A DNA stretch of 44,645 nucleotides from a marine bacterium B5-7 (GTDB lineage Bacteria > Pseudomonadota > Gammaproteobacteria > Arenicellales > CAJQKF01): the NCBI GenBank assembly GCA_021604525.1, contig BQJD01000032.1, positions 1 through 44,645 of the forward strand, read 5' to 3'. Position numbers and translations under genes: made by a program. The notes under the pieces were generated by a model. The model saw only the letters and a program-made list of their open reading frames with translations. It was not told where the DNA came from and did no database searches. Shown one piece after another: positions 1 through 44,645 of the stretch (position 1 is its first letter; each line of letters starts with the position of its first letter).

Positions 1-138
1 AGGGACACCATCCGATGCGGCCTTGCCATATCGGTAGGCGACGGTAACCCTGATGCCGGAGTCTGGACCCTATTACGGGATGACTGCGTTGCACATATGA
101 GGTGGATGAGGGTGAGGTGGATGAGGGCCGCGTAGTCC
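1..138 (+). CDS. possible 3' end of an upstream gene
   Basis: Frame 1 stays open from the window edge to a TAG at 136-138, giving about 45 codons with a plausible but unrecognised composition. The last dozen codons are produced by a tandem 15-bp duplication and read as alternating Arg, Trp and Met, which is not typical of a conserved C-terminus. The opposite strand also has a short open stretch here (about positions 1-66) with coding-like composition, so the strand is not settled. No function can be assigned. Confidence 0.2.
98..127. repeat. tandem 15-bp direct repeat, two copies
   Basis: The 15-mer tgaggtggatgaggg occurs at 98-112 and again immediately at 113-127 without mismatch. It lies about 65 bp upstream of the Zur box and is probably a simple slippage duplication. 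Confidence 0.8.
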
Positions 139-190
139 ACCCTTTCAAGTGTCAGTAAAGACAGATCGATTATCATCCCGATACGACAAA

Positions 191-217
191 TAGTAATGTT
201 ATAATATAACAATTACT
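191..217. promoter_or_regulatory. Zur box overlapping the znuA promoter
   Basis: Positions 197-211 form a perfect 15-bp palindrome (tgttata-a-tataaca), extended by AT-rich flanks agtaa and attact. This matches the core of the gammaproteobacterial Zur operator as I know it (AATGTTATAATATAACA). A perfect TATAAT sits inside it at 200-205, so bound Zur would cover the -10 element; I see no clear -35. The znuA ATG follows at 234, so the leader would be only about 20 nt and has no obvious Shine-Dalgarno sequence. The zur gene is second in the operon, so the system should be autoregulated. Confidence 0.92.
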
Positions 218-233
218 TTGTACTGATCTGTAT

Positions 234-1214
234 ATGCGTTGTTTCCTGCTTTTTATTTGTCTCGCCGCGGGTGCGGTGCATGCTGCGCCTCGGGTAGTGG
301 CGACCATCGCACCACTGCATTCGATTGTCGCCGATGTGATGCAGGGCGTTGCGAAACCCGATGTCCTGCTGCGCCCGGGTCTGTCGCCCCATGGTTATGC
401 AATGCGGCCATCGGAGTTGCGTCTTCTCTATAATGCCGATCTGGTTGTCTGGGTTGGACCAGAACTCGAAACGTTTTTGATGACATCGCTTGAATCTCTG
501 CCCAACGAGGTTAAGGTTCTTCGATTGTCTGATAAAGACAATATCCATACGTTGCCATACCGTCTGGAGACGTCGTCAGGTGATGGTGATTCACATGACA
601 TGGCTGACGATGATGCCCATGACGCTCATGGGGGTCATGATCATGGTTCGGAATCAAGTGATAAACCGGGCGTGTCCTCAAACATCGATCCGCATATCTG
701 GTTGTCGCCCACCAATGCCATTGCCATCGCTGAAGCTGTGGCTGGGAAACTGGTTGCCATTGACCCTGATAACGCCGATCGATATCGGCACAATCTGTTG
801 TTGATTAAAGATCGCTATCGCGAACTTGAGATACAGCTTCGCAGTCAACTTGCACCCCATGCAGCGGTTACCTTCATGGTCTTTCACGATGCCTATCAAT
901 ACTTCGAACGGGCAATGAACCTGACCGGTAACGTCGGCGCGCTGCACGACATAATAGGCATTACGCCCGGTGCACGACGACTGCAGGCACTGCGACGCAC
1001 GGTGCGCTCCAAGAATGTGCGCTGTATATTCGCCGAACCGCAATTTCCATCCAACCTGATGAAAACGGTGGCGGAGGGTTCCGATGCGCGAATTGCTCTC
1101 GTTGACCCGCTCGGCGCGAGCACTGCAAGTGGCGTGGGTAGCTATCCCGTTATGATGCGTATCTTTAGTGATGATTTCAGTGATTGTCTTGCCGGTGAGA
1201 ATGCTTCGGAGTGA
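234..1214 (+). CDS. znuA: zinc ABC transporter substrate-binding protein ZnuA
   Basis: Periplasmic zinc-binding protein that delivers Zn(II) to the ZnuBC importer (326 aa, cluster A-I family). It has a signal peptide at residues 1-17, ending in a VHA site before APRVVATIAP. A first conserved histidine lies in IAPLHS (His29), with further candidate ligands in LSPHGY, DPHIWLSP and FHDAYQYF. Residues of about 120-145 form a charged loop rich in His and Asp (HDAHGGHDHG), the hallmark of ZnuA rather than manganese-binding relatives. It is the first gene of the operon, under a Zur box, 10 bp upstream of zur. Expected to be induced by zinc starvation. Confidence 0.95.
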   Translation: MRCFLLFICLAAGAVHAAPRVVATIAPLHSIVADVMQGVAKPDVLLRPGLSPHGYAMRPSELRLLYNADLVVWVGPELETFLMTSLESLPNEVKVLRLSDKDNIHTLPYRLETSSGDGDSHDMADDDAHDAHGGHDHGSESSDKPGVSSNIDPHIWLSPTNAIAIAEAVAGKLVAIDPDNADRYRHNLLLIKDRYRELEIQLRSQLAPHAAVTFMVFHDAYQYFERAMNLTGNVGALHDIIGITPGARRLQALRRTVRSKNVRCIFAEPQFPSNLMKTVAEGSDARIALVDPLGASTASGVGSYPVMMRIFSDDFSDCLAGENASE

Positions 1215-1224
1215 GCTTTATAGA

Positions 1225-1743
1225 ATGAGTAAAGAGATCATTAGCAGTACTTTTCCATCGCCGCAACACAATCACAGTGAATGTGTCGATGCCGCGTTAG
1301 GTGAAGCGGAACGTCTTTGCCGGATTCGTGATCTGCGCTTGACCCCGCTACGCAAGCGGGTGTTTGAATTGATCTGGCAAAGTCATCGACCGGTCACTGC
1401 GTACGAGCTGCTCGATCGACTGGTGCAGGACGGCCGTCGTGCCCAGGCGCCGACGGTCTACCGGAGTCTTGAGTTCCTCACCGAATGCGGCCTGGTTCAT
1501 CGGGTTGAATCCATGAATGCCTATGTGGGTTGCAATCAACCATCGAGGGGGCATGAAGTCGGATTCTTTATCTGCGAGGCCTGTGGCGACGTCGCCGAGC
1601 TTGCCGATCCGGCCTTGTCGTCGAGCGTGACAAAGGGTGCCAAGCAGCTTGGGTTTACCGTTCATTCACGCTTGATCGAAGTGCGCGGTACTTGTCGCGC
1701 CTGCACTGCTATAAAAACTGACGATCCAAAAAGGATGCTATGA
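1225..1743 (+). CDS. zur: Fur-family zinc uptake regulator Zur
   Basis: Zinc-responsive repressor of the Fur superfamily, about 172 aa from the chosen ATG. That ATG opens MSKEIISS and lies just after the znuA stop; an in-frame start at 1168 would overlap znuA and add a non-family N-terminus. The winged-helix region contains LTPLRKRVFELI and the recognition segment APTVYRSLEFL. The C-terminal half carries two CxxC pairs (CEAC and CRAC) for structural zinc, plus GCNQPSRGHEVGFFIC with the regulatory metal ligands. Lying inside the operon it regulates, with the box at 191-217, argues strongly for Zur rather than Fur or PerR. Its stop overlaps the znuC start (ATGA). Confidence 0.93.
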   Translation: MSKEIISSTFPSPQHNHSECVDAALGEAERLCRIRDLRLTPLRKRVFELIWQSHRPVTAYELLDRLVQDGRRAQAPTVYRSLEFLTECGLVHRVESMNAYVGCNQPSRGHEVGFFICEACGDVAELADPALSSSVTKGAKQLGFTVHSRLIEVRGTCRACTAIKTDDPKRML

Positions 1744-2576
1744 CCTTATCACCTACCAACGGTTCGCTGCTTCAGGTACGTGGCGTCAGCTTTGTCCGCA
1801 ATGGCCGCAAGATTCTCGATTCTGTCGATGTCAGTATCGAGCCCGGTCGTATCATTACCCTGATTGGACCAAACGGCGCCGGCAAGACTACCTTGGTACG
1901 TTTGATGCTGGGGCTCGATAAGCCCGATTCGGGGCAAGTGATTCGCTTGTCCGAACTCATCATCGGTTATATGCCGCAGCGTCTTGCGGTGCCGCCGTTC
2001 ATGCCACTTAGCGTGGAACGATTCATTCGTCTGGGCGTGCGTTCAGGTAAGGGGGCAGACGCTGATGCCTTGTACGACGTGGCTGCCGAAACGGGCATTA
2101 CCCATCTTCTAAAGAGTCCCATGCAGGGTTTATCCGGCGGTGAGCATCAACGGGTGTTGCTATGCCGTGCGCTCATTCGACAGCCGCAGTTGCTGGTGCT
2201 CGATGAGCCGGTGCAGGGCGTTGATGTGGGTGGTCAGGCAGCCTTGTATCAGTTGATTGCGCGTCTGCGCGAGCGACGACACTGCGCCATTGTCATGGTC
2301 TCCCACGATCTGCACCTGGTGATGGCGGCCACCGACGAGGTGTTGTGTCTGAACGGTCATGTCTGTTGCGCCGGTCATCCGGATACGGTCAGCCAGCATG
2401 ATGAATTCCTGGCCTTGTTCGGCCCGGAAGTACAACGCAGCATGGCGCCTTATACGCACCACCATCAGCATCGACATACGCTGCAAGGCAATGTGATCCC
2501 AACACCTGTTGACGAGTTAAACGGTGGTGCCGACGACATAAACAGTAACCACCACGACAGCCATGCCGATGGATGA
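1740..2576 (+). CDS. znuC: zinc ABC transporter ATP-binding protein ZnuC
   Basis: Cytoplasmic ATPase of the zinc importer (278 aa). Walker A is GPNGAGKTT near residue 40, the signature is LSGGEHQRV, and Walker B is LLVLDEPVQGVD, followed by the H-loop in VSHDLHLVM. The C-terminal tail after the ATPase core is rich in histidine (YTHHHQHRHT and a final HHDSH), a common ZnuC trait probably linked to zinc sensing or buffering. It starts by a 4-bp overlap with zur and ends 14 bp inside znuB, so translational coupling is likely. Confidence 0.95.
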   Translation: MTLSPTNGSLLQVRGVSFVRNGRKILDSVDVSIEPGRIITLIGPNGAGKTTLVRLMLGLDKPDSGQVIRLSELIIGYMPQRLAVPPFMPLSVERFIRLGVRSGKGADADALYDVAAETGITHLLKSPMQGLSGGEHQRVLLCRALIRQPQLLVLDEPVQGVDVGGQAALYQLIARLRERRHCAIVMVSHDLHLVMAATDEVLCLNGHVCCAGHPDTVSQHDEFLALFGPEVQRSMAPYTHHHQHRHTLQGNVIPTPVDELNGGADDINSNHHDSHADG

Positions 2577-3357
2577 TTTTCTGTTTCGCGCAGTGATTGC
2601 CGGCATAGGCATGGCGCTTATTTGCGGTGTTCTCGGCGTATTCGTGGTGTGGCGGCGCATGGCCTATTTTGGCGATACCGTGGCCCATGCTGCGATGCTC
2701 GGTGTGGTGCTTGGCTTACTCGCCGGTATGGATCTGAATCTGGCGGTGTTGCTGGTGGCCGCCGCTGTGGCGATTGCATTGCAACTGTTGTCACGGCGGC
2801 GAGCCTGGTCATCGGACACCTTGCTTGGGATACTGTCCCACGGCTCGCTGGCGGTTGGTCTCGTCATGCTCTCGATCATCGATACGGTTCGCCTCGATCT
2901 GATGGCGCTCTTGTTCGGCGACATCCTGTCGGTTACTCAAACGGACATCATTCGAATCTGGATTGGCGGCGGTATTGTCATGGCGGTAACCGCGCTGGTA
3001 TGGCGAGGCCTGCTGTCCATCACAGTGCATGAAGACCTGGCGCGTGTCGAAGGCGTGCGTGTCATGTGGGTGGAGACTTTATTGATGCTCATGGTGGCAA
3101 CGGTGATAGCCATCGCCATGAAGATCGTAGGCATCATACTCGTGACATCGCTATTGGTTATCCCTGCAGCGACCGCACGTCGATTCAGTAGTGGCCCGGA
3201 ACAGATGGCATTGATATCGGCACTCGCCGGGGTGTTCGCCGTAGTCGCTGGGCTGGCCGGATCATGGCAGTGGGATACACCTGCTGGACCCTCGATTGTG
3301 GTGGCAGCGTTATCCCTGTTTCTACTGTCGAGTATTGTGCCGGTGAGCCAATCGTGA
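2563..3357 (+). CDS. znuB: zinc ABC transporter permease ZnuB
   Basis: Integral membrane permease of the ZnuABC importer (264 aa, ABC-3 family). The sequence is almost continuously hydrophobic, with about seven to eight predicted membrane helices, and carries the family segment YFGDTVAHAAMLGVVLG near residue 35 and the later VGIILVTSLLVIPAATAR. It overlaps the end of znuC by 14 bp, is the last gene of the operon, and converges with the NnrS-family gene. No terminator hairpin is obvious in the short gap that follows. Confidence 0.95.
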   Translation: MPMDDFLFRAVIAGIGMALICGVLGVFVVWRRMAYFGDTVAHAAMLGVVLGLLAGMDLNLAVLLVAAAVAIALQLLSRRRAWSSDTLLGILSHGSLAVGLVMLSIIDTVRLDLMALLFGDILSVTQTDIIRIWIGGGIVMAVTALVWRGLLSITVHEDLARVEGVRVMWVETLLMLMVATVIAIAMKIVGIILVTSLLVIPAATARRFSSGPEQMALISALAGVFAVVAGLAGSWQWDTPAGPSIVVAALSLFLLSSIVPVSQS

Positions 3358-3408
3358 GCAGACAAATATTATTCGACCTGACTGATATGGTTCGCCTGAC
3401 GAATGAAC

Positions 3409-4569
3409 TCAAGCCTTGGCGTTGATCCCGGGTCTGGTCAGAATCGGCAGATAGCGAAGTAAAAATATCGCAAATGCCAGCGCCCATAAAACGGCTGAAG
3501 CCATGATGGACTCCAGATAGTGAGATGGCCAGGCGGTTTGTGAACCAACCCGTGCCAGCGTCGCCAGTTGAAGCAGGATGAACGCAGCGGTTTCGATTGG
3601 TCCAGCCTTGAGCATCCGACCTGTGTGACCCAACGAACTGCGGGTCATCATGGCCATCATGAGTGAACTCATGGCGCCGATGGTCAGTGCATGCACGGCC
3701 GCCGATTGTGGCACCAGGGATATTGAGGCAAGCGCCATCAGCGCCAGCGATATTGGAATCCACGCGTAGGCAATCGGCAGCATGGCCAGCAACATGTTTC
3801 CCCGGGTCGCAGCCGGATTCCACAATGCCAGGCGAATACCGTGGGCGAGGGCGGCTGCGCCGAACAGCATCGCCATCGCCATCGATGGCAGCGGATACAT
3901 GACGTTGATTCCACGCGCCAGCACGATAACCACCAGCGTACCGATTGACAGCACTTCGATTGCCGTGTTGCGACGGACGTTAGCGCCAACCACTGCGTTT
4001 TTGGTGAATGCAGGAATCACCCGACCGGCGATAATCGCCATCAAGATGGTGATCACATCAAGCGCGAAAAAAATGGATCCTCGTGCCAGGTTTTGATCCA
4101 TTTCTCCTGCAGCGGCCAGATGGTAGACAATGTTGGCAGCGGCCAGCGCCAGCACCACTACGACCACGACGATGTTGCGACGATTGCCGCTTTGCCAGAT
4201 GGGTACTGCCAGGGCGATTGCGAGCATCGGCAGAAACAGTCCGTCGATGAAAGCGGCGACCGCGCCCGGCCCACTCAAGGCGAAGATTCGACCGGCGATC
4301 CACAAACCGGCGAGGACGGCTAAAGCCGGACCGTTTGCGGTCGTGCGCCCGGTCCAGTTTTTGACTGCGGTCAGCAGAAATCCGGCGATAACAGCCGATG
4401 AGAAACCGAACACCATCTCGTGACGATGCCATGCTGTACCACCGGCAATTGCGTTTACGGGTACCAGGCCAGACAGAAATCCCGACCACAACGCCACTGC
4501 GAATACTGCGTAGACGGCTGCCAGCAGATAGAAGGGTCGAAAGCCTAATTCAAGCAACGGGTGCTTCAA
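3409..4569 (-). CDS. NnrS family heme/copper membrane protein
   Basis: Polytopic membrane protein of the NnrS family (386 aa, about 12 helices). Diagnostic segments are LGFRPFYLLAA at the N-terminus, AWHRHEMVFGFSSAVIAGFLLTAVKNWTGR, and HALTIGAMSSLMMAMMTRSSLGHTGR near residue 290. NnrS proteins are associated with nitric oxide stress and contain heme and copper in the characterised example; here no nitrite or nitric oxide reductase genes are next to it, so the role is open. The reading frame opens with TTG at 4569, two codons before the conserved PLLELGF, so the N-terminus is nearly certain even if the start codon is not. Confidence 0.9.
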   Translation of the reverse strand: MKHPLLELGFRPFYLLAAVYAVFAVALWSGFLSGLVPVNAIAGGTAWHRHEMVFGFSSAVIAGFLLTAVKNWTGRTTANGPALAVLAGLWIAGRIFALSGPGAVAAFIDGLFLPMLAIALAVPIWQSGNRRNIVVVVVVLALAAANIVYHLAAAGEMDQNLARGSIFFALDVITILMAIIAGRVIPAFTKNAVVGANVRRNTAIEVLSIGTLVVIVLARGINVMYPLPSMAMAMLFGAAALAHGIRLALWNPAATRGNMLLAMLPIAYAWIPISLALMALASISLVPQSAAVHALTIGAMSSLMMAMMTRSSLGHTGRMLKAGPIETAAFILLQLATLARVGSQTAWPSHYLESIMASAVLWALAFAIFLLRYLPILTRPGINAKA

Positions 4570-4617
4570 TGGGATGGCCTGCTCGTGTAGAAGGTGTGTG
4601 GTCGGATAACGTGAAAA

Positions 4618-4658
4618 AAATCAGCGTTTGATTTGCGTTTAACTAAATCAGCGTTGAT
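4618..4658. repeat. direct repeat upstream of the NnrS gene
   Basis: The motif aaatcagcgtttgat at 4618-4632 recurs as aaatcagcgttgat at 4645-4658, differing by one T. The copies lie 27 bp apart in the gap between the nnrS-type gene and the dsrC/tusE-like gene, about 50-90 bp upstream of the nnrS start. Each contains TTGAT/ATCA half-sites reminiscent of FNR/NNR-type operators, but no proper TTGAT-N4-ATCAA dyad is present. Possible regulator site; low certainty. Confidence 0.35.
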
Positions 4659-4670
4659 CAGGAAAAATTA

Positions 4671-5003
4671 TTAACCGGTGCTCCAGGCGCGCGGTCGCTG
4701 CATCCCGGCGATCTTGCAGGCTTGCTTGACATAGCCGTAGGGGAACAGCTCGAAGAGCCGCGCCTTGGCGGCTTTTTTATCCATGTCCCGTTCGGCTACC
4801 AGATGGGCGACAACATGGCGGACATCCGGCGTAATATGCTGACGAGACCAGTAATCGCGCATGAAAGAGATGATATCCCACACGATAGGATCGAGTTCGA
4901 TACCTTCATTCTGAGCGAGGTCGCGGGCGATATTTTCATTCCAGTCCAGCGGGTCGACGAGATAGCCTTCCTCATCGAAAGCCGCCTGTTTCATTGCGTG
5001 CAT
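4671..5003 (-). CDS. DsrC/TusE-like protein lacking the C-terminal cysteine
   Basis: Small cytoplasmic protein (110 aa) of the DsrC/TusE sulfur-carrier family, with recognisable FDEEGYLVDPLDWNENIA, EGIELDPIVWDIISFMRDYW and the C-terminal KQACKIAG arm. DsrC and TusE carry sulfur on a penultimate cysteine 11 residues after the QAC cysteine. Here that position is Trp (RPRAWSTG) and the arm ends differently, while the upstream cysteine (Cys96) is kept. It is therefore neither a normal TusE nor DsrC. The ATG at 5003 has ggag 7 nt upstream; the TTG at 5021 is less likely. It is transcribed divergently from a LysR regulator. As I recall, family members lacking these cysteines have been proposed to be regulatory; that role is inferred here. 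Confidence 0.88.
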   Translation of the reverse strand: MHAMKQAAFDEEGYLVDPLDWNENIARDLAQNEGIELDPIVWDIISFMRDYWSRQHITPDVRHVVAHLVAERDMDKKAAKARLFELFPYGYVKQACKIAGMQRPRAWSTG

Positions 5004-5038
5004 TGGTTTGTCTCCAGACAAGAGGCATATGATACATC

Positions 5039-5068
5039 TTTATAGGAGAATCGCACGGTCACGGTCAA
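5039..5068 (-). promoter_or_regulatory. sigma70-type promoter of the DsrC/TusE-like gene
   Basis: On the minus strand TTGACC (5068-5063) and TATAAA (5044-5039) are separated by 18 bp and lie about 36 bp upstream of the ATG at 5003. The predicted start of transcription is near 5032. The half-sites at 5071-5109 would then sit at roughly -39 to -77, the classical position for a LysR-type activator. Confidence 0.55.
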
Positions 5069-5070
5069 AC

Positions 5071-5109
5071 GATATTATCCGCTATATAATATCGAAAATT
5101 TCGATATTA
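5071..5109. promoter_or_regulatory. three-half-site LysR operator in the divergent promoter region
   Basis: The 7-mer gatatta (or its complement taatatc) occurs at 5071-5077, 5087-5093 and 5103-5109, in alternating orientation and with an exact 16-bp period. The inner and right copies extend into a perfect inverted repeat with 11-bp arms (taatatcgaaa and tttcgatatta) around one central base at 5098. A TATAAT at 5085-5090 on the plus strand could be the -10 of the LysR gene itself, so binding would repress the regulator while lying in an activating position for the DsrC/TusE-like gene. Confidence 0.75.
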
Positions 5110-5122
5110 AAAAGGTCATGTA

Positions 5123-6001
5123 ATGGATATCGATCAGGCCCGTACATTCCTGGCGATTGTTGCCAACCGCAGTTTTCTCGAAGCTGCCCGTCAACTACAC
5201 CTCACCCAGTCAACGGTTAGCGCACGTATCAAGCGACTTGAAGAAGATCTTGGCGCACAGTTGTTCGTACGTTCCCGCGCCGGCGCCACGTTAACGAAAG
5301 CGGGTCGGCGATTCAGTGTGTATGCCAAACGGCTGGTGCTGACTGCGAATCAGGCACGCGACGAGATTGGCTTACCTGATCGTTATCACAGCAGTATTCG
5401 TATCGGTGGACGTATCGCACTTTGGGAGGGATTTCTCACCGAATGGGCACGCTGGATGCGCAACACCACCAATGATGTGGTGTTGCGCTGTGAAATCGGA
5501 TTTGAAGAAGACATGATGCGCTCGCTTATCGAAGGGTCGCTTGATGTTGGCGTGATGTACACGCCGAGTCATAGCCTGGATCTGGTGGTTGAACATTTGT
5601 TCGATGATAACCTGATATTGGTGAGTACCCGGGACAACGACCCAGGTCCCATGGAAGATTACACCTATGTCGATTGGGGTCCCGGTTTTCACGCCCGCCA
5701 TGTGCAGCATTACACTGATCTGGACAGTCCCAGGCAAACCGCCAATATCGGCTGGCTGGGGGTTCAGTTGGCGCTTAACAACGGTGGCAGTTGTTTTCTT
5801 CCGGCGCGAATGGTGAAGCCGATGCTGGCAGATGTTGGTTCAAAGGCGCAACAGGGTAATGTCCGTCTGCATCGTGTCGCCGGATCACCCGAGTTTGAGC
5901 AGCAGGTATATATGGTCTTCCCGCGAGATAGCGATAATCCGGTACTGACTCAGGCGCTGAAGGGTTTACGGTTGGCTGCCAAAAAGGAACGTCGTGGTTG
6001 A
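5123..6001 (+). CDS. LysR-family transcriptional regulator
   Basis: LysR-type regulator, 292 aa. The winged helix-turn-helix fills residues 3-60 (ARTFLAIVANRSFLEAARQLHLTQSTVSARIKRLEEDLG), followed by a periplasmic-binding-like effector domain. The effector domain has the unusual segment IGGRIALWEGFLTEWARWMR in place of the common IG-start strand and an acidic EIGFEEDMM stretch; the ligand cannot be predicted. ATG at 5123 has aaagg about 8 nt upstream. It is divergent from the DsrC/TusE-like gene and shares the 5071-5109 operator, so that gene is the likely target. Confidence 0.9.
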   Translation: MDIDQARTFLAIVANRSFLEAARQLHLTQSTVSARIKRLEEDLGAQLFVRSRAGATLTKAGRRFSVYAKRLVLTANQARDEIGLPDRYHSSIRIGGRIALWEGFLTEWARWMRNTTNDVVLRCEIGFEEDMMRSLIEGSLDVGVMYTPSHSLDLVVEHLFDDNLILVSTRDNDPGPMEDYTYVDWGPGFHARHVQHYTDLDSPRQTANIGWLGVQLALNNGGSCFLPARMVKPMLADVGSKAQQGNVRLHRVAGSPEFEQQVYMVFPRDSDNPVLTQALKGLRLAAKKERRG

Positions 6002-6041
6002 CGTGACCCGCACAGAATCGAATCTTGAGTTCGGAGATTTA

Positions 6042-6974
6042 CTATGTGCGTTCTGGCGTGTTTTCATCCGTTGCCGTTACCTCGATAACGGCGGCAGCAA
6101 TGATCAAGCTGGCACCGACCCATTCGATCAACGTCATGCGCTCGTCGGTTAACAATGAGGCTGTGACGATTGCCACCAGGACTTCCGACATCATCAACAC
6201 GCCCACCCGACTGGGCGGCAGTCGTCCGGCTGCCCAGAATACACCGAACAGGCTGGGCAGCAGAACCAGCGTGCTAAAGATACCCAGCACGGCCGTATTT
6301 GATAGCCAGTTCCAGATTTGCGACCAGCCAACAGAACTACTCATGTCGGCAAGTCCCTCAGACTGACCACCGGCAACCAGCATCGCGAATATTAAAGCAA
6401 TAATTGTCGCAAACAGATACTGACTCGAAACGGAGAACAGCGGTGGTGTTTCAGGACGGTGTCGCAAGACGATTACGCCGATCGCCCAGCACAGGCCAGA
6501 CACCAGGGCAAAACCGTCACCCAGGTTTATGGTAGTAACGCTTGTCCCGCCGGCACCGACGATGAAGCCGAGTCCGATGAAACCAACCAGCGCTGCCAAC
6601 CATCCACGCCAGTGAGTGGTCTCTTTCAGCAGAATCCAGGCGGCAATAGCCGACCACACGGGGGTCAGATAAAACAGCAGGGTGGCCCGCACTACGGTGG
6701 TATAAATCAAACCCAGGGTATAGAAGGCGAAGCCGGCGCCACTGAAAATGCCAAATAGCAGTACGGTGAGGCCATAACCGCGTAGCGACCTGCGGTTCAA
6801 CCATACCAGCGGCGTAACAGCGACTGCTGGAAATATGAATGTGGCAACCACGACCCATGGGCCGGCGAGACCACCCGCTTCAGTTAAACGGAGTGGCAGC
6901 CATAACAATCCCCACAGGGACGCGCCGCCGACAATCAGCATGGCGGGTAACAGCGAAGGATATCGGCCGTACAT
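6042..6974 (-). CDS. EamA/DMT-superfamily transporter
   Basis: Ten-helix membrane protein (310 aa) with two EamA repeats. The first repeat begins at LLPAMLIVGGASLWGLLWLPLRLTE and the second near GDGFALVSGLCWAIGVIVLRH; the C-terminal motif EWVGASLIIAAAVIEV closes the family. Likely an exporter of a metabolite or amino acid, with substrate unknown. I prefer the ATG at 6974 (MYGRYPSLL), preceded by aggaag at normal spacing, over the ATG at 7028, which has no good ribosome site. It converges with the LysR gene and diverges from xsc across about 200 bp; export of a sulfonate or its product is possible but unsupported. Confidence 0.88.
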   Translation of the reverse strand: MYGRYPSLLPAMLIVGGASLWGLLWLPLRLTEAGGLAGPWVVVATFIFPAVAVTPLVWLNRRSLRGYGLTVLLFGIFSGAGFAFYTLGLIYTTVVRATLLFYLTPVWSAIAAWILLKETTHWRGWLAALVGFIGLGFIVGAGGTSVTTINLGDGFALVSGLCWAIGVIVLRHRPETPPLFSVSSQYLFATIIALIFAMLVAGGQSEGLADMSSSVGWSQIWNWLSNTAVLGIFSTLVLLPSLFGVFWAAGRLPPSRVGVLMMSEVLVAIVTASLLTDERMTLIEWVGASLIIAAAVIEVTATDENTPERT

Positions 6975-7173
6975 GGTTAAGCTTCCTGATCCATTGGTTC
7001 CGAGTTCATTATCAATTCCTGGCATCATCCGTGCAACTTGTTTGGTACTAAAGTGACAGCCGCTTTCTACTATGATGTAAGCGGTTACAAATCAGTTTTT
7101 CTTGCCGTCGATCTTTATCGGTTACCGATCAGGATCGCGGCTGCAATTTAAAAATTCCAGAAGGAGTACTTAC

Positions 7174-8937
7174 ATGCCCCGTATGACCCCCAGTGAGGCT
7201 TTTGTCGAAACCATGGTGGCCCAAGGTGTCGATACCCTATTCGGTATCATGGGATCGGCATTCATGGATGCCATGGATATTTTCGCACCCGCCGGGATCA
7301 CCATGATTCCGGTGGTTCATGAGCAGGGCGCGGCGCACATGGCCGATGGTTATTCACGCGTGTCCGGCCGCCATGGCGTGTGCATAGGTCAAAACGGGCC
7401 GGGTATCAGCAACTGCGTTACCGCCATTGCCGCAGCCTATTGGGCGCATTCACCAGTAGTTATTGTCACCCCCGAGACCGGTACCATGGGGCAGGGCCTG
7501 GGTGGTTTCCAGGAAGCCAACCAGTTACCGATGTTTGAGGAATTTACCAAGTATCAGGGTCATGTCAACAACCCGGCGCGCATGGCTGAATTTACCGCCC
7601 GCTGCTTTGACCGGGCGCTGTCGGAGATGGGGCCGACCCAACTGAATATCCCCCGTGACTATTTCTACGGCGAAATCGACTGTGAGATTCCCGAGCCGAT
7701 GCGTCTTGATCGAGGTCCGGGAGGCGAAGCCAGCTTAAAGGCCGCGGTCGATCTGCTGTGTGAGGCGGTCAACCCGGTTATCGTTTCCGGCGGCGGCGTG
7801 GTGATGTCTGATGGCGTTGAGGAATGCAAGGCGCTGGCTGAGCGTCTTGGCGCGCCGGTGGTCAACAGCTATCTGCACAACGATTCGTTCCCGGCCAGCC
7901 ATCCATTATGGTGCGGACCGCTCGGCTACCAGGGTTCCAAGGCAGCCATGAAGCTGATTTCCAAGGCCGACGTGGTCATCGCTCTCGGTACGCGTTTGGG
8001 CCCCTTCGGCACGCTGCCGCAGCACGGCCTCGACTATTGGCCGACCAACGCCAGGATCATCCAGGTGGATGCCGATCACAAGATGCTCGGCCTCGTGAAG
8101 AAAATCTCGGTTGGAATTTGTGGCGATGCCAAGGCCTCTGCCAAGGCGCTGCTGAGTTTGCTCGGCGATCGTTCGTTAACGTGTGACGCGACACGCGAAA
8201 CCCGCGCTGCGGATATTGCTGCAGAAAAAGCCGCCTGGGAGAAAGAACTCGACGAGTGGACCCACGAGCGCGATGCCTACAGCCTTGACATGATCGAGGA
8301 ACACAAGAACGAAGAGGGCAATTGGCTGCATCCGCGTCAGGTACTGCGCGAGTTGGAAAAGGCCATGCCTGAGAATGTCATGGTGTCCACCGATATCGGT
8401 AACATCAATTCGGTGGCCAACAGCTATCTGCGATTCGAGCAGCCGCGCAGCTTCCTCGCACCCATGAGCTTTGGTAACTGCGGCTATGCCTTCCCGACCA
8501 TGATCGGTGCCAAGGTAGCCGCGCCCGACCGCCCGGCCATCTCCTATGCCGGAGACGGCGCCTGGGCCATGAGCATGGGCGAGATCCTCACATGCGTGCG
8601 CCATAATATCCCGGTTACGGCGGTGGTGTTTCATAACCGTCAGTGGGGCGCGGAGAAGAAGAACCAGGTGGATTTTTACAATCGTCGTTTCATTGCCGGT
8701 GAACTTGAAAGTCCGAGCTTTGCAGAGATTGCCCGTGCCATGGGCGCTGAAGGAGTGACCGTCGATCAGCTCGATGATGTTGGCGCGGCGTTGAACAAGG
8801 CGGTCGATCGACAGATGAACGATGGCAAGACCACGATTGTCGAGATCATGTGTACCCGCGAACTCGGCGACCCGTTCCGTCGCGATGCATTGAAAAAGCC
8901 GGTACGACTTCTGGATAAGTACAAGGACTACGTCTAG
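7174..8937 (+). CDS. xsc: sulfoacetaldehyde acetyltransferase Xsc
   Basis: Thiamine-diphosphate enzyme (587 aa) converting sulfoacetaldehyde and phosphate to acetyl phosphate and sulfite, the desulfonating step of taurine and related sulfonate catabolism. The N-terminal Pyr domain has the catalytic Glu in HEQGAAHMADGYSR and GIMGSAFMDAMDIF. The C-terminal PP domain has the ThDP motif starting YAGDGAWAMSMG and ending in HNRQWGAEKKNQ. Family features ETGTMGQGLGGFQEANQLPMF and NIPRDYFYGE separate it from acetolactate synthase. ATG 7174 has aaggag 7 nt upstream; an in-frame start at 7102 lacks this. No taurine dehydrogenase, transaminase or pta gene is adjacent, so acetyl phosphate and sulfite handling must be encoded elsewhere. 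Confidence 0.95.
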   Translation: MPRMTPSEAFVETMVAQGVDTLFGIMGSAFMDAMDIFAPAGITMIPVVHEQGAAHMADGYSRVSGRHGVCIGQNGPGISNCVTAIAAAYWAHSPVVIVTPETGTMGQGLGGFQEANQLPMFEEFTKYQGHVNNPARMAEFTARCFDRALSEMGPTQLNIPRDYFYGEIDCEIPEPMRLDRGPGGEASLKAAVDLLCEAVNPVIVSGGGVVMSDGVEECKALAERLGAPVVNSYLHNDSFPASHPLWCGPLGYQGSKAAMKLISKADVVIALGTRLGPFGTLPQHGLDYWPTNARIIQVDADHKMLGLVKKISVGICGDAKASAKALLSLLGDRSLTCDATRETRAADIAAEKAAWEKELDEWTHERDAYSLDMIEEHKNEEGNWLHPRQVLRELEKAMPENVMVSTDIGNINSVANSYLRFEQPRSFLAPMSFGNCGYAFPTMIGAKVAAPDRPAISYAGDGAWAMSMGEILTCVRHNIPVTAVVFHNRQWGAEKKNQVDFYNRRFIAGELESPSFAEIARAMGAEGVTVDQLDDVGAALNKAVDRQMNDGKTTIVEIMCTRELGDPFRRDALKKPVRLLDKYKDYV

Positions 8938-9098
8938 AACCATGTCTCAAACTGGCTGCAACCCACCAATACAGTGTTAAATGCTCGTTAAAATGCTCAT
9001 TTACTCATGTAAACTGCGCGTTTTCTCTCCACATTTGCCTTGTCTTGACGGCCTTCGCTCATTTTGAGGCAGGTTCTGGTCAGATAAACCGTGAATCG

Positions 9099-9132
9099 CC
9101 CCTGCGCATGTGTATCACGCCATGCGCAGGGG
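9099..9132. other. perfect 12-bp hairpin between xsc and cobS
   Basis: cccctgcgcatg at 9099-9110 and catgcgcagggg at 9121-9132 are perfect inverted repeats around a 10-nt loop. No T-run follows on either strand, so it is not a textbook intrinsic terminator. It stands about 160 bp after xsc and 80 bp before the cobS start, in a 273-bp gap that holds no other recognisable element. It could stabilise the xsc mRNA end or attenuate read-through into cobS-cobT. Confidence 0.75.
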
Positions 9133-9210
9133 GCATCATGCTATCTCGCGCCGTGTTCATCTGCGCTTGTATCATGATTTAACTGTGTTAAGACCACCGA
9201 GCGATCCTCT

Positions 9211-10188
9211 ATGCACACTACGCCCTGTGACCGATGGCCTGACCAAAGCGTGTCGGTTCGGGACGTATTCGGCATCGATACCGATCTCAAGGTACCCGCC
9301 TTTCGTGAAGCCGACGATCACGTTCCGCCAATTGATTCCGTTTATCGATTTAATCCGGAAGTCACCCTGGCGATACTGGCGGGATTCTCCAATAACCGTC
9401 GGGTGTTGGTGCAGGGTTTACACGGTACCGGCAAGTCGACCCATATCGAGCAGGTCGCCGCGCGGCTCAATTGGCCCTGCGTGCGGGTCAACCTCGATGG
9501 TCATGTATCTCGTCTTGACCTGGTGGGACGTGATGCCGTGGTGATTCGCGATGGCCGTCAGGTCACGGAATTCAAGGAAGGCATCATTCCCTGGTCCATA
9601 CGCCGCCCGGCAGCACTGGTTTTCGATGAATATGATGCCGGACGTGCCGACGTCATGTTCGTTATCCAGCGGATACTCGAGCGCGACGGCAAGTTCACGC
9701 TGCTCGATGAAAACGAGGTCATTCAGCCGCATCCCGCTTTCCGACTGTTCGCCACGGCCAATACCATTGGCCTCGGTAATCTCACCGGGTTGTATCATGG
9801 TGCGCAGTTGCTGAATCATGCCCAGATCGATCGCTGGAATATTGTTGCCACGCTCAACTATCTGCCTCGCGATGAGGAAGTTGCTATCGTCCTTGCCCGT
9901 GTACCATCGTTTGATCATGCCGATGGTTGGGAAACGGTTGCATCCATGGTGGCGATGGCCGAGCTGACTCGACATGGATTCGAGGCGGGCGATCTATCGA
10001 CATTGATGTCGCCGCGTACCGTGATCACCTGGGCCGAGAACTTCGAGATTTTCAAGTCGCTTGAAATCGCATTCCGGTTGTCGTTCCTGAACAAATGCGA
10101 TGAGGCGGAACGACCCGTTGTCGCCGAATTCTATCAGCGCTGTTTCGGCGTCGAACTGATGCCGGGTGAGCATACGGAATCGAAGTGA
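9211..10188 (+). CDS. cobS: cobaltochelatase-type AAA+ ATPase CobS
   Basis: AAA+ ATPase of the MoxR/CobS class (325 aa), in aerobic cobalamin synthesis the motor that, with CobT, drives cobalt insertion by CobN. Walker A is GLHGTGKST (residues 69-77), Walker [10 protein letters not shown] (Asp139-Glu140), sensor 1 is in [11 protein letters not shown], and [14 protein letters not shown] plus [15 protein letters not shown] are the CobS N-terminal signature. The match to CobS is end to end rather than only the ATPase core. It overlaps the next gene by GTGA. No CobN or other corrin gene is in the window, so it may serve the classical complex in trans or another metallo-target. Start codon assigned from family length; the ribosome site is weak. 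Confidence 0.92.
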
Positions 10189-11888
10189 CCGCAAGCCAAC
10201 CAGCGGTTGAGCAGCAGCGCATCGAGGAACTCTGCGCGGCGGCCATGCGCGCGGTCAGTGGTGAATACGATCTCCACTTCAGGGCCCGCCAGGTTTTTCG
10301 TGGCGACACCCGCATCGCTGTAAATGCCCCCCATCTTGAATGCGCTGATGATGAGAGCCTGGGTGCGCGTCGCGGCGTCAGTGACGGTATCTCGTTAAAG
10401 CTTAAATTTTCAGATGCGGGCGTGCACCGACGCCTGTGTCCGGCATCGCCCGTTGCCCGCCTCGTCTTCGAGATGCTGGAGCAGTTCCGGGTTGAATCTC
10501 TCGTGCCATCGGAATTTCACGGCATACGCGCCAACCTGGATCAACGTTTCGATGCCTGGTCAGACGGTTTTGCCGAGTCCGGTTTTGTGGATACAGAGCT
10601 CGGAATTTTGATGTTCTCGGTGGCATTGATCTGCCGCGCGCGAATTCACGGCGGTGCTGTCGCCGAGCGATATGAAGATACGCTGGAGTCGACACGCGCC
10701 GGACTTGCGCCGCTGCTCGGACCGCACTTTGCCGGTATTCGCCGCCACCTTGAACATCAGGAGAACTTTGCCCGGCACGCCCTCGCCATCGCACGGATCA
10801 TCGACGACAGCGTAATTGCCGCAGAGGCGAGTGCACATCCGCGTAAATCCCGTGATGACGCCCGACGCTCGGTTTTTGCGCTGTTGATTGACTTTATCGA
10901 TGAAAACAAGGGCGGGCAGGGTCTGGCGGATTCAGGTGACAGCAAGACGCTGGCGGATTCAGCAGACGGTTACAGGGTGTTCAGCCGCCGCTACGATCGT
11001 GAGGTTGATGCTGGTGAGTTGGTGCGTGCTGCCCGTTTAGACGATCAGCGTCGCCGGCTCGATGAGATGATTTTAAAACAGGGAATCAACATCACACGGT
11101 TGGCCCGCTTGTTTCGTGGGCTGTTATCGATACCGGTTCACGATGGCGTCAACTTCGGTGAGGAGAGCGGCAGGATCGATGGCAGACGCCTGACGCAACT
11201 GATCGCATCGCCTGCTGAACGTCGGCTATTTTTGAGTGAGCGTCACGCCCCTCGCTCACAATGCCTGTTCACGGTGCTGGTGGACTGTTCGGGATCGATG
11301 CGCAAGGTAATGGATCAGGTAGCCTGCCTGGTGGATATCCTCTCCCGGGCATTGACGCGGGCCGGTGTCGATAACGAGATACTCGGTTTTACTACCAACG
11401 CCTGGAGCGGTGGTCGGGTGCAACGTGACTGGCTGCGTGCCGGTAGACCGGAATATCCGGGACGTCTCAACGAGACCTGTCACCTGGCCTTCAAGGACGC
11501 AGATACTTCGTGGCGGCGTGCACGCCGCTCGCTGGCCGCTTTGCTGACACCGGAATTGTTTCGCGAAGGCGTCGATGGCGAGGCGCTCGAATGGGCATGC
11601 CGCCGTTCGTTGTCCCATGACGCAAAACGACATATCGTGCTGGTCATATCGGATGGCAGCCCCATGGATACATCCACCGCACTCGCCAACGATCCGTATT
11701 ATCTTGATAATCACCTCAAGCAGGTCATCAATAACTTTGCTGGTGGCGTCGATATCATCGGCTTCGGTGTGGGGCTCGACTTGAGTCCGTACTACAATCA
11801 CAGTGTCGCCGTTGACCTTGAAGAGGGTCTCAACACGCAACACTTCCTCGACATACTCGAAGTGCTCCGGGGTCATCACCGGCGCTAA
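10185..11888 (+). CDS. cobT: cobaltochelatase subunit CobT with VWA domain
   Basis: CobT-type partner of CobS (567 aa, a little short for the family). The N-terminal half is helical and variable, with a modest acidic stretch around residues 230-250. The C-terminal third is a von Willebrand factor A domain with the MIDAS motif DCSGSM near residue 367 and the family blocks [36 protein letters not shown] and [11 protein letters not shown], then [11 protein letters not shown] start within the cobS stop (GTGA), so translation is coupled. In the known complex CobT bridges the CobS hexamer and CobN. Here CobN is absent locally and xsc is the upstream neighbour. Confidence 0.92.
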
Positions 11889-12013
11889 TCGAATTTGTTG
11901 TCTGGTGACTGCTATCTTTCGGTGCTTACTCTTGCGGTCGATAAACTGACCGGCGGGAAGCGGAGTACCAACTGGTGCTACGATAATCGCGTTTTCATTG
12001 TAAGGAGTTTTTC

Positions 12014-13186
12014 TTGGGCGATTTGAAGGGGCAGTCTGACTGGCGCAACCTGGTGGCTGCGTGTGGTGCCATCACGGTGTTTGGTCTGGCTTTTGGAATG
12101 ACCTATCCGCTGCTGTCGCTGATCCTCGAATCGCGTGGTGTCGATGCCGACATGATCGGCCTGAATTCGGCCATGATGCCCATCGGCATCCTGTTGTATT
12201 CCTCGCAGATTCCGCGTGCCTCGAGACGTTTTGGCGGGCGTAATGTCGCCATCGTCGCGGCGATTGCCACCTCGGTACTGATGATCTCGTTGAAGATATT
12301 CGATGACCTCATCTGGTGGTTTCCCCTTCGTCTGTTGATGGGTATGTCGACATCAACGCTGTTTGTACTGAGTGAAGCCTGGATTGTGCGTTTTGCCGGC
12401 AGTCGCCATCGGGGCCGGGTGGTAGCCATTTACGGCAGCGTCCTGGCGGCCAGTTTCGGGGCCGGGCCGGCGCTGATCGGATGGATCGGTATCGATGGCT
12501 GGATGCCGTTCGTGGTGGCATCTTTGGTGATTCTTGCCGGCGTTATCCCGCTGTGGTTTGTATCTATTGCCCGCGATCAATCCTCTGATGATTCCCATGT
12601 CGGTGGAATACTGATTTTCGCACGCAAGGCGCCACTGATGCTGGTTGTTGTTGGCGTCTTTGCGGTATTCGATGCAGCAACGTTATCACTGTTACCGGTC
12701 TACGGTCTGCGTACCGGTCTTGATGTGACTCTTGCCGCCACTGCGTTAACGGCACTTATTGTCGGCAACATATTTCTACAGCTTCCCATCGGCTCATTGG
12801 CTGATCGCTTCTCGCCGCGTCCTGTACTGCTCGGTTGCGCAGCACTGACCGGGGTGCTGGCGATATTGATGCCGTTCACCATGAATTCGGTGTGGATGTG
12901 GCCATTGCTGATTCTCATTGGCGCCAGCGGCTATGGCATTTATACCGTTGTGTTGGCAACGCTTGGCACAAAATTTTCCGGTGAGGATCTTGTCACCGGG
13001 TCGGCCGCTTTCGCGGTGATGTGGGGAATCGGTGCCTTGCTTGGGTCGATACTCGGCGGCTGGTCGATGACTTTGTTCGGACCACACGGTCTGCCGATGC
13101 TGCTGGCGGTCTTGTACCTGGCACTGTTTGCGGGTCTTGGCATGACTGGACAGGATGAAAAAGCCGATGCCGGCCCGGCACAATAA
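12014..13186 (+). CDS. MFS transporter, YcaD-like
   Basis: Twelve-helix major facilitator (390 aa). The first helix is LVAACGAITVFGLAFGMTYPLLSLILES; the loop after helix 2 holds SRRFGGRNV, and the second half repeats the MFS motif as GSLADRFSPRPVLLG. The overall pattern (VLSEAWIVRFAGSRHRGRVVAIYGSVLAASFGAGP) resembles the YcaD group; the substrate is unknown. The frame opens with TTG at 12014, 6 nt after a very strong taaggag at 12001-12007, which decides the start. It ends 25 bp before the cyclase start and the two are probably cotranscribed. Confidence 0.88.
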   Translation: MGDLKGQSDWRNLVAACGAITVFGLAFGMTYPLLSLILESRGVDADMIGLNSAMMPIGILLYSSQIPRASRRFGGRNVAIVAAIATSVLMISLKIFDDLIWWFPLRLLMGMSTSTLFVLSEAWIVRFAGSRHRGRVVAIYGSVLAASFGAGPALIGWIGIDGWMPFVVASLVILAGVIPLWFVSIARDQSSDDSHVGGILIFARKAPLMLVVVGVFAVFDAATLSLLPVYGLRTGLDVTLAATALTALIVGNIFLQLPIGSLADRFSPRPVLLGCAALTGVLAILMPFTMNSVWMWPLLILIGASGYGIYTVVLATLGTKFSGEDLVTGSAAFAVMWGIGALLGSILGGWSMTLFGPHGLPMLLAVLYLALFAGLGMTGQDEKADAGPAQ

Positions 13187-13211
13187 CGCCAACAGACATG
13201 AGGGTCATTTT

Positions 13212-14294
13212 ATGAACCCGTCGCCAACGCCGACTGTGTTCGGTATGACCATAAGATTTCGTCGCAAACTGACCATCGTTGCCGTGGTGACGATGGTTTT
13301 TCTCGCCATGTGGTGGGTGGTCGCAGGTCTTCTTGGCATTCCATTCGAGCGCAGTGTCTGGGGTGCTGCGGTGCTCGGTTTTGGATACGGACTATACGAA
13401 GAGTTTTATGTGCAAACGCCGCGCAGTACCTGGTTGCGGCGCTTCGGTGCGTTATTTGAAATAGGTCTCAATATTGTTGTACTGACGCTGATTTTACTGG
13501 TGGTGATGAACATCAATCATCTCATCACCGGGCGCTTTGCGCAGATTGACGTCGCTTATCGCAAACTGCCGGTGGTACTACCGGTGCTGGTGATGTTCTC
13601 GGCGGCAATGGTAACGCTGTTGCGGGTAATCAGCTTTATTGGTGGACGCAATCTGTTGCGGCTAATGGTAGGCAAGTATCGTCGACCGGTGCTGGAGCAC
13701 CAGGTTTTATTGTTCCTCGATATGCGTGATTCGACCCAACTGGCTGAACGGCTTGGACCGCTTGCAACCCGTGAGCTCATTGGTCAGGTGTTCTATGACT
13801 TGTCCGAACCCATCGTCAACTACGGCGGCGATATTTATCGCTTCACCGGCGACGGCATGGTGGCGACCTTTAAAATCACCAGCAAAGATATACACGATGC
13901 AGCAAGGTTCGATTACCTGGTCGATCTTGTCGATGCCATGGAATTTGTTCTTGAACGAACCGCGCATGACTATCTGTCGCGTTACGATCATGCACCAAAG
14001 TTTCGCTATGCGTATCACGGCGGCGATATTGTGGTAGCGGAAGAGGGTGACAGTCGTCGCGCGATTGGTTACTACGGCGAAACCATTCATATCGCCGCGC
14101 GTCTTGAGAGCGAAGCCAAGACACGCGATTGCCTGTTGCTGATATCCGATTTTATCCGGGCAGGTATTGACCGCCATGCTGACCGATTTATATCACTCGG
14201 TGCATGCGCATTGAAGGGTATCAGTCGAGAAGTAGAGCTGTATGCGCTCGTGCCTGGTAAGAACCAGGCGACGTTACAGCGGCAAAGTGCATAG
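13212..14294 (+). CDS. membrane-anchored class III adenylate/guanylate cyclase
   Basis: About 360 aa. Residues 20-145 contain four hydrophobic helices without a recognisable HAMP or sensor domain. The C-terminal class III cyclase domain starts at VLLFLDMRDSTQLAERLG with metal-binding Asp170, and has the second metal Asp214 in YRFTGDGMVATF; IGYYGETIHIAARLESEAK is the usual transition-state/ribose region. Both metal aspartates and the downstream Asn-equivalent region suggest an active enzyme, though here His-Ile-Ala replaces the common Val-Asn-Xaa-Ala and should be checked. I chose ATG 13212, preceded by gaggg, over an in-frame start at 13155 inside the MFS gene. Expected to make cAMP at the membrane. 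Confidence 0.88.
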   Translation: MNPSPTPTVFGMTIRFRRKLTIVAVVTMVFLAMWWVVAGLLGIPFERSVWGAAVLGFGYGLYEEFYVQTPRSTWLRRFGALFEIGLNIVVLTLILLVVMNINHLITGRFAQIDVAYRKLPVVLPVLVMFSAAMVTLLRVISFIGGRNLLRLMVGKYRRPVLEHQVLLFLDMRDSTQLAERLGPLATRELIGQVFYDLSEPIVNYGGDIYRFTGDGMVATFKITSKDIHDAARFDYLVDLVDAMEFVLERTAHDYLSRYDHAPKFRYAYHGGDIVVAEEGDSRRAIGYYGETIHIAARLESEAKTRDCLLLISDFIRAGIDRHADRFISLGACALKGISREVELYALVPGKNQATLQRQSA

Positions 14295-14304
14295 AGTACT
14301 TTGT

Positions 14305-14682
14305 TTACTGATCACGCATCGATTTGGATAGAATCTTCCAGTTGCCGTCCTTGTCCTTGCAGAAGTTGAGCATGCCTTGACCGGTCTGACCGCTTTTGTG
14401 ATTCTCAAACGACACTTTGCGGCAGTTATAGCCCTTGAATTCAAAACGCTCGGCGGGGGTGACTGTGCCGTCAGCGCCTTCAGGACTATTCCAGCTTAGC
14501 GTATCGGAGCCTTCCTGATCCAGCGCCGAATAGAATGTCTGTCGCATCATTTCATATTCGTCGTCGCTCATGTCGCTCATGACCGAATCACGCATGAACA
14601 ATGTGTTGAAGGCCAGTGCTGAAGTTGCCGATACAAGTAGTGCGGTAGCTGCGATTGCGGACAGTACTTTGGAGGTTGGCAT
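14305..14682 (-). CDS. small secreted RT0821/17-kDa surface-antigen-like protein
   Basis: Exported protein of 125 aa. Signal peptide at residues 1-24 (MPTSKVLSAIAATALLVSATSALA). The mature part holds LSWNSPEGADGTVTP, NCRKVSFENH, GMLNFCKDKDGNWKI, the layout of the C-terminal domain of RT0821/17-kDa surface antigens: a W-x-N-P-like turn, a Gly-Thr-Val-Thr-Pro strand, two cysteines and a closing D-G-x-W-K. The two cysteines could form a disulfide. ATG 14682 has aaggga upstream; the in-frame ATG 30 bp further up would extend the signal peptide. It converges with the cyclase gene. Function unknown. Confidence 0.75.
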   Translation of the reverse strand: MPTSKVLSAIAATALLVSATSALAFNTLFMRDSVMSDMSDDEYEMMRQTFYSALDQEGSDTLSWNSPEGADGTVTPAERFEFKGYNCRKVSFENHKSGQTGQGMLNFCKDKDGNWKILSKSMRDQ

Positions 14683-14802
14683 CGTGAAATTCCCTTGTGT
14701 GAATGCGAACAAATCGTTAAGCGGCGCGTACGCCGACGATTAATGGTAACTGAAAAAGTTGACTTGTGTCGCATCGGATATCGGTTCGGCACGTCATTTG
14801 AT

Positions 14803-15795
14803 TCAGCCGTTTACATTGATGACTACGCGTCCTTTAACACGACCCTTGAGGATATTCCGGCCGAGTTCAGGAAGATCGCCAAGCTTTGCCTCGGTAGTCA
14901 GATCGTGCAATTTATCCATCGGCAGATCGGTGGCGATACGTTGCCACGCCTTGAGTCTGTTCTCGAACGGTTGCATGACGCTATCGATACCAAGCAGGTT
15001 GACGCCGCGCAGCAGGAATGGAATGACCGTGGCCGGTAAATCAGCACCACCTGCCAGTCCCACGGCGGCAACCGAGCCACCATAACGTAGTTGACCGAGT
15101 ACGCGTGCCAGCATGGCGCCGCCGACGGCGTCGACGCAACCGCACCAGTTCTCTTTTTCAAGTGGTCTTGAAGTGGTTTCATTGATCGTCTCGCGTGGCA
15201 CGATTTCACTGGCACCGAGCGATGCGAGGTAATCGGCCGTCTCGGGTCGTCCGGTGACGGCGGCTACGTTATAGCCGAGGCGCGCGAGAATAGCCGTTGC
15301 CACCGAGCCGACTCCACCGGCTGCGCCGGTGACCAGTACCGGCATTTCCTGAGGCTCCATGCCGTGCGCCTCCAGCGCCATGATAGCCAGCATGGCGGTG
15401 AAACCCGCTGTCCCCACAGCCATGGCATCGCGGGTTGTTAATCCGTCAGGCAACGGTACCAGCCAGTCGGCTTTGACCCGTGCTTTCTCGGCATAGCCGC
15501 CCCACCAGGACTCGCCGACCCGCCAGCCGGTCAGCACCACAGAATCGCCGATGGCATAACGTTCATCGCTGGACTCTTCTACCACGCCGGCAAAGTCGAT
15601 ACCCGGAACGTGCGGATAGTTTCGTACCAGCCCACCGCCCGGACCGATACAAAGGCCGTCCTTGTAATTCAGGGTCGAGTACTCAACTGCCACGGTGACG
15701 TCGCCTTGCGGGAGACGGGACTCATCCAACTGGCTGACCGATGCGTGCGTCGAGCCGTCGTCGTTTTTTTCAACTACCAGTGCGTTAAAGCTCAC
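14803..15795 (-). CDS. acuI: AcuI/YhdH-family acryloyl-CoA reductase-like protein
   Basis: Medium-chain dehydrogenase/reductase of the YhdH/AcuI group (about 330 aa). Known members reduce acryloyl-CoA to propionyl-CoA with NADPH, in DMSP and acrylate metabolism and detoxification. Seen here: LNYKDGLCIGPGGGLVR, PGIDFAGVV, GWRVGESWWGGYAEKARV and the NADPH motif VLVTGAAGGVGSVAT; the C-terminus reads GVNLLGIDSVMQP and GRVKGRVVI. The start is GTG 15795, 7 nt after gagg; a TTG one codon earlier is also possible. No DMSP lyase is adjacent, so a general acrylyl-CoA detoxification role is equally likely. Monocistronic by appearance. Confidence 0.9.
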   Translation of the reverse strand: MSFNALVVEKNDDGSTHASVSQLDESRLPQGDVTVAVEYSTLNYKDGLCIGPGGGLVRNYPHVPGIDFAGVVEESSDERYAIGDSVVLTGWRVGESWWGGYAEKARVKADWLVPLPDGLTTRDAMAVGTAGFTAMLAIMALEAHGMEPQEMPVLVTGAAGGVGSVATAILARLGYNVAAVTGRPETADYLASLGASEIVPRETINETTSRPLEKENWCGCVDAVGGAMLARVLGQLRYGGSVAAVGLAGGADLPATVIPFLLRGVNLLGIDSVMQPFENRLKAWQRIATDLPMDKLHDLTTEAKLGDLPELGRNILKGRVKGRVVINVNG

Positions 15796-15947
15796 CAAAT
15801 TACCTCATGATTTTATTAATTATGGATTGCCCGGCGACACAGTAAAGTAATTTGCTTAGCATGTGCTGTCTCGACAGGCGATTGCCCGATCAGGACACTA
15901 GAGACTGGACAATTCAATGTCAAACGCGATTGACAATGGTTTGCAAA

Positions 15948-15976
15948 CCGCCCGCGCCGATCCTTGATGCGGGCGG
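15948..15976 (-). terminator. GC-rich hairpin after the lipoprotein gene
   Basis: ccgcccgc (15948-15955) pairs with gcgggcgg (15969-15976) around a 13-nt loop. It lies about 30 bp past the stop of the leftward lipoprotein gene; only TTT follows on that strand, so it is a weak or factor-assisted terminator. Confidence 0.5.
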
Positions 15977-16004
15977 CTCCGGCTACTGAACGAGTCAAAC
16001 CGGA

Positions 16005-17201
16005 TTAATCGGGTGCAATCTCAGGTACACGCTGCGGGGTTGGGGCTTTTTCAAGTTGTATCTGTGGTTGCGTGGTTAGCGGTTTTTTACTTTCAAGCTG
16101 TACGGCTTTTCGTAGCGTCTTCTGATCAAGTGGTTTCATCTGTCGCGTTTTAAAGTCGCGCTCCATTCTCTGGTATTGGTTGTCTGAACTGCCAAGATGC
16201 TTGATCGGGCTGTCATCTATTTGCGCGGCGCTGTATTCCGGTGGACCAATGTGAAAGTTGATCCAGTTGGAATAGGTGCCGATGGTGGGCTGTGAGCTGT
16301 GTTTCTGTACGATCAACTGGCGTGCCTTGACTCGCCACAAGCCGGTATCGTTGAGCGGCAATGTCTCCGATGCAACCGAGCCGCCCTGGGCTGCGTAGCT
16401 CATCCTGATTTTATAATCGCGAAACGGTTGCCAGTCGTTGACCGAGCCGGTTTCGAAATGTTCGAACTCAAGCTGGAAAGTGCTTTTTGTGTAGTCGACA
16501 TTTTCCGCACCGCATTTCGTTTGAAGATAGGCGGTGATGCCATCGACGTGCGCCGGGTACACCAGTCCATAGGTCGGCATGGATATTATCGGTGGACTCA
16601 TGACGTAGCTTGCCGGACACGGTGGTGCCGGCGGCGGTGGGGGCGGTGGTTTGTTCTTTGCATCAGTGGCAGCTTTTGCCATCAGCAGCCGTTCGTAATT
16701 GGACATCATGTATACGATCACGTTTCTGGTAAACGGGATTTTTGAATACTCAGGTGGAATCCCGTCAATGCAGAAGGCGTTGGCGAGACCATTGGGATCG
16801 CCAGCGTAGTTCTTGATAGCCACCGGCCAGTCGGGGTAAATCCAGGGATCCTTGGTGCTGGTGCCGATTACCGATGCGCTGGAGTTCAAACGGCCTTCGA
16901 ATTTGGCGGCCTCGGCGAATTCCAGCGTGCCCGGTTCATACTCACCCTTGACCTTGAACCGCACGATGGGATCGCCAAACTCACTGCCGCCATCGTCACG
17001 CTTGATCTCGCAGCGACCGACGAAGCTGTAGCCATGGCTTTCTGAATTGAAGGAATAGGATTTATCCGACAGGGTGCATACCAGCTTGCCATCCGGGCAA
17101 CCGCCGAGTCGGCCTTCGGTATCGAGAACACAACCGGATGAAATACCGGCCGTGACAGTGAGCGCAAATAATTTTGCGGGTAGCAGGGTCGATACGTGCA
17201 T
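16005..17201 (-). CDS. unrecognised secreted lipoprotein with proline run
   Basis: 398 aa from ATG 17201, which has ggag 7 nt upstream. The N-terminus is a lipoprotein signal (TVTAGISSGC, acylated Cys24). A short Cys-rich head follows (GGCPDGKLVCTLSD), then a beta-rich region, a run of seven prolines around residue 190-200 ending PPAPPCP, and a second beta-rich domain (residues about 230-330) with DTGLWRVKARQLIV and SNWINFHIG, which resembles an Ig/fibronectin-like fold. The C-terminal 70 residues are charged, Gln- and Pro-rich and probably disordered. I recognise no family. Its Gly after the lipid Cys region gives no clear Lol-avoidance signal. Stand-alone, divergent from the TetR operon end. 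Confidence 0.8.
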   Translation of the reverse strand: MHVSTLLPAKLFALTVTAGISSGCVLDTEGRLGGCPDGKLVCTLSDKSYSFNSESHGYSFVGRCEIKRDDGGSEFGDPIVRFKVKGEYEPGTLEFAEAAKFEGRLNSSASVIGTSTKDPWIYPDWPVAIKNYAGDPNGLANAFCIDGIPPEYSKIPFTRNVIVYMMSNYERLLMAKAATDAKNKPPPPPPPAPPCPASYVMSPPIISMPTYGLVYPAHVDGITAYLQTKCGAENVDYTKSTFQLEFEHFETGSVNDWQPFRDYKIRMSYAAQGGSVASETLPLNDTGLWRVKARQLIVQKHSSQPTIGTYSNWINFHIGPPEYSAAQIDDSPIKHLGSSDNQYQRMERDFKTRQMKPLDQKTLRKAVQLESKKPLTTQPQIQLEKAPTPQRVPEIAPD

Positions 17202-17352
17202 GGCGGATCTCCGTCGCAATCATGCACCCCCTGTGTGAGTCTAGCGTGGCGGCATATCATGAGGAATCACCATCGGACGGCAGGCGTGGTTTTACGCGTC
17301 AATGGTTGGTCGTTGTTCGCAAACGGTAGGCTAACGGTCAGGTATCTTGTTT

Positions 17353-17949
17353 TTATCGGATGGTGAATTGTCGAAGCAGTTGTATATGCATCTCAAGTGC
17401 TTCACGTTGCCGAGCCGGTGGCCAGCTTTGTGGACTGGTAACGGCGCTGGCGGTGAGTCCATTGAGGAAGTTGAGCAGCGATGCGTGTACCGCATCGAAC
17501 AACGATGCAGACCATTGTGTGGATTCCGGCCAGCACAGGCGAATAACCTTGGCATACAGTTCCACCGCATCATCATGCACGGCACGATTGACTCTCGCTA
17601 ATGTACGATCTGTCGTTACCCGGCCCCAGAAGCTGACCCACACGGCGCTTTCCCGTCGCCGTGCAGCATCAAGCGGCAATGATTCCTCGAGTATCGATAA
17701 CAACCGGTCCTCGCCATCGTCGAGGCGATTTAATACGCGCTGTTCGGTTCGTTGGAATACCAGCCGCAGCGCCGCCGCGACAATCTCCCGCTTGGTTTTG
17801 AAGTAGTGGGTAATCATGCCGGTAGTCACTTTTGCTTCAGTAGCGATATCGGCAAGAGTAGTAGCGTCGACTCCACGACGCGCCAGCGCACGACATGCCG
17901 CCAGGGCAATCTGGCGTCGTTGTACTTCATGGTTAACGACTTTGGGCAT
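17353..17949 (-). CDS. BetI-like TetR-family repressor
   Basis: TetR-family regulator (198 aa) closest in style to BetI, the choline-sensing repressor. The helix-turn-helix is DATTLADIATEAKVTTGMITHYFKTKREIVAAALR (residues 29-63), and the C-terminal ligand domain holds the BetI-like VWVSFWGRVTTDRTLARVNR. It is the last gene of the leftward butyrobetaine/carnitine operon, 41 bp after caiD. A quaternary amine such as carnitine, butyrobetaine or betaine is a natural ligand guess, supported only by context and BetI resemblance. I could not identify its operator upstream of the first gene. Confidence 0.88.
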   Translation of the reverse strand: MPKVVNHEVQRRQIALAACRALARRGVDATTLADIATEAKVTTGMITHYFKTKREIVAAALRLVFQRTEQRVLNRLDDGEDRLLSILEESLPLDAARRRESAVWVSFWGRVTTDRTLARVNRAVHDDAVELYAKVIRLCWPESTQWSASLFDAVHASLLNFLNGLTASAVTSPQSWPPARQREALEMHIQLLRQFTIR

Positions 17950-17990
17950 TTATTTGTCGAGCGAAATGCACTTGACGCTAACCGACAACG

Positions 17991-18773
17991 TTATCGACCC
18001 TGCCACTTCGGTTCGCGTTTCTCGGCAAATGCACGAGGTCCTTCTTTGAGATCCTCGGACTGGTTTACTGCGACGACAGTTGCACAGGCATCATGTACGG
18101 TGAAGGATTCGTGTTCGGACACCATCTCGGTTGCTCGCAGTACTTGCTTGATGGCCGGATACAGTAACGGCGGTCCGGCGACAAGCGTGGCCGCCACTTC
18201 ACGCGCCTTGGCGAGTCCTTCGCCTTTGGGAACCACGTAATTAACAAGGCCGAAGTGCTTGGCCTCGGTAACGTCCATCCAGCGACCGGTCATCATGAAT
18301 TCCACTGCGACATGATAGGGAATGCGCCGCCTTAGCTTGATCACGCCGGCATCCGGTAACACGCCGACATTGATCTCCGGCAGAGCGAAGCTGGCGTGCT
18401 CTTCGGCGACAATGAGATCGCATCCGAGCATCATCTCGAATCCGCCGCCGCAGGCAATTCCGTTGATTGCGGCGATGATGGGCTTGTTGAGATTGCGTGG
18501 ATAGTTGAGTCCGCCGAAACCGCCTTCACCGTAATCCGAATCGGATGCTTCACCGGTTTCGGCGACGTTCTTGAGATCCCAGCCGGCGCTGAAAAATTTA
18601 TCACCGGCACCCGTCAGGATAGCGAAACGAAGTTCAGGATCGTCCCGAAACGAAGTCCACAGCTTATTCAATTGGCGGCAATCGGTGGCCGAGATGGCGT
18701 TAGCCTTACCCTTGCAAAGGGTGACTTCAAGGACCGGTCCGCGACGTTCGGTTGTAAACGGTAGTTGGCTCAT
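17991..18773 (-). CDS. caiD: carnitinyl-CoA dehydratase / crotonobetainyl-CoA hydratase
   Basis: Crotonase-fold enzyme (260 aa) that interconverts crotonobetainyl-CoA and L-carnitinyl-CoA. Family features: KANAISATDCRQLN near the N-terminus, the oxyanion-hole segments FSAGWDLKNVAE and ACGGGFEMMLGCD, the acidic residue in ASFALPEINVGVLPD, and a C-terminus (EGPRAFAEKREPKWQGR) that is strikingly similar to E. coli CaiD as I remember it. The GYGEGGFGGL loop after the first motif is also CaiD-like. The ATG directly follows the TAA of the ligase gene, so the two are coupled. Confidence 0.88.
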   Translation of the reverse strand: MSQLPFTTERRGPVLEVTLCKGKANAISATDCRQLNKLWTSFRDDPELRFAILTGAGDKFFSAGWDLKNVAETGEASDSDYGEGGFGGLNYPRNLNKPIIAAINGIACGGGFEMMLGCDLIVAEEHASFALPEINVGVLPDAGVIKLRRRIPYHVAVEFMMTGRWMDVTEAKHFGLVNYVVPKGEGLAKAREVAATLVAGPPLLYPAIKQVLRATEMVSEHESFTVHDACATVVAVNQSEDLKEGPRAFAEKREPKWQGR

Positions 18774-20825
18774 TTAATTCTCCCGGATAGTGATGAGTGC
18801 ATCGGCGCATACGGTGCCCTTGCCGTTTGGCCTGACCATTAATGGATTGATGTCGAGTTCAGCGAGGCGAAGGCCAGGTATATCGATGATTACAGGCAGT
18901 GTCATGATGGTATTGATGACTGCCTGTCTGTCGCCTGGCAGCGCACCGCGCCAACCGTCGAGTAATCGGGACACTTTTAAACGTGATAGCGCCCGTTCGA
19001 CATTACTGCGTTTAAGCGGTAACAGCATGGCGATACGATCATTCAGTAATTCGGCATGGATACCGCCTGCACCGAAGCTGATGAAATGTCCGAAATCGGC
19101 GTCATGACCGATGCCGACGATCAACTCTGCCACCGCGTCGTCGATCATCTCCTCAATCAGCACCGTGTCGGTTAACCTGTCCATTGAACGCGCGGCGGCA
19201 AGTGCTGCGTCAGGCGTGGTGATATTCAAGACAACGCCGTTAACATCACTCTTGTGTGAAACGTCTTCCATCACCGCCTTGATGACCACGCGCCCGCCAA
19301 TACCTGCCAGTTGGTTGAAGACGTTGCCGGCGTCATTGATAGAAGAAGTCTGTCCCCGTGGAACTTTAAGGCCAGCACTCATCAGTAGCGTCTTGCTGTC
19401 AGGCTCGTTCATACGCACGAGTGCGCAGGAGGGCGATTCGGTAGAGCCTGTTAAAACCGGTGGTTGCCAGTTTTGCCAGCGTTCACCAACTTGAGCACCA
19501 TGGGCAAAGGCTTGCAGGAAGCTGGCAAGTCCCTGCATCGGCGCGACGCCGGCATCAAGACAACGGTTTCTGATTTCAACGGAAAGGCTTTCGGCGAGCG
19601 AGCTGATCAATACTGCCGGATTGCCTGTGGTTCGCGAGGCAGTCAGCATGGCGTCAATCGGCATCAGCCAGGTCGACAAGTCGGCTTCCCCTGCGGGCGG
19701 CGGGTCGAGTACGAAGGCGCAAAGCGCGGATTCATCCTGCATCAGTGCGCCAAACATGGCTTGCATGCGTTCACTATCGAACCAGGTCGCGGTACCGAAA
19801 TCCAACGGGTTGGCGATCGCCACCCGGGGACCCGTACTGGCCTTGAGCGCCTCGCTTTGAGCAGATGAAGGATCGCTGAATTCGATATCGAGATGGCGGG
19901 CGTTATCGCAGACCATCGCCATATCGCCACCCGAAGCGCCGGCTACAAACAGCTTTCGTGATTTAAGCGGACCGATACAGTGCAGCAGCTTCAGTGTTTC
20001 AAGAAGTTGATCCAGCGTTTCGCAGCGCGCCACGCCCAGCCTGTCGAAAAGCGTGTCATAGAGCGTATCGGAACCGGTCATCGCACCGGTATGGGTCAAC
20101 GCCACGCGTCGGCTCTTCTCTGATCGTCCGGCTTTAACAATGGCGACTGGCGTGGACCTGTCCTGGGCATGTTCGATGGCATCGGTAAAGCCGGCAACAT
20201 CGTTGATGCCTTCCAGATATAGACCGATGGCGCTGACTCTCGGGTCGTCGGCGAGATAGCGGATAAGATCAGCCGACGTCAGCCGCTGCTGGTTGCCAAG
20301 TGTCACTACAAAACCGATGTCCAGCGAACGTTGCTGATACATCAGCGTCAGGGCGATGGTGCCACTTTGGGTAATGATCGCTACACCGCGCTCTACCGCC
20401 TGACCCACCACCTGGTCGGGCCACATCGACACACGGTCGAAGAAGTTGACGAAGCCGTAGCAATTCGGGCCGATGAAGGGAATATCGCCTGACACCATAT
20501 GCAGACGGTCGCGGTAGTCGGCGCCGTCCGCGGTTTCGCCGAAACCCGATGCGAATATCACCGCGCCGCCTATGCCACGTGCAGCCTGGACTTCGAATTC
20601 ACTGACCGTTGCCTCGCGGTTGATCCCGAAGAAAACACTATCCGGCACGCCGGGCAGGACGTCGGTGGAGTTGAAATAACCGCTGCGATTGGGGTGTACG
20701 CACCAGATATCGCCCGGGTAACCCAGTTTCAAACATTGCTCGGCGACTGTATCCGACCAGCGCCCACCGTAGATTGCAATACTGCGGGGCTTGAACAACC
20801 GATCAAGATCGACGGCGGATGTCAC
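18774..20825 (-). CDS. NDP-forming acyl-CoA ligase (acetyl-CoA synthetase ADP-forming type)
   Basis: Fused alpha-beta acyl-CoA synthetase of the NDP-forming superfamily (683 aa). The order is a CoA-binding Rossmann domain (residues 1-130, with FIGPNCYGFVNF), a succinyl-CoA-synthetase-like domain with the phospho-histidine motif ALTHTGAMTGSDT (His245), a second flavodoxin-like domain, and a C-terminal ATP-grasp domain (from about 465; GGRVVIKAVMEDVSHKSDVNGV, then VLIEEMI, GAGGIHAEL and AELDINPLMV). GTG start overlaps the preceding stop (GTGA). In this operon it most plausibly activates gamma-butyrobetaine and/or carnitine to CoA esters, replacing the AMP-forming CaiC or the BcoAB ligase. The substrate is inferred from neighbours only. 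Confidence 0.88.
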   Translation of the reverse strand: MTSAVDLDRLFKPRSIAIYGGRWSDTVAEQCLKLGYPGDIWCVHPNRSGYFNSTDVLPGVPDSVFFGINREATVSEFEVQAARGIGGAVIFASGFGETADGADYRDRLHMVSGDIPFIGPNCYGFVNFFDRVSMWPDQVVGQAVERGVAIITQSGTIALTLMYQQRSLDIGFVVTLGNQQRLTSADLIRYLADDPRVSAIGLYLEGINDVAGFTDAIEHAQDRSTPVAIVKAGRSEKSRRVALTHTGAMTGSDTLYDTLFDRLGVARCETLDQLLETLKLLHCIGPLKSRKLFVAGASGGDMAMVCDNARHLDIEFSDPSSAQSEALKASTGPRVAIANPLDFGTATWFDSERMQAMFGALMQDESALCAFVLDPPPAGEADLSTWLMPIDAMLTASRTTGNPAVLISSLAESLSVEIRNRCLDAGVAPMQGLASFLQAFAHGAQVGERWQNWQPPVLTGSTESPSCALVRMNEPDSKTLLMSAGLKVPRGQTSSINDAGNVFNQLAGIGGRVVIKAVMEDVSHKSDVNGVVLNITTPDAALAAARSMDRLTDTVLIEEMIDDAVAELIVGIGHDADFGHFISFGAGGIHAELLNDRIAMLLPLKRSNVERALSRLKVSRLLDGWRGALPGDRQAVINTIMTLPVIIDIPGLRLAELDINPLMVRPNGKGTVCADALITIREN

Positions 20826-21820
20826 CCGCTTTTCTCCGCCCGGTGTCGCAGGTGTTTTTCAAATTGGTTCAAGGTCGCGCCGGAGGCCATATCATGTTTG
20901 CGCAGTACTCTTTGGATGGCCACCATGCACTCGTCACGTATACGTTCGAGTTCGCGAATCGAGCGGCCGCCGGCCTGTGCCTCGGTACCATCGGCGAAGC
21001 GCGCGACGATATCCTCCGACAATGGCGGTGCTTTTAAGTGTGACCAGGGCCACTCGAGCGCGGGACCGAACTGCTCGATAAAATGTCGTGCACCGCCTTC
21101 ACCGCCGGCGATCATGTAGATCTGGTTCATGCCCATGATGGCCCAGCGCAAGCCGGGTCCGTAGACGATTGCCTCATCGAGCTCGCCAGTGGTGGCGATG
21201 TCATCATTCAAGGCATGCAGGATCTCGCGCCACATGGCTTCTTGCAGACGATCGGAGATATGCCCCGGAACCTCACGTCGAACCATGAGCGCATGCATGC
21301 CGATGGATTCATAAAACCCGCGCGCCACCTGCTTGTATGAATCATCAGTTTCGTTGCCACCGACGATCTCCACCAGTGGACACAGATACACCGGATTGAA
21401 TGGATGGCCTACGATGAAGCGCTCCGGATGATTCATGCCGTGTTGCATTTCGCTCGGCATAAAGCCTGAAGTACTCGAAGCGATGATGACGTCGGCGGGT
21501 GCGTGCTCGGCGAGAGTTGCGAAGACCGAGCGCTTGATCTCAAGGGTTTCGGGAACGCTTTCCTGGATAAAGTCAGCGGTTAGTGCTACTTCATTAAAGT
21601 CGGTGGTGAAGCGCAGCATTCCACGCTGCGGCATGTCGATATCGGCAGTTAATGCATTAAGCGACGGCGCGGCATTGTCGATGGCGTCGTTAAGCCAGTC
21701 CTGCATTTTTGGATTCAGGTCGGCGGCAATGACATCGACGCCGGCGTGCAGCGCGCGTGCCGCCCAACCTGCGCCAATGACGCCGGTACCGATGAGGCCC
21801 AGACGATTAATCTCTCGCAT
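20822..21820 (-). CDS. L-carnitine dehydrogenase (3-hydroxyacyl-CoA dehydrogenase family)
   Basis: NAD-dependent dehydrogenase (332 aa) oxidising L-carnitine to 3-dehydrocarnitine; called LcdH or CdhA in characterised bacteria. The Rossmann motif is GLIGTGVIGAGWAARALHAG (residues 8-27), followed by VPETLEIKR, ASSTSGFMPSEMQ, and the catalytic segment VGHPFNPVYLCPLVEIVGG. The C-terminal helical domain has YGPGLRWAIMGMNQIYMIAGGEGG, a strong marker of carnitine rather than acyl-CoA substrates. The length fits the family without the thioesterase fusion seen in some members. It ends by a 4-bp overlap with the ligase gene. Confidence 0.9.
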   Translation of the reverse strand: MREINRLGLIGTGVIGAGWAARALHAGVDVIAADLNPKMQDWLNDAIDNAAPSLNALTADIDMPQRGMLRFTTDFNEVALTADFIQESVPETLEIKRSVFATLAEHAPADVIIASSTSGFMPSEMQHGMNHPERFIVGHPFNPVYLCPLVEIVGGNETDDSYKQVARGFYESIGMHALMVRREVPGHISDRLQEAMWREILHALNDDIATTGELDEAIVYGPGLRWAIMGMNQIYMIAGGEGGARHFIEQFGPALEWPWSHLKAPPLSEDIVARFADGTEAQAGGRSIRELERIRDECMVAIQRVLRKHDMASGATLNQFEKHLRHRAEKSG

Positions 21821-21927
21821 GGTGTTTAACTTCCGTTATGTGATTGGCGGTTTAAAGAATGAGCAATGATTGCAAGGTGTTATCGTTTAGATAGTTCCTG
21901 GCCATAGCCGCGGGTTCCGCGTTGTCG

Positions 21928-23094
21928 TCAGCAACCAAGTGGTCGCAGAAGTTCACGCGAGATAATGTGACGCTGGATTTCCGAAGTACCGTCCCATATG
22001 CGTTCGATGCGCGCATCGCGCCAGATACGTTCCAACGCCATGTCTTCCATTACACCCATGCCGCCAACGGTCTGTATGCATTGATCGCTGGTTCGCGCCA
22101 GCATCTCGGAACAGTACAGCTTGGCCATGGCGCAATCCCCGGGCGTGACCGTGCCCTGGTCGATTCGCCACGCGGTATTGAGCAGCAGCAGGTTGGCAAG
22201 ACGAATTTCAACGGCCATGTCGGCCAATGGAAAAGACACACCCTGGAATCGACCGATTTTCTGGCCGAACTGCTCGCGTTCGGCGGCGTAGTTGAGAGCG
22301 ATGTCGTAAGCCCGCTCGGCCCGCGCGACACAGGTTGCAGCGACCGTCAGGCGGGTCGGACCAAGCCATTGATTGACGAGTTCGAATCCTGCGCCTTCCT
22401 CACCCATGAGACGCCAGCCGGGTAGTCGGACATTATCGAAGCGCAGGATGTTGTTGGGATAACCGCGATGGGATACGTTGTTGTAACCCGGTAAAACTTC
22501 AACACCGGCATCGCTGAAATCAACCAGGAACGCCGAGATACGCTTACGGGTTGCAGGGCTGTTGGACTGCTCCTCGCCACTGGCAGCAAACAGCACACAA
22601 TAATCCGATACCTCGGCCTGGGAAATAAAATGTTTGGTGCCGTTGATAATCCACTCGTCGCCATCGCGCACTGCGCGACACTGCATGCCGCGCAAATCGG
22701 AACCCGCGCCGGGTTCGGTCATGGCGATGCAGTCGCGCTTTTCACCTTTGAGTGTCGGTTCAAGGAAGTGTTCAATCTGTGGACCTTCACAGGCAGCGAG
22801 AAGGTTCATTGGCCGATGGGCGCATTCGGCCAATGCCAGGGATGTTCGCCCCAACTCTTTTTCAATGAGCGTGACGGACACCGCATCAAGACCGCCGCCA
22901 CCGACATCCTCCGGCAGGTTGCAGGCATGCAGGCCAAGCTCGATGGAACGCTGCTTTAATTTTTTGGCCAGTTCTGGAGGGGTCTTGCCGGTACGCTCCA
23001 GGGTTTCTTCATGCGGTATCATTTCGCGCATGACGAACGCCCGCGTGGTATCGATGAGGAGCTGCTGTTCGCTGGTGAGTTCGAAGTCGATCAC
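21928..23094 (-). CDS. acyl-CoA dehydrogenase, probable gamma-butyrobetainyl-CoA dehydrogenase
   Basis: FAD-dependent acyl-CoA dehydrogenase (388 aa). FAD-binding segments are CIAMTEPGAGSDLRGMQ and WIINGTKHFISQA; the C-terminal four-helix domain has REQFGQKIGRFQG and QTVGGMGVMEDMALERIWRD. In short- and medium-chain family members the catalytic base is Glu in a YEGT motif; here it is Asp368 (IWDGTSEIQ). In context it should form crotonobetainyl-CoA from gamma-butyrobetainyl-CoA, the reverse of E. coli CaiA. The reading frame opens with GTG at 23094; an ATG two bases upstream is out of frame. First gene of the leftward operon, 107 bp from the next. Confidence 0.85.
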   Translation of the reverse strand: MIDFELTSEQQLLIDTTRAFVMREMIPHEETLERTGKTPPELAKKLKQRSIELGLHACNLPEDVGGGGLDAVSVTLIEKELGRTSLALAECAHRPMNLLAACEGPQIEHFLEPTLKGEKRDCIAMTEPGAGSDLRGMQCRAVRDGDEWIINGTKHFISQAEVSDYCVLFAASGEEQSNSPATRKRISAFLVDFSDAGVEVLPGYNNVSHRGYPNNILRFDNVRLPGWRLMGEEGAGFELVNQWLGPTRLTVAATCVARAERAYDIALNYAAEREQFGQKIGRFQGVSFPLADMAVEIRLANLLLLNTAWRIDQGTVTPGDCAMAKLYCSEMLARTSDQCIQTVGGMGVMEDMALERIWRDARIERIWDGTSEIQRHIISRELLRPLGC

Positions 23095-23220
23095 ATTAAA
23101 TCCCGGTCTGCGATGGTTTTTATATAACGACCATTATATTTAAAATGCAGAAAATAGCTGCAGAAAGTATTTATCAGATTGTGACCGGAATCGCGAAATT
23201 TTGCACTTTGGGCGACGGAG

Positions 23221-23247
23221 TCCCGCAGACCGGCACGGTCTGCGGGA
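23221..23247. terminator. perfect 12-bp hairpin after the large secreted protein gene
   Basis: tcccgcagaccg (23221-23232) and cggtctgcggga (23236-23247) flank a 3-nt loop. It stands about 60 bp past the stop of the leftward large gene and 125 bp upstream of the acyl-CoA dehydrogenase gene, insulating the two. No T-tract follows on either strand, so it is terminator-like by stem strength only. Confidence 0.6.
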
Positions 23248-23306
23248 TATCAGGTTGAAGTCAGTGTTGTCCTGTCAGCGAGTTTAAATTGCGGTAAAAC
23301 TCTTTA

Positions 23307-26300
23307 CTAACTGCCGGGCGCCGAACCACGACCTGTGCGTGGCTGTAGTTCAAGTTCAAGACTGAAGCCCAAAAAATACGAACCGCACAACGTGTTATCC
23401 GGGTAATCGTTGCGCAGCGGTGCGCGCAATCGAATACCGTTGTTCGCAGCGCGATCACTGTCGGATATCCAGAGTTGCGCCAACCGTGTCGCGTCAGCTT
23501 CAAACAGTCCACTTGAACCACCGCTTGTTTCAAGCCCAAGGGTGATTGAGCCCGGTATTACCCGGCTCTCGACCACGGCGAGGTCAAAATTATCGCCGTA
23601 TCCGGTCCAGTCTATGTAGGCCGCGTGGGCAGCGCGGGGGACCGCCGGGCACAGGCCGGGTCGTGGACGAACCGAACTGTCGTAACTGTAGCGATGGTTG
23701 ATATCACGGCTGCGGTTAAAACGGAGCGTGGCGCGAGTGACTTCAAGGTCGCCGCGTCGTGACAGGTCATCGGTATCGAAGCGCACAAAACCCTCCGCCT
23801 GTCCAAAGGTGCGTTCGGTGCACAGATTGGTGGTTCGTTCTTGATGGTTGATTGCAACCATGATCTCGTTGGCGCCCCGTGATGGCAGCGTATGATCGAA
23901 TATGAATCCAAGACCGAAGGCTTGCGGTGTGCAGCCTGAGCGTTCAGCGTTAAACCACTGGCCGGTTGCAAGCCTGGTGGGCTGCAGGTTCATGCGGATC
24001 AACGGATGTTCGGCATACTCGGCACGAGCCAGGTTTACCGTTTGCGCTGGTGCGGAATATTTCTTTGCATCGAGAAGCGTGCCGCGATCCGTCTCGAGAA
24101 TGGCCACCATGGCGTAATCAGGACCCGCCGACGTTGGAAAGGTGGTGTTAAGAACGATGCACTCGAAATTGCTCCAGCGGTCGCTGCCGGCTTCCGTTGG
24201 AACCGATGCCGTACCATGGTGACCGAGGCAGTCGACGTGATCGTAACTGGTAACGGCGGCGACCAGGCTGCCTGGGTCGGATGGCAGTCTGCTGACCGGT
24301 GCGTTCAGCAATTTCAACCGCAACCGGTATTGGCTGCGTGAACTTGCATAGTGCACCTGATGCAGTGACTTGAGTTGACTGTAGCCGGTATGTCGGGCAT
24401 TCAGTATCGCGTTGACATCGCCTGTGCTGCCCGCACGAACGGCGCTGGCGGTCTCGCCAACGACACGGCTCGCATGGTTGTTGGCATACCGCGATTCAGC
24501 ATAGGTTGGCGTAGCGCCGGGGCTGACTGATTCCGTGTTGAAATCGAGCAATGCAACCAACGCGCCCTGTTCGCGCCAATCGGGCAGGTACTCTTCGACA
24601 TCAATATAAATCAGGTTGCCGTAGCCGAATCCGAGATTGCGAACTGCCGCCGCGCGTGGACCGATGACGATGCCGCCGAGATCGCGAACCCGATCGGGTG
24701 ATTGATGTAATGATGCTGCATCGGCAATACCCCGATACTCACTGGCGGGTAGCAGGGTCAGTGTGTAATGGAATGTTCCAGGACCGGCATTGCCCTGGGC
24801 ACGAAACACCAATGGCAGGCGGATAGAAGTCGGGCCGGATCGTACGGGTGACGATATCGAGCCGGTCAGATCGGGCGCCAGCGGCGCGATAGTTGCGCTC
24901 ATTTCAGTCGCTGCTACGAGCGTATCGCCATAGGCAATGGGCACGATGTTGGTATTGCCATCCGTATGGTCGGTGAACTGATTGATACCGCCGTGATCCA
25001 CCATCAGGCAGCCCTTGGCGTAGTAGGTGGAGCCGCCAATGAACAGTCGCTCCCCGCTTACCGGATCAGTCGCGTCGAGATCGACATCGAAACCGCCGCC
25101 GCTCACGGGACCGCCGCCATCTGTTACATCGATGGTCAGAACGCCGATAGGCAGGTCACCGGTCCAGCCGCCGGATCCTGCGCCGCAATCCCCCGCGGGA
25201 AATTCGAGATCCTTTCGGAAACGTACCTGGATACCCATGACAGGATCACCGCCAACGGTCTCGGGCAACGACTCCCAGGTGACGCGCATGGGGCCGGATG
25301 AACCCACTGCAACCGGCGGTATGCCGAAGGAATCGTTTACCTTGAGGATCATGCCGAGAATGGCCGGAGTCAACCCGGCAGGCAGTGCGTTATTGGCTGT
25401 GGGAATGATCTCCGGATTTACTTCGAGATCAGGATTCTGTCGTCGGACGGACGCGCCGAACAAATTGGACAGATCAGTACGTGTCGACTCCTGCTGCAAG
25501 GAATTAGCGGGTGTACAAGTCACGTTATTATTCTCACGGGATTCCTTGACTGCGTTTGTGCTGTCAACAAAGGCACACCAGAAAAGCGGTACCTCGGGCA
25601 GCGTAGCCGGAACCTTGATGGACATCGACACGCGGCGTCGTTGACCTTTTTGAGGCACGCGGGGGATATTCTGACGCTGTTGGGCGAGGATGGTGCCACT
25701 ACCGGTGCCTGAGGTAAGCAGCGATCCAGGCAACAGCGAAGTGCTGGAACGATCACGATCCGTTAAAACCAATAGGACATCGAAGCGTTCGGCAGCGGAC
25801 GGATTGCTGCCGACATTGCGAACCAAGACCACCGCCGTTTCCGAACGCCCGGGGCGCAGGCGGTTGGCGTCAATGTCAGCTTCCAGGTCAACTGTGCCGG
25901 TGGCCTGTTGAATCGGCAGATCAGGTGCTGCGCAGCCTTTAACCTTAACCTGCTCAACATTGCCGGCAACTTCACAGCGTAACGTGTAGCCAGAACCGGC
26001 AACGATATTGTCAAGGCGATAGCGAAACTCAATCTCATTTCCAAGATAAGCATGCAGCCGGGGCCGCGAGCCACTGGTCGTTATCTCGCATTGAAGCCGA
26101 CTGCTTTTCAGGTTTTTACCGAGTACACGAATCTCGGATCCTGAACCAAGACACTGCGGGTGGACAATACGGTCGATACTTGCAGTGGGCTTGGCAGGCT
26201 CAATGGGTTTGACCGGTTTGTCGGGCAGAGGTGCAGGCGGTAAGGCGGGCAGGTTGGGTAGTTTCAGTTCACAGTAGGTCTGGTAGGTCTTTTCGAGTTC

Positions 26301-26525
26301 CTTGAGTTGGCTGGGACTGAGATTGCCCGATTGAATAAGTTTCGGATACTGCGAGTTACAGAATTTATCTATCTGGGCGGCGGAAGGTTGTTGACCGGCG
26401 TTGAGCTGCGTACCCTTGAAGATCATTCCACTACTGAATGTCTGCGCGTTAATGGATATCGACCACAACAGAGTTGTTGCGGTGAGACATTTCAGTACAA
26501 CTTTTGGGTTCAGCCAGGTCATCAT
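23307..26525 (-). CDS. large secreted protein with CARDB-like module, function unknown
   Basis: 1072 aa from the ATG at 26525, preceded by gagg; a further in-frame ATG upstream adds a non-signal N-terminus. The signal peptide ends near SISINAQ. A short helical region follows (DKFCNSQYPKLIQSG to KTYQTYC), then a Pro-rich linker (LPPAPLPDKPVKPIEPAK). Residues about 110-190 look like an Ig/IPT-type domain with four cysteines, and 195-330 a CARDB-like domain ending in FVDSTNAVKESRENNNVTC. The remaining 700 residues are beta-rich with repeated phrases of receptor or Ig type and about six scattered cysteines, ending in a Gly-Ser-Pro tail. No sorting signal, catalytic motif or secretion domain was recognised. 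Probably an extracellular or periplasmic adhesin-like or binding protein. Confidence 0.8.
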   Translation of the reverse strand: MMTWLNPKVVLKCLTATTLLWSISINAQTFSSGMIFKGTQLNAGQQPSAAQIDKFCNSQYPKLIQSGNLSPSQLKELEKTYQTYCELKLPNLPALPPAPLPDKPVKPIEPAKPTASIDRIVHPQCLGSGSEIRVLGKNLKSSRLQCEITTSGSRPRLHAYLGNEIEFRYRLDNIVAGSGYTLRCEVAGNVEQVKVKGCAAPDLPIQQATGTVDLEADIDANRLRPGRSETAVVLVRNVGSNPSAAERFDVLLVLTDRDRSSTSLLPGSLLTSGTGSGTILAQQRQNIPRVPQKGQRRRVSMSIKVPATLPEVPLFWCAFVDSTNAVKESRENNNVTCTPANSLQQESTRTDLSNLFGASVRRQNPDLEVNPEIIPTANNALPAGLTPAILGMILKVNDSFGIPPVAVGSSGPMRVTWESLPETVGGDPVMGIQVRFRKDLEFPAGDCGAGSGGWTGDLPIGVLTIDVTDGGGPVSGGGFDVDLDATDPVSGERLFIGGSTYYAKGCLMVDHGGINQFTDHTDGNTNIVPIAYGDTLVAATEMSATIAPLAPDLTGSISSPVRSGPTSIRLPLVFRAQGNAGPGTFHYTLTLLPASEYRGIADAASLHQSPDRVRDLGGIVIGPRAAAVRNLGFGYGNLIYIDVEEYLPDWREQGALVALLDFNTESVSPGATPTYAESRYANNHASRVVGETASAVRAGSTGDVNAILNARHTGYSQLKSLHQVHYASSRSQYRLRLKLLNAPVSRLPSDPGSLVAAVTSYDHVDCLGHHGTASVPTEAGSDRWSNFECIVLNTTFPTSAGPDYAMVAILETDRGTLLDAKKYSAPAQTVNLARAEYAEHPLIRMNLQPTRLATGQWFNAERSGCTPQAFGLGFIFDHTLPSRGANEIMVAINHQERTTNLCTERTFGQAEGFVRFDTDDLSRRGDLEVTRATLRFNRSRDINHRYSYDSSVRPRPGLCPAVPRAAHAAYIDWTGYGDNFDLAVVESRVIPGSITLGLETSGGSSGLFEADATRLAQLWISDSDRAANNGIRLRAPLRNDYPDNTLCGSYFLGFSLELELQPRTGRGSAPGS

Positions 26526-26639
26526 GTCATCCTCGCCCTCGCCGGTACGCTGAGTGTTGACTACAGATGATGAGTCGCAACATCGCGTCACAGCGTTCAA
26601 TCGGTCGATACAATGGTACACGAGCCTCTATGGAGTCGG

Positions 26640-26849
26640 CCATTGCGTTTAAATTGCACCGCTTTGCCGCCCTTGTTATTTAATCTCAAAGAGGATCCAG
26701 CAGAACATCATAATCCGGTGGATGATCCTCGTTACGTAACTATTGTCATTGAGATGATGCGCAAGATGCTCTGTTGGCGGATGTCGAGTGATGAGCGAAC
26801 GTCGATTGATTTGGAGATTACGCGACAGGATATTTTTAACCGCGCCTAA
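26640..26849 (+). pseudogene. remnant of a sulfatase / phosphonate monoester hydrolase C-terminus
   Basis: In one frame this stretch reads TALPPLLFNLKEDPAEHHNP, DDPRYVTIVIEMMRKMLCWRM and DERTSIDLEI, which matches the C-terminal end of sulfatase/PMH-type alkaline-phosphatase-superfamily enzymes (ALPPLLFDL, EDPGE.HNLADDP, ML.WRM, DRTL). Everything upstream, including the formylglycine CxPSR site, is missing: the sequence 5' of 26640 shows no sulfatase similarity and there are only 115 bp to the start of the large secreted gene. It occupies most of the 462-bp gap 26526-26987. Confidence 0.7.
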
Positions 26850-26939
26850 AAGCGTTGAATCTGTACTCATTTGCGCGGGCGAGTTACTGCGATTGATGCG
26901 GGGTCTGACATTGTAGATCGGAACATCGCCATTGCTATT

Positions 26940-26968
26940 TTGATACGGTAGGATAAATACCGTTATAA
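26940..26968 (+). promoter_or_regulatory. promoter with internal operator upstream of the GlsB-like gene
   Basis: TTGATA (26940-26945) and TTATAA (26963-26968) are 17 bp apart, a good sigma70 fit, 20 bp before the ATG at 26988. Between them acggta (26945-26950) and taccgt (26958-26963) form an inverted repeat with a 7-bp centre, exactly spanning the spacer, which would suit a repressor. Confidence 0.55.
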
Positions 26969-26987
26969 ACTGCTAATGGAGATTGTC

Positions 26988-27239
26988 ATGGATTTGGAAG
27001 GATTGGTCTTGCTTCTCGTTGTAGGTGCCGTTGCCGGTTGGTTGGCATCGTTAATCATGGGTGGTCGTGGTATCGGTCTGATCGGAAATATTATTGTCGG
27101 TGTTATTGGTGCATTTATCGGCAGTTATGCATTTGGTCTCGCCGGGGTTGTTTTAAGCGGTCTGGTAGGTTCGATCATCATGGCAACGGTTGGTGCTGTG
27201 ATATTGCTTTTTATCGTCAGCTTGATAAAAAGAGCCTGA
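26988..27239 (+). CDS. GlsB/YeaQ/YmgE family stress-response membrane protein
   Basis: Small inner-membrane protein (83 aa) of the transglycosylase-associated/GlsB family. It has three hydrophobic helices with the typical opening LVVGAVAGWLASLIMGGRGIGLIGNIIVGVIGAFIG and the glycine-rich third segment. Start is ATG 26988 with ggag 6-7 nt upstream; the ATG at 26976 overlaps that ribosome site. It is monocistronic between a promoter at 26940-26968 and a terminator at 27272-27325. Role in general stress is known only by family; mechanism unknown. Confidence 0.92.
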   Translation: MDLEGLVLLLVVGAVAGWLASLIMGGRGIGLIGNIIVGVIGAFIGSYAFGLAGVVLSGLVGSIIMATVGAVILLFIVSLIKRA

Positions 27240-27271
27240 TAAAAGGTCTTGTAAAAGACTGGTACGTCATT

Positions 27272-27325
27272 GGCAGTCGATTCGTTTGTATAACTCCTGC
27301 CCGAATCGACTGCCGTTACTTTTTT
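27272..27325 (+). terminator. Rho-independent terminator of the GlsB-like gene
   Basis: A 13-bp perfect stem, ggcagtcgattcg (27272-27284) with cgaatcgactgcc (27302-27314), is followed by six T residues at 27320-27325. The loop is unusually long (17 nt). Confidence 0.85.
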
Positions 27326-27387
27326 ACACTCGATGTGCAATGACGGTTTCCTGGTTCAGCGCTTTAGTTTCCCTGTCAGGAGCACCT

Positions 27388-28500
27388 TCAATATCCGTCG
27401 GCCAATTCCTCGAGTCGGTCGCCAATGCAATCGATTTCACCTATCGTCAAGGGTACAAGTTCCAGTACCAATCGACCCTCCTCGAGCCGGTCCTCCATGA
27501 GGTAGATTGGCGGCGTCCCGTCTCGCAGGGCGCTGGCGAGCTCGTCAGCATCACGTCCATAGCCATTGGCGTCAACGTCAATGGCAAGACGCGCAAACGG
27601 CATGCCCACCGGATCTACCAGCGTTTGTGCGGTTAACCCGGCAATAACACCGACGCGATCAGCCAACGTCTTCAGCTTGTGGTCTTGCTCACATCGCCAA
27701 AGGCCGATGTCCAGTTCAAGTCGTTCATCGATGGCTGCAAGAACGCCGATGATGGCCTCCTTGCTGGCCTTCATGGCTCGGCCAATACCCTTTTCCTGGG
27801 CCAGCGTTGCAGTGACCATGTCACGCTTTCCGATAATGAGCCCGGCGGTGGGGGAGGCAAGATATTTGTGGGCGCTGACCAAAACGCAGTCGGCGCCGCA
27901 GGCGAGCAAATCTTCAACCCGCATATCCTGGGCTGCGCCATCGATAATCACCGGCAGGCCACGAGCGTGTGCCAGTTTGACGGCCTGATTGAAATCGGGA
28001 CCGTGACCGCGAGTCAGACGCGATGACACCAACAGCAGGCAGATGACCTGTGGATCATCCAGGGCCGATTCAAGATCCCTGGACTCACATCCGTTTTCAT
28101 TGCCTGCGAGTACCGCCTCGGCGCCGGCGAGATGAATATCCTGGATGATTTCGTGACCGTAGTTGACCGCGTGTCCAGCCGGTAACACCACTTTGTTTGG
28201 TACCTGCGGCAGGTTCGGTGCGGTGGCAATGCGTTCAGGATCAAGGCCGGTTCGCACTGCGCTGATACTCAAAGTGATTGCTGATGCAACGCAGTGGGTC
28301 ACCGCGCCGGCTGGCGCCCCGCACCAGGCGCTGATGGCTTCGCTTGCACGTTGCTGGAGTTCCGTAATAATAAAAAACGATTGTAATGCCGCTGCTGCAG
28401 CTTCAGCGGTAATCGTTGATGAACGTGATACGCCAAGCGGGGTGAATGTGCCGCGGGCATTGATTACCGGGGTTAAGTTATAGCGGTTGTAAAGATTCAT
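27388..28500 (-). CDS. SelA/DgaE-like PLP-dependent enzyme
   Basis: PLP-dependent fold-type I enzyme (about 370 aa) of the SelA / D-glucosaminate-6-phosphate ammonia-lyase-like group. Family features: YNRYNLTPVINARGTFTPLGVSR at the N-terminus, PVIIDGAAQDMRVEDLLACGADCVLVSAHKYLASPTAGLIIGKRD with the predicted PLP lysine in AHK, and ERLELDI later. The substrate is unknown; SelA itself would be longer and act on Ser-tRNA, so that is unlikely. I prefer the ATG at 28500 because the family starts close to NRYNLTPVINA; an ATG at 28542 adds 14 residues. It is divergent from a DUF169 gene, suggesting a joint pathway. Confidence 0.8.
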   Translation of the reverse strand: MNLYNRYNLTPVINARGTFTPLGVSRSSTITAEAAAAALQSFFIITELQQRASEAISAWCGAPAGAVTHCVASAITLSISAVRTGLDPERIATAPNLPQVPNKVVLPAGHAVNYGHEIIQDIHLAGAEAVLAGNENGCESRDLESALDDPQVICLLLVSSRLTRGHGPDFNQAVKLAHARGLPVIIDGAAQDMRVEDLLACGADCVLVSAHKYLASPTAGLIIGKRDMVTATLAQEKGIGRAMKASKEAIIGVLAAIDERLELDIGLWRCEQDHKLKTLADRVGVIAGLTAQTLVDPVGMPFARLAIDVDANGYGRDADELASALRDGTPPIYLMEDRLEEGRLVLELVPLTIGEIDCIGDRLEELADGY

Positions 28501-28666
28501 GGATGGAGCCTTGGGATTTTGACGATGGGCTAAAGTATTCATTACTGTTCTGAATGTTTTTCATGGCATCGTCAGATGGTAAAGTGATGGGTCGCCGTCG
28601 CACAGGCAAATTGTGCGTTCGATTCAATACTGTCCTTATTTCCTATACCACGCCGGAGAGCGCGTT

Positions 28667-29401
28667 ATGTCAGTTGAAAACATGCAGGCCCTTACCAGGG
28701 ATTTGTCCAATGCCCTTGGGCTTACCCATCCGCCGCTTGCCATTACATTTACCGATCAGGCTGTCGAGGGAGTTGCACCGTTCGATCAACCGATGCCTGA
28801 GCCGACAGAGGATGGCCGTACCGGACGGGTTGCAGCTGGTTGCATGTTCTGGATCAAGGCGGCAACGCAAACCTTCTCGACGGTTGCTGAAGATCATGCC
28901 AATTGCAGTGTCGGCAGTTTAACCCACGGCCTGAAAACACTTGAAGAGGTGGCCGACAAAGCGGATGTCGCCGCTATAGTCGACGCCGGTTGGGTCAACC
29001 CGGAGATCTTCCCGGATATCCCGGTGGTGAAGCAGCGTTACCGCTTTGTTAACTATGGCCCGCTCAAGGATAGTCAGATCGATCCCGACGTGGTATTTCT
29101 TCGTATCAACGCCAAACAGGCCATGGTTTTATCGGATGCTCTGCCGGGACTGCGATTCGAAGGCAAACCCCAATGTCATATCATTGCCATTGCACGCGAA
29201 TCGAATGAAGTTGCGGTAAGCGTCGGCTGTATGTTGAGTCGGGTGCGAACCGGCATGGCCAATACCGAGATGACCTGTGCTATTCCGGGTGACCGGGTTG
29301 CCGAAGTGGTGCAAAAAATCAAAACAACCGGTGCTATCGACGCAGCCGTGGCCGGGTATGCGAGCGACGATTCCAAACGGTTTGGTAACACCCGTAGCTG
29401 A
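28667..29401 (+). CDS. DUF169 family protein
   Basis: 244 aa, COG2043/DUF169. The starting MSVENMQALTRDLSNALGLTHPPLAITFTD is typical. Conserved cysteines appear in AAGCMFWIKA, ANCSVGSLTHG, KPQCHII and VGCMLSRVRTGM, with EMTCAIPGDRV near the end; four or more conserved cysteines in a cytoplasmic protein suggest a cofactor or metal, possibly Fe-S, but this is a guess. ATG 28667 follows ggagag at 28655-28660. It precedes oxyR by 50 bp on the same strand and is divergent from the SelA-like gene. Confidence 0.85.
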   Translation: MSVENMQALTRDLSNALGLTHPPLAITFTDQAVEGVAPFDQPMPEPTEDGRTGRVAAGCMFWIKAATQTFSTVAEDHANCSVGSLTHGLKTLEEVADKADVAAIVDAGWVNPEIFPDIPVVKQRYRFVNYGPLKDSQIDPDVVFLRINAKQAMVLSDALPGLRFEGKPQCHIIAIARESNEVAVSVGCMLSRVRTGMANTEMTCAIPGDRVAEVVQKIKTTGAIDAAVAGYASDDSKRFGNTRS

Positions 29402-29451
29402 GCTGCCAATGTGCATGGTTTGTCATCTTCGTTCAAAGCCATTGACGGTTA

Positions 29452-30381
29452 ATGAATATCCGCGATCTTAAATACGCCTTAGCGGTCGCTGAAACCCGTC
29501 ATTTTGGTCGTGCCGCTGCGCGTTGTTTTGTCAGCCAACCCACATTGAGCGGACAGATCAAAAAGCTTGAACAAGACCTCGGCGTCGTGTTGTTTGAACG
29601 CACGCGTCGGTCGGTCGACGTGACCCCGGTGGGTGAGATTATTCTCGGCCATGCCCGCAAGATCATCGAACAGGCGGAGCTTATTGAACAACTGGCGCAA
29701 GCGCACCAGGATCCACTGCGAGGGCCGCTGCGAATTGGTGCGATCCCGACGTTGAGCCCGTATCTGATGCCGCTGATACTGCTACCCCTTAAGGAGCGCT
29801 ATCCGCAGATTCGCCTGGTGCTGTCGGAAGAGTTGACCGACGTTCTGACAATGCGCCTGTTACGTCACGAAATCGACGCGGCATTGCTGGCCACCGACAC
29901 CGATTCACTTGAGTTCGATGCCATTGAGTTGTTCGACGAGCCTTTCTGGGTGGCCCATCCCCGCGATCATGCCCTCTACGAGAAGGATGACATCACCCTT
30001 GAGGATCTCGACACTGACGAACTCCTGTTGCTGTCCGAAGGTCACTGCCTTGCCGGACAGATAATGGAGGTGTGTCGAATCAAGGCGCGCAGCAATCGGG
30101 GCGAGGTGGCTGATATCAACGCGGCGAGTCTTGAAACCGTGCTGCAGCTGGTCGGGGCCGGCTTTGGCTGTACCCTGGTGCCGGCGCTGGCGGTACGCGG
30201 CGCCTGGATGACCGACAGCGGCGTAATTGCCCGACCCCTTGTGCCGGGCAAGAATTCGCCACTGGCGATGCGGCGTATTCGACTCGTTTTCAGGCGCAGT
30301 TTCCCACGACGCGAGGCACTGGATGCATTTGCCGAGATAATTCTTGGCAAATTGCCTAATACCGTACGGCGAGTTGATTAA
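29452..30381 (+). CDS. oxyR: hydrogen peroxide-sensing LysR regulator OxyR
   Basis: OxyR (309 aa). The N-terminal winged helix (MNIRDLKYALAVAETRHFGRAAARCFVSQPTLSGQIKKLE) is canonical. The redox pair Cys199 and Cys208 lies in LLLLSEGHCLAGQIMEVCRI, with the same numbering as E. coli, and ASLETVLQLVGAGFGCTLVPALAV completes the match. Peroxide would form the 199-208 disulfide and activate antioxidant genes. No katG, ahpC or other peroxidase gene is adjacent. It follows the DUF169 gene on the same strand, 50 bp away, and may be cotranscribed; a hairpin terminator follows. Confidence 0.95.
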   Translation: MNIRDLKYALAVAETRHFGRAAARCFVSQPTLSGQIKKLEQDLGVVLFERTRRSVDVTPVGEIILGHARKIIEQAELIEQLAQAHQDPLRGPLRIGAIPTLSPYLMPLILLPLKERYPQIRLVLSEELTDVLTMRLLRHEIDAALLATDTDSLEFDAIELFDEPFWVAHPRDHALYEKDDITLEDLDTDELLLLSEGHCLAGQIMEVCRIKARSNRGEVADINAASLETVLQLVGAGFGCTLVPALAVRGAWMTDSGVIARPLVPGKNSPLAMRRIRLVFRRSFPRREALDAFAEIILGKLPNTVRRVD

Positions 30382-30438
30382 CTCACAATCTGTCGGCGTT
30401 CGCCGTGTTCAATGAGATCTAACTCGTTACCAGCCAGT

Positions 30439-30470
30439 ACCCCGGCGAGTGATTCGCCGGGGTGTTTGTT
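30439..30470 (+). terminator. probable terminator after oxyR
   Basis: accccggcga (30439-30448) pairs with tcgccggggt (30454-30463) around a 5-nt loop, followed by gtttgtt. The stem is strong and the T-tract moderate. Confidence 0.7.
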
Positions 30471-30503
30471 GGCTCTCTGAAGCGTCATTTGGTGACGCAG
30501 TGA

Positions 30504-30734
30504 TCAACGGCGCCAGAAGGGTTTCTGTGACTCGATTCGGGCATCCTCAAGCTTGATGCCAAGGTCATTGAGCTGGATCTCACTGAGACGAGACAGGTCA
30601 CGCCGTTGAATTTGGCGCTGATGCCAGTCTGACAACAGGATAAGAGTGCGGGTCACCATGTTGCCATAGCCGAAGCCATGGGATGCTGTGTTTTGGCCGG
30701 TTGTCAAAATATTGATAAAAGCATAAGATTTCAT
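30504..30734 (-). CDS. DUF1127 small protein
   Basis: 76 aa. The C-terminal half is a DUF1127 domain: LILLSDWHQRQIQRRDLSRLSEIQLNDLGIKLEDARIESQKPFWRR, an arginine-rich helix, then L-x-D-I/L-G. Members are short, often bind RNA or act as regulators in alphaproteobacteria. ATG 30734 has a good gaggg site. It is divergent from a GcvA-type LysR gene, a common arrangement, and the two may share the 140-bp promoter region. Confidence 0.85.
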   Translation of the reverse strand: MKSYAFINILTTGQNTASHGFGYGNMVTRTLILLSDWHQRQIQRRDLSRLSEIQLNDLGIKLEDARIESQKPFWRR

Positions 30735-30750
30735 TGTTTAACCCTCCGAG

Positions 30751-30838
30751 CAAACGTTACTGAAAAAGCGGTCTTAATCAATCCGTTTGTACTTTGAAGG
30801 TTGCATTGTCGGTGTTTTATTAATATCAGACAAACGTT
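30751..30838. repeat. repeated caaacgtt motif between DUF1127 and the LysR gene
   Basis: caaacgtt occurs at 30751-30758 and again 80 bp later at 30831-30838; a related inverted copy (ccgtttg) is at 30783-30789. All lie in the divergent promoter region and could be LysR half-sites. No clear T-N11-A dyad was found. Confidence 0.3.
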
Positions 30839-30874
30839 GAATTCTAATGTTATACATGAAAATAAATAATCCAT

Positions 30875-31798
30875 ATGCGCCGTCGACTACCCTCGCTTAA
30901 TGGCCTGAAGTCATTTGAGGCAGCGGCGCGTTTCTTGAGCTTTACCCGCGCCGCTGAATCGTTGTTTGTCTCCCAGGCTGCGGTTAGCCATCAGATCAAG
31001 TCGCTCGAAGAGCAGCTGGGCGTGAGTCTGTTCCGGCGCAGCGTTCGCTCGCTTGAATTAACCGATGCGGGGCGTCGTCTGTATCCGAAGGTTCAGCAGG
31101 CTTTCGATCTGATGGAGGAGGGCGTGCGGGCGTTAAAAGCGCGTACCGACCGACAGCAATTGACCATCTCAGTGCTGCCGTCATTCGCATCCGGCTGGCT
31201 GGTGCGCCGCCTGGCACGATTCACTAATGCATATCCAGGCATCCAGGTGCGTATAGATCCAAGCTCGAGGTTATCCAACTTTTTAACTGACGATATTGAC
31301 GTCGGTATTCGTTACGGCCTGGGTGACTACCAGGAACTGGTCAGCGAGCATCTGATGGATGAGGATCTGTTTCCGGTGTGCAGTCGGAATCTTGCCCAAA
31401 CACTCGACACACCAGAGGACCTTGCCGGCGTAACTCTGCTGCATGATGACGGTCATGGGCAATGGAATACCTGGCTAAAAGCCCAGGGCATCGACTCGTT
31501 CGATGTCACCCACGGGCCGGTGTACACCGATTCCAATATGGTCATTCAGGCGGCGATCGAAGGTCATGGCGTAGCTCTGGCGCGTAGTGGTTTGAGTCGT
31601 GATGCGCTGGTGGACGGCCGTCTGGTGCAACCGTTCGATTTCTCCATGCCGTCGAAGTTCGCCTACTATCTGGTATATCCGAAAGAATACGCACAGCGGA
31701 GCGATGTACAGGCATTCAGCGATTGGATGAAAGAAGAAATCGCGCGGGATAGCGAATCACCAATCGATGTCGGCGACCTGGACCCCGTTGTAGTGTGA
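30875..31798 (+). CDS. GcvA-type LysR transcriptional regulator
   Basis: 307 aa. The N-terminal segment MRRRLPSLNGLKSFEAAARFLSFTRAAESLFVSQAAVSHQIKSLEEQLG is the GcvA signature, and the effector domain contains ASGWLVRRLARFTNAYPGIQVRIDPS and DIDVGIRYGLGDY. GcvA controls glycine cleavage in E. coli; many paralogs have other targets. Its stop overlaps the start of the MFS gene, so this is a regulator-transporter pair. It may also act on the divergent DUF1127 gene. Confidence 0.9.
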   Translation: MRRRLPSLNGLKSFEAAARFLSFTRAAESLFVSQAAVSHQIKSLEEQLGVSLFRRSVRSLELTDAGRRLYPKVQQAFDLMEEGVRALKARTDRQQLTISVLPSFASGWLVRRLARFTNAYPGIQVRIDPSSRLSNFLTDDIDVGIRYGLGDYQELVSEHLMDEDLFPVCSRNLAQTLDTPEDLAGVTLLHDDGHGQWNTWLKAQGIDSFDVTHGPVYTDSNMVIQAAIEGHGVALARSGLSRDALVDGRLVQPFDFSMPSKFAYYLVYPKEYAQRSDVQAFSDWMKEEIARDSESPIDVGDLDPVVV

Positions 31799-33000
31799 GG
31801 CTCCTTATCGCGAAGGACGATGCGCGAATTGTACTGCCGCTGGCAAGTGCGCAAACGCTGACATGGGCGATGACATTTTACATGTTTCCTGCCATGTTGC
31901 TGACCTGGGAGGGTGCATTCGACTGGGGCAAGGCGGCGATAACCGGTGCATTCACGCTCGCATTACTGCTGTCAGCGATAGTGGCGCCACTGGCCGGGCG
32001 CCTGGTGGATCGTGGTTACGGCCGGCTTACCATGGCGTGCAGCATGGTGTTGGCGGCCGTCATGCTGGTGACCCTGTCGCTGTCCGGGTCGAGAGTTGGT
32101 TTTTATCTCGCCTGGGCCGGAATTGGCATTGCCATGGGTGGCGCCTTGTATGAAGTCTGCTTTGCCTTTGTCACCCATTTATCCGCTGATGCGGCACGTC
32201 GTCGAATTACCACGATCACCCTGATAGCCGGCTTTGCCGGTACGGTATCTTTCCCGACTACTTATGTCCTTAATCAGTCGTTCGGCTGGCCGATAACACT
32301 GAGAATCTATGCGGCCGTCGCACTGCTGGTGGTGGTTCCGTTGATACTCTCCGTGCGTGGCAAGGCCGCGCCCCTTTTGAGAGAATCGAGCAACGATAAG
32401 CACTACTCGGTGAGTCAGGCGATGCGCTCACCGATATTCTGGCTGCTGGCCGCAGGCTTCGCGCTGATAGCCCTTGACCATGGCGTTCTGATGACGCACC
32501 TGTTGCCCATATTGGTTGAACGGCATCAACCCCTTGAGCTCGCAGTATTGGCGGCGTCGCTTATTGGACCCATGCAGGTGGTGGGGCGGCTTGCAATGAT
32601 CGTGCTTGGACGACGTTTACCCATGCTGTCTATCAGCCTATTTTCGATAGCCGGGTTGGTGTTGGCCGCAATCAACCTGTATGTCGCTGCTTATGCCGGT
32701 ATATTGTCCGCATTGTTTGCGGGAATACTGATTGCCTGCTTCGTAGTACTACAGGGTGCGGGTTACGGTGTCACCAGTATCGCCAGGCCAGTACTTACTG
32801 CCGAATGGTTGGGCCGTGCACACTTCGGTGCGATCTCCGGTGTCATGGGCGCGCTATATATGCTGATGATGGCGCTATCTCCAAGCATTGCTTCCGGCTT
32901 GTGGTATGTAGGCGGATACGATTTGGTCATCGCCTTCGTTATTGGTTGCGCGTTATTGTCATTTGTTTGCATGAGCATGGTTTCCCGATTGCGTAATTAA
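31795..33000 (+). CDS. MFS transporter coupled to the LysR gene
   Basis: Major facilitator (401 aa, about 12 helices) starting with GTG within the LysR stop (GTGA). Recognisable segments are ITGAFTLALLLSAIVAPLAGRLVDRGYGRL, with the loop 2-3 motif, and GISGIGMGGALYEVCFAFVTHLSADAARRRITTITLIAGFAGTVSFPTTYVLNQSFGWP-type residues in the middle. It ends in GGYDLVIAFVIGCALLSFVC. Substrate unknown; the LysR neighbour presumably responds to it. A decayed relative of its C-terminus lies at 34339-34416. Confidence 0.88.
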   Translation: MRLLIAKDDARIVLPLASAQTLTWAMTFYMFPAMLLTWEGAFDWGKAAITGAFTLALLLSAIVAPLAGRLVDRGYGRLTMACSMVLAAVMLVTLSLSGSRVGFYLAWAGIGIAMGGALYEVCFAFVTHLSADAARRRITTITLIAGFAGTVSFPTTYVLNQSFGWPITLRIYAAVALLVVVPLILSVRGKAAPLLRESSNDKHYSVSQAMRSPIFWLLAAGFALIALDHGVLMTHLLPILVERHQPLELAVLAASLIGPMQVVGRLAMIVLGRRLPMLSISLFSIAGLVLAAINLYVAAYAGILSALFAGILIACFVVLQGAGYGVTSIARPVLTAEWLGRAHFGAISGVMGALYMLMMALSPSIASGLWYVGGYDLVIAFVIGCALLSFVCMSMVSRLRN

Positions 33001-33147
33001 TTGCAGACACGCATGCAACAATAAATCAACATGGGTATCCAATTGATCCATGGCGGTCCGTTGTACTAATTATACAAACCCGAAACAGCCACAGAATTGT
33101 CGGACACATGAGCGGGCAATTATCAATTTACTCAAAGGACACCGGCC

Positions 33148-34206
33148 ATGAACAACATACCCAAAACAATGAAAGGCATTCAGCTAACGGGGCACGGTGG
33201 TCTGGAAAAGCTGGTGTTTCGTGATGACATTCCCGTACCTGTTCCTGGCCCACGGGATGTTCTGATAAAAGTTGGCGCAGCGGGCGTCAACAACACCGAT
33301 CTCAATACTCGAATTGGATGGTATTCGAAATCAAACGGTAACAGCAGTGACGCAAGTTGGACAGGAGATGTCATTCAATTCCCCAGAATTCAAGGTGCGG
33401 ACGTTTGTGGCGAAATCGTTGCCATCGGAGAACAGGTTGACGCCAGTCTCCTTCACCAAAGAGTGCTTGTTGAGCCATGTATACGAGAAGCGGCCGGAAA
33501 GGTTCTGGATCAACCTTGGTATATCGGCTCCGAATGCGACGGCGGTTTTGCTGAATACACCGTTGTCGCGGCCAGGCATGCACATAAAATCAATAGCAAG
33601 CTCAGCGACGTTGAACTCGCGTCCTTCCCCTGTTCCTATTCCACAGCAGAAAACCTTCTGAGCCGGGTCGGCGTTAGCGCCAATGATGTTGTGCTGGTGA
33701 CTGGTGCATCAGGCGGCGCAGGTTCTGCAGCGATTCAACTTGCCACAGCAAGGGGGGCGCAAGTTATAGGCATTACATCGGAATCCAAAGCGGACAGGGT
33801 TTTGAGTCTTGGGGCCGATCGAACACTGACGCGAGAAGCCAATCTTGTACAAGAGCTTGGAAAAAATAAAGTTGATGTCGTCATCGATCTGGTGGCCGGC
33901 AAGCAGTGGCCGCGTTTATTGGATGTGCTGAAGCCGTTTGGCAGATATGCCGCAGCGGGTGCTATTGCAGGCCCGATTGTGGAGTTGGATGTGAGAACAC
34001 TCTACCTGAAAGATCTGACTTTATTCGGCTGCACCGTTCTTCATGAAGCAGTTTTTCCAAATCTGATTCGAAGAATCGAAGCAGGAGATGTCTCTCCTCT
34101 CGTCGCAAACACGTTTTCTCTCGCCCGGCTTCGTGAGGCGCAGGAGCAATTCGAAAGCAAAGAACATGTCGGCAAGTTGGTGATCGATTTATCTGGTGAA
34201 GGATAA
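33148..34206 (+). CDS. MDR-superfamily NAD(P)H oxidoreductase
   Basis: Medium-chain dehydrogenase/reductase (352 aa), quinone-oxidoreductase-like. The catalytic-zinc ligands of alcohol dehydrogenases are absent (GVNNTDLNTRIGW in place of the Cys-His pair). The coenzyme motif is VLVTGASGGAGSAAIQLA. The C-terminal segment EAGDVSPLVANTFSLARLREAQEQFESKEHVGKLVI is typical. Substrate unknown. ATG 33148 has aagga upstream. By eye the codons are poorer in GC than in its neighbours, and it is flanked by an intact MFS gene and a decayed MFS tail, so it may have been inserted there. Confidence 0.85.
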   Translation: MNNIPKTMKGIQLTGHGGLEKLVFRDDIPVPVPGPRDVLIKVGAAGVNNTDLNTRIGWYSKSNGNSSDASWTGDVIQFPRIQGADVCGEIVAIGEQVDASLLHQRVLVEPCIREAAGKVLDQPWYIGSECDGGFAEYTVVAARHAHKINSKLSDVELASFPCSYSTAENLLSRVGVSANDVVLVTGASGGAGSAAIQLATARGAQVIGITSESKADRVLSLGADRTLTREANLVQELGKNKVDVVIDLVAGKQWPRLLDVLKPFGRYAAAGAIAGPIVELDVRTLYLKDLTLFGCTVLHEAVFPNLIRRIEAGDVSPLVANTFSLARLREAQEQFESKEHVGKLVIDLSGEG

Positions 34207-34338
34207 TAATACCCAAAGCATTAATCGACTATTTTCCGGGGATTACAAAACGGTCAAAGATCTTTGTATCCTTTGGTGCGTTCGCTGACTTTTGATTTTC
34301 TCGAGAAATCGTCGAGCACACACTGTCACTATTGGTAA

Positions 34339-34416
34339 GGAGGTTACGATCTGGTTATTGCCTTTGATATCGGCAGTACGCTGATGTCTTTTGCAGGTGC
34401 GAACATGGTTGTTTGA
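34339..34416 (+). pseudogene. decayed MFS transporter C-terminal fragment
   Basis: The frame 34339-34416 reads GGYDLVIAFDIGSTLMSF then AGANMVV and a stop. It matches the end of the intact MFS protein at 31795-33000 in 16 of 25 residues, including the unbroken GGYDLVIAF. A stop codon stands directly upstream in frame (34336-34338); a weaker match (tttggtgcg) at 34272 corresponds to FGAIS of the intact gene with about 20 nt lost. The differences in the conserved part are largely third-position, so the copy was a functional diverged paralog before decay. It fills most of the 351-bp gap 34207-34557. Confidence 0.75.
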
Positions 34417-34557
34417 TTTGTGGTCTAATTTCAAGTTTACGGCGACCAAGAAACCAAATCTGTTACCCATTGATCCATATCAACGATCCGCAATGTCTAA
34501 AGCGTTACGCTTACCAGTTAAGAAAATATTGTTTAGTAAAGTATAGAGTACAGTTTG

Positions 34558-35646
34558 ATGAGATCCACAGATAAAGGCGGCATATCTGCCGAGACGAGCG
34601 ACAACATGAAAGAAGACACCGAAGTCGGTATTGATGCCACAGTTATTGATAAAGCAAATGATGTTGCCGAGGACAGCAGAATTGTTCTGATCGAATCTGA
34701 TGTCGATCAGTTAAGTAATCAAGACGCTGCTTTGGAAAGCAAAACGGCAGAAACGCCTGAAGAGGATTCCGCCGAGGCGAGACGCAATGATCCGGCTGCT
34801 ATTCGCCGCGCCTTTGAAACCGGCGAATACCCCTATACTTCCAAAATGCGCAGATCCTCATATGAGCGCCATAAGAATAGGTTGCAAGTTGAACTCCTCA
34901 AAGTACAAAAATGGGTAAAGGATAATAATCAACGAGTCGTTATTCTTTTTGAAGGCCGCGATGCGGCTGGCAAGGGCGGCACGATAAAGCGCTTCATGGA
35001 GCACCTCAATCCGCGCGGTGCACGGGTGGTGGCGCTGGAAAAACCGACAGATGCGGAGCGCAGCCAATGGTTTTTTCAGCGATACATTACACACCTGCCA
35101 GCCGGCGGTGAAATCAGTATGTTCGATCGTTCCTGGTATAACCGTGCAGGGGTCGAACGGGTAATGGATTTTTGTTCACCAAATGATTATCTTGAGTTCA
35201 TGCGTCAGTGTCCGGATCTCGAACGGATGCTGGTGCGCTCTGGTATATGGTTGTTCAAATACTGGTTCTCGGTCACCCAGGCAGAACAGCGTCGACGTTT
35301 TGAATCCCGCTCCGAAGATCCACTCAAGCAGTGGAAGCTCTCACCTATAGATCGCGTGTCAATCGATAAGTGGGATGACTATACAGAAGCAAAGGAAGCG
35401 ATGTTTTTCTACACCGATACCGCCGATGCACCGTGGACAATTATCAAGTCGGATGACAAGAAACGTGCGCGGCTCAACTGCATGCAACACTTTCTGTCAA
35501 ACCTTCCGTATGAAGGAAAAGACACCCGTGTAGTTAAAGGTCCCGATCCGTTGATTGTCGGCTCCGGTTCCCATGTAGTACGCAAGAGCGAACATATACT
35601 CGGCAAGAGTCTGCATCCAAAACAGCGTCTTAAACCGGTAAGCTGA
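34558..35646 (+). CDS. ppk2: polyphosphate kinase 2 (PPK2)
   Basis: PPK2 phosphotransferase (362 aa) that uses polyphosphate to phosphorylate nucleotides. The core begins about residue 95. Walker A is FEGRDAAGKGGT (residues 131-142), followed by RGARVVALEKPTDAERSQWFFQRYI, the Walker B segment GGEISMFDRSWYNRAGVERVM, and WKLSPIDRVSIDKWDDYTEAKEAMFF. Single-domain class I by size. The N-terminal 75 residues before RRNDPAAIRRAFETGEYPY are acidic and low in complexity and are not part of the fold. Start is the ATG at 34558; a TTG one codon earlier and an ATG at 34603 are alternatives. Stands alone. Confidence 0.92.
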   Translation: MRSTDKGGISAETSDNMKEDTEVGIDATVIDKANDVAEDSRIVLIESDVDQLSNQDAALESKTAETPEEDSAEARRNDPAAIRRAFETGEYPYTSKMRRSSYERHKNRLQVELLKVQKWVKDNNQRVVILFEGRDAAGKGGTIKRFMEHLNPRGARVVALEKPTDAERSQWFFQRYITHLPAGGEISMFDRSWYNRAGVERVMDFCSPNDYLEFMRQCPDLERMLVRSGIWLFKYWFSVTQAEQRRRFESRSEDPLKQWKLSPIDRVSIDKWDDYTEAKEAMFFYTDTADAPWTIIKSDDKKRARLNCMQHFLSNLPYEGKDTRVVKGPDPLIVGSGSHVVRKSEHILGKSLHPKQRLKPVS

Positions 35647-35712
35647 ACAACATCGACAGCGGTTCGTGGTTAATTTAACTACACCAGGATACATCGCCAG
35701 TTTTTGTTTCGA

Positions 35713-36951
35713 TTAAAACCGCGCCGGTGAATAGGGACGCATATCGATGTCGGACAGCTCGCCAGACATTTCGGCGGCGAGTAACTGTCCGCTGATGGGA
35801 CCTAATGTCAGGCCGATATGCCCATGACCAGTCACCAGCCACAGGCCACGATGTCCCGGCACTTCCCCAATCACCGGAATCGAGTCCGGAGTGGCCGGCC
35901 GATGGCCTAACCATACATCTGAACAGTGACTTCCTAATGGAAAACCATGTCGTGCAAGTGGTTCCACTTTATGTAATTGCACCGGTGTTGGTGGCGAGTC
36001 AAGCGCTGCCCATTCATCGCCGGTGGTGAGTCGATGACCGGCCTTCATGGGCGCTATTACAAAGCCGCCTTCAACATCATGTATCGGGCGATTCAGCGAG
36101 GCGTTATTGTCCGGTTGGTAGTGGCGATGATAACCCCGTTCGCCGATCAGCGGCAGTCGATAGCCGAGTGGCTTTAAGATTGACGCCGACCATGCGCCCA
36201 TGGCGATAACAACACGATCGTACTCTGAGTGTCCCTGATAGCTCAGTACTCTCCAGCGATCGCCCGATGGCGTTATTGCATGAATAGTCTTTGTTTCGAT
36301 GATACCGCCACGACCAACAAAATAATCTGCATAACTTTTACTGAGTGCTGCCGGATCGGATATGGATGCTGTTCCAGTTACCCATATCGCACCGTTATAA
36401 ATGGGGTACAGATCGGGTTCAAGTTCGTGCAGTTCAGTTGCCGACAGTCGACGATAGGCTATACCGTGGTGTTCATATAAAGATGTTAGTTCATCACTGT
36501 TGCGGTAAGCGGACTCACTTCTGTAAATCTTTAGCCAGCCACGTTCCTTCAGCAAGTGATCTGCGTCGCACTGCCGAATTAAATCGCGATGCGCGGCGAC
36601 TGCACGATTGAGTATGGCATTGAGCGATTCGGTATTCTTGCTATAACGGCTCTGCGTGGTGTTGGCAAGAAAGCGTGCTATATACGGCAGCATGTGTGGT
36701 AGATGCCGATAGTGCAGGTGAACATCGACGCTGCGATTGCCAAGTAATTCAAATAACCGCCGCCAGATTTCGGGCGCGGCTTCGGGGGCGATTGAACCGT
36801 TGGCAAGTACACCGGCATTGCCATAGGATGTTGCGGATCCAGGCTCCTGACGATCTACCAGGGTCACGCTGAATCCACGATCCTGAAGTTTTATCGCCGA
36901 GCAGATCCCGACGATACCGGCTCCTGCTACACAAACCGATTCGCGCTTCAA
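35713..36951 (-). CDS. dadA: DadA-type D-amino acid dehydrogenase
   Basis: FAD-dependent amine/D-amino acid dehydrogenase (412 aa) feeding electrons to the respiratory chain. The dinucleotide motif is CVAGAGIVGICSAIKLQDRG with the second half TLVDRQEPGSATSYGNAGVLA; the C-terminal FAD closure is GLWLVTGHGHIGLTLGPISGQLLAAEMSG. The reading frame begins with TTG at 36951 after ggggatgag; no ATG in frame is better. It is divergent from livGFHMK across about 260 bp, so the importer may supply its substrate. DadA is the best match, but related hydroxyproline or glycine oxidoreductases have the same architecture. Confidence 0.85.
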   Translation of the reverse strand: MKRESVCVAGAGIVGICSAIKLQDRGFSVTLVDRQEPGSATSYGNAGVLANGSIAPEAAPEIWRRLFELLGNRSVDVHLHYRHLPHMLPYIARFLANTTQSRYSKNTESLNAILNRAVAAHRDLIRQCDADHLLKERGWLKIYRSESAYRNSDELTSLYEHHGIAYRRLSATELHELEPDLYPIYNGAIWVTGTASISDPAALSKSYADYFVGRGGIIETKTIHAITPSGDRWRVLSYQGHSEYDRVVIAMGAWSASILKPLGYRLPLIGERGYHRHYQPDNNASLNRPIHDVEGGFVIAPMKAGHRLTTGDEWAALDSPPTPVQLHKVEPLARHGFPLGSHCSDVWLGHRPATPDSIPVIGEVPGHRGLWLVTGHGHIGLTLGPISGQLLAAEMSGELSDIDMRPYSPARF

Positions 36952-37146
36952 CGGCTCATCCCCAAAATGATAATGAATGAATAATTATGATGCGGCATGA
37001 TCAGACGCAATTATATGTCCGGCAGTGTACTGGCTTCATGGAATTCAATGAAGCAATCGTGGTCGGTTCAATCCTAAATGTGTGGTGAATGTCTGTTATC
37101 ATCCGCCTATCGGTGGTACGCACCCGTATTTAATATAAAACTTAAC

Positions 37147-37158
37147 AAGTGATCACTT
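37147..37158. promoter_or_regulatory. 12-bp palindrome before livG
   Basis: aagtga-tcactt is a perfect 12-bp palindrome in the divergent dadA-livG promoter region, 58 bp before the preferred livG start. A plausible operator centre; the protein is unknown. Confidence 0.4.
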
Positions 37159-37215
37159 TAAAAAGAAGTGCTTCGCAATATTCAATCATCTGCAAACCTA
37201 TGGACTCGCGTAGCA

Positions 37216-38031
37216 ATGCCACAAGATGATCGTAACGCACTATTGCAGATCGATAATCTGTGCAAATCGTTTGGCGGCGTTCAAGCAGTTAACCATACGA
37301 CATTCGACGTGGTTGAAGGATCGATAACCGGTCTCATTGGCCCAAACGGCGCTGGCAAGACTACACTGTTCAACTTGGTTGCCGGAAACCATAAACCCGA
37401 TTCCGGATCGGTGTATTTTGCAGGCGATGACATAACCGGTATGCAACCCCATGCGTTGTTTGCTCGTCGGTTGCTGCGCACTTTCCAGATTCCTCACGAA
37501 TTCGACACCATGAGTGCGCGTGAAAATCTTATGATGGTGCCTGGCGAGCAATCGGGCGAAAACCTGTTTTCAACCTGGCTGAACTTTTCCAGGGTTCGGC
37601 AACAGGAGAAGACGATTCGTGAACGCGCCGATAGCGTACTGGATTTTCTTGGACTCAGCCATGTTGCCGATCACCCCGCAGGCAAGTTGTCCGGCGGACA
37701 AAAAAAACTGCTCGAGATAGGGCGCACCATGATGGTCGATGCCCGCATGGTGTTGCTCGACGAGGTAGGCGCCGGGGTCAATCGCACCCTGCTTGCCGAG
37801 ATCGCCGGCAAGATCGAACAACTCAATCGAGAACACGGTTATACCTTCTGCCTGATCGAACATGATATGGATCTGATTACCCGGCTCTGTGAACGGGTCG
37901 TAGTCCTGGCCGAGGGAACGGTTTTAACCGTGGGTACGCCTGAGGAGGTTACCTCCAATCCCGAAGTCATCGAGGCCTATCTCGGACATACCGACAACGA
38001 TATGTTGAAGAGCCAGAGGTCTCGCGGGTGA
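37216..38031 (+). CDS. livG: branched-chain amino acid-type ABC transporter ATP-binding protein LivG
   Basis: ATPase (271 aa) of a Liv/Urt-type importer. Walker A GPNGAGKTTLFNLVAG, the LivG-specific LLRTFQIPHEFDTMSARENLM, signature LSGGQKKLLEIGRTMM and Walker B MVLLDEVGAGVN (Glu present but in EVG instead of the usual EPxAG), then LIEHDMDLI. The frame also opens at GTG 37168; ATG 37216 fits the family N-terminus (LLQIDNLCKSFGG) better, though neither has a strong ribosome site. It overlaps livF by GTGA. Confidence 0.92.
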   Translation: MPQDDRNALLQIDNLCKSFGGVQAVNHTTFDVVEGSITGLIGPNGAGKTTLFNLVAGNHKPDSGSVYFAGDDITGMQPHALFARRLLRTFQIPHEFDTMSARENLMMVPGEQSGENLFSTWLNFSRVRQQEKTIRERADSVLDFLGLSHVADHPAGKLSGGQKKLLEIGRTMMVDARMVLLDEVGAGVNRTLLAEIAGKIEQLNREHGYTFCLIEHDMDLITRLCERVVVLAEGTVLTVGTPEEVTSNPEVIEAYLGHTDNDMLKSQRSRG

Positions 38032-38741
38032 AGTACCTGCTCGAAGCACGGTCGCTGGTCGCCGGCTACGGTGAACTGACGATTCTCAATGGCTGCGACA
38101 TTACTGTCGAGCCGGGATCGATCTCAGTCATCGTTGGTGCCAACGGTGCCGGCAAATCAACTGCTATGAAGGCCGTCTTCGGTTTGCTCGAAGTGCGCCA
38201 GGGTTCCGTGAAGTTTGAAGATCAGGATGTGACCGGATGCACGCCGCAGCGCCTCGTCGAACTCGGTATGGGTTATGTGCCGCAGGTTGCCAACGTGTTC
38301 CCCTCGTTGAGCGTCGAGGAAAATCTCGAGATGGGCGCCTATCTTGCGGCATCGTTAACCGAGGAAGGACTCGATAGGGTATACAGCATCTTTCCGATTC
38401 TTAAAGACAAGCGCAAACAGGCCGCCGGTCAATTATCGGGTGGTCAGCGACAAATGGTTGCAGTAGGCCGAGCCATGATGATGAAGCCACGCTTGTTGAT
38501 GCTCGACGAACCGACTGCGGGCGTGTCGCCGAAAGTCATGGGTGATATTTTCGAGATCATTTTGAAGGTAAATGAAAGTAGTGTCGGCGTGTTGATGGTC
38601 GAACAAAATGCCCGTCAGGCGCTGGCAATTGCCGACACCGGTTTTGTCTTGCAGACAGGGCAAAATCTTTATACCGATACTGGCGAAGCACTGCTGGCCA
38701 ATCCTGAGGTCGCCCGTTCCTTTCTTGGGGGCAAGCACTGA
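38028..38741 (+). CDS. livF: branched-chain amino acid-type ABC transporter ATP-binding protein LivF
   Basis: Second ATPase (237 aa). GTG start within the livG stop. Walker A VGANGAGKSTAMKAVFG, the LivF marker LGMGYVPQVANVFPSLSVEENLEMGAYL, signature LSGGQRQMVAVGRAMM, Walker B LLMLDEPTAGVSPKVM and VEQNARQALAIAD are all in place. Pairs with LivG to energise transport. Its stop shares one base with the livH ATG (TGATG). Confidence 0.95.
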   Translation: MKYLLEARSLVAGYGELTILNGCDITVEPGSISVIVGANGAGKSTAMKAVFGLLEVRQGSVKFEDQDVTGCTPQRLVELGMGYVPQVANVFPSLSVEENLEMGAYLAASLTEEGLDRVYSIFPILKDKRKQAAGQLSGGQRQMVAVGRAMMMKPRLLMLDEPTAGVSPKVMGDIFEIILKVNESSVGVLMVEQNARQALAIADTGFVLQTGQNLYTDTGEALLANPEVARSFLGGKH

Positions 38742-39799
38742 TGGAGTATGCCGATCTGCTCAATGCGGGGGTGTATTTTATCAACAAGGGTCTGCTTAAC
38801 GCATTCAAGATCGGAAGTATTTACGCCCTCGGTGCAGTGGGCATCACACTGGTGTTCGGCATTCTCAGATTCGCTCATTTCGCCCATGGCGACATGATGA
38901 CATTCGGTGCGCTGATTGCGTTTGCCGGTACGGTGATATTGCGCAACCTGGGTATCAACACCGAGCCGATACCAACCGGCTTGTTGGCACTGCCATTGGC
39001 GGTGGCCGCGACGATTATCCTGGCGCTCATAATCGACCGCCATGTCTATGCCCATTTCCGTGCCAGCAAGAGTCCTCCGGTGGTGTTTGTCATGACCTCC
39101 ATTGGCGTGACATTCATTCTACAGGGCATTATCCGTCTGGTGGGCGGCACCGGCGACCGCCAATTCTTTTTCACTGCCGTCAGTAACGGTGAGTCGATTC
39201 GCGAAGACAAGGGACGTTGGTTGGTAAAATTCGATTGGCTGCGGGATCATTTCGATGGCTTTACCCAGAAGCTCGTCATAACCATGCCGCAACTCTGGCT
39301 GTTTATATTTACCGCCGTGGCGCTGGTTGGATTGCATTATTTCCTTAACCATACCCGTACCGGTAAAGCCATGCGGGCGGTATCAGACAACGAAGATCTG
39401 GCGCGTATCAGCGGCATCGATGTCGGTCGGGTTGTTAAGGTGACATGGGTCATTGCCGGCACCCTGGCAGCCATAGCCGGTACATTATTGGCAATGGATA
39501 CACAGTACAAACCGATACTCGCATTCAACCTGCTGCTGCCGATGTTCGCTGCGGCCATCATGGGCGGCATAGGCAAGCCGTTCGGTGCTGTCGCCGGAGC
39601 ATTCATCGTTGCGTTGGCGGAGACCTTTGCAGTATTCGACTGGCGCCCGATCGCAGGTTATCTGTTTGCGGATCGCTTCGACATGACGGCGTCCATGGCA
39701 CTGGTGCCGGCTGAATATAAACTGGCGGTACCCTTCGCCATTCTGGTGTTGGTGCTGATCTGGCGACCGACTGGAATCTTCAAGGGCCAGGTATTATGA
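38741..39799 (+). CDS. livH: branched-chain amino acid-type ABC transporter permease LivH
   Basis: Membrane permease (352 aa). The N-terminal AFKIGSIYALGAVGITLVFGILRFAHFAHGDMMTFGALIAF and the later TRTGKAMRAVSDNEDLARISGIDVGRVVKVTWVIAGTLAAIAGTLL with GIGKPFGAVAGAFIVALAET are LivH-type. Longer than the usual 290-310 residues: about 45 extra residues around 145-190 (FFFTAVSNGESIREDKGRWLVKFDWLRDHF), a periplasmic loop. This loop may contact the substrate-binding protein. It overlaps livM by ATGA. Confidence 0.93.
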   Translation: MEYADLLNAGVYFINKGLLNAFKIGSIYALGAVGITLVFGILRFAHFAHGDMMTFGALIAFAGTVILRNLGINTEPIPTGLLALPLAVAATIILALIIDRHVYAHFRASKSPPVVFVMTSIGVTFILQGIIRLVGGTGDRQFFFTAVSNGESIREDKGRWLVKFDWLRDHFDGFTQKLVITMPQLWLFIFTAVALVGLHYFLNHTRTGKAMRAVSDNEDLARISGIDVGRVVKVTWVIAGTLAAIAGTLLAMDTQYKPILAFNLLLPMFAAAIMGGIGKPFGAVAGAFIVALAETFAVFDWRPIAGYLFADRFDMTASMALVPAEYKLAVPFAILVLVLIWRPTGIFKGQVL

Positions 39800-41148
39800 A
39801 TCCTGCTAATCGCTCGCGCGTCGTTATCGCTACCGCATTGATTATCGCGCTGTTCCTGGCGGCCTGGTTCATGCTAAGCCCGGTAACGGCACTGTTATAC
39901 CTGTCCACTGGTCTGGCTACCGCGGTTATCGTGCTGGGTCTGAATATTCAGTGGGGTTACGCGGGTCTCTTCAATGCCGGTATTCTCGGCTTCATCGCAC
40001 TTGGCGGTTATGCGGTGATGTGGGTATCGGTGCCGCCGGTGCCCGAAGCCATCGCTGCCGGTGGTGCCGGCCTCTTGTCGGTCATCGTCAAGCTTGCCGT
40101 GACCGCCATTTGCATATGGGTGCTTCACCTGGCCGCTAAGCGATTACCGATAAATCTGCCGGTATGGTTGTTGCGTACACTTCAGGTGAGTATCGCGTTG
40201 GCTGGCTATATCTGGATGAAGACAGAATTCGTGATTGCCGTGGAAGCGATTGAAACGGCCGATACGCTCGATCAAACCATGAAGGGATTTATCGGTGGAT
40301 TGGGTCTGCCGGTGTTGCTTGGCTGGGCAGTCGGCGGCGTGTTTGCGGGTATCGCCGCCTGGTTTATCGGTAAAGTGACGCTCGGGCTTCGTTCTGATTA
40401 TCTCGCCATCGCAACCCTCGGTATCGCCGAGATCATCCGCACATTTTTGAAAAATGCCGACTGGCTGACACGCGGTACACTGACCGTGTCGCCCATCGAC
40501 TGGCCAGTGCCTACCCCGCGCGAAATGAACGGCATGCTCGAGTCGGGTCTTGAAATCAACCTCAAGTGGCTCGGCATCTCCGCCGAGCAGACCGCCACGG
40601 CGGTGGGGCGCGGTTTGTTTATTGCAGTGTCGGCCATTGTATTGATCATCCTTGTGCTGATGATGGAACGTGCGCTGGGATCGCCGTGGGGACGAATGAT
40701 GCGCGCCATTCGTGATAATGAAGATGCTGCCGCTGCCATGGGTAAAAACGTCGTACGTCGTCAGCTTGAAGTGTTTGTTCTCGGCGCGATACTGATGGGT
40801 ATCGGCGGTGCCATGCTGGTTTCCCTGAACACCTTGTTCGATCCATCATCGTATCATCCGCCACGCTACACGTTTCTTATCTGGACCATGCTGATCGTCG
40901 GTGGCAGTGGAAATAATCTCGGCGCGGTATTCGGTGCCCTGTTTATTTACATGCTCTGGGAGATGTCAGAACCGATTGCCCAATTCCTGTTTTTCGGCGG
41001 TGCCGATATGTTGACGGCGCTGATTCCCGGCTTCGAACCACCGGTGGATCTGGCCTCGCGAGCGTCGCAAATGCGTGTTATCGTTATCGGTGTCGCACTG
41101 ATCGCCACGATGCGGTACGCACCGAAGGGCGTGATACCGGAGCGCTGA
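39796..41148 (+). CDS. livM: branched-chain amino acid-type ABC transporter permease LivM
   Basis: Second permease (450 aa, ten or more helices). The core starts at LGLNIQWGYAGLFNAGILGFIALGGYA and ends with RVIVIGVALIATMRYAPKGVIPER; the LivM motif LRSDYLAIATLGIAEIIRTFLKNADWLTRG and RMMRAIRDNEDAAAAMGKNV are intact. It is long for LivM because of an extra membrane segment region around residues 95-190 (VIVKLAVTAICIWVLHLAAKRLP and the region up to WAVGGVFAGIAAWFIGK). Starts in the livH stop. Confidence 0.93.
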   Translation: MNPANRSRVVIATALIIALFLAAWFMLSPVTALLYLSTGLATAVIVLGLNIQWGYAGLFNAGILGFIALGGYAVMWVSVPPVPEAIAAGGAGLLSVIVKLAVTAICIWVLHLAAKRLPINLPVWLLRTLQVSIALAGYIWMKTEFVIAVEAIETADTLDQTMKGFIGGLGLPVLLGWAVGGVFAGIAAWFIGKVTLGLRSDYLAIATLGIAEIIRTFLKNADWLTRGTLTVSPIDWPVPTPREMNGMLESGLEINLKWLGISAEQTATAVGRGLFIAVSAIVLIILVLMMERALGSPWGRMMRAIRDNEDAAAAMGKNVVRRQLEVFVLGAILMGIGGAMLVSLNTLFDPSSYHPPRYTFLIWTMLIVGGSGNNLGAVFGALFIYMLWEMSEPIAQFLFFGGADMLTALIPGFEPPVDLASRASQMRVIVIGVALIATMRYAPKGVIPER

Positions 41149-41215
41149 TAAAACCTCGCCACGACTCCATCGTGACGAACTGAACAACCACATTATCAAT
41201 GTCAAGGAGTATGTC

Positions 41216-42406
41216 ATGAAAATAAAACAATTGACCCTCGCAATAGCCGGCTCGGCATTGCTCGCCGGTGCTGCCGGCGCCGACGTCAAAGTCGGTGCGC
41301 TGATGGCATTCACAGGGCCTATCGAGTCACTGACCGTGGGTATTAACCGTGGTGCTGAAGTCGCGGCAAAAGAGATTAATGACGCGGGCGGCGTGGTCGG
41401 TGGCAATAAGATTGAGTTGGTGTCCGCCGACACGACTTGCGTCGATGCCAGTGCTGCGTCCGCCGCTGCCGACCGTCTGGTGAATGCAGAGAAAGTAGCA
41501 GCGATTGTTGGCGCCTTGTGTTCGGGGGCGACCATTGCCGCAGCCAACAGCGCCGCCATTCAGAGTGGGGTAGTCATGGTCTCGCCTGCTTCAACCTCTC
41601 CTGCGGTAACCAGCCTGGATGACAATGACCTGGTGTTTCGCACCGCGCCCTCAGATGCAAGACAGGGCCAGGTGTTATCCGACGTATTACTGGGTGAAGG
41701 TATCAAATCCGTAGCGGTCACCTACATCAACAATGATTACGGTAAAGGTTTTAACGACGCATTCACAGCGGCATACACAGCCGCCGGCGGCACCGTAACC
41801 GGTAGCCAGGCCCATGAAGACGGCAAGGCCGATTACCGCGCCGAGATATCGGCACTGGCGGCAGGTGGTGCCGATGTGCTGGTGGTGCTCGCTTACCTTG
41901 ATGGTTCTGGTCAGACAATTATTCGGCAGGCGATCGAAGAAGGTGACTTCTCACGATTCGCCGGCGGTGACGGCATGGTCGGACAATCTCTGGTGGATGC
42001 CATTGGTGACAAACTCGATGGCATGATCGCCACTCAGCCGGGCGGTGACAACGAAGGCACCGATACATTCAAGGCCATTGCCGAGGCTAACGGCTGGACT
42101 GTAGACGGCCCGTATCAGGCCGAAGCCTATGATGCGGTGGCGTTGATTGCTTTGGCGATGCAGAGCAAAGGCAATACTGATCGTGAAGGTATGGCGAAGG
42201 CCATTCGCGCGGTTGCCGGTGCGCCGGGTGAGGAAATCAAGGCAGGTGAACTTGCACGCGGTCTGAAAATTCTCGCTGACGGCGGTGAAGTGAACTATCA
42301 GGGCGCAACCAGTGTTGAATTTGATGACGCTGGTGATCCTCCCGGATCGTATCTTGTGATGAAGGTAACCGGTGGCAAGTTCGAGCAACAAGCCGTTGTA
42401 AAATAA
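41216..42406 (+). CDS. livK: branched-chain amino acid-type substrate-binding protein LivK
   Basis: Periplasmic binding protein (396 aa). The signal peptide ends AGAAGADVKVG, cleaved near residue 22. The type I periplasmic-binding fold includes VGALMAFTGPIESLTVGINRGAEVAAKEINDAGGVVGG, MVSPASTSPAVTSL, VAVTYINNDYGKGFNDAFTAAY, GADVLVVLAYLDGSGQTIIRQA and QAEAYDAVALIALAMQ. Two cysteines (TTCVDAS and GALCSGAT) are suited to a disulfide. Ligand not predictable from sequence; the divergent dadA suggests amino acids. Ribosome site aaggag at 41203-41208. The operon ends with the terminator at 42438. Confidence 0.93.
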   Translation: MKIKQLTLAIAGSALLAGAAGADVKVGALMAFTGPIESLTVGINRGAEVAAKEINDAGGVVGGNKIELVSADTTCVDASAASAAADRLVNAEKVAAIVGALCSGATIAAANSAAIQSGVVMVSPASTSPAVTSLDDNDLVFRTAPSDARQGQVLSDVLLGEGIKSVAVTYINNDYGKGFNDAFTAAYTAAGGTVTGSQAHEDGKADYRAEISALAAGGADVLVVLAYLDGSGQTIIRQAIEEGDFSRFAGGDGMVGQSLVDAIGDKLDGMIATQPGGDNEGTDTFKAIAEANGWTVDGPYQAEAYDAVALIALAMQSKGNTDREGMAKAIRAVAGAPGEEIKAGELARGLKILADGGEVNYQGATSVEFDDAGDPPGSYLVMKVTGGKFEQQAVVK

Positions 42407-42437
42407 TTTCACGGGCCCTGTGGCTGTGTGGAACAGT

Positions 42438-42467
42438 AAAGCCCGCGTCATTGGCGCGGGCTTTTTT
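42438..42467 (+). terminator. Rho-independent terminator of the liv operon
   Basis: gcccgcg (42441-42447) pairs with cgcgggc (42455-42461) around a 7-nt loop and is followed by six T residues (42462-42467); aaa on the 5' side extends the stem. Confidence 0.93.
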
Positions 42468-42580
42468 ATGAGTCATGTATCAGTGACACGATAGTCAAAT
42501 ATTTATTTTGAGGATAGATTGAACCGATGGCTCGTGTAAGCCGACATATCGGGTACTTGAAACCAAATTGGGTACTACTC

Positions 42581-43129
42581 ATGAAAGACATACAACGACG
42601 ACGAATGAAATCTGCTCTCATTGCTTCTATCGCCGCTGCGATGATTATCCCGTTAGCAGTCGGTGCAGCGAGTAATACACCAAAAAGCCTGGCTGCCCGC
42701 GGCCCCGATTTCATACCGGTCAACATCAAGATCAATCACAACTGCACCTTCACCGCGACATTCAAGAATGCCGGTAGCGGCCCGCAAAAGCCCAATGAAA
42801 AAACCATGGATCATTACTTCAAGCTGTCCGGTGATGTATTCGTCTCAGGGGTACATTACGCCAACAAGGAAACATATCGAACCGATCTGGTGATCCCCAT
42901 CATGAATCCCGGTGCGGTGTTCAACTTCGTACCATCACACATTGTCATTAACGGTCCGACAAAAGTAACGTGGACAGTCAACAAGCATGCCTCTGGTGGC
43001 GCCGGCGTGGCCGAGTTGACCAAGGCTAATAATACCAAGGCTTTCAAACTCAATTGTATAAACAAAATAAAGGGCAACGGCTTTAACAAGCGCCCAACCG
43101 TTCGCAATAAAGTCAGCCTGATTCAATAA
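42581..43129 (+). CDS. small secreted protein, unknown, CARDB/Ig-like
   Basis: 182 aa from ATG 42581, with an ATG at 42605 as an alternative. The signal peptide is KSALIASIAAAMIIPLAVGA. The mature domain reads NIKINHNCTFTATFKNAGSG, a beta-strand pattern with Asn-Ala-Gly-Ser-Gly like a CARDB/Ig-like domain, then YRTDLVIPIMNPGAVFNFVPSHI and TKVTWTVNKHASGGAGVAEL, ending in a basic tail. Two cysteines (NHNC and KLNC), one at each end of the domain, could be bonded. No known family recognised. It lies downstream of the liv terminator, so it has its own promoter. Confidence 0.75.
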   Translation: MKDIQRRRMKSALIASIAAAMIIPLAVGAASNTPKSLAARGPDFIPVNIKINHNCTFTATFKNAGSGPQKPNEKTMDHYFKLSGDVFVSGVHYANKETYRTDLVIPIMNPGAVFNFVPSHIVINGPTKVTWTVNKHASGGAGVAELTKANNTKAFKLNCINKIKGNGFNKRPTVRNKVSLIQ

Positions 43130-43140
43130 CGCTTCATCTC

Positions 43141-43173
43141 AAGGCCCGGTACTGTTCTGATTGTCCGGGTCTT
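43141..43173 (+). terminator. probable terminator of the small secreted gene
   Basis: aaggcccgg (43141-43149) pairs with ccgggtctt (43165-43173), one G-U pair included, 12 bp after the stop. The loop is 15 nt and the following T-tract (gatttgt) is weak. Confidence 0.55.
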
Positions 43174-43316
43174 GATTTGTATCCGGCAACAAGTATTTTC
43201 GGCAGTAAGCGAATAATCTCTTCAAGTATTATTCCGAATCTCTGCATAATGGACGATATGAAAATTTTGTTCATCACCGCGGGCGTGGTACAACAGTATC
43301 AAAAAGTAGTGAGCCG

Positions 43317-43805
43317 GTGACTGATACGCTGCCTGAAATTCGATCTATTCTGGAAAAGACGGGCTGTTCCTTTGAGGTTTGGGACTGCGACTCCAAACTC
43401 GCGGACACAGTCTTGTTCTGTGAACATTATGGTGTATCGCCAGAGTACTCGGCTAACACCATTGTAGTTAGATCAAAAACTGGCGATCCGAAATATGCGG
43501 TATGCGTGCTGCTTGCGACTCACCGCCTGGATGTTAATCACACTGTCAGGAAAAAACTGGGCGCGCGAAGGGTATCGTTTGCATCAGACGATGAAACACG
43601 ATTGATCACCGGAATGAAATTGGGCGGCGTGACACCACTGGCGCTACCCGCCGATCTACCGGTGTGGATCGACGAGAGCGTGATGGAATGCAAATACGTC
43701 ATACTGGGTGGCGGTAATCGCACATCAAAGCTTAAAGTTGACCCGGCTATTTTCGAGATGATCGAGGGTGCAGAGATTGTGGCGGGACTCTCCAAACCTC
43801 GCTAA
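43317..43805 (+). CDS. YbaK/prolyl-tRNA-deacylase-like protein
   Basis: YbaK/EbsC-like aminoacyl-tRNA editing domain (162 aa). It matches in TLPEIRSILEKTGCSFEVWDCDSK, a YbaK/ProX-type opening, KYAVCVLLATHRLDVNHTVRKKLGARRVSFASDDE, GMKLGGVTPLALP and VILGGGNRTSKLKVDPAIF. Catalytic Lys of YbaK-type editing is plausible at KLGARR but should be checked against a structure. The start is GTG, chosen because the family begins just before it; other starts upstream are not in frame. Expected cytosolic deacylation of misacylated tRNA. Confidence 0.8.
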   Translation: MTDTLPEIRSILEKTGCSFEVWDCDSKLADTVLFCEHYGVSPEYSANTIVVRSKTGDPKYAVCVLLATHRLDVNHTVRKKLGARRVSFASDDETRLITGMKLGGVTPLALPADLPVWIDESVMECKYVILGGGNRTSKLKVDPAIFEMIEGAEIVAGLSKPR

Positions 43806-43890
43806 AGCCGTTTAAGACGACTGCCGGGATCATCGAAAGCATTCACGCTGCTCTGTCCACATCATTGATACTGTATATTGTAAGCATGTG

Positions 43891-44295
43891 TCATGCACCG
43901 TCGACCTGCTGTTGGTAGTCGTTGGCATCAAAATGACCGGAGGACTCGGCTACTAAACCGTCCTCGGTATATCGCCAGTATTCCCAGCCACTGATCTCAA
44001 CGCGATTACCCGTACCATCCGGTCCCGAATTAGTTCCCTTAAGGGTCCAGCGATAAACTGCATGTGTTCCAGAAGTCCTGATGTCATCCATCTCTACGAC
44101 CAAGTCCGGAAAGTCGTTATAGAAGGCTTGTGCCATTGCTGCAATTTCTGTTCGGCCTTTTGAAGGTTCACCATCGTTAATCACGATACTTCCATCTTCT
44201 GCGTAAAATGCAGCAACAGCGTTGGGATCATGAGAACACCAAGCCTTCGTATACTCTACAGCCATCTCTTGGGCTTGTTCCGGAGACATGTTCAT
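43891..44295 (-). CDS. SnoaL-like/NTF2-fold protein
   Basis: 134 aa from ATG 44295, preceded by gaggag. It has the NTF2/SnoaL arrangement: a helical start (SPEQAQEMAVEYTKAWCSHDPNAVAAFYAEDGSIVIND), a central region GRTEIAAMAQAFYNDFPDLVVEMDDI, and the strand RWTLKGTNSGPDGTGNRVEISGWEYWRYTEDGLVAES. Polyketide cyclase or SnoaL-type ester hydrolases share this fold, but most homologs are uncharacterised, so no reaction is assigned. Stand-alone gene. Confidence 0.82.
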   Translation of the reverse strand: MNMSPEQAQEMAVEYTKAWCSHDPNAVAAFYAEDGSIVINDGEPSKGRTEIAAMAQAFYNDFPDLVVEMDDIRTSGTHAVYRWTLKGTNSGPDGTGNRVEISGWEYWRYTEDGLVAESSGHFDANDYQQQVDGA

Positions 44296-44415
44296 AATCT
44301 TACTCCTCTGCGGAAATCGTCGGTTTACTCGCAAGGGCAAATGTATCAGATTATAGCCATGAGATAATTTGGTATTGAGAAGATAGCATAACTCTGCTGC
44401 CGTTTGAGATAGGCA

Positions 44416-44645
44416 TTAAAAAGACATCAATCCCTTGGCCCAGTCCACCAGATCATAGATGCGCCCGATCAATGTATCTTTCGGGCGATAGTTTTTTACA
44501 TTTGCGTCGGTTGCCGATGCTTCAATTGCGTCAAGCAGACGATTGAGTTTGCGCTTGTGTAATCCCGTTACTGCTTGCAAGGGATCGTGGATAAAGCCTG
44601 AGAACGCTGCAACGACAGCAATAACAGTGACGACAAGGAACAATG
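44416..44645 (-). CDS. 3' end of an unrecognised gene, cut by the window edge
   Basis: The reverse frame is open from the window edge to the TAA/TAG-type stop at 44416. The visible 75 residues begin with a hydrophobic stretch (FLVVTVIAVVAAFSGFI) and continue with a charged helical region KRKLNRLLDAIEASATDANVKNYRPKDTLIGRIYDLVDWAKGLMSF. This suggests a membrane anchor followed by a short cytoplasmic tail. Not recognised; the N-terminus is outside the window. Confidence 0.5.
   Translation of the reverse strand, partial: LFLVVTVIAVVAAFSGFIHDPLQAVTGLHKRKLNRLLDAIEASATDANVKNYRPKDTLIGRIYDLVDWAKGLMSF

What the first reader, a model, noticed from the sequence alone, without database searches (positions are those of the whole stretch)
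17353..23094. Gamma-butyrobetaine/carnitine operon built around an NDP-forming CoA ligase
A leftward operon couples acyl-CoA dehydrogenase, L-carnitine dehydrogenase, NDP-forming CoA ligase, CaiD-like hydratase and a BetI-like repressor. The chemistry closes logically: activate gamma-butyrobetaine, dehydrogenate to crotonobetainyl-CoA, hydrate to carnitinyl-CoA, release L-carnitine, oxidise it to 3-dehydrocarnitine. The NDP-forming ligase replaces the AMP-forming CaiC or BcoAB, and its reversibility could also release carnitine and recover ATP, combining the ligase and thioesterase roles.
Basis: partly seen in the sequence, partly recalled or inferred. Interest (0 to 1): 0.7.

Follow-up and report, generated by a model that had tools for sequence, protein, structure and literature searches.

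The report
Butyrobetaine-to-carnitine operon with ADP-forming ligase
Five neighbouring bacterial genes very probably turn gamma-butyrobetaine, a common nitrogen-containing small molecule, into carnitine and start breaking it down, using an energy-saving type of activating enzyme that proves widespread in related bacteria and is probably the same kind of enzyme as one already known from a root-nodule bacterium.

Summary
The whole order recurs in a same-family genome and, as far as its contig reaches, in a same-genus one, each with an ATATAATnnnCGTTATAT palindrome before ACAD, matched without mismatch once in the window's genome.

The pathway reading holds. Of 369 genomes of the class (own included), 16 carry a close ligase, 20 an LCDH, 15 both. 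[quoted passage not shown] The window's genome has a matching BKACE (76% identical to that of Sinorhizobium meliloti) and a thioesterase candidate, unlinked. The ligase keeps the phosphohistidine and has aromatic residues at or near two sulfonium-binding positions of DddX, its nearest solved relative; DddX's lyase base is missing.

The novelty claim is weak: S. meliloti carries this ligase between ACAD and CaiD, so its known gamma-butyrobetaine:CoA ligase BcoAB is probably this enzyme, not the thing replaced. ATP recovery through carnitine release is possible but untested.

The parts
21928..23094 (-). acyl-CoA dehydrogenase (ACAD), proposed gamma-butyrobetainyl-CoA dehydrogenase; catalytic-position carboxylate Asp368 at 21991-21993
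   Evidence: Pfam; NCBIfam (no cut-off reached); carboxylate D 67 / E 22 of 89 distinct homologues
20822..21820 (-). L-carnitine-dehydrogenase-like 3-hydroxyacid dehydrogenase, no fused thioesterase domain; conserved His139 at 21404-21406
   Evidence: His in 66 of 66 distinct homologues; tree
18774..20825 (-). NDP-forming acyl-CoA ligase, fused alpha (about 1-455) and beta ATP-grasp (about 470-683) parts; proposed gamma-butyrobetaine:CoA ligase
   Evidence: AlphaFold2 mean pLDDT 87.1, pTM 0.86; best fold match DddX 7cm9, TM 0.89
20091..20093 (-). phosphohistidine His245 of the ligase (DddX His292)
   Evidence: His in 97 of 97 cluster ligases and 9 of 9 distant ones, distinct sequences; role of His292 from PMC8163506 passages
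19782..19811 (-). motif NPLDFGTATW (residues 339-348) of the ligase; usual family form NP[LF]D-[YF]-[HQN]-T-[YF]-x-W
   Evidence: Trp348 in 97 of 97 cluster ligases and 1 of 9 distant ones. DddX Trp391 aligns with Gly344 inside the motif. Gly344 occurs in 0 and Ala346 in 1 of the 97 others.
19668..19670 (-). Trp386 of the ligase, aligned with DddX Phe435
   Evidence: W, Y or F in 95 of 97 cluster ligases, 4 of 9 distant ones; alignment, of middling certainty there
17991..18773 (-). CaiD-like crotonase, proposed crotonobetainyl-CoA hydratase; both catalytic-position Glu (E113, E133)
   Evidence: both Glu in 94 of 94 distinct homologues
17353..17949 (-). BetI-like TetR-family regulator, last gene of the operon
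   Evidence: 54% identical orthologue in the same place in L194
23122..23139 (.). palindrome ATATAATGGTCGTTATAT, 27 bp upstream of the ACAD start; candidate operator of the TetR
   Evidence: same palindrome before ACAD in L193 and L194; the only match without mismatch in the genome

Best explanation
This is a locally regulated catabolic operon for gamma-butyrobetaine. (1) The NDP-forming ligase, through a phosphohistidine, makes gamma-butyrobetainyl-CoA from gamma-butyrobetaine, CoA and ATP, giving ADP and phosphate. (2) The ACAD oxidises it to crotonobetainyl-CoA, passing electrons to ETF. (3) The CaiD-like enzyme hydrates it to carnitinyl-CoA. (4) L-carnitine is released, most simply by the same ligase running backwards (net ATP cost near zero) or by a thioesterase. 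(5) The LCDH oxidises L-carnitine to 3-dehydrocarnitine with NAD. (6) An unlinked BKACE (contig C46) cleaves that with acetyl-CoA to acetoacetate and betainyl-CoA, and an unlinked 4HBT thioesterase (contig C49) would give glycine betaine. The BetI-like TetR would repress the operon at the palindrome before ACAD. Shown here: the genes, conserved order, co-occurrence, conserved catalytic positions, presence of BKACE and a thioesterase candidate, the conserved palindrome. Inferred: every substrate, the direction of step 4, the regulator's ligand and site.
For: Order ACAD-LCDH-LIG-CaiD(-TetR) conserved in the same genus and family. In 369 genomes of the class, own included, close ligase (>300 bits) in 16, LCDH (E<=1e-40) in 20, both in 15 (Fisher p 1.3e-21, not corrected for descent). 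Of 80 named ligase loci: CaiD 79, ACAD 71, thioesterase domain 53, BKACE 48, LCDH 46, CdhR-like AraC 35, TetR 8; all five enzymes in 38. LCDH genomes without the ligase: 4 of 5 have BKACE-LCDH-thioesterase without ACAD or CaiD in the 15-20 kb fetched, so ACAD+LIG+CaiD behaves as a gamma-butyrobetaine add-on to a carnitine module. Own C46 BKACE lies among the operon BKACEs in a tree and is 76% identical to that of S. meliloti. S. meliloti has the same cluster with the ligase in place. Aromatic motif specific to cluster ligases. No AMP-forming ligase and no class III CoA-transferase match on the window's contig.
Against: No assay. No protein reaches an NCBIfam equivalog cut-off. BKACE, thioesterase and BCCT transporter are on other contigs, and the regions fetched around them lack the palindrome. 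The window's ligase departs from the family at Gly344 and Ala346 and is only 52-55% identical to its family relatives, where LCDH, ACAD and full-length CaiD are 74-84% (TetR 54%). One genome (G051) has BKACE, LCDH and ACAD but no ligase was found. One genome with a close ligase (G195, 58% complete) showed no LCDH. 22 of the 80 loci have only ACAD, LIG and CaiD of the five enzymes.
Confidence: 0.8

Rival explanations
1. The ligase is a DddX-type ATP-dependent DMSP lyase and the operon is for DMSP, with the nearby AcuI (14803-15798) reducing acryloyl-CoA.
For: DddX is the nearest solved relative by profile and by fold; AcuI passes its NCBIfam cut-off (443 of 440) and lies about 1.6 kb beyond the TetR gene.
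Against: Only 24% identity. DddX's general base Glu432 (PMC8163506, passages) falls on Leu383, variable in the family; DddX Trp391 falls on Gly344. LCDH, BKACE and CaiD have no known role in DMSP cleavage. AcuI was not found in the 18 kb around the same operon in L194.
Confidence: 0.04
2. The operon serves another omega-onio acid of the same shape (for example a dimethylsulfonio or longer-chain betaine), with gamma-butyrobetaine a side substrate.
For: A second complete set of the same five enzymes with a different ligase motif (NPLDYTTP[LM]WG) exists in relatives, so the scaffold may diverge in substrate; the window's ligase has two odd motif positions; module-B LCDHs of the order score nearer to the L-carnitine dehydrogenase model (408 and 386 of 414 in two of three scanned, 294 in the third) than the window's (346 of 414).
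Against: In the LCDH tree a supported branch (96/81) joins the window's clade with the S. meliloti type, apart from module B, though the root is weak; the own BKACE is 76% identical to the S. meliloti one. PMC12482172 (passages) cites SM2011_c01638 of S. meliloti as oxidising carnitine and cleaving betainyl-CoA.
Confidence: 0.12
3. Same pathway, but carnitine is released from CoA only by a thioesterase or by CoA transfer; the ligase works in the forward direction only.
For: A thioesterase related to that fused to LCDH exists in the genome; four class III CoA-transferase genes exist elsewhere in the genome, and relatives of them lie near the ligase in 5 of 20 loci of the order; bbu and cai systems use CoA-transferases (PMC8364193 and PMC2131755, passages).
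Against: The thioesterase is also present in carnitine-only clusters (4 of 4), which points to betainyl-CoA; a class III CoA-transferase is near the ligase in only 2 of 80 named loci and 0 of 20 of the class.
Confidence: 0.5

Closest known systems
Sinorhizobium/Rhizobium carnitine cluster with BcoAB (gamma-butyrobetaine:CoA ligase)
   Same: AraC-BKACE-LCDH/thioesterase-ACAD-NDP ligase-CaiD in S. meliloti Ak57 and Sinorhizobium sp. K101 and in Rhizobium freirei L108.
   Different: Window: order ACAD-LCDH-LIG-CaiD-TetR, BetI-like TetR in place of AraC, LCDH without fused thioesterase, BKACE and thioesterase unlinked. That BcoAB is this gene is inferred from position; the primary paper (Bazire 2019) is not held.
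DddX, ATP-dependent DMSP lyase (7cm9)
   Same: Same fused NDP-forming fold (TM 0.89), phosphohistidine, aromatic residues at or near the onio-binding positions.
   Different: No DddX general base; different gene neighbours; 24% identity.
Pseudomonas aeruginosa cdh carnitine system
   Same: LCDH, BKACE, betainyl-CoA thioesterase, AraC/DJ-1 (CdhR-like) regulator in relatives. The P. aeruginosa gene make-up is partly recalled.
   Different: The ACAD-LIG-CaiD gamma-butyrobetaine add-on is present here.
E. coli cai operon (CaiC, CaiB, CaiA, CaiD)
   Same: CaiD-type hydratase and an acyl-CoA dehydrogenase family enzyme.
   Different: CaiC is an AMP-forming ligase (class recalled) and CaiB a CoA-transferase; CaiA is a crotonobetainyl-CoA reductase (PMC2131755, passages). 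No PF00501 or PF02515 match lies on the window's contig.
Emergencia timonensis bbu/gbu cluster
   Same: ACAD on gamma-butyrobetainyl-CoA.
   Different: Anaerobic, two class III CoA-transferases, leads to trimethylamine (PMC8364193, passages).
SAR11 island with gamma-butyrobetaine dioxygenase
   Same: Carnitine dehydrogenase and BKACE downstream of gamma-butyrobetaine (PMC12421898, passages).
   Different: Uses a dioxygenase instead of the CoA route; no full-length one found in the window's genome with PF06155.

Membership tests
NDP-forming acyl-CoA synthetase (ACD) superfamily | CoA-binding/ligase alpha part and ATP-grasp beta part | tested here: met
   Succ_CoA_lig and ATP-grasp_5 above cut-off; full-length fold matches
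NDP-forming acyl-CoA synthetase (ACD) superfamily | phosphohistidine on the swinging loop | tested here: met
   His245; His in 106 of 106 distinct homologues
NDP-forming acyl-CoA synthetase (ACD) superfamily | ADP, not AMP, as product | not testable with these tools
   needs an assay
DddX DMSP lyase | general base Glu432 | tested here: not met
   Leu383 in the aligned place, variable in the family
DddX DMSP lyase | cation-pi residues Trp391 and Phe435 | tested here: inconclusive
   Gly344 at 391, but Phe343 beside it and Trp348 four residues on; Trp386 at 435
BcoAB of S. meliloti | gamma-butyrobetaine:CoA ligase encoded in the carnitine cluster | tested here: inconclusive
   Same ligase type lies at that place in S. 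meliloti Ak57; BcoAB's sequence and locus tag could not be read
CaiC-type AMP-forming ligase | AMP-binding domain PF00501 | tested here: not met
   not among the ligase's Pfam matches; none of the 31 PF00501 matches in the genome is on contig C32
L-carnitine dehydrogenase (NCBIfam equivalogs) | score above curated cut-off | tested here: not met
   346 of 414 and 372 of 592 bits; nearest models all the same
Crotonobetainyl-CoA hydratase (NCBIfam equivalog) | score above curated cut-off | tested here: not met
   270 of 500 bits, best of 72 families
Hydratase-type crotonase | two catalytic Glu (definition recalled) | tested here: met
   E113 and E133; Glu in 94 of 94 distinct homologues at both
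Aerobic carnitine catabolism (LCDH-BKACE-thioesterase) | BKACE of the carnitine type in the genome | tested here: met
   C46 copy, 79% to L048 and 76% to S. meliloti; one of six own BKACEs
Aerobic carnitine catabolism (LCDH-BKACE-thioesterase) | betainyl-CoA thioesterase | tested here: inconclusive
   C49 ORF matches the thioesterase half of carnitine 3-dehydrogenase, 117 bits; function not tested
BetI choline-sensing repressor | score above curated cut-off | tested here: not met
   79 of 201 and 78 of 118 bits; BetI-type C-terminal domain present

The most novel reading that the evidence does not exclude
The ligase is the hub of an ATP-neutral CoA cycle: one phosphohistidine enzyme loads gamma-butyrobetaine with CoA and unloads carnitinyl-CoA, recovering the ATP, so that it does with one protein what E. 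coli does with a ligase plus a CoA-transferase. In the window's order 75 of 109 genomes, own included, have the ligase, and several carry two complete, differently tuned sets.
Probability: 0.3. Interest if true: 0.6.

Novelty: new member of a known kind. Interest (0 to 1): 0.35.

Why it matters
Public annotation calls these ligases 'acetate--CoA ligase family protein' or 'acyl-CoA synthetase' where it names them. The motif, gene context and phylogeny given here would let them be renamed as probable gamma-butyrobetaine:CoA ligases in many marine and soil proteobacteria, and suggest that the CoA route to carnitine, which needs no oxygenase, is common there. If the ligase also releases carnitine with ATP recovery, the pathway's energy budget changes, and an enzyme useful for making carnitine would be explained.

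Tried and rejected
DMSP lyase reading, rejected on Glu432 and gene context. Gamma-butyrobetaine dioxygenase route: the only PF06155 match in the genome is a 124-aa open frame, which looks too short for that enzyme (length recalled), so none was found with this model. Class III CoA-transferase or AMP-forming ligase beside the operon: none on the window's contig. Regulon idea: the palindrome before ACAD has no match, up to 3 mismatches, in the regions fetched around the BKACE, thioesterase and BCCT genes. Genome-wide there are six hits at up to 2 mismatches, two of them the two strands of the ACAD site, and the reversed control gives the same totals, 3 and 3; so only the perfect match stands out. 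I first read the two-piece ligase of S. meliloti Ak57 as separate alpha and beta genes, which would fit the name BcoAB. A GTG start does exist in the second frame, so this is not excluded; but the record is one base shorter than K101 over a stretch 94.9% identical, so a frame broken in that record is the simpler reading and I do not build on the split. Literature: ten searches listed no paper whose title or abstract start reports an NDP-forming gamma-butyrobetaine ligase; PMC11291895, listed for 'butyrobetaine' with 'ADP-forming', was not opened; subscription papers, including Bazire 2019, are not held. This is no proof of absence. Of six papers I read passages only: PMC8163506, PMC2131755, PMC12421898, PMC12482172, PMC8364193, PMC12542648.

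The class counts come from the window's own proteins alone. Longest-ORF gene calls miss genes in GC-rich loci, so the neighbour counts used are those by tblastn. Residue counts held some places twice (short and long loci of the same genome); I recounted on distinct sequences and use those numbers (97 cluster ligases, 9 distant). CoA-transferase counts rest on four proteins of the own genome as queries, E<=1e-10; AMP-ligase counts on two queries.

Full report
OBSERVATION. They are tightly packed: LCDH and ligase overlap by 4 bp, ligase and CaiD abut, 41 bp separate CaiD and TetR, 107 bp separate ACAD and LCDH. NCBIfam gives carnitine 3-dehydrogenase and L-carnitine dehydrogenase, crotonobetainyl-CoA hydratase and BetI as nearest models for three of them, all below the curated cut-offs. 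The ligase's nearest NCBIfam models are ADP-forming acetate, 3-hydroxypropionate and 4-hydroxybutyrate ligases, far below cut-off.

CONSERVED OPERON. A same-genus genome (G387, L193) has ACAD-LCDH-LIG and the start of CaiD before its contig ends; a same-family genome (G389, L194) has all five genes in the same order. Another same-genus genome, G388 (93% complete), showed no ligase at E<=1e-60. In L194 the identities to the window are ACAD 78%, LCDH 74%, CaiD 78%, TetR 54% and ligase 52%; in L193 ACAD 84%, LCDH 78% and ligase 55%. The ligase drifts faster than the other enzymes here. In all three genomes a palindrome, ATATAATnnnCGTTATAT, lies just before the ACAD gene. In the window's genome it has one perfect match, at 23122-23139. 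It is the natural candidate for the TetR's operator; binding is not shown.

NEIGHBOURS OF THE LIGASE ELSEWHERE. In 369 genomes of the class, own included, 16 had a ligase above 300 bits and 20 had an LCDH at E<=1e-40; 15 had both, where chance alone would give about one (Fisher p 1.3e-21 without correction for descent). Of the 17 strong ligase matches outside the window, 16 have an ACAD in the fetched neighbourhood; the seventeenth (G354) has its ACAD, CaiD, LCDH and BKACE on another contig. Of 9 weaker matches (below 240 bits) none has an ACAD within 1.5 kb; in the three of these fetched at up to 20 kb, one (L056) has an ACAD relative of 175 bits 6.7 kb away, and CaiD relatives of 64-196 bits lie beside them. 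The eight weaker matches that entered the tree form one clade apart from the cluster ligases. A scan of named genomes kept 80 loci: CaiD in 79, ACAD 71, thioesterase domain 53, BKACE 48, LCDH 46, CdhR-like AraC 35, BetI-like TetR 8; all five enzymes in 38, only ACAD-LIG-CaiD in 22; the commonest arrangement, in 19, is AraC / BKACE-LCDH-thioesterase-ACAD-LIG-CaiD. The five LCDH genomes without a close ligase tell as much: four have BKACE-LCDH-thioesterase without ACAD or CaiD in the 15-20 kb fetched; the fifth (G051) has BKACE, LCDH and ACAD but no ligase that I could find. So ACAD, ligase and CaiD behave as an add-on that feeds gamma-butyrobetaine into an L-carnitine pathway.

THE REST OF THE PATHWAY IN THIS GENOME. 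Six BKACEs are present. One, on contig C46, is 79% identical to the BKACE of the L048 operon and lies inside the tree of operon BKACEs; the other five are 24-34% identical to it, and two of them entered the tree, far off. The C46 copy is 76% identical to the S. meliloti BKACE. It lies among osmolyte and amino-acid genes. A 4HBT protein on contig C49 matches the thioesterase half of carnitine 3-dehydrogenase (117 bits), near a choline-dehydrogenase-like gene. One BCCT transporter is on C16. Two Rieske proteins weakly resemble glycine betaine monooxygenase (136 and 147 of 670 bits). The palindrome is near none of the BKACE, thioesterase or BCCT genes, so common control is not supported.

THE LIGASE. 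AlphaFold2 gives a confident model (mean pLDDT 87.1, pTM 0.86). The best fold match is DddX (TM 0.89, 24% identity), then 4-hydroxybutyryl-CoA synthetase and PatZ. His245 matches DddX's phosphohistidine and is invariant. By docking and mutation, DddX holds its sulfonium with Trp391 and Phe435; Glu432 is its proposed general base (PMC8163506, passages). Around the Trp391 position the cluster ligases mostly read NP[LF]D-[YF]-[HQN]-T-[YF]-x-W, with the last Trp (Trp348) in 97 of 97 distinct sequences against 1 of 9 distant homologues; at Phe435 they have W, Y or F in 95 of 97 (4 of 9 of the distant ones); at Glu432 nothing is conserved. This fits an aromatic site for a quaternary ammonium without lyase activity. 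It is an inference from alignment; I had no coordinates to measure. The window's copy reads NPLDFGTATW: Phe343 and Trp348 are kept, Gly344 is in none and Ala346 in one of the 97 others, that one being the SAR324 ligase L063, its nearest neighbour in the tree. L193 and L194 read NPLDFHTHNW and NPFDFHTYTW.

IS IT NEW? S. meliloti Ak57 (record CP090106.1) is annotated GlxA regulator, BKACE ('3-keto-5-aminohexanoate cleavage protein'), carnitine 3-dehydrogenase, acyl-CoA dehydrogenase, an unlisted stretch, and crotonobetainyl-CoA hydratase. The unlisted stretch encodes the ligase, 74% (first part) and 61% (second part) identical to that of Rhizobium freirei, in two frames; Sinorhizobium sp. K101 has it in one frame. 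No other CoA ligase is in the record's gene table within 8 kb (that table is incomplete), and two AMP-forming ligase queries found nothing there. [quoted passage not shown] meliloti BcoAB' with ATP and CoA to make gamma-butyrobetainyl-CoA (passages), and PMC12482172 (passages) cites work on S. meliloti showing that SM2011_c01638 oxidises carnitine and releases glycine betaine from betainyl-CoA. BcoAB is therefore most likely this ligase. I could not read the primary paper, so this stays an inference, at about 0.8.

HOW IT PROBABLY WORKS. Ligation, dehydrogenation and hydration at the CoA level, release of carnitine, oxidation to 3-dehydrocarnitine, cleavage by BKACE, release of glycine betaine. 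The release of carnitine is the open step. The thioesterase is found also in carnitine-only clusters, so it seems to belong to betainyl-CoA; relatives of the genome's class III CoA-transferases are near the ligase in 2 of 80 named loci, 5 of 20 loci of the order and 0 of 20 of the class, AMP-forming ligases in 1 of 80, 1 of 20 and 3 of 20. ADP-forming ligases are often reversible (recalled).

BEYOND THE FINDING. In the window's order 75 of 109 genomes have the ligase, many two copies. A second set, LIG-ACAD divergent from CaiD-LCDH-BKACE with motif NPLDYTTP[LM]WG, was seen complete in seven loci, two from the class and five from the order; its LCDH nearly reaches the L-carnitine dehydrogenase cut-off in one of three scanned (408 of 414). 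What the two sets divide between them is unknown. In relatives of one family the first set sits beside the cell-division genes, after lpxC and, in three of four, before secA.

VERDICT. A real, conserved operon with a well-supported pathway assignment (0.8) and a probably known type of ligase. Interest 0.35.

Noticed in passing
L195, L197, L199, L203, L212, L052, L053: A second complete set of the same five enzymes (LIG-ACAD divergent from CaiD-LCDH-BKACE) with ligase motif NPLDYTTP[LM]WG, in genomes several of which also carry the first set; what it is for is unknown.
   Followed up: partly
L198, L200, L202, L211: In four order relatives the operon lies beside the cell-division cluster murB-ftsQ-ftsA-ftsZ-lpxC; in L200, L202 and L211 secA and argJ follow on the other side (families scanned in one or two of the loci, the rest by BLAST cluster).
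   Followed up: partly
L215:301-2142 (own genome, contig C24): One 613-aa ORF joins a BetI-like TetR regulator to a Rieske oxygenase resembling glycine betaine monooxygenase.
   Followed up: no
window 14803-15798: Acrylyl-CoA reductase AcuI (passes its cut-off) about 1.6 kb beyond the TetR gene; an AcuI-like gene also lies near the ACAD-CaiD-LCDH-BKACE genes of L177, but none was found in L194.
   Followed up: partly
window 19782-19811: The window's ligase lacks two residues of the substrate-site motif that its genus and family relatives keep, which may mean changed specificity or relaxed constraint.
   Followed up: partly
ACAD homologues, position of window Asp368 (21991-21993): The catalytic-position carboxylate is Asp in 67 and Glu in 22 of 89 distinct homologues; classic acyl-CoA dehydrogenases have Glu there (recalled).
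   Followed up: no
L216:8001-10027 (S. meliloti Ak57): The ligase stretch reads in two frames in this record and is not in its gene table, while K101 has it in one frame.
   Followed up: partly
L023/L056 and L027: Distant, non-cluster ligases read NPLDAW-like with Trp where DddX has Trp391, so they may be nearer to DddX in substrate than the cluster ligases.
   Followed up: no
window 9211-11888: CobS-like and CobT-like cobaltochelatase genes in tandem; both score below the NCBIfam cut-offs.
   Followed up: no
window 23307-26621: An 1104-aa ORF upstream of the operon on the same strand without any Pfam match at E<=1e-5.
   Followed up: no
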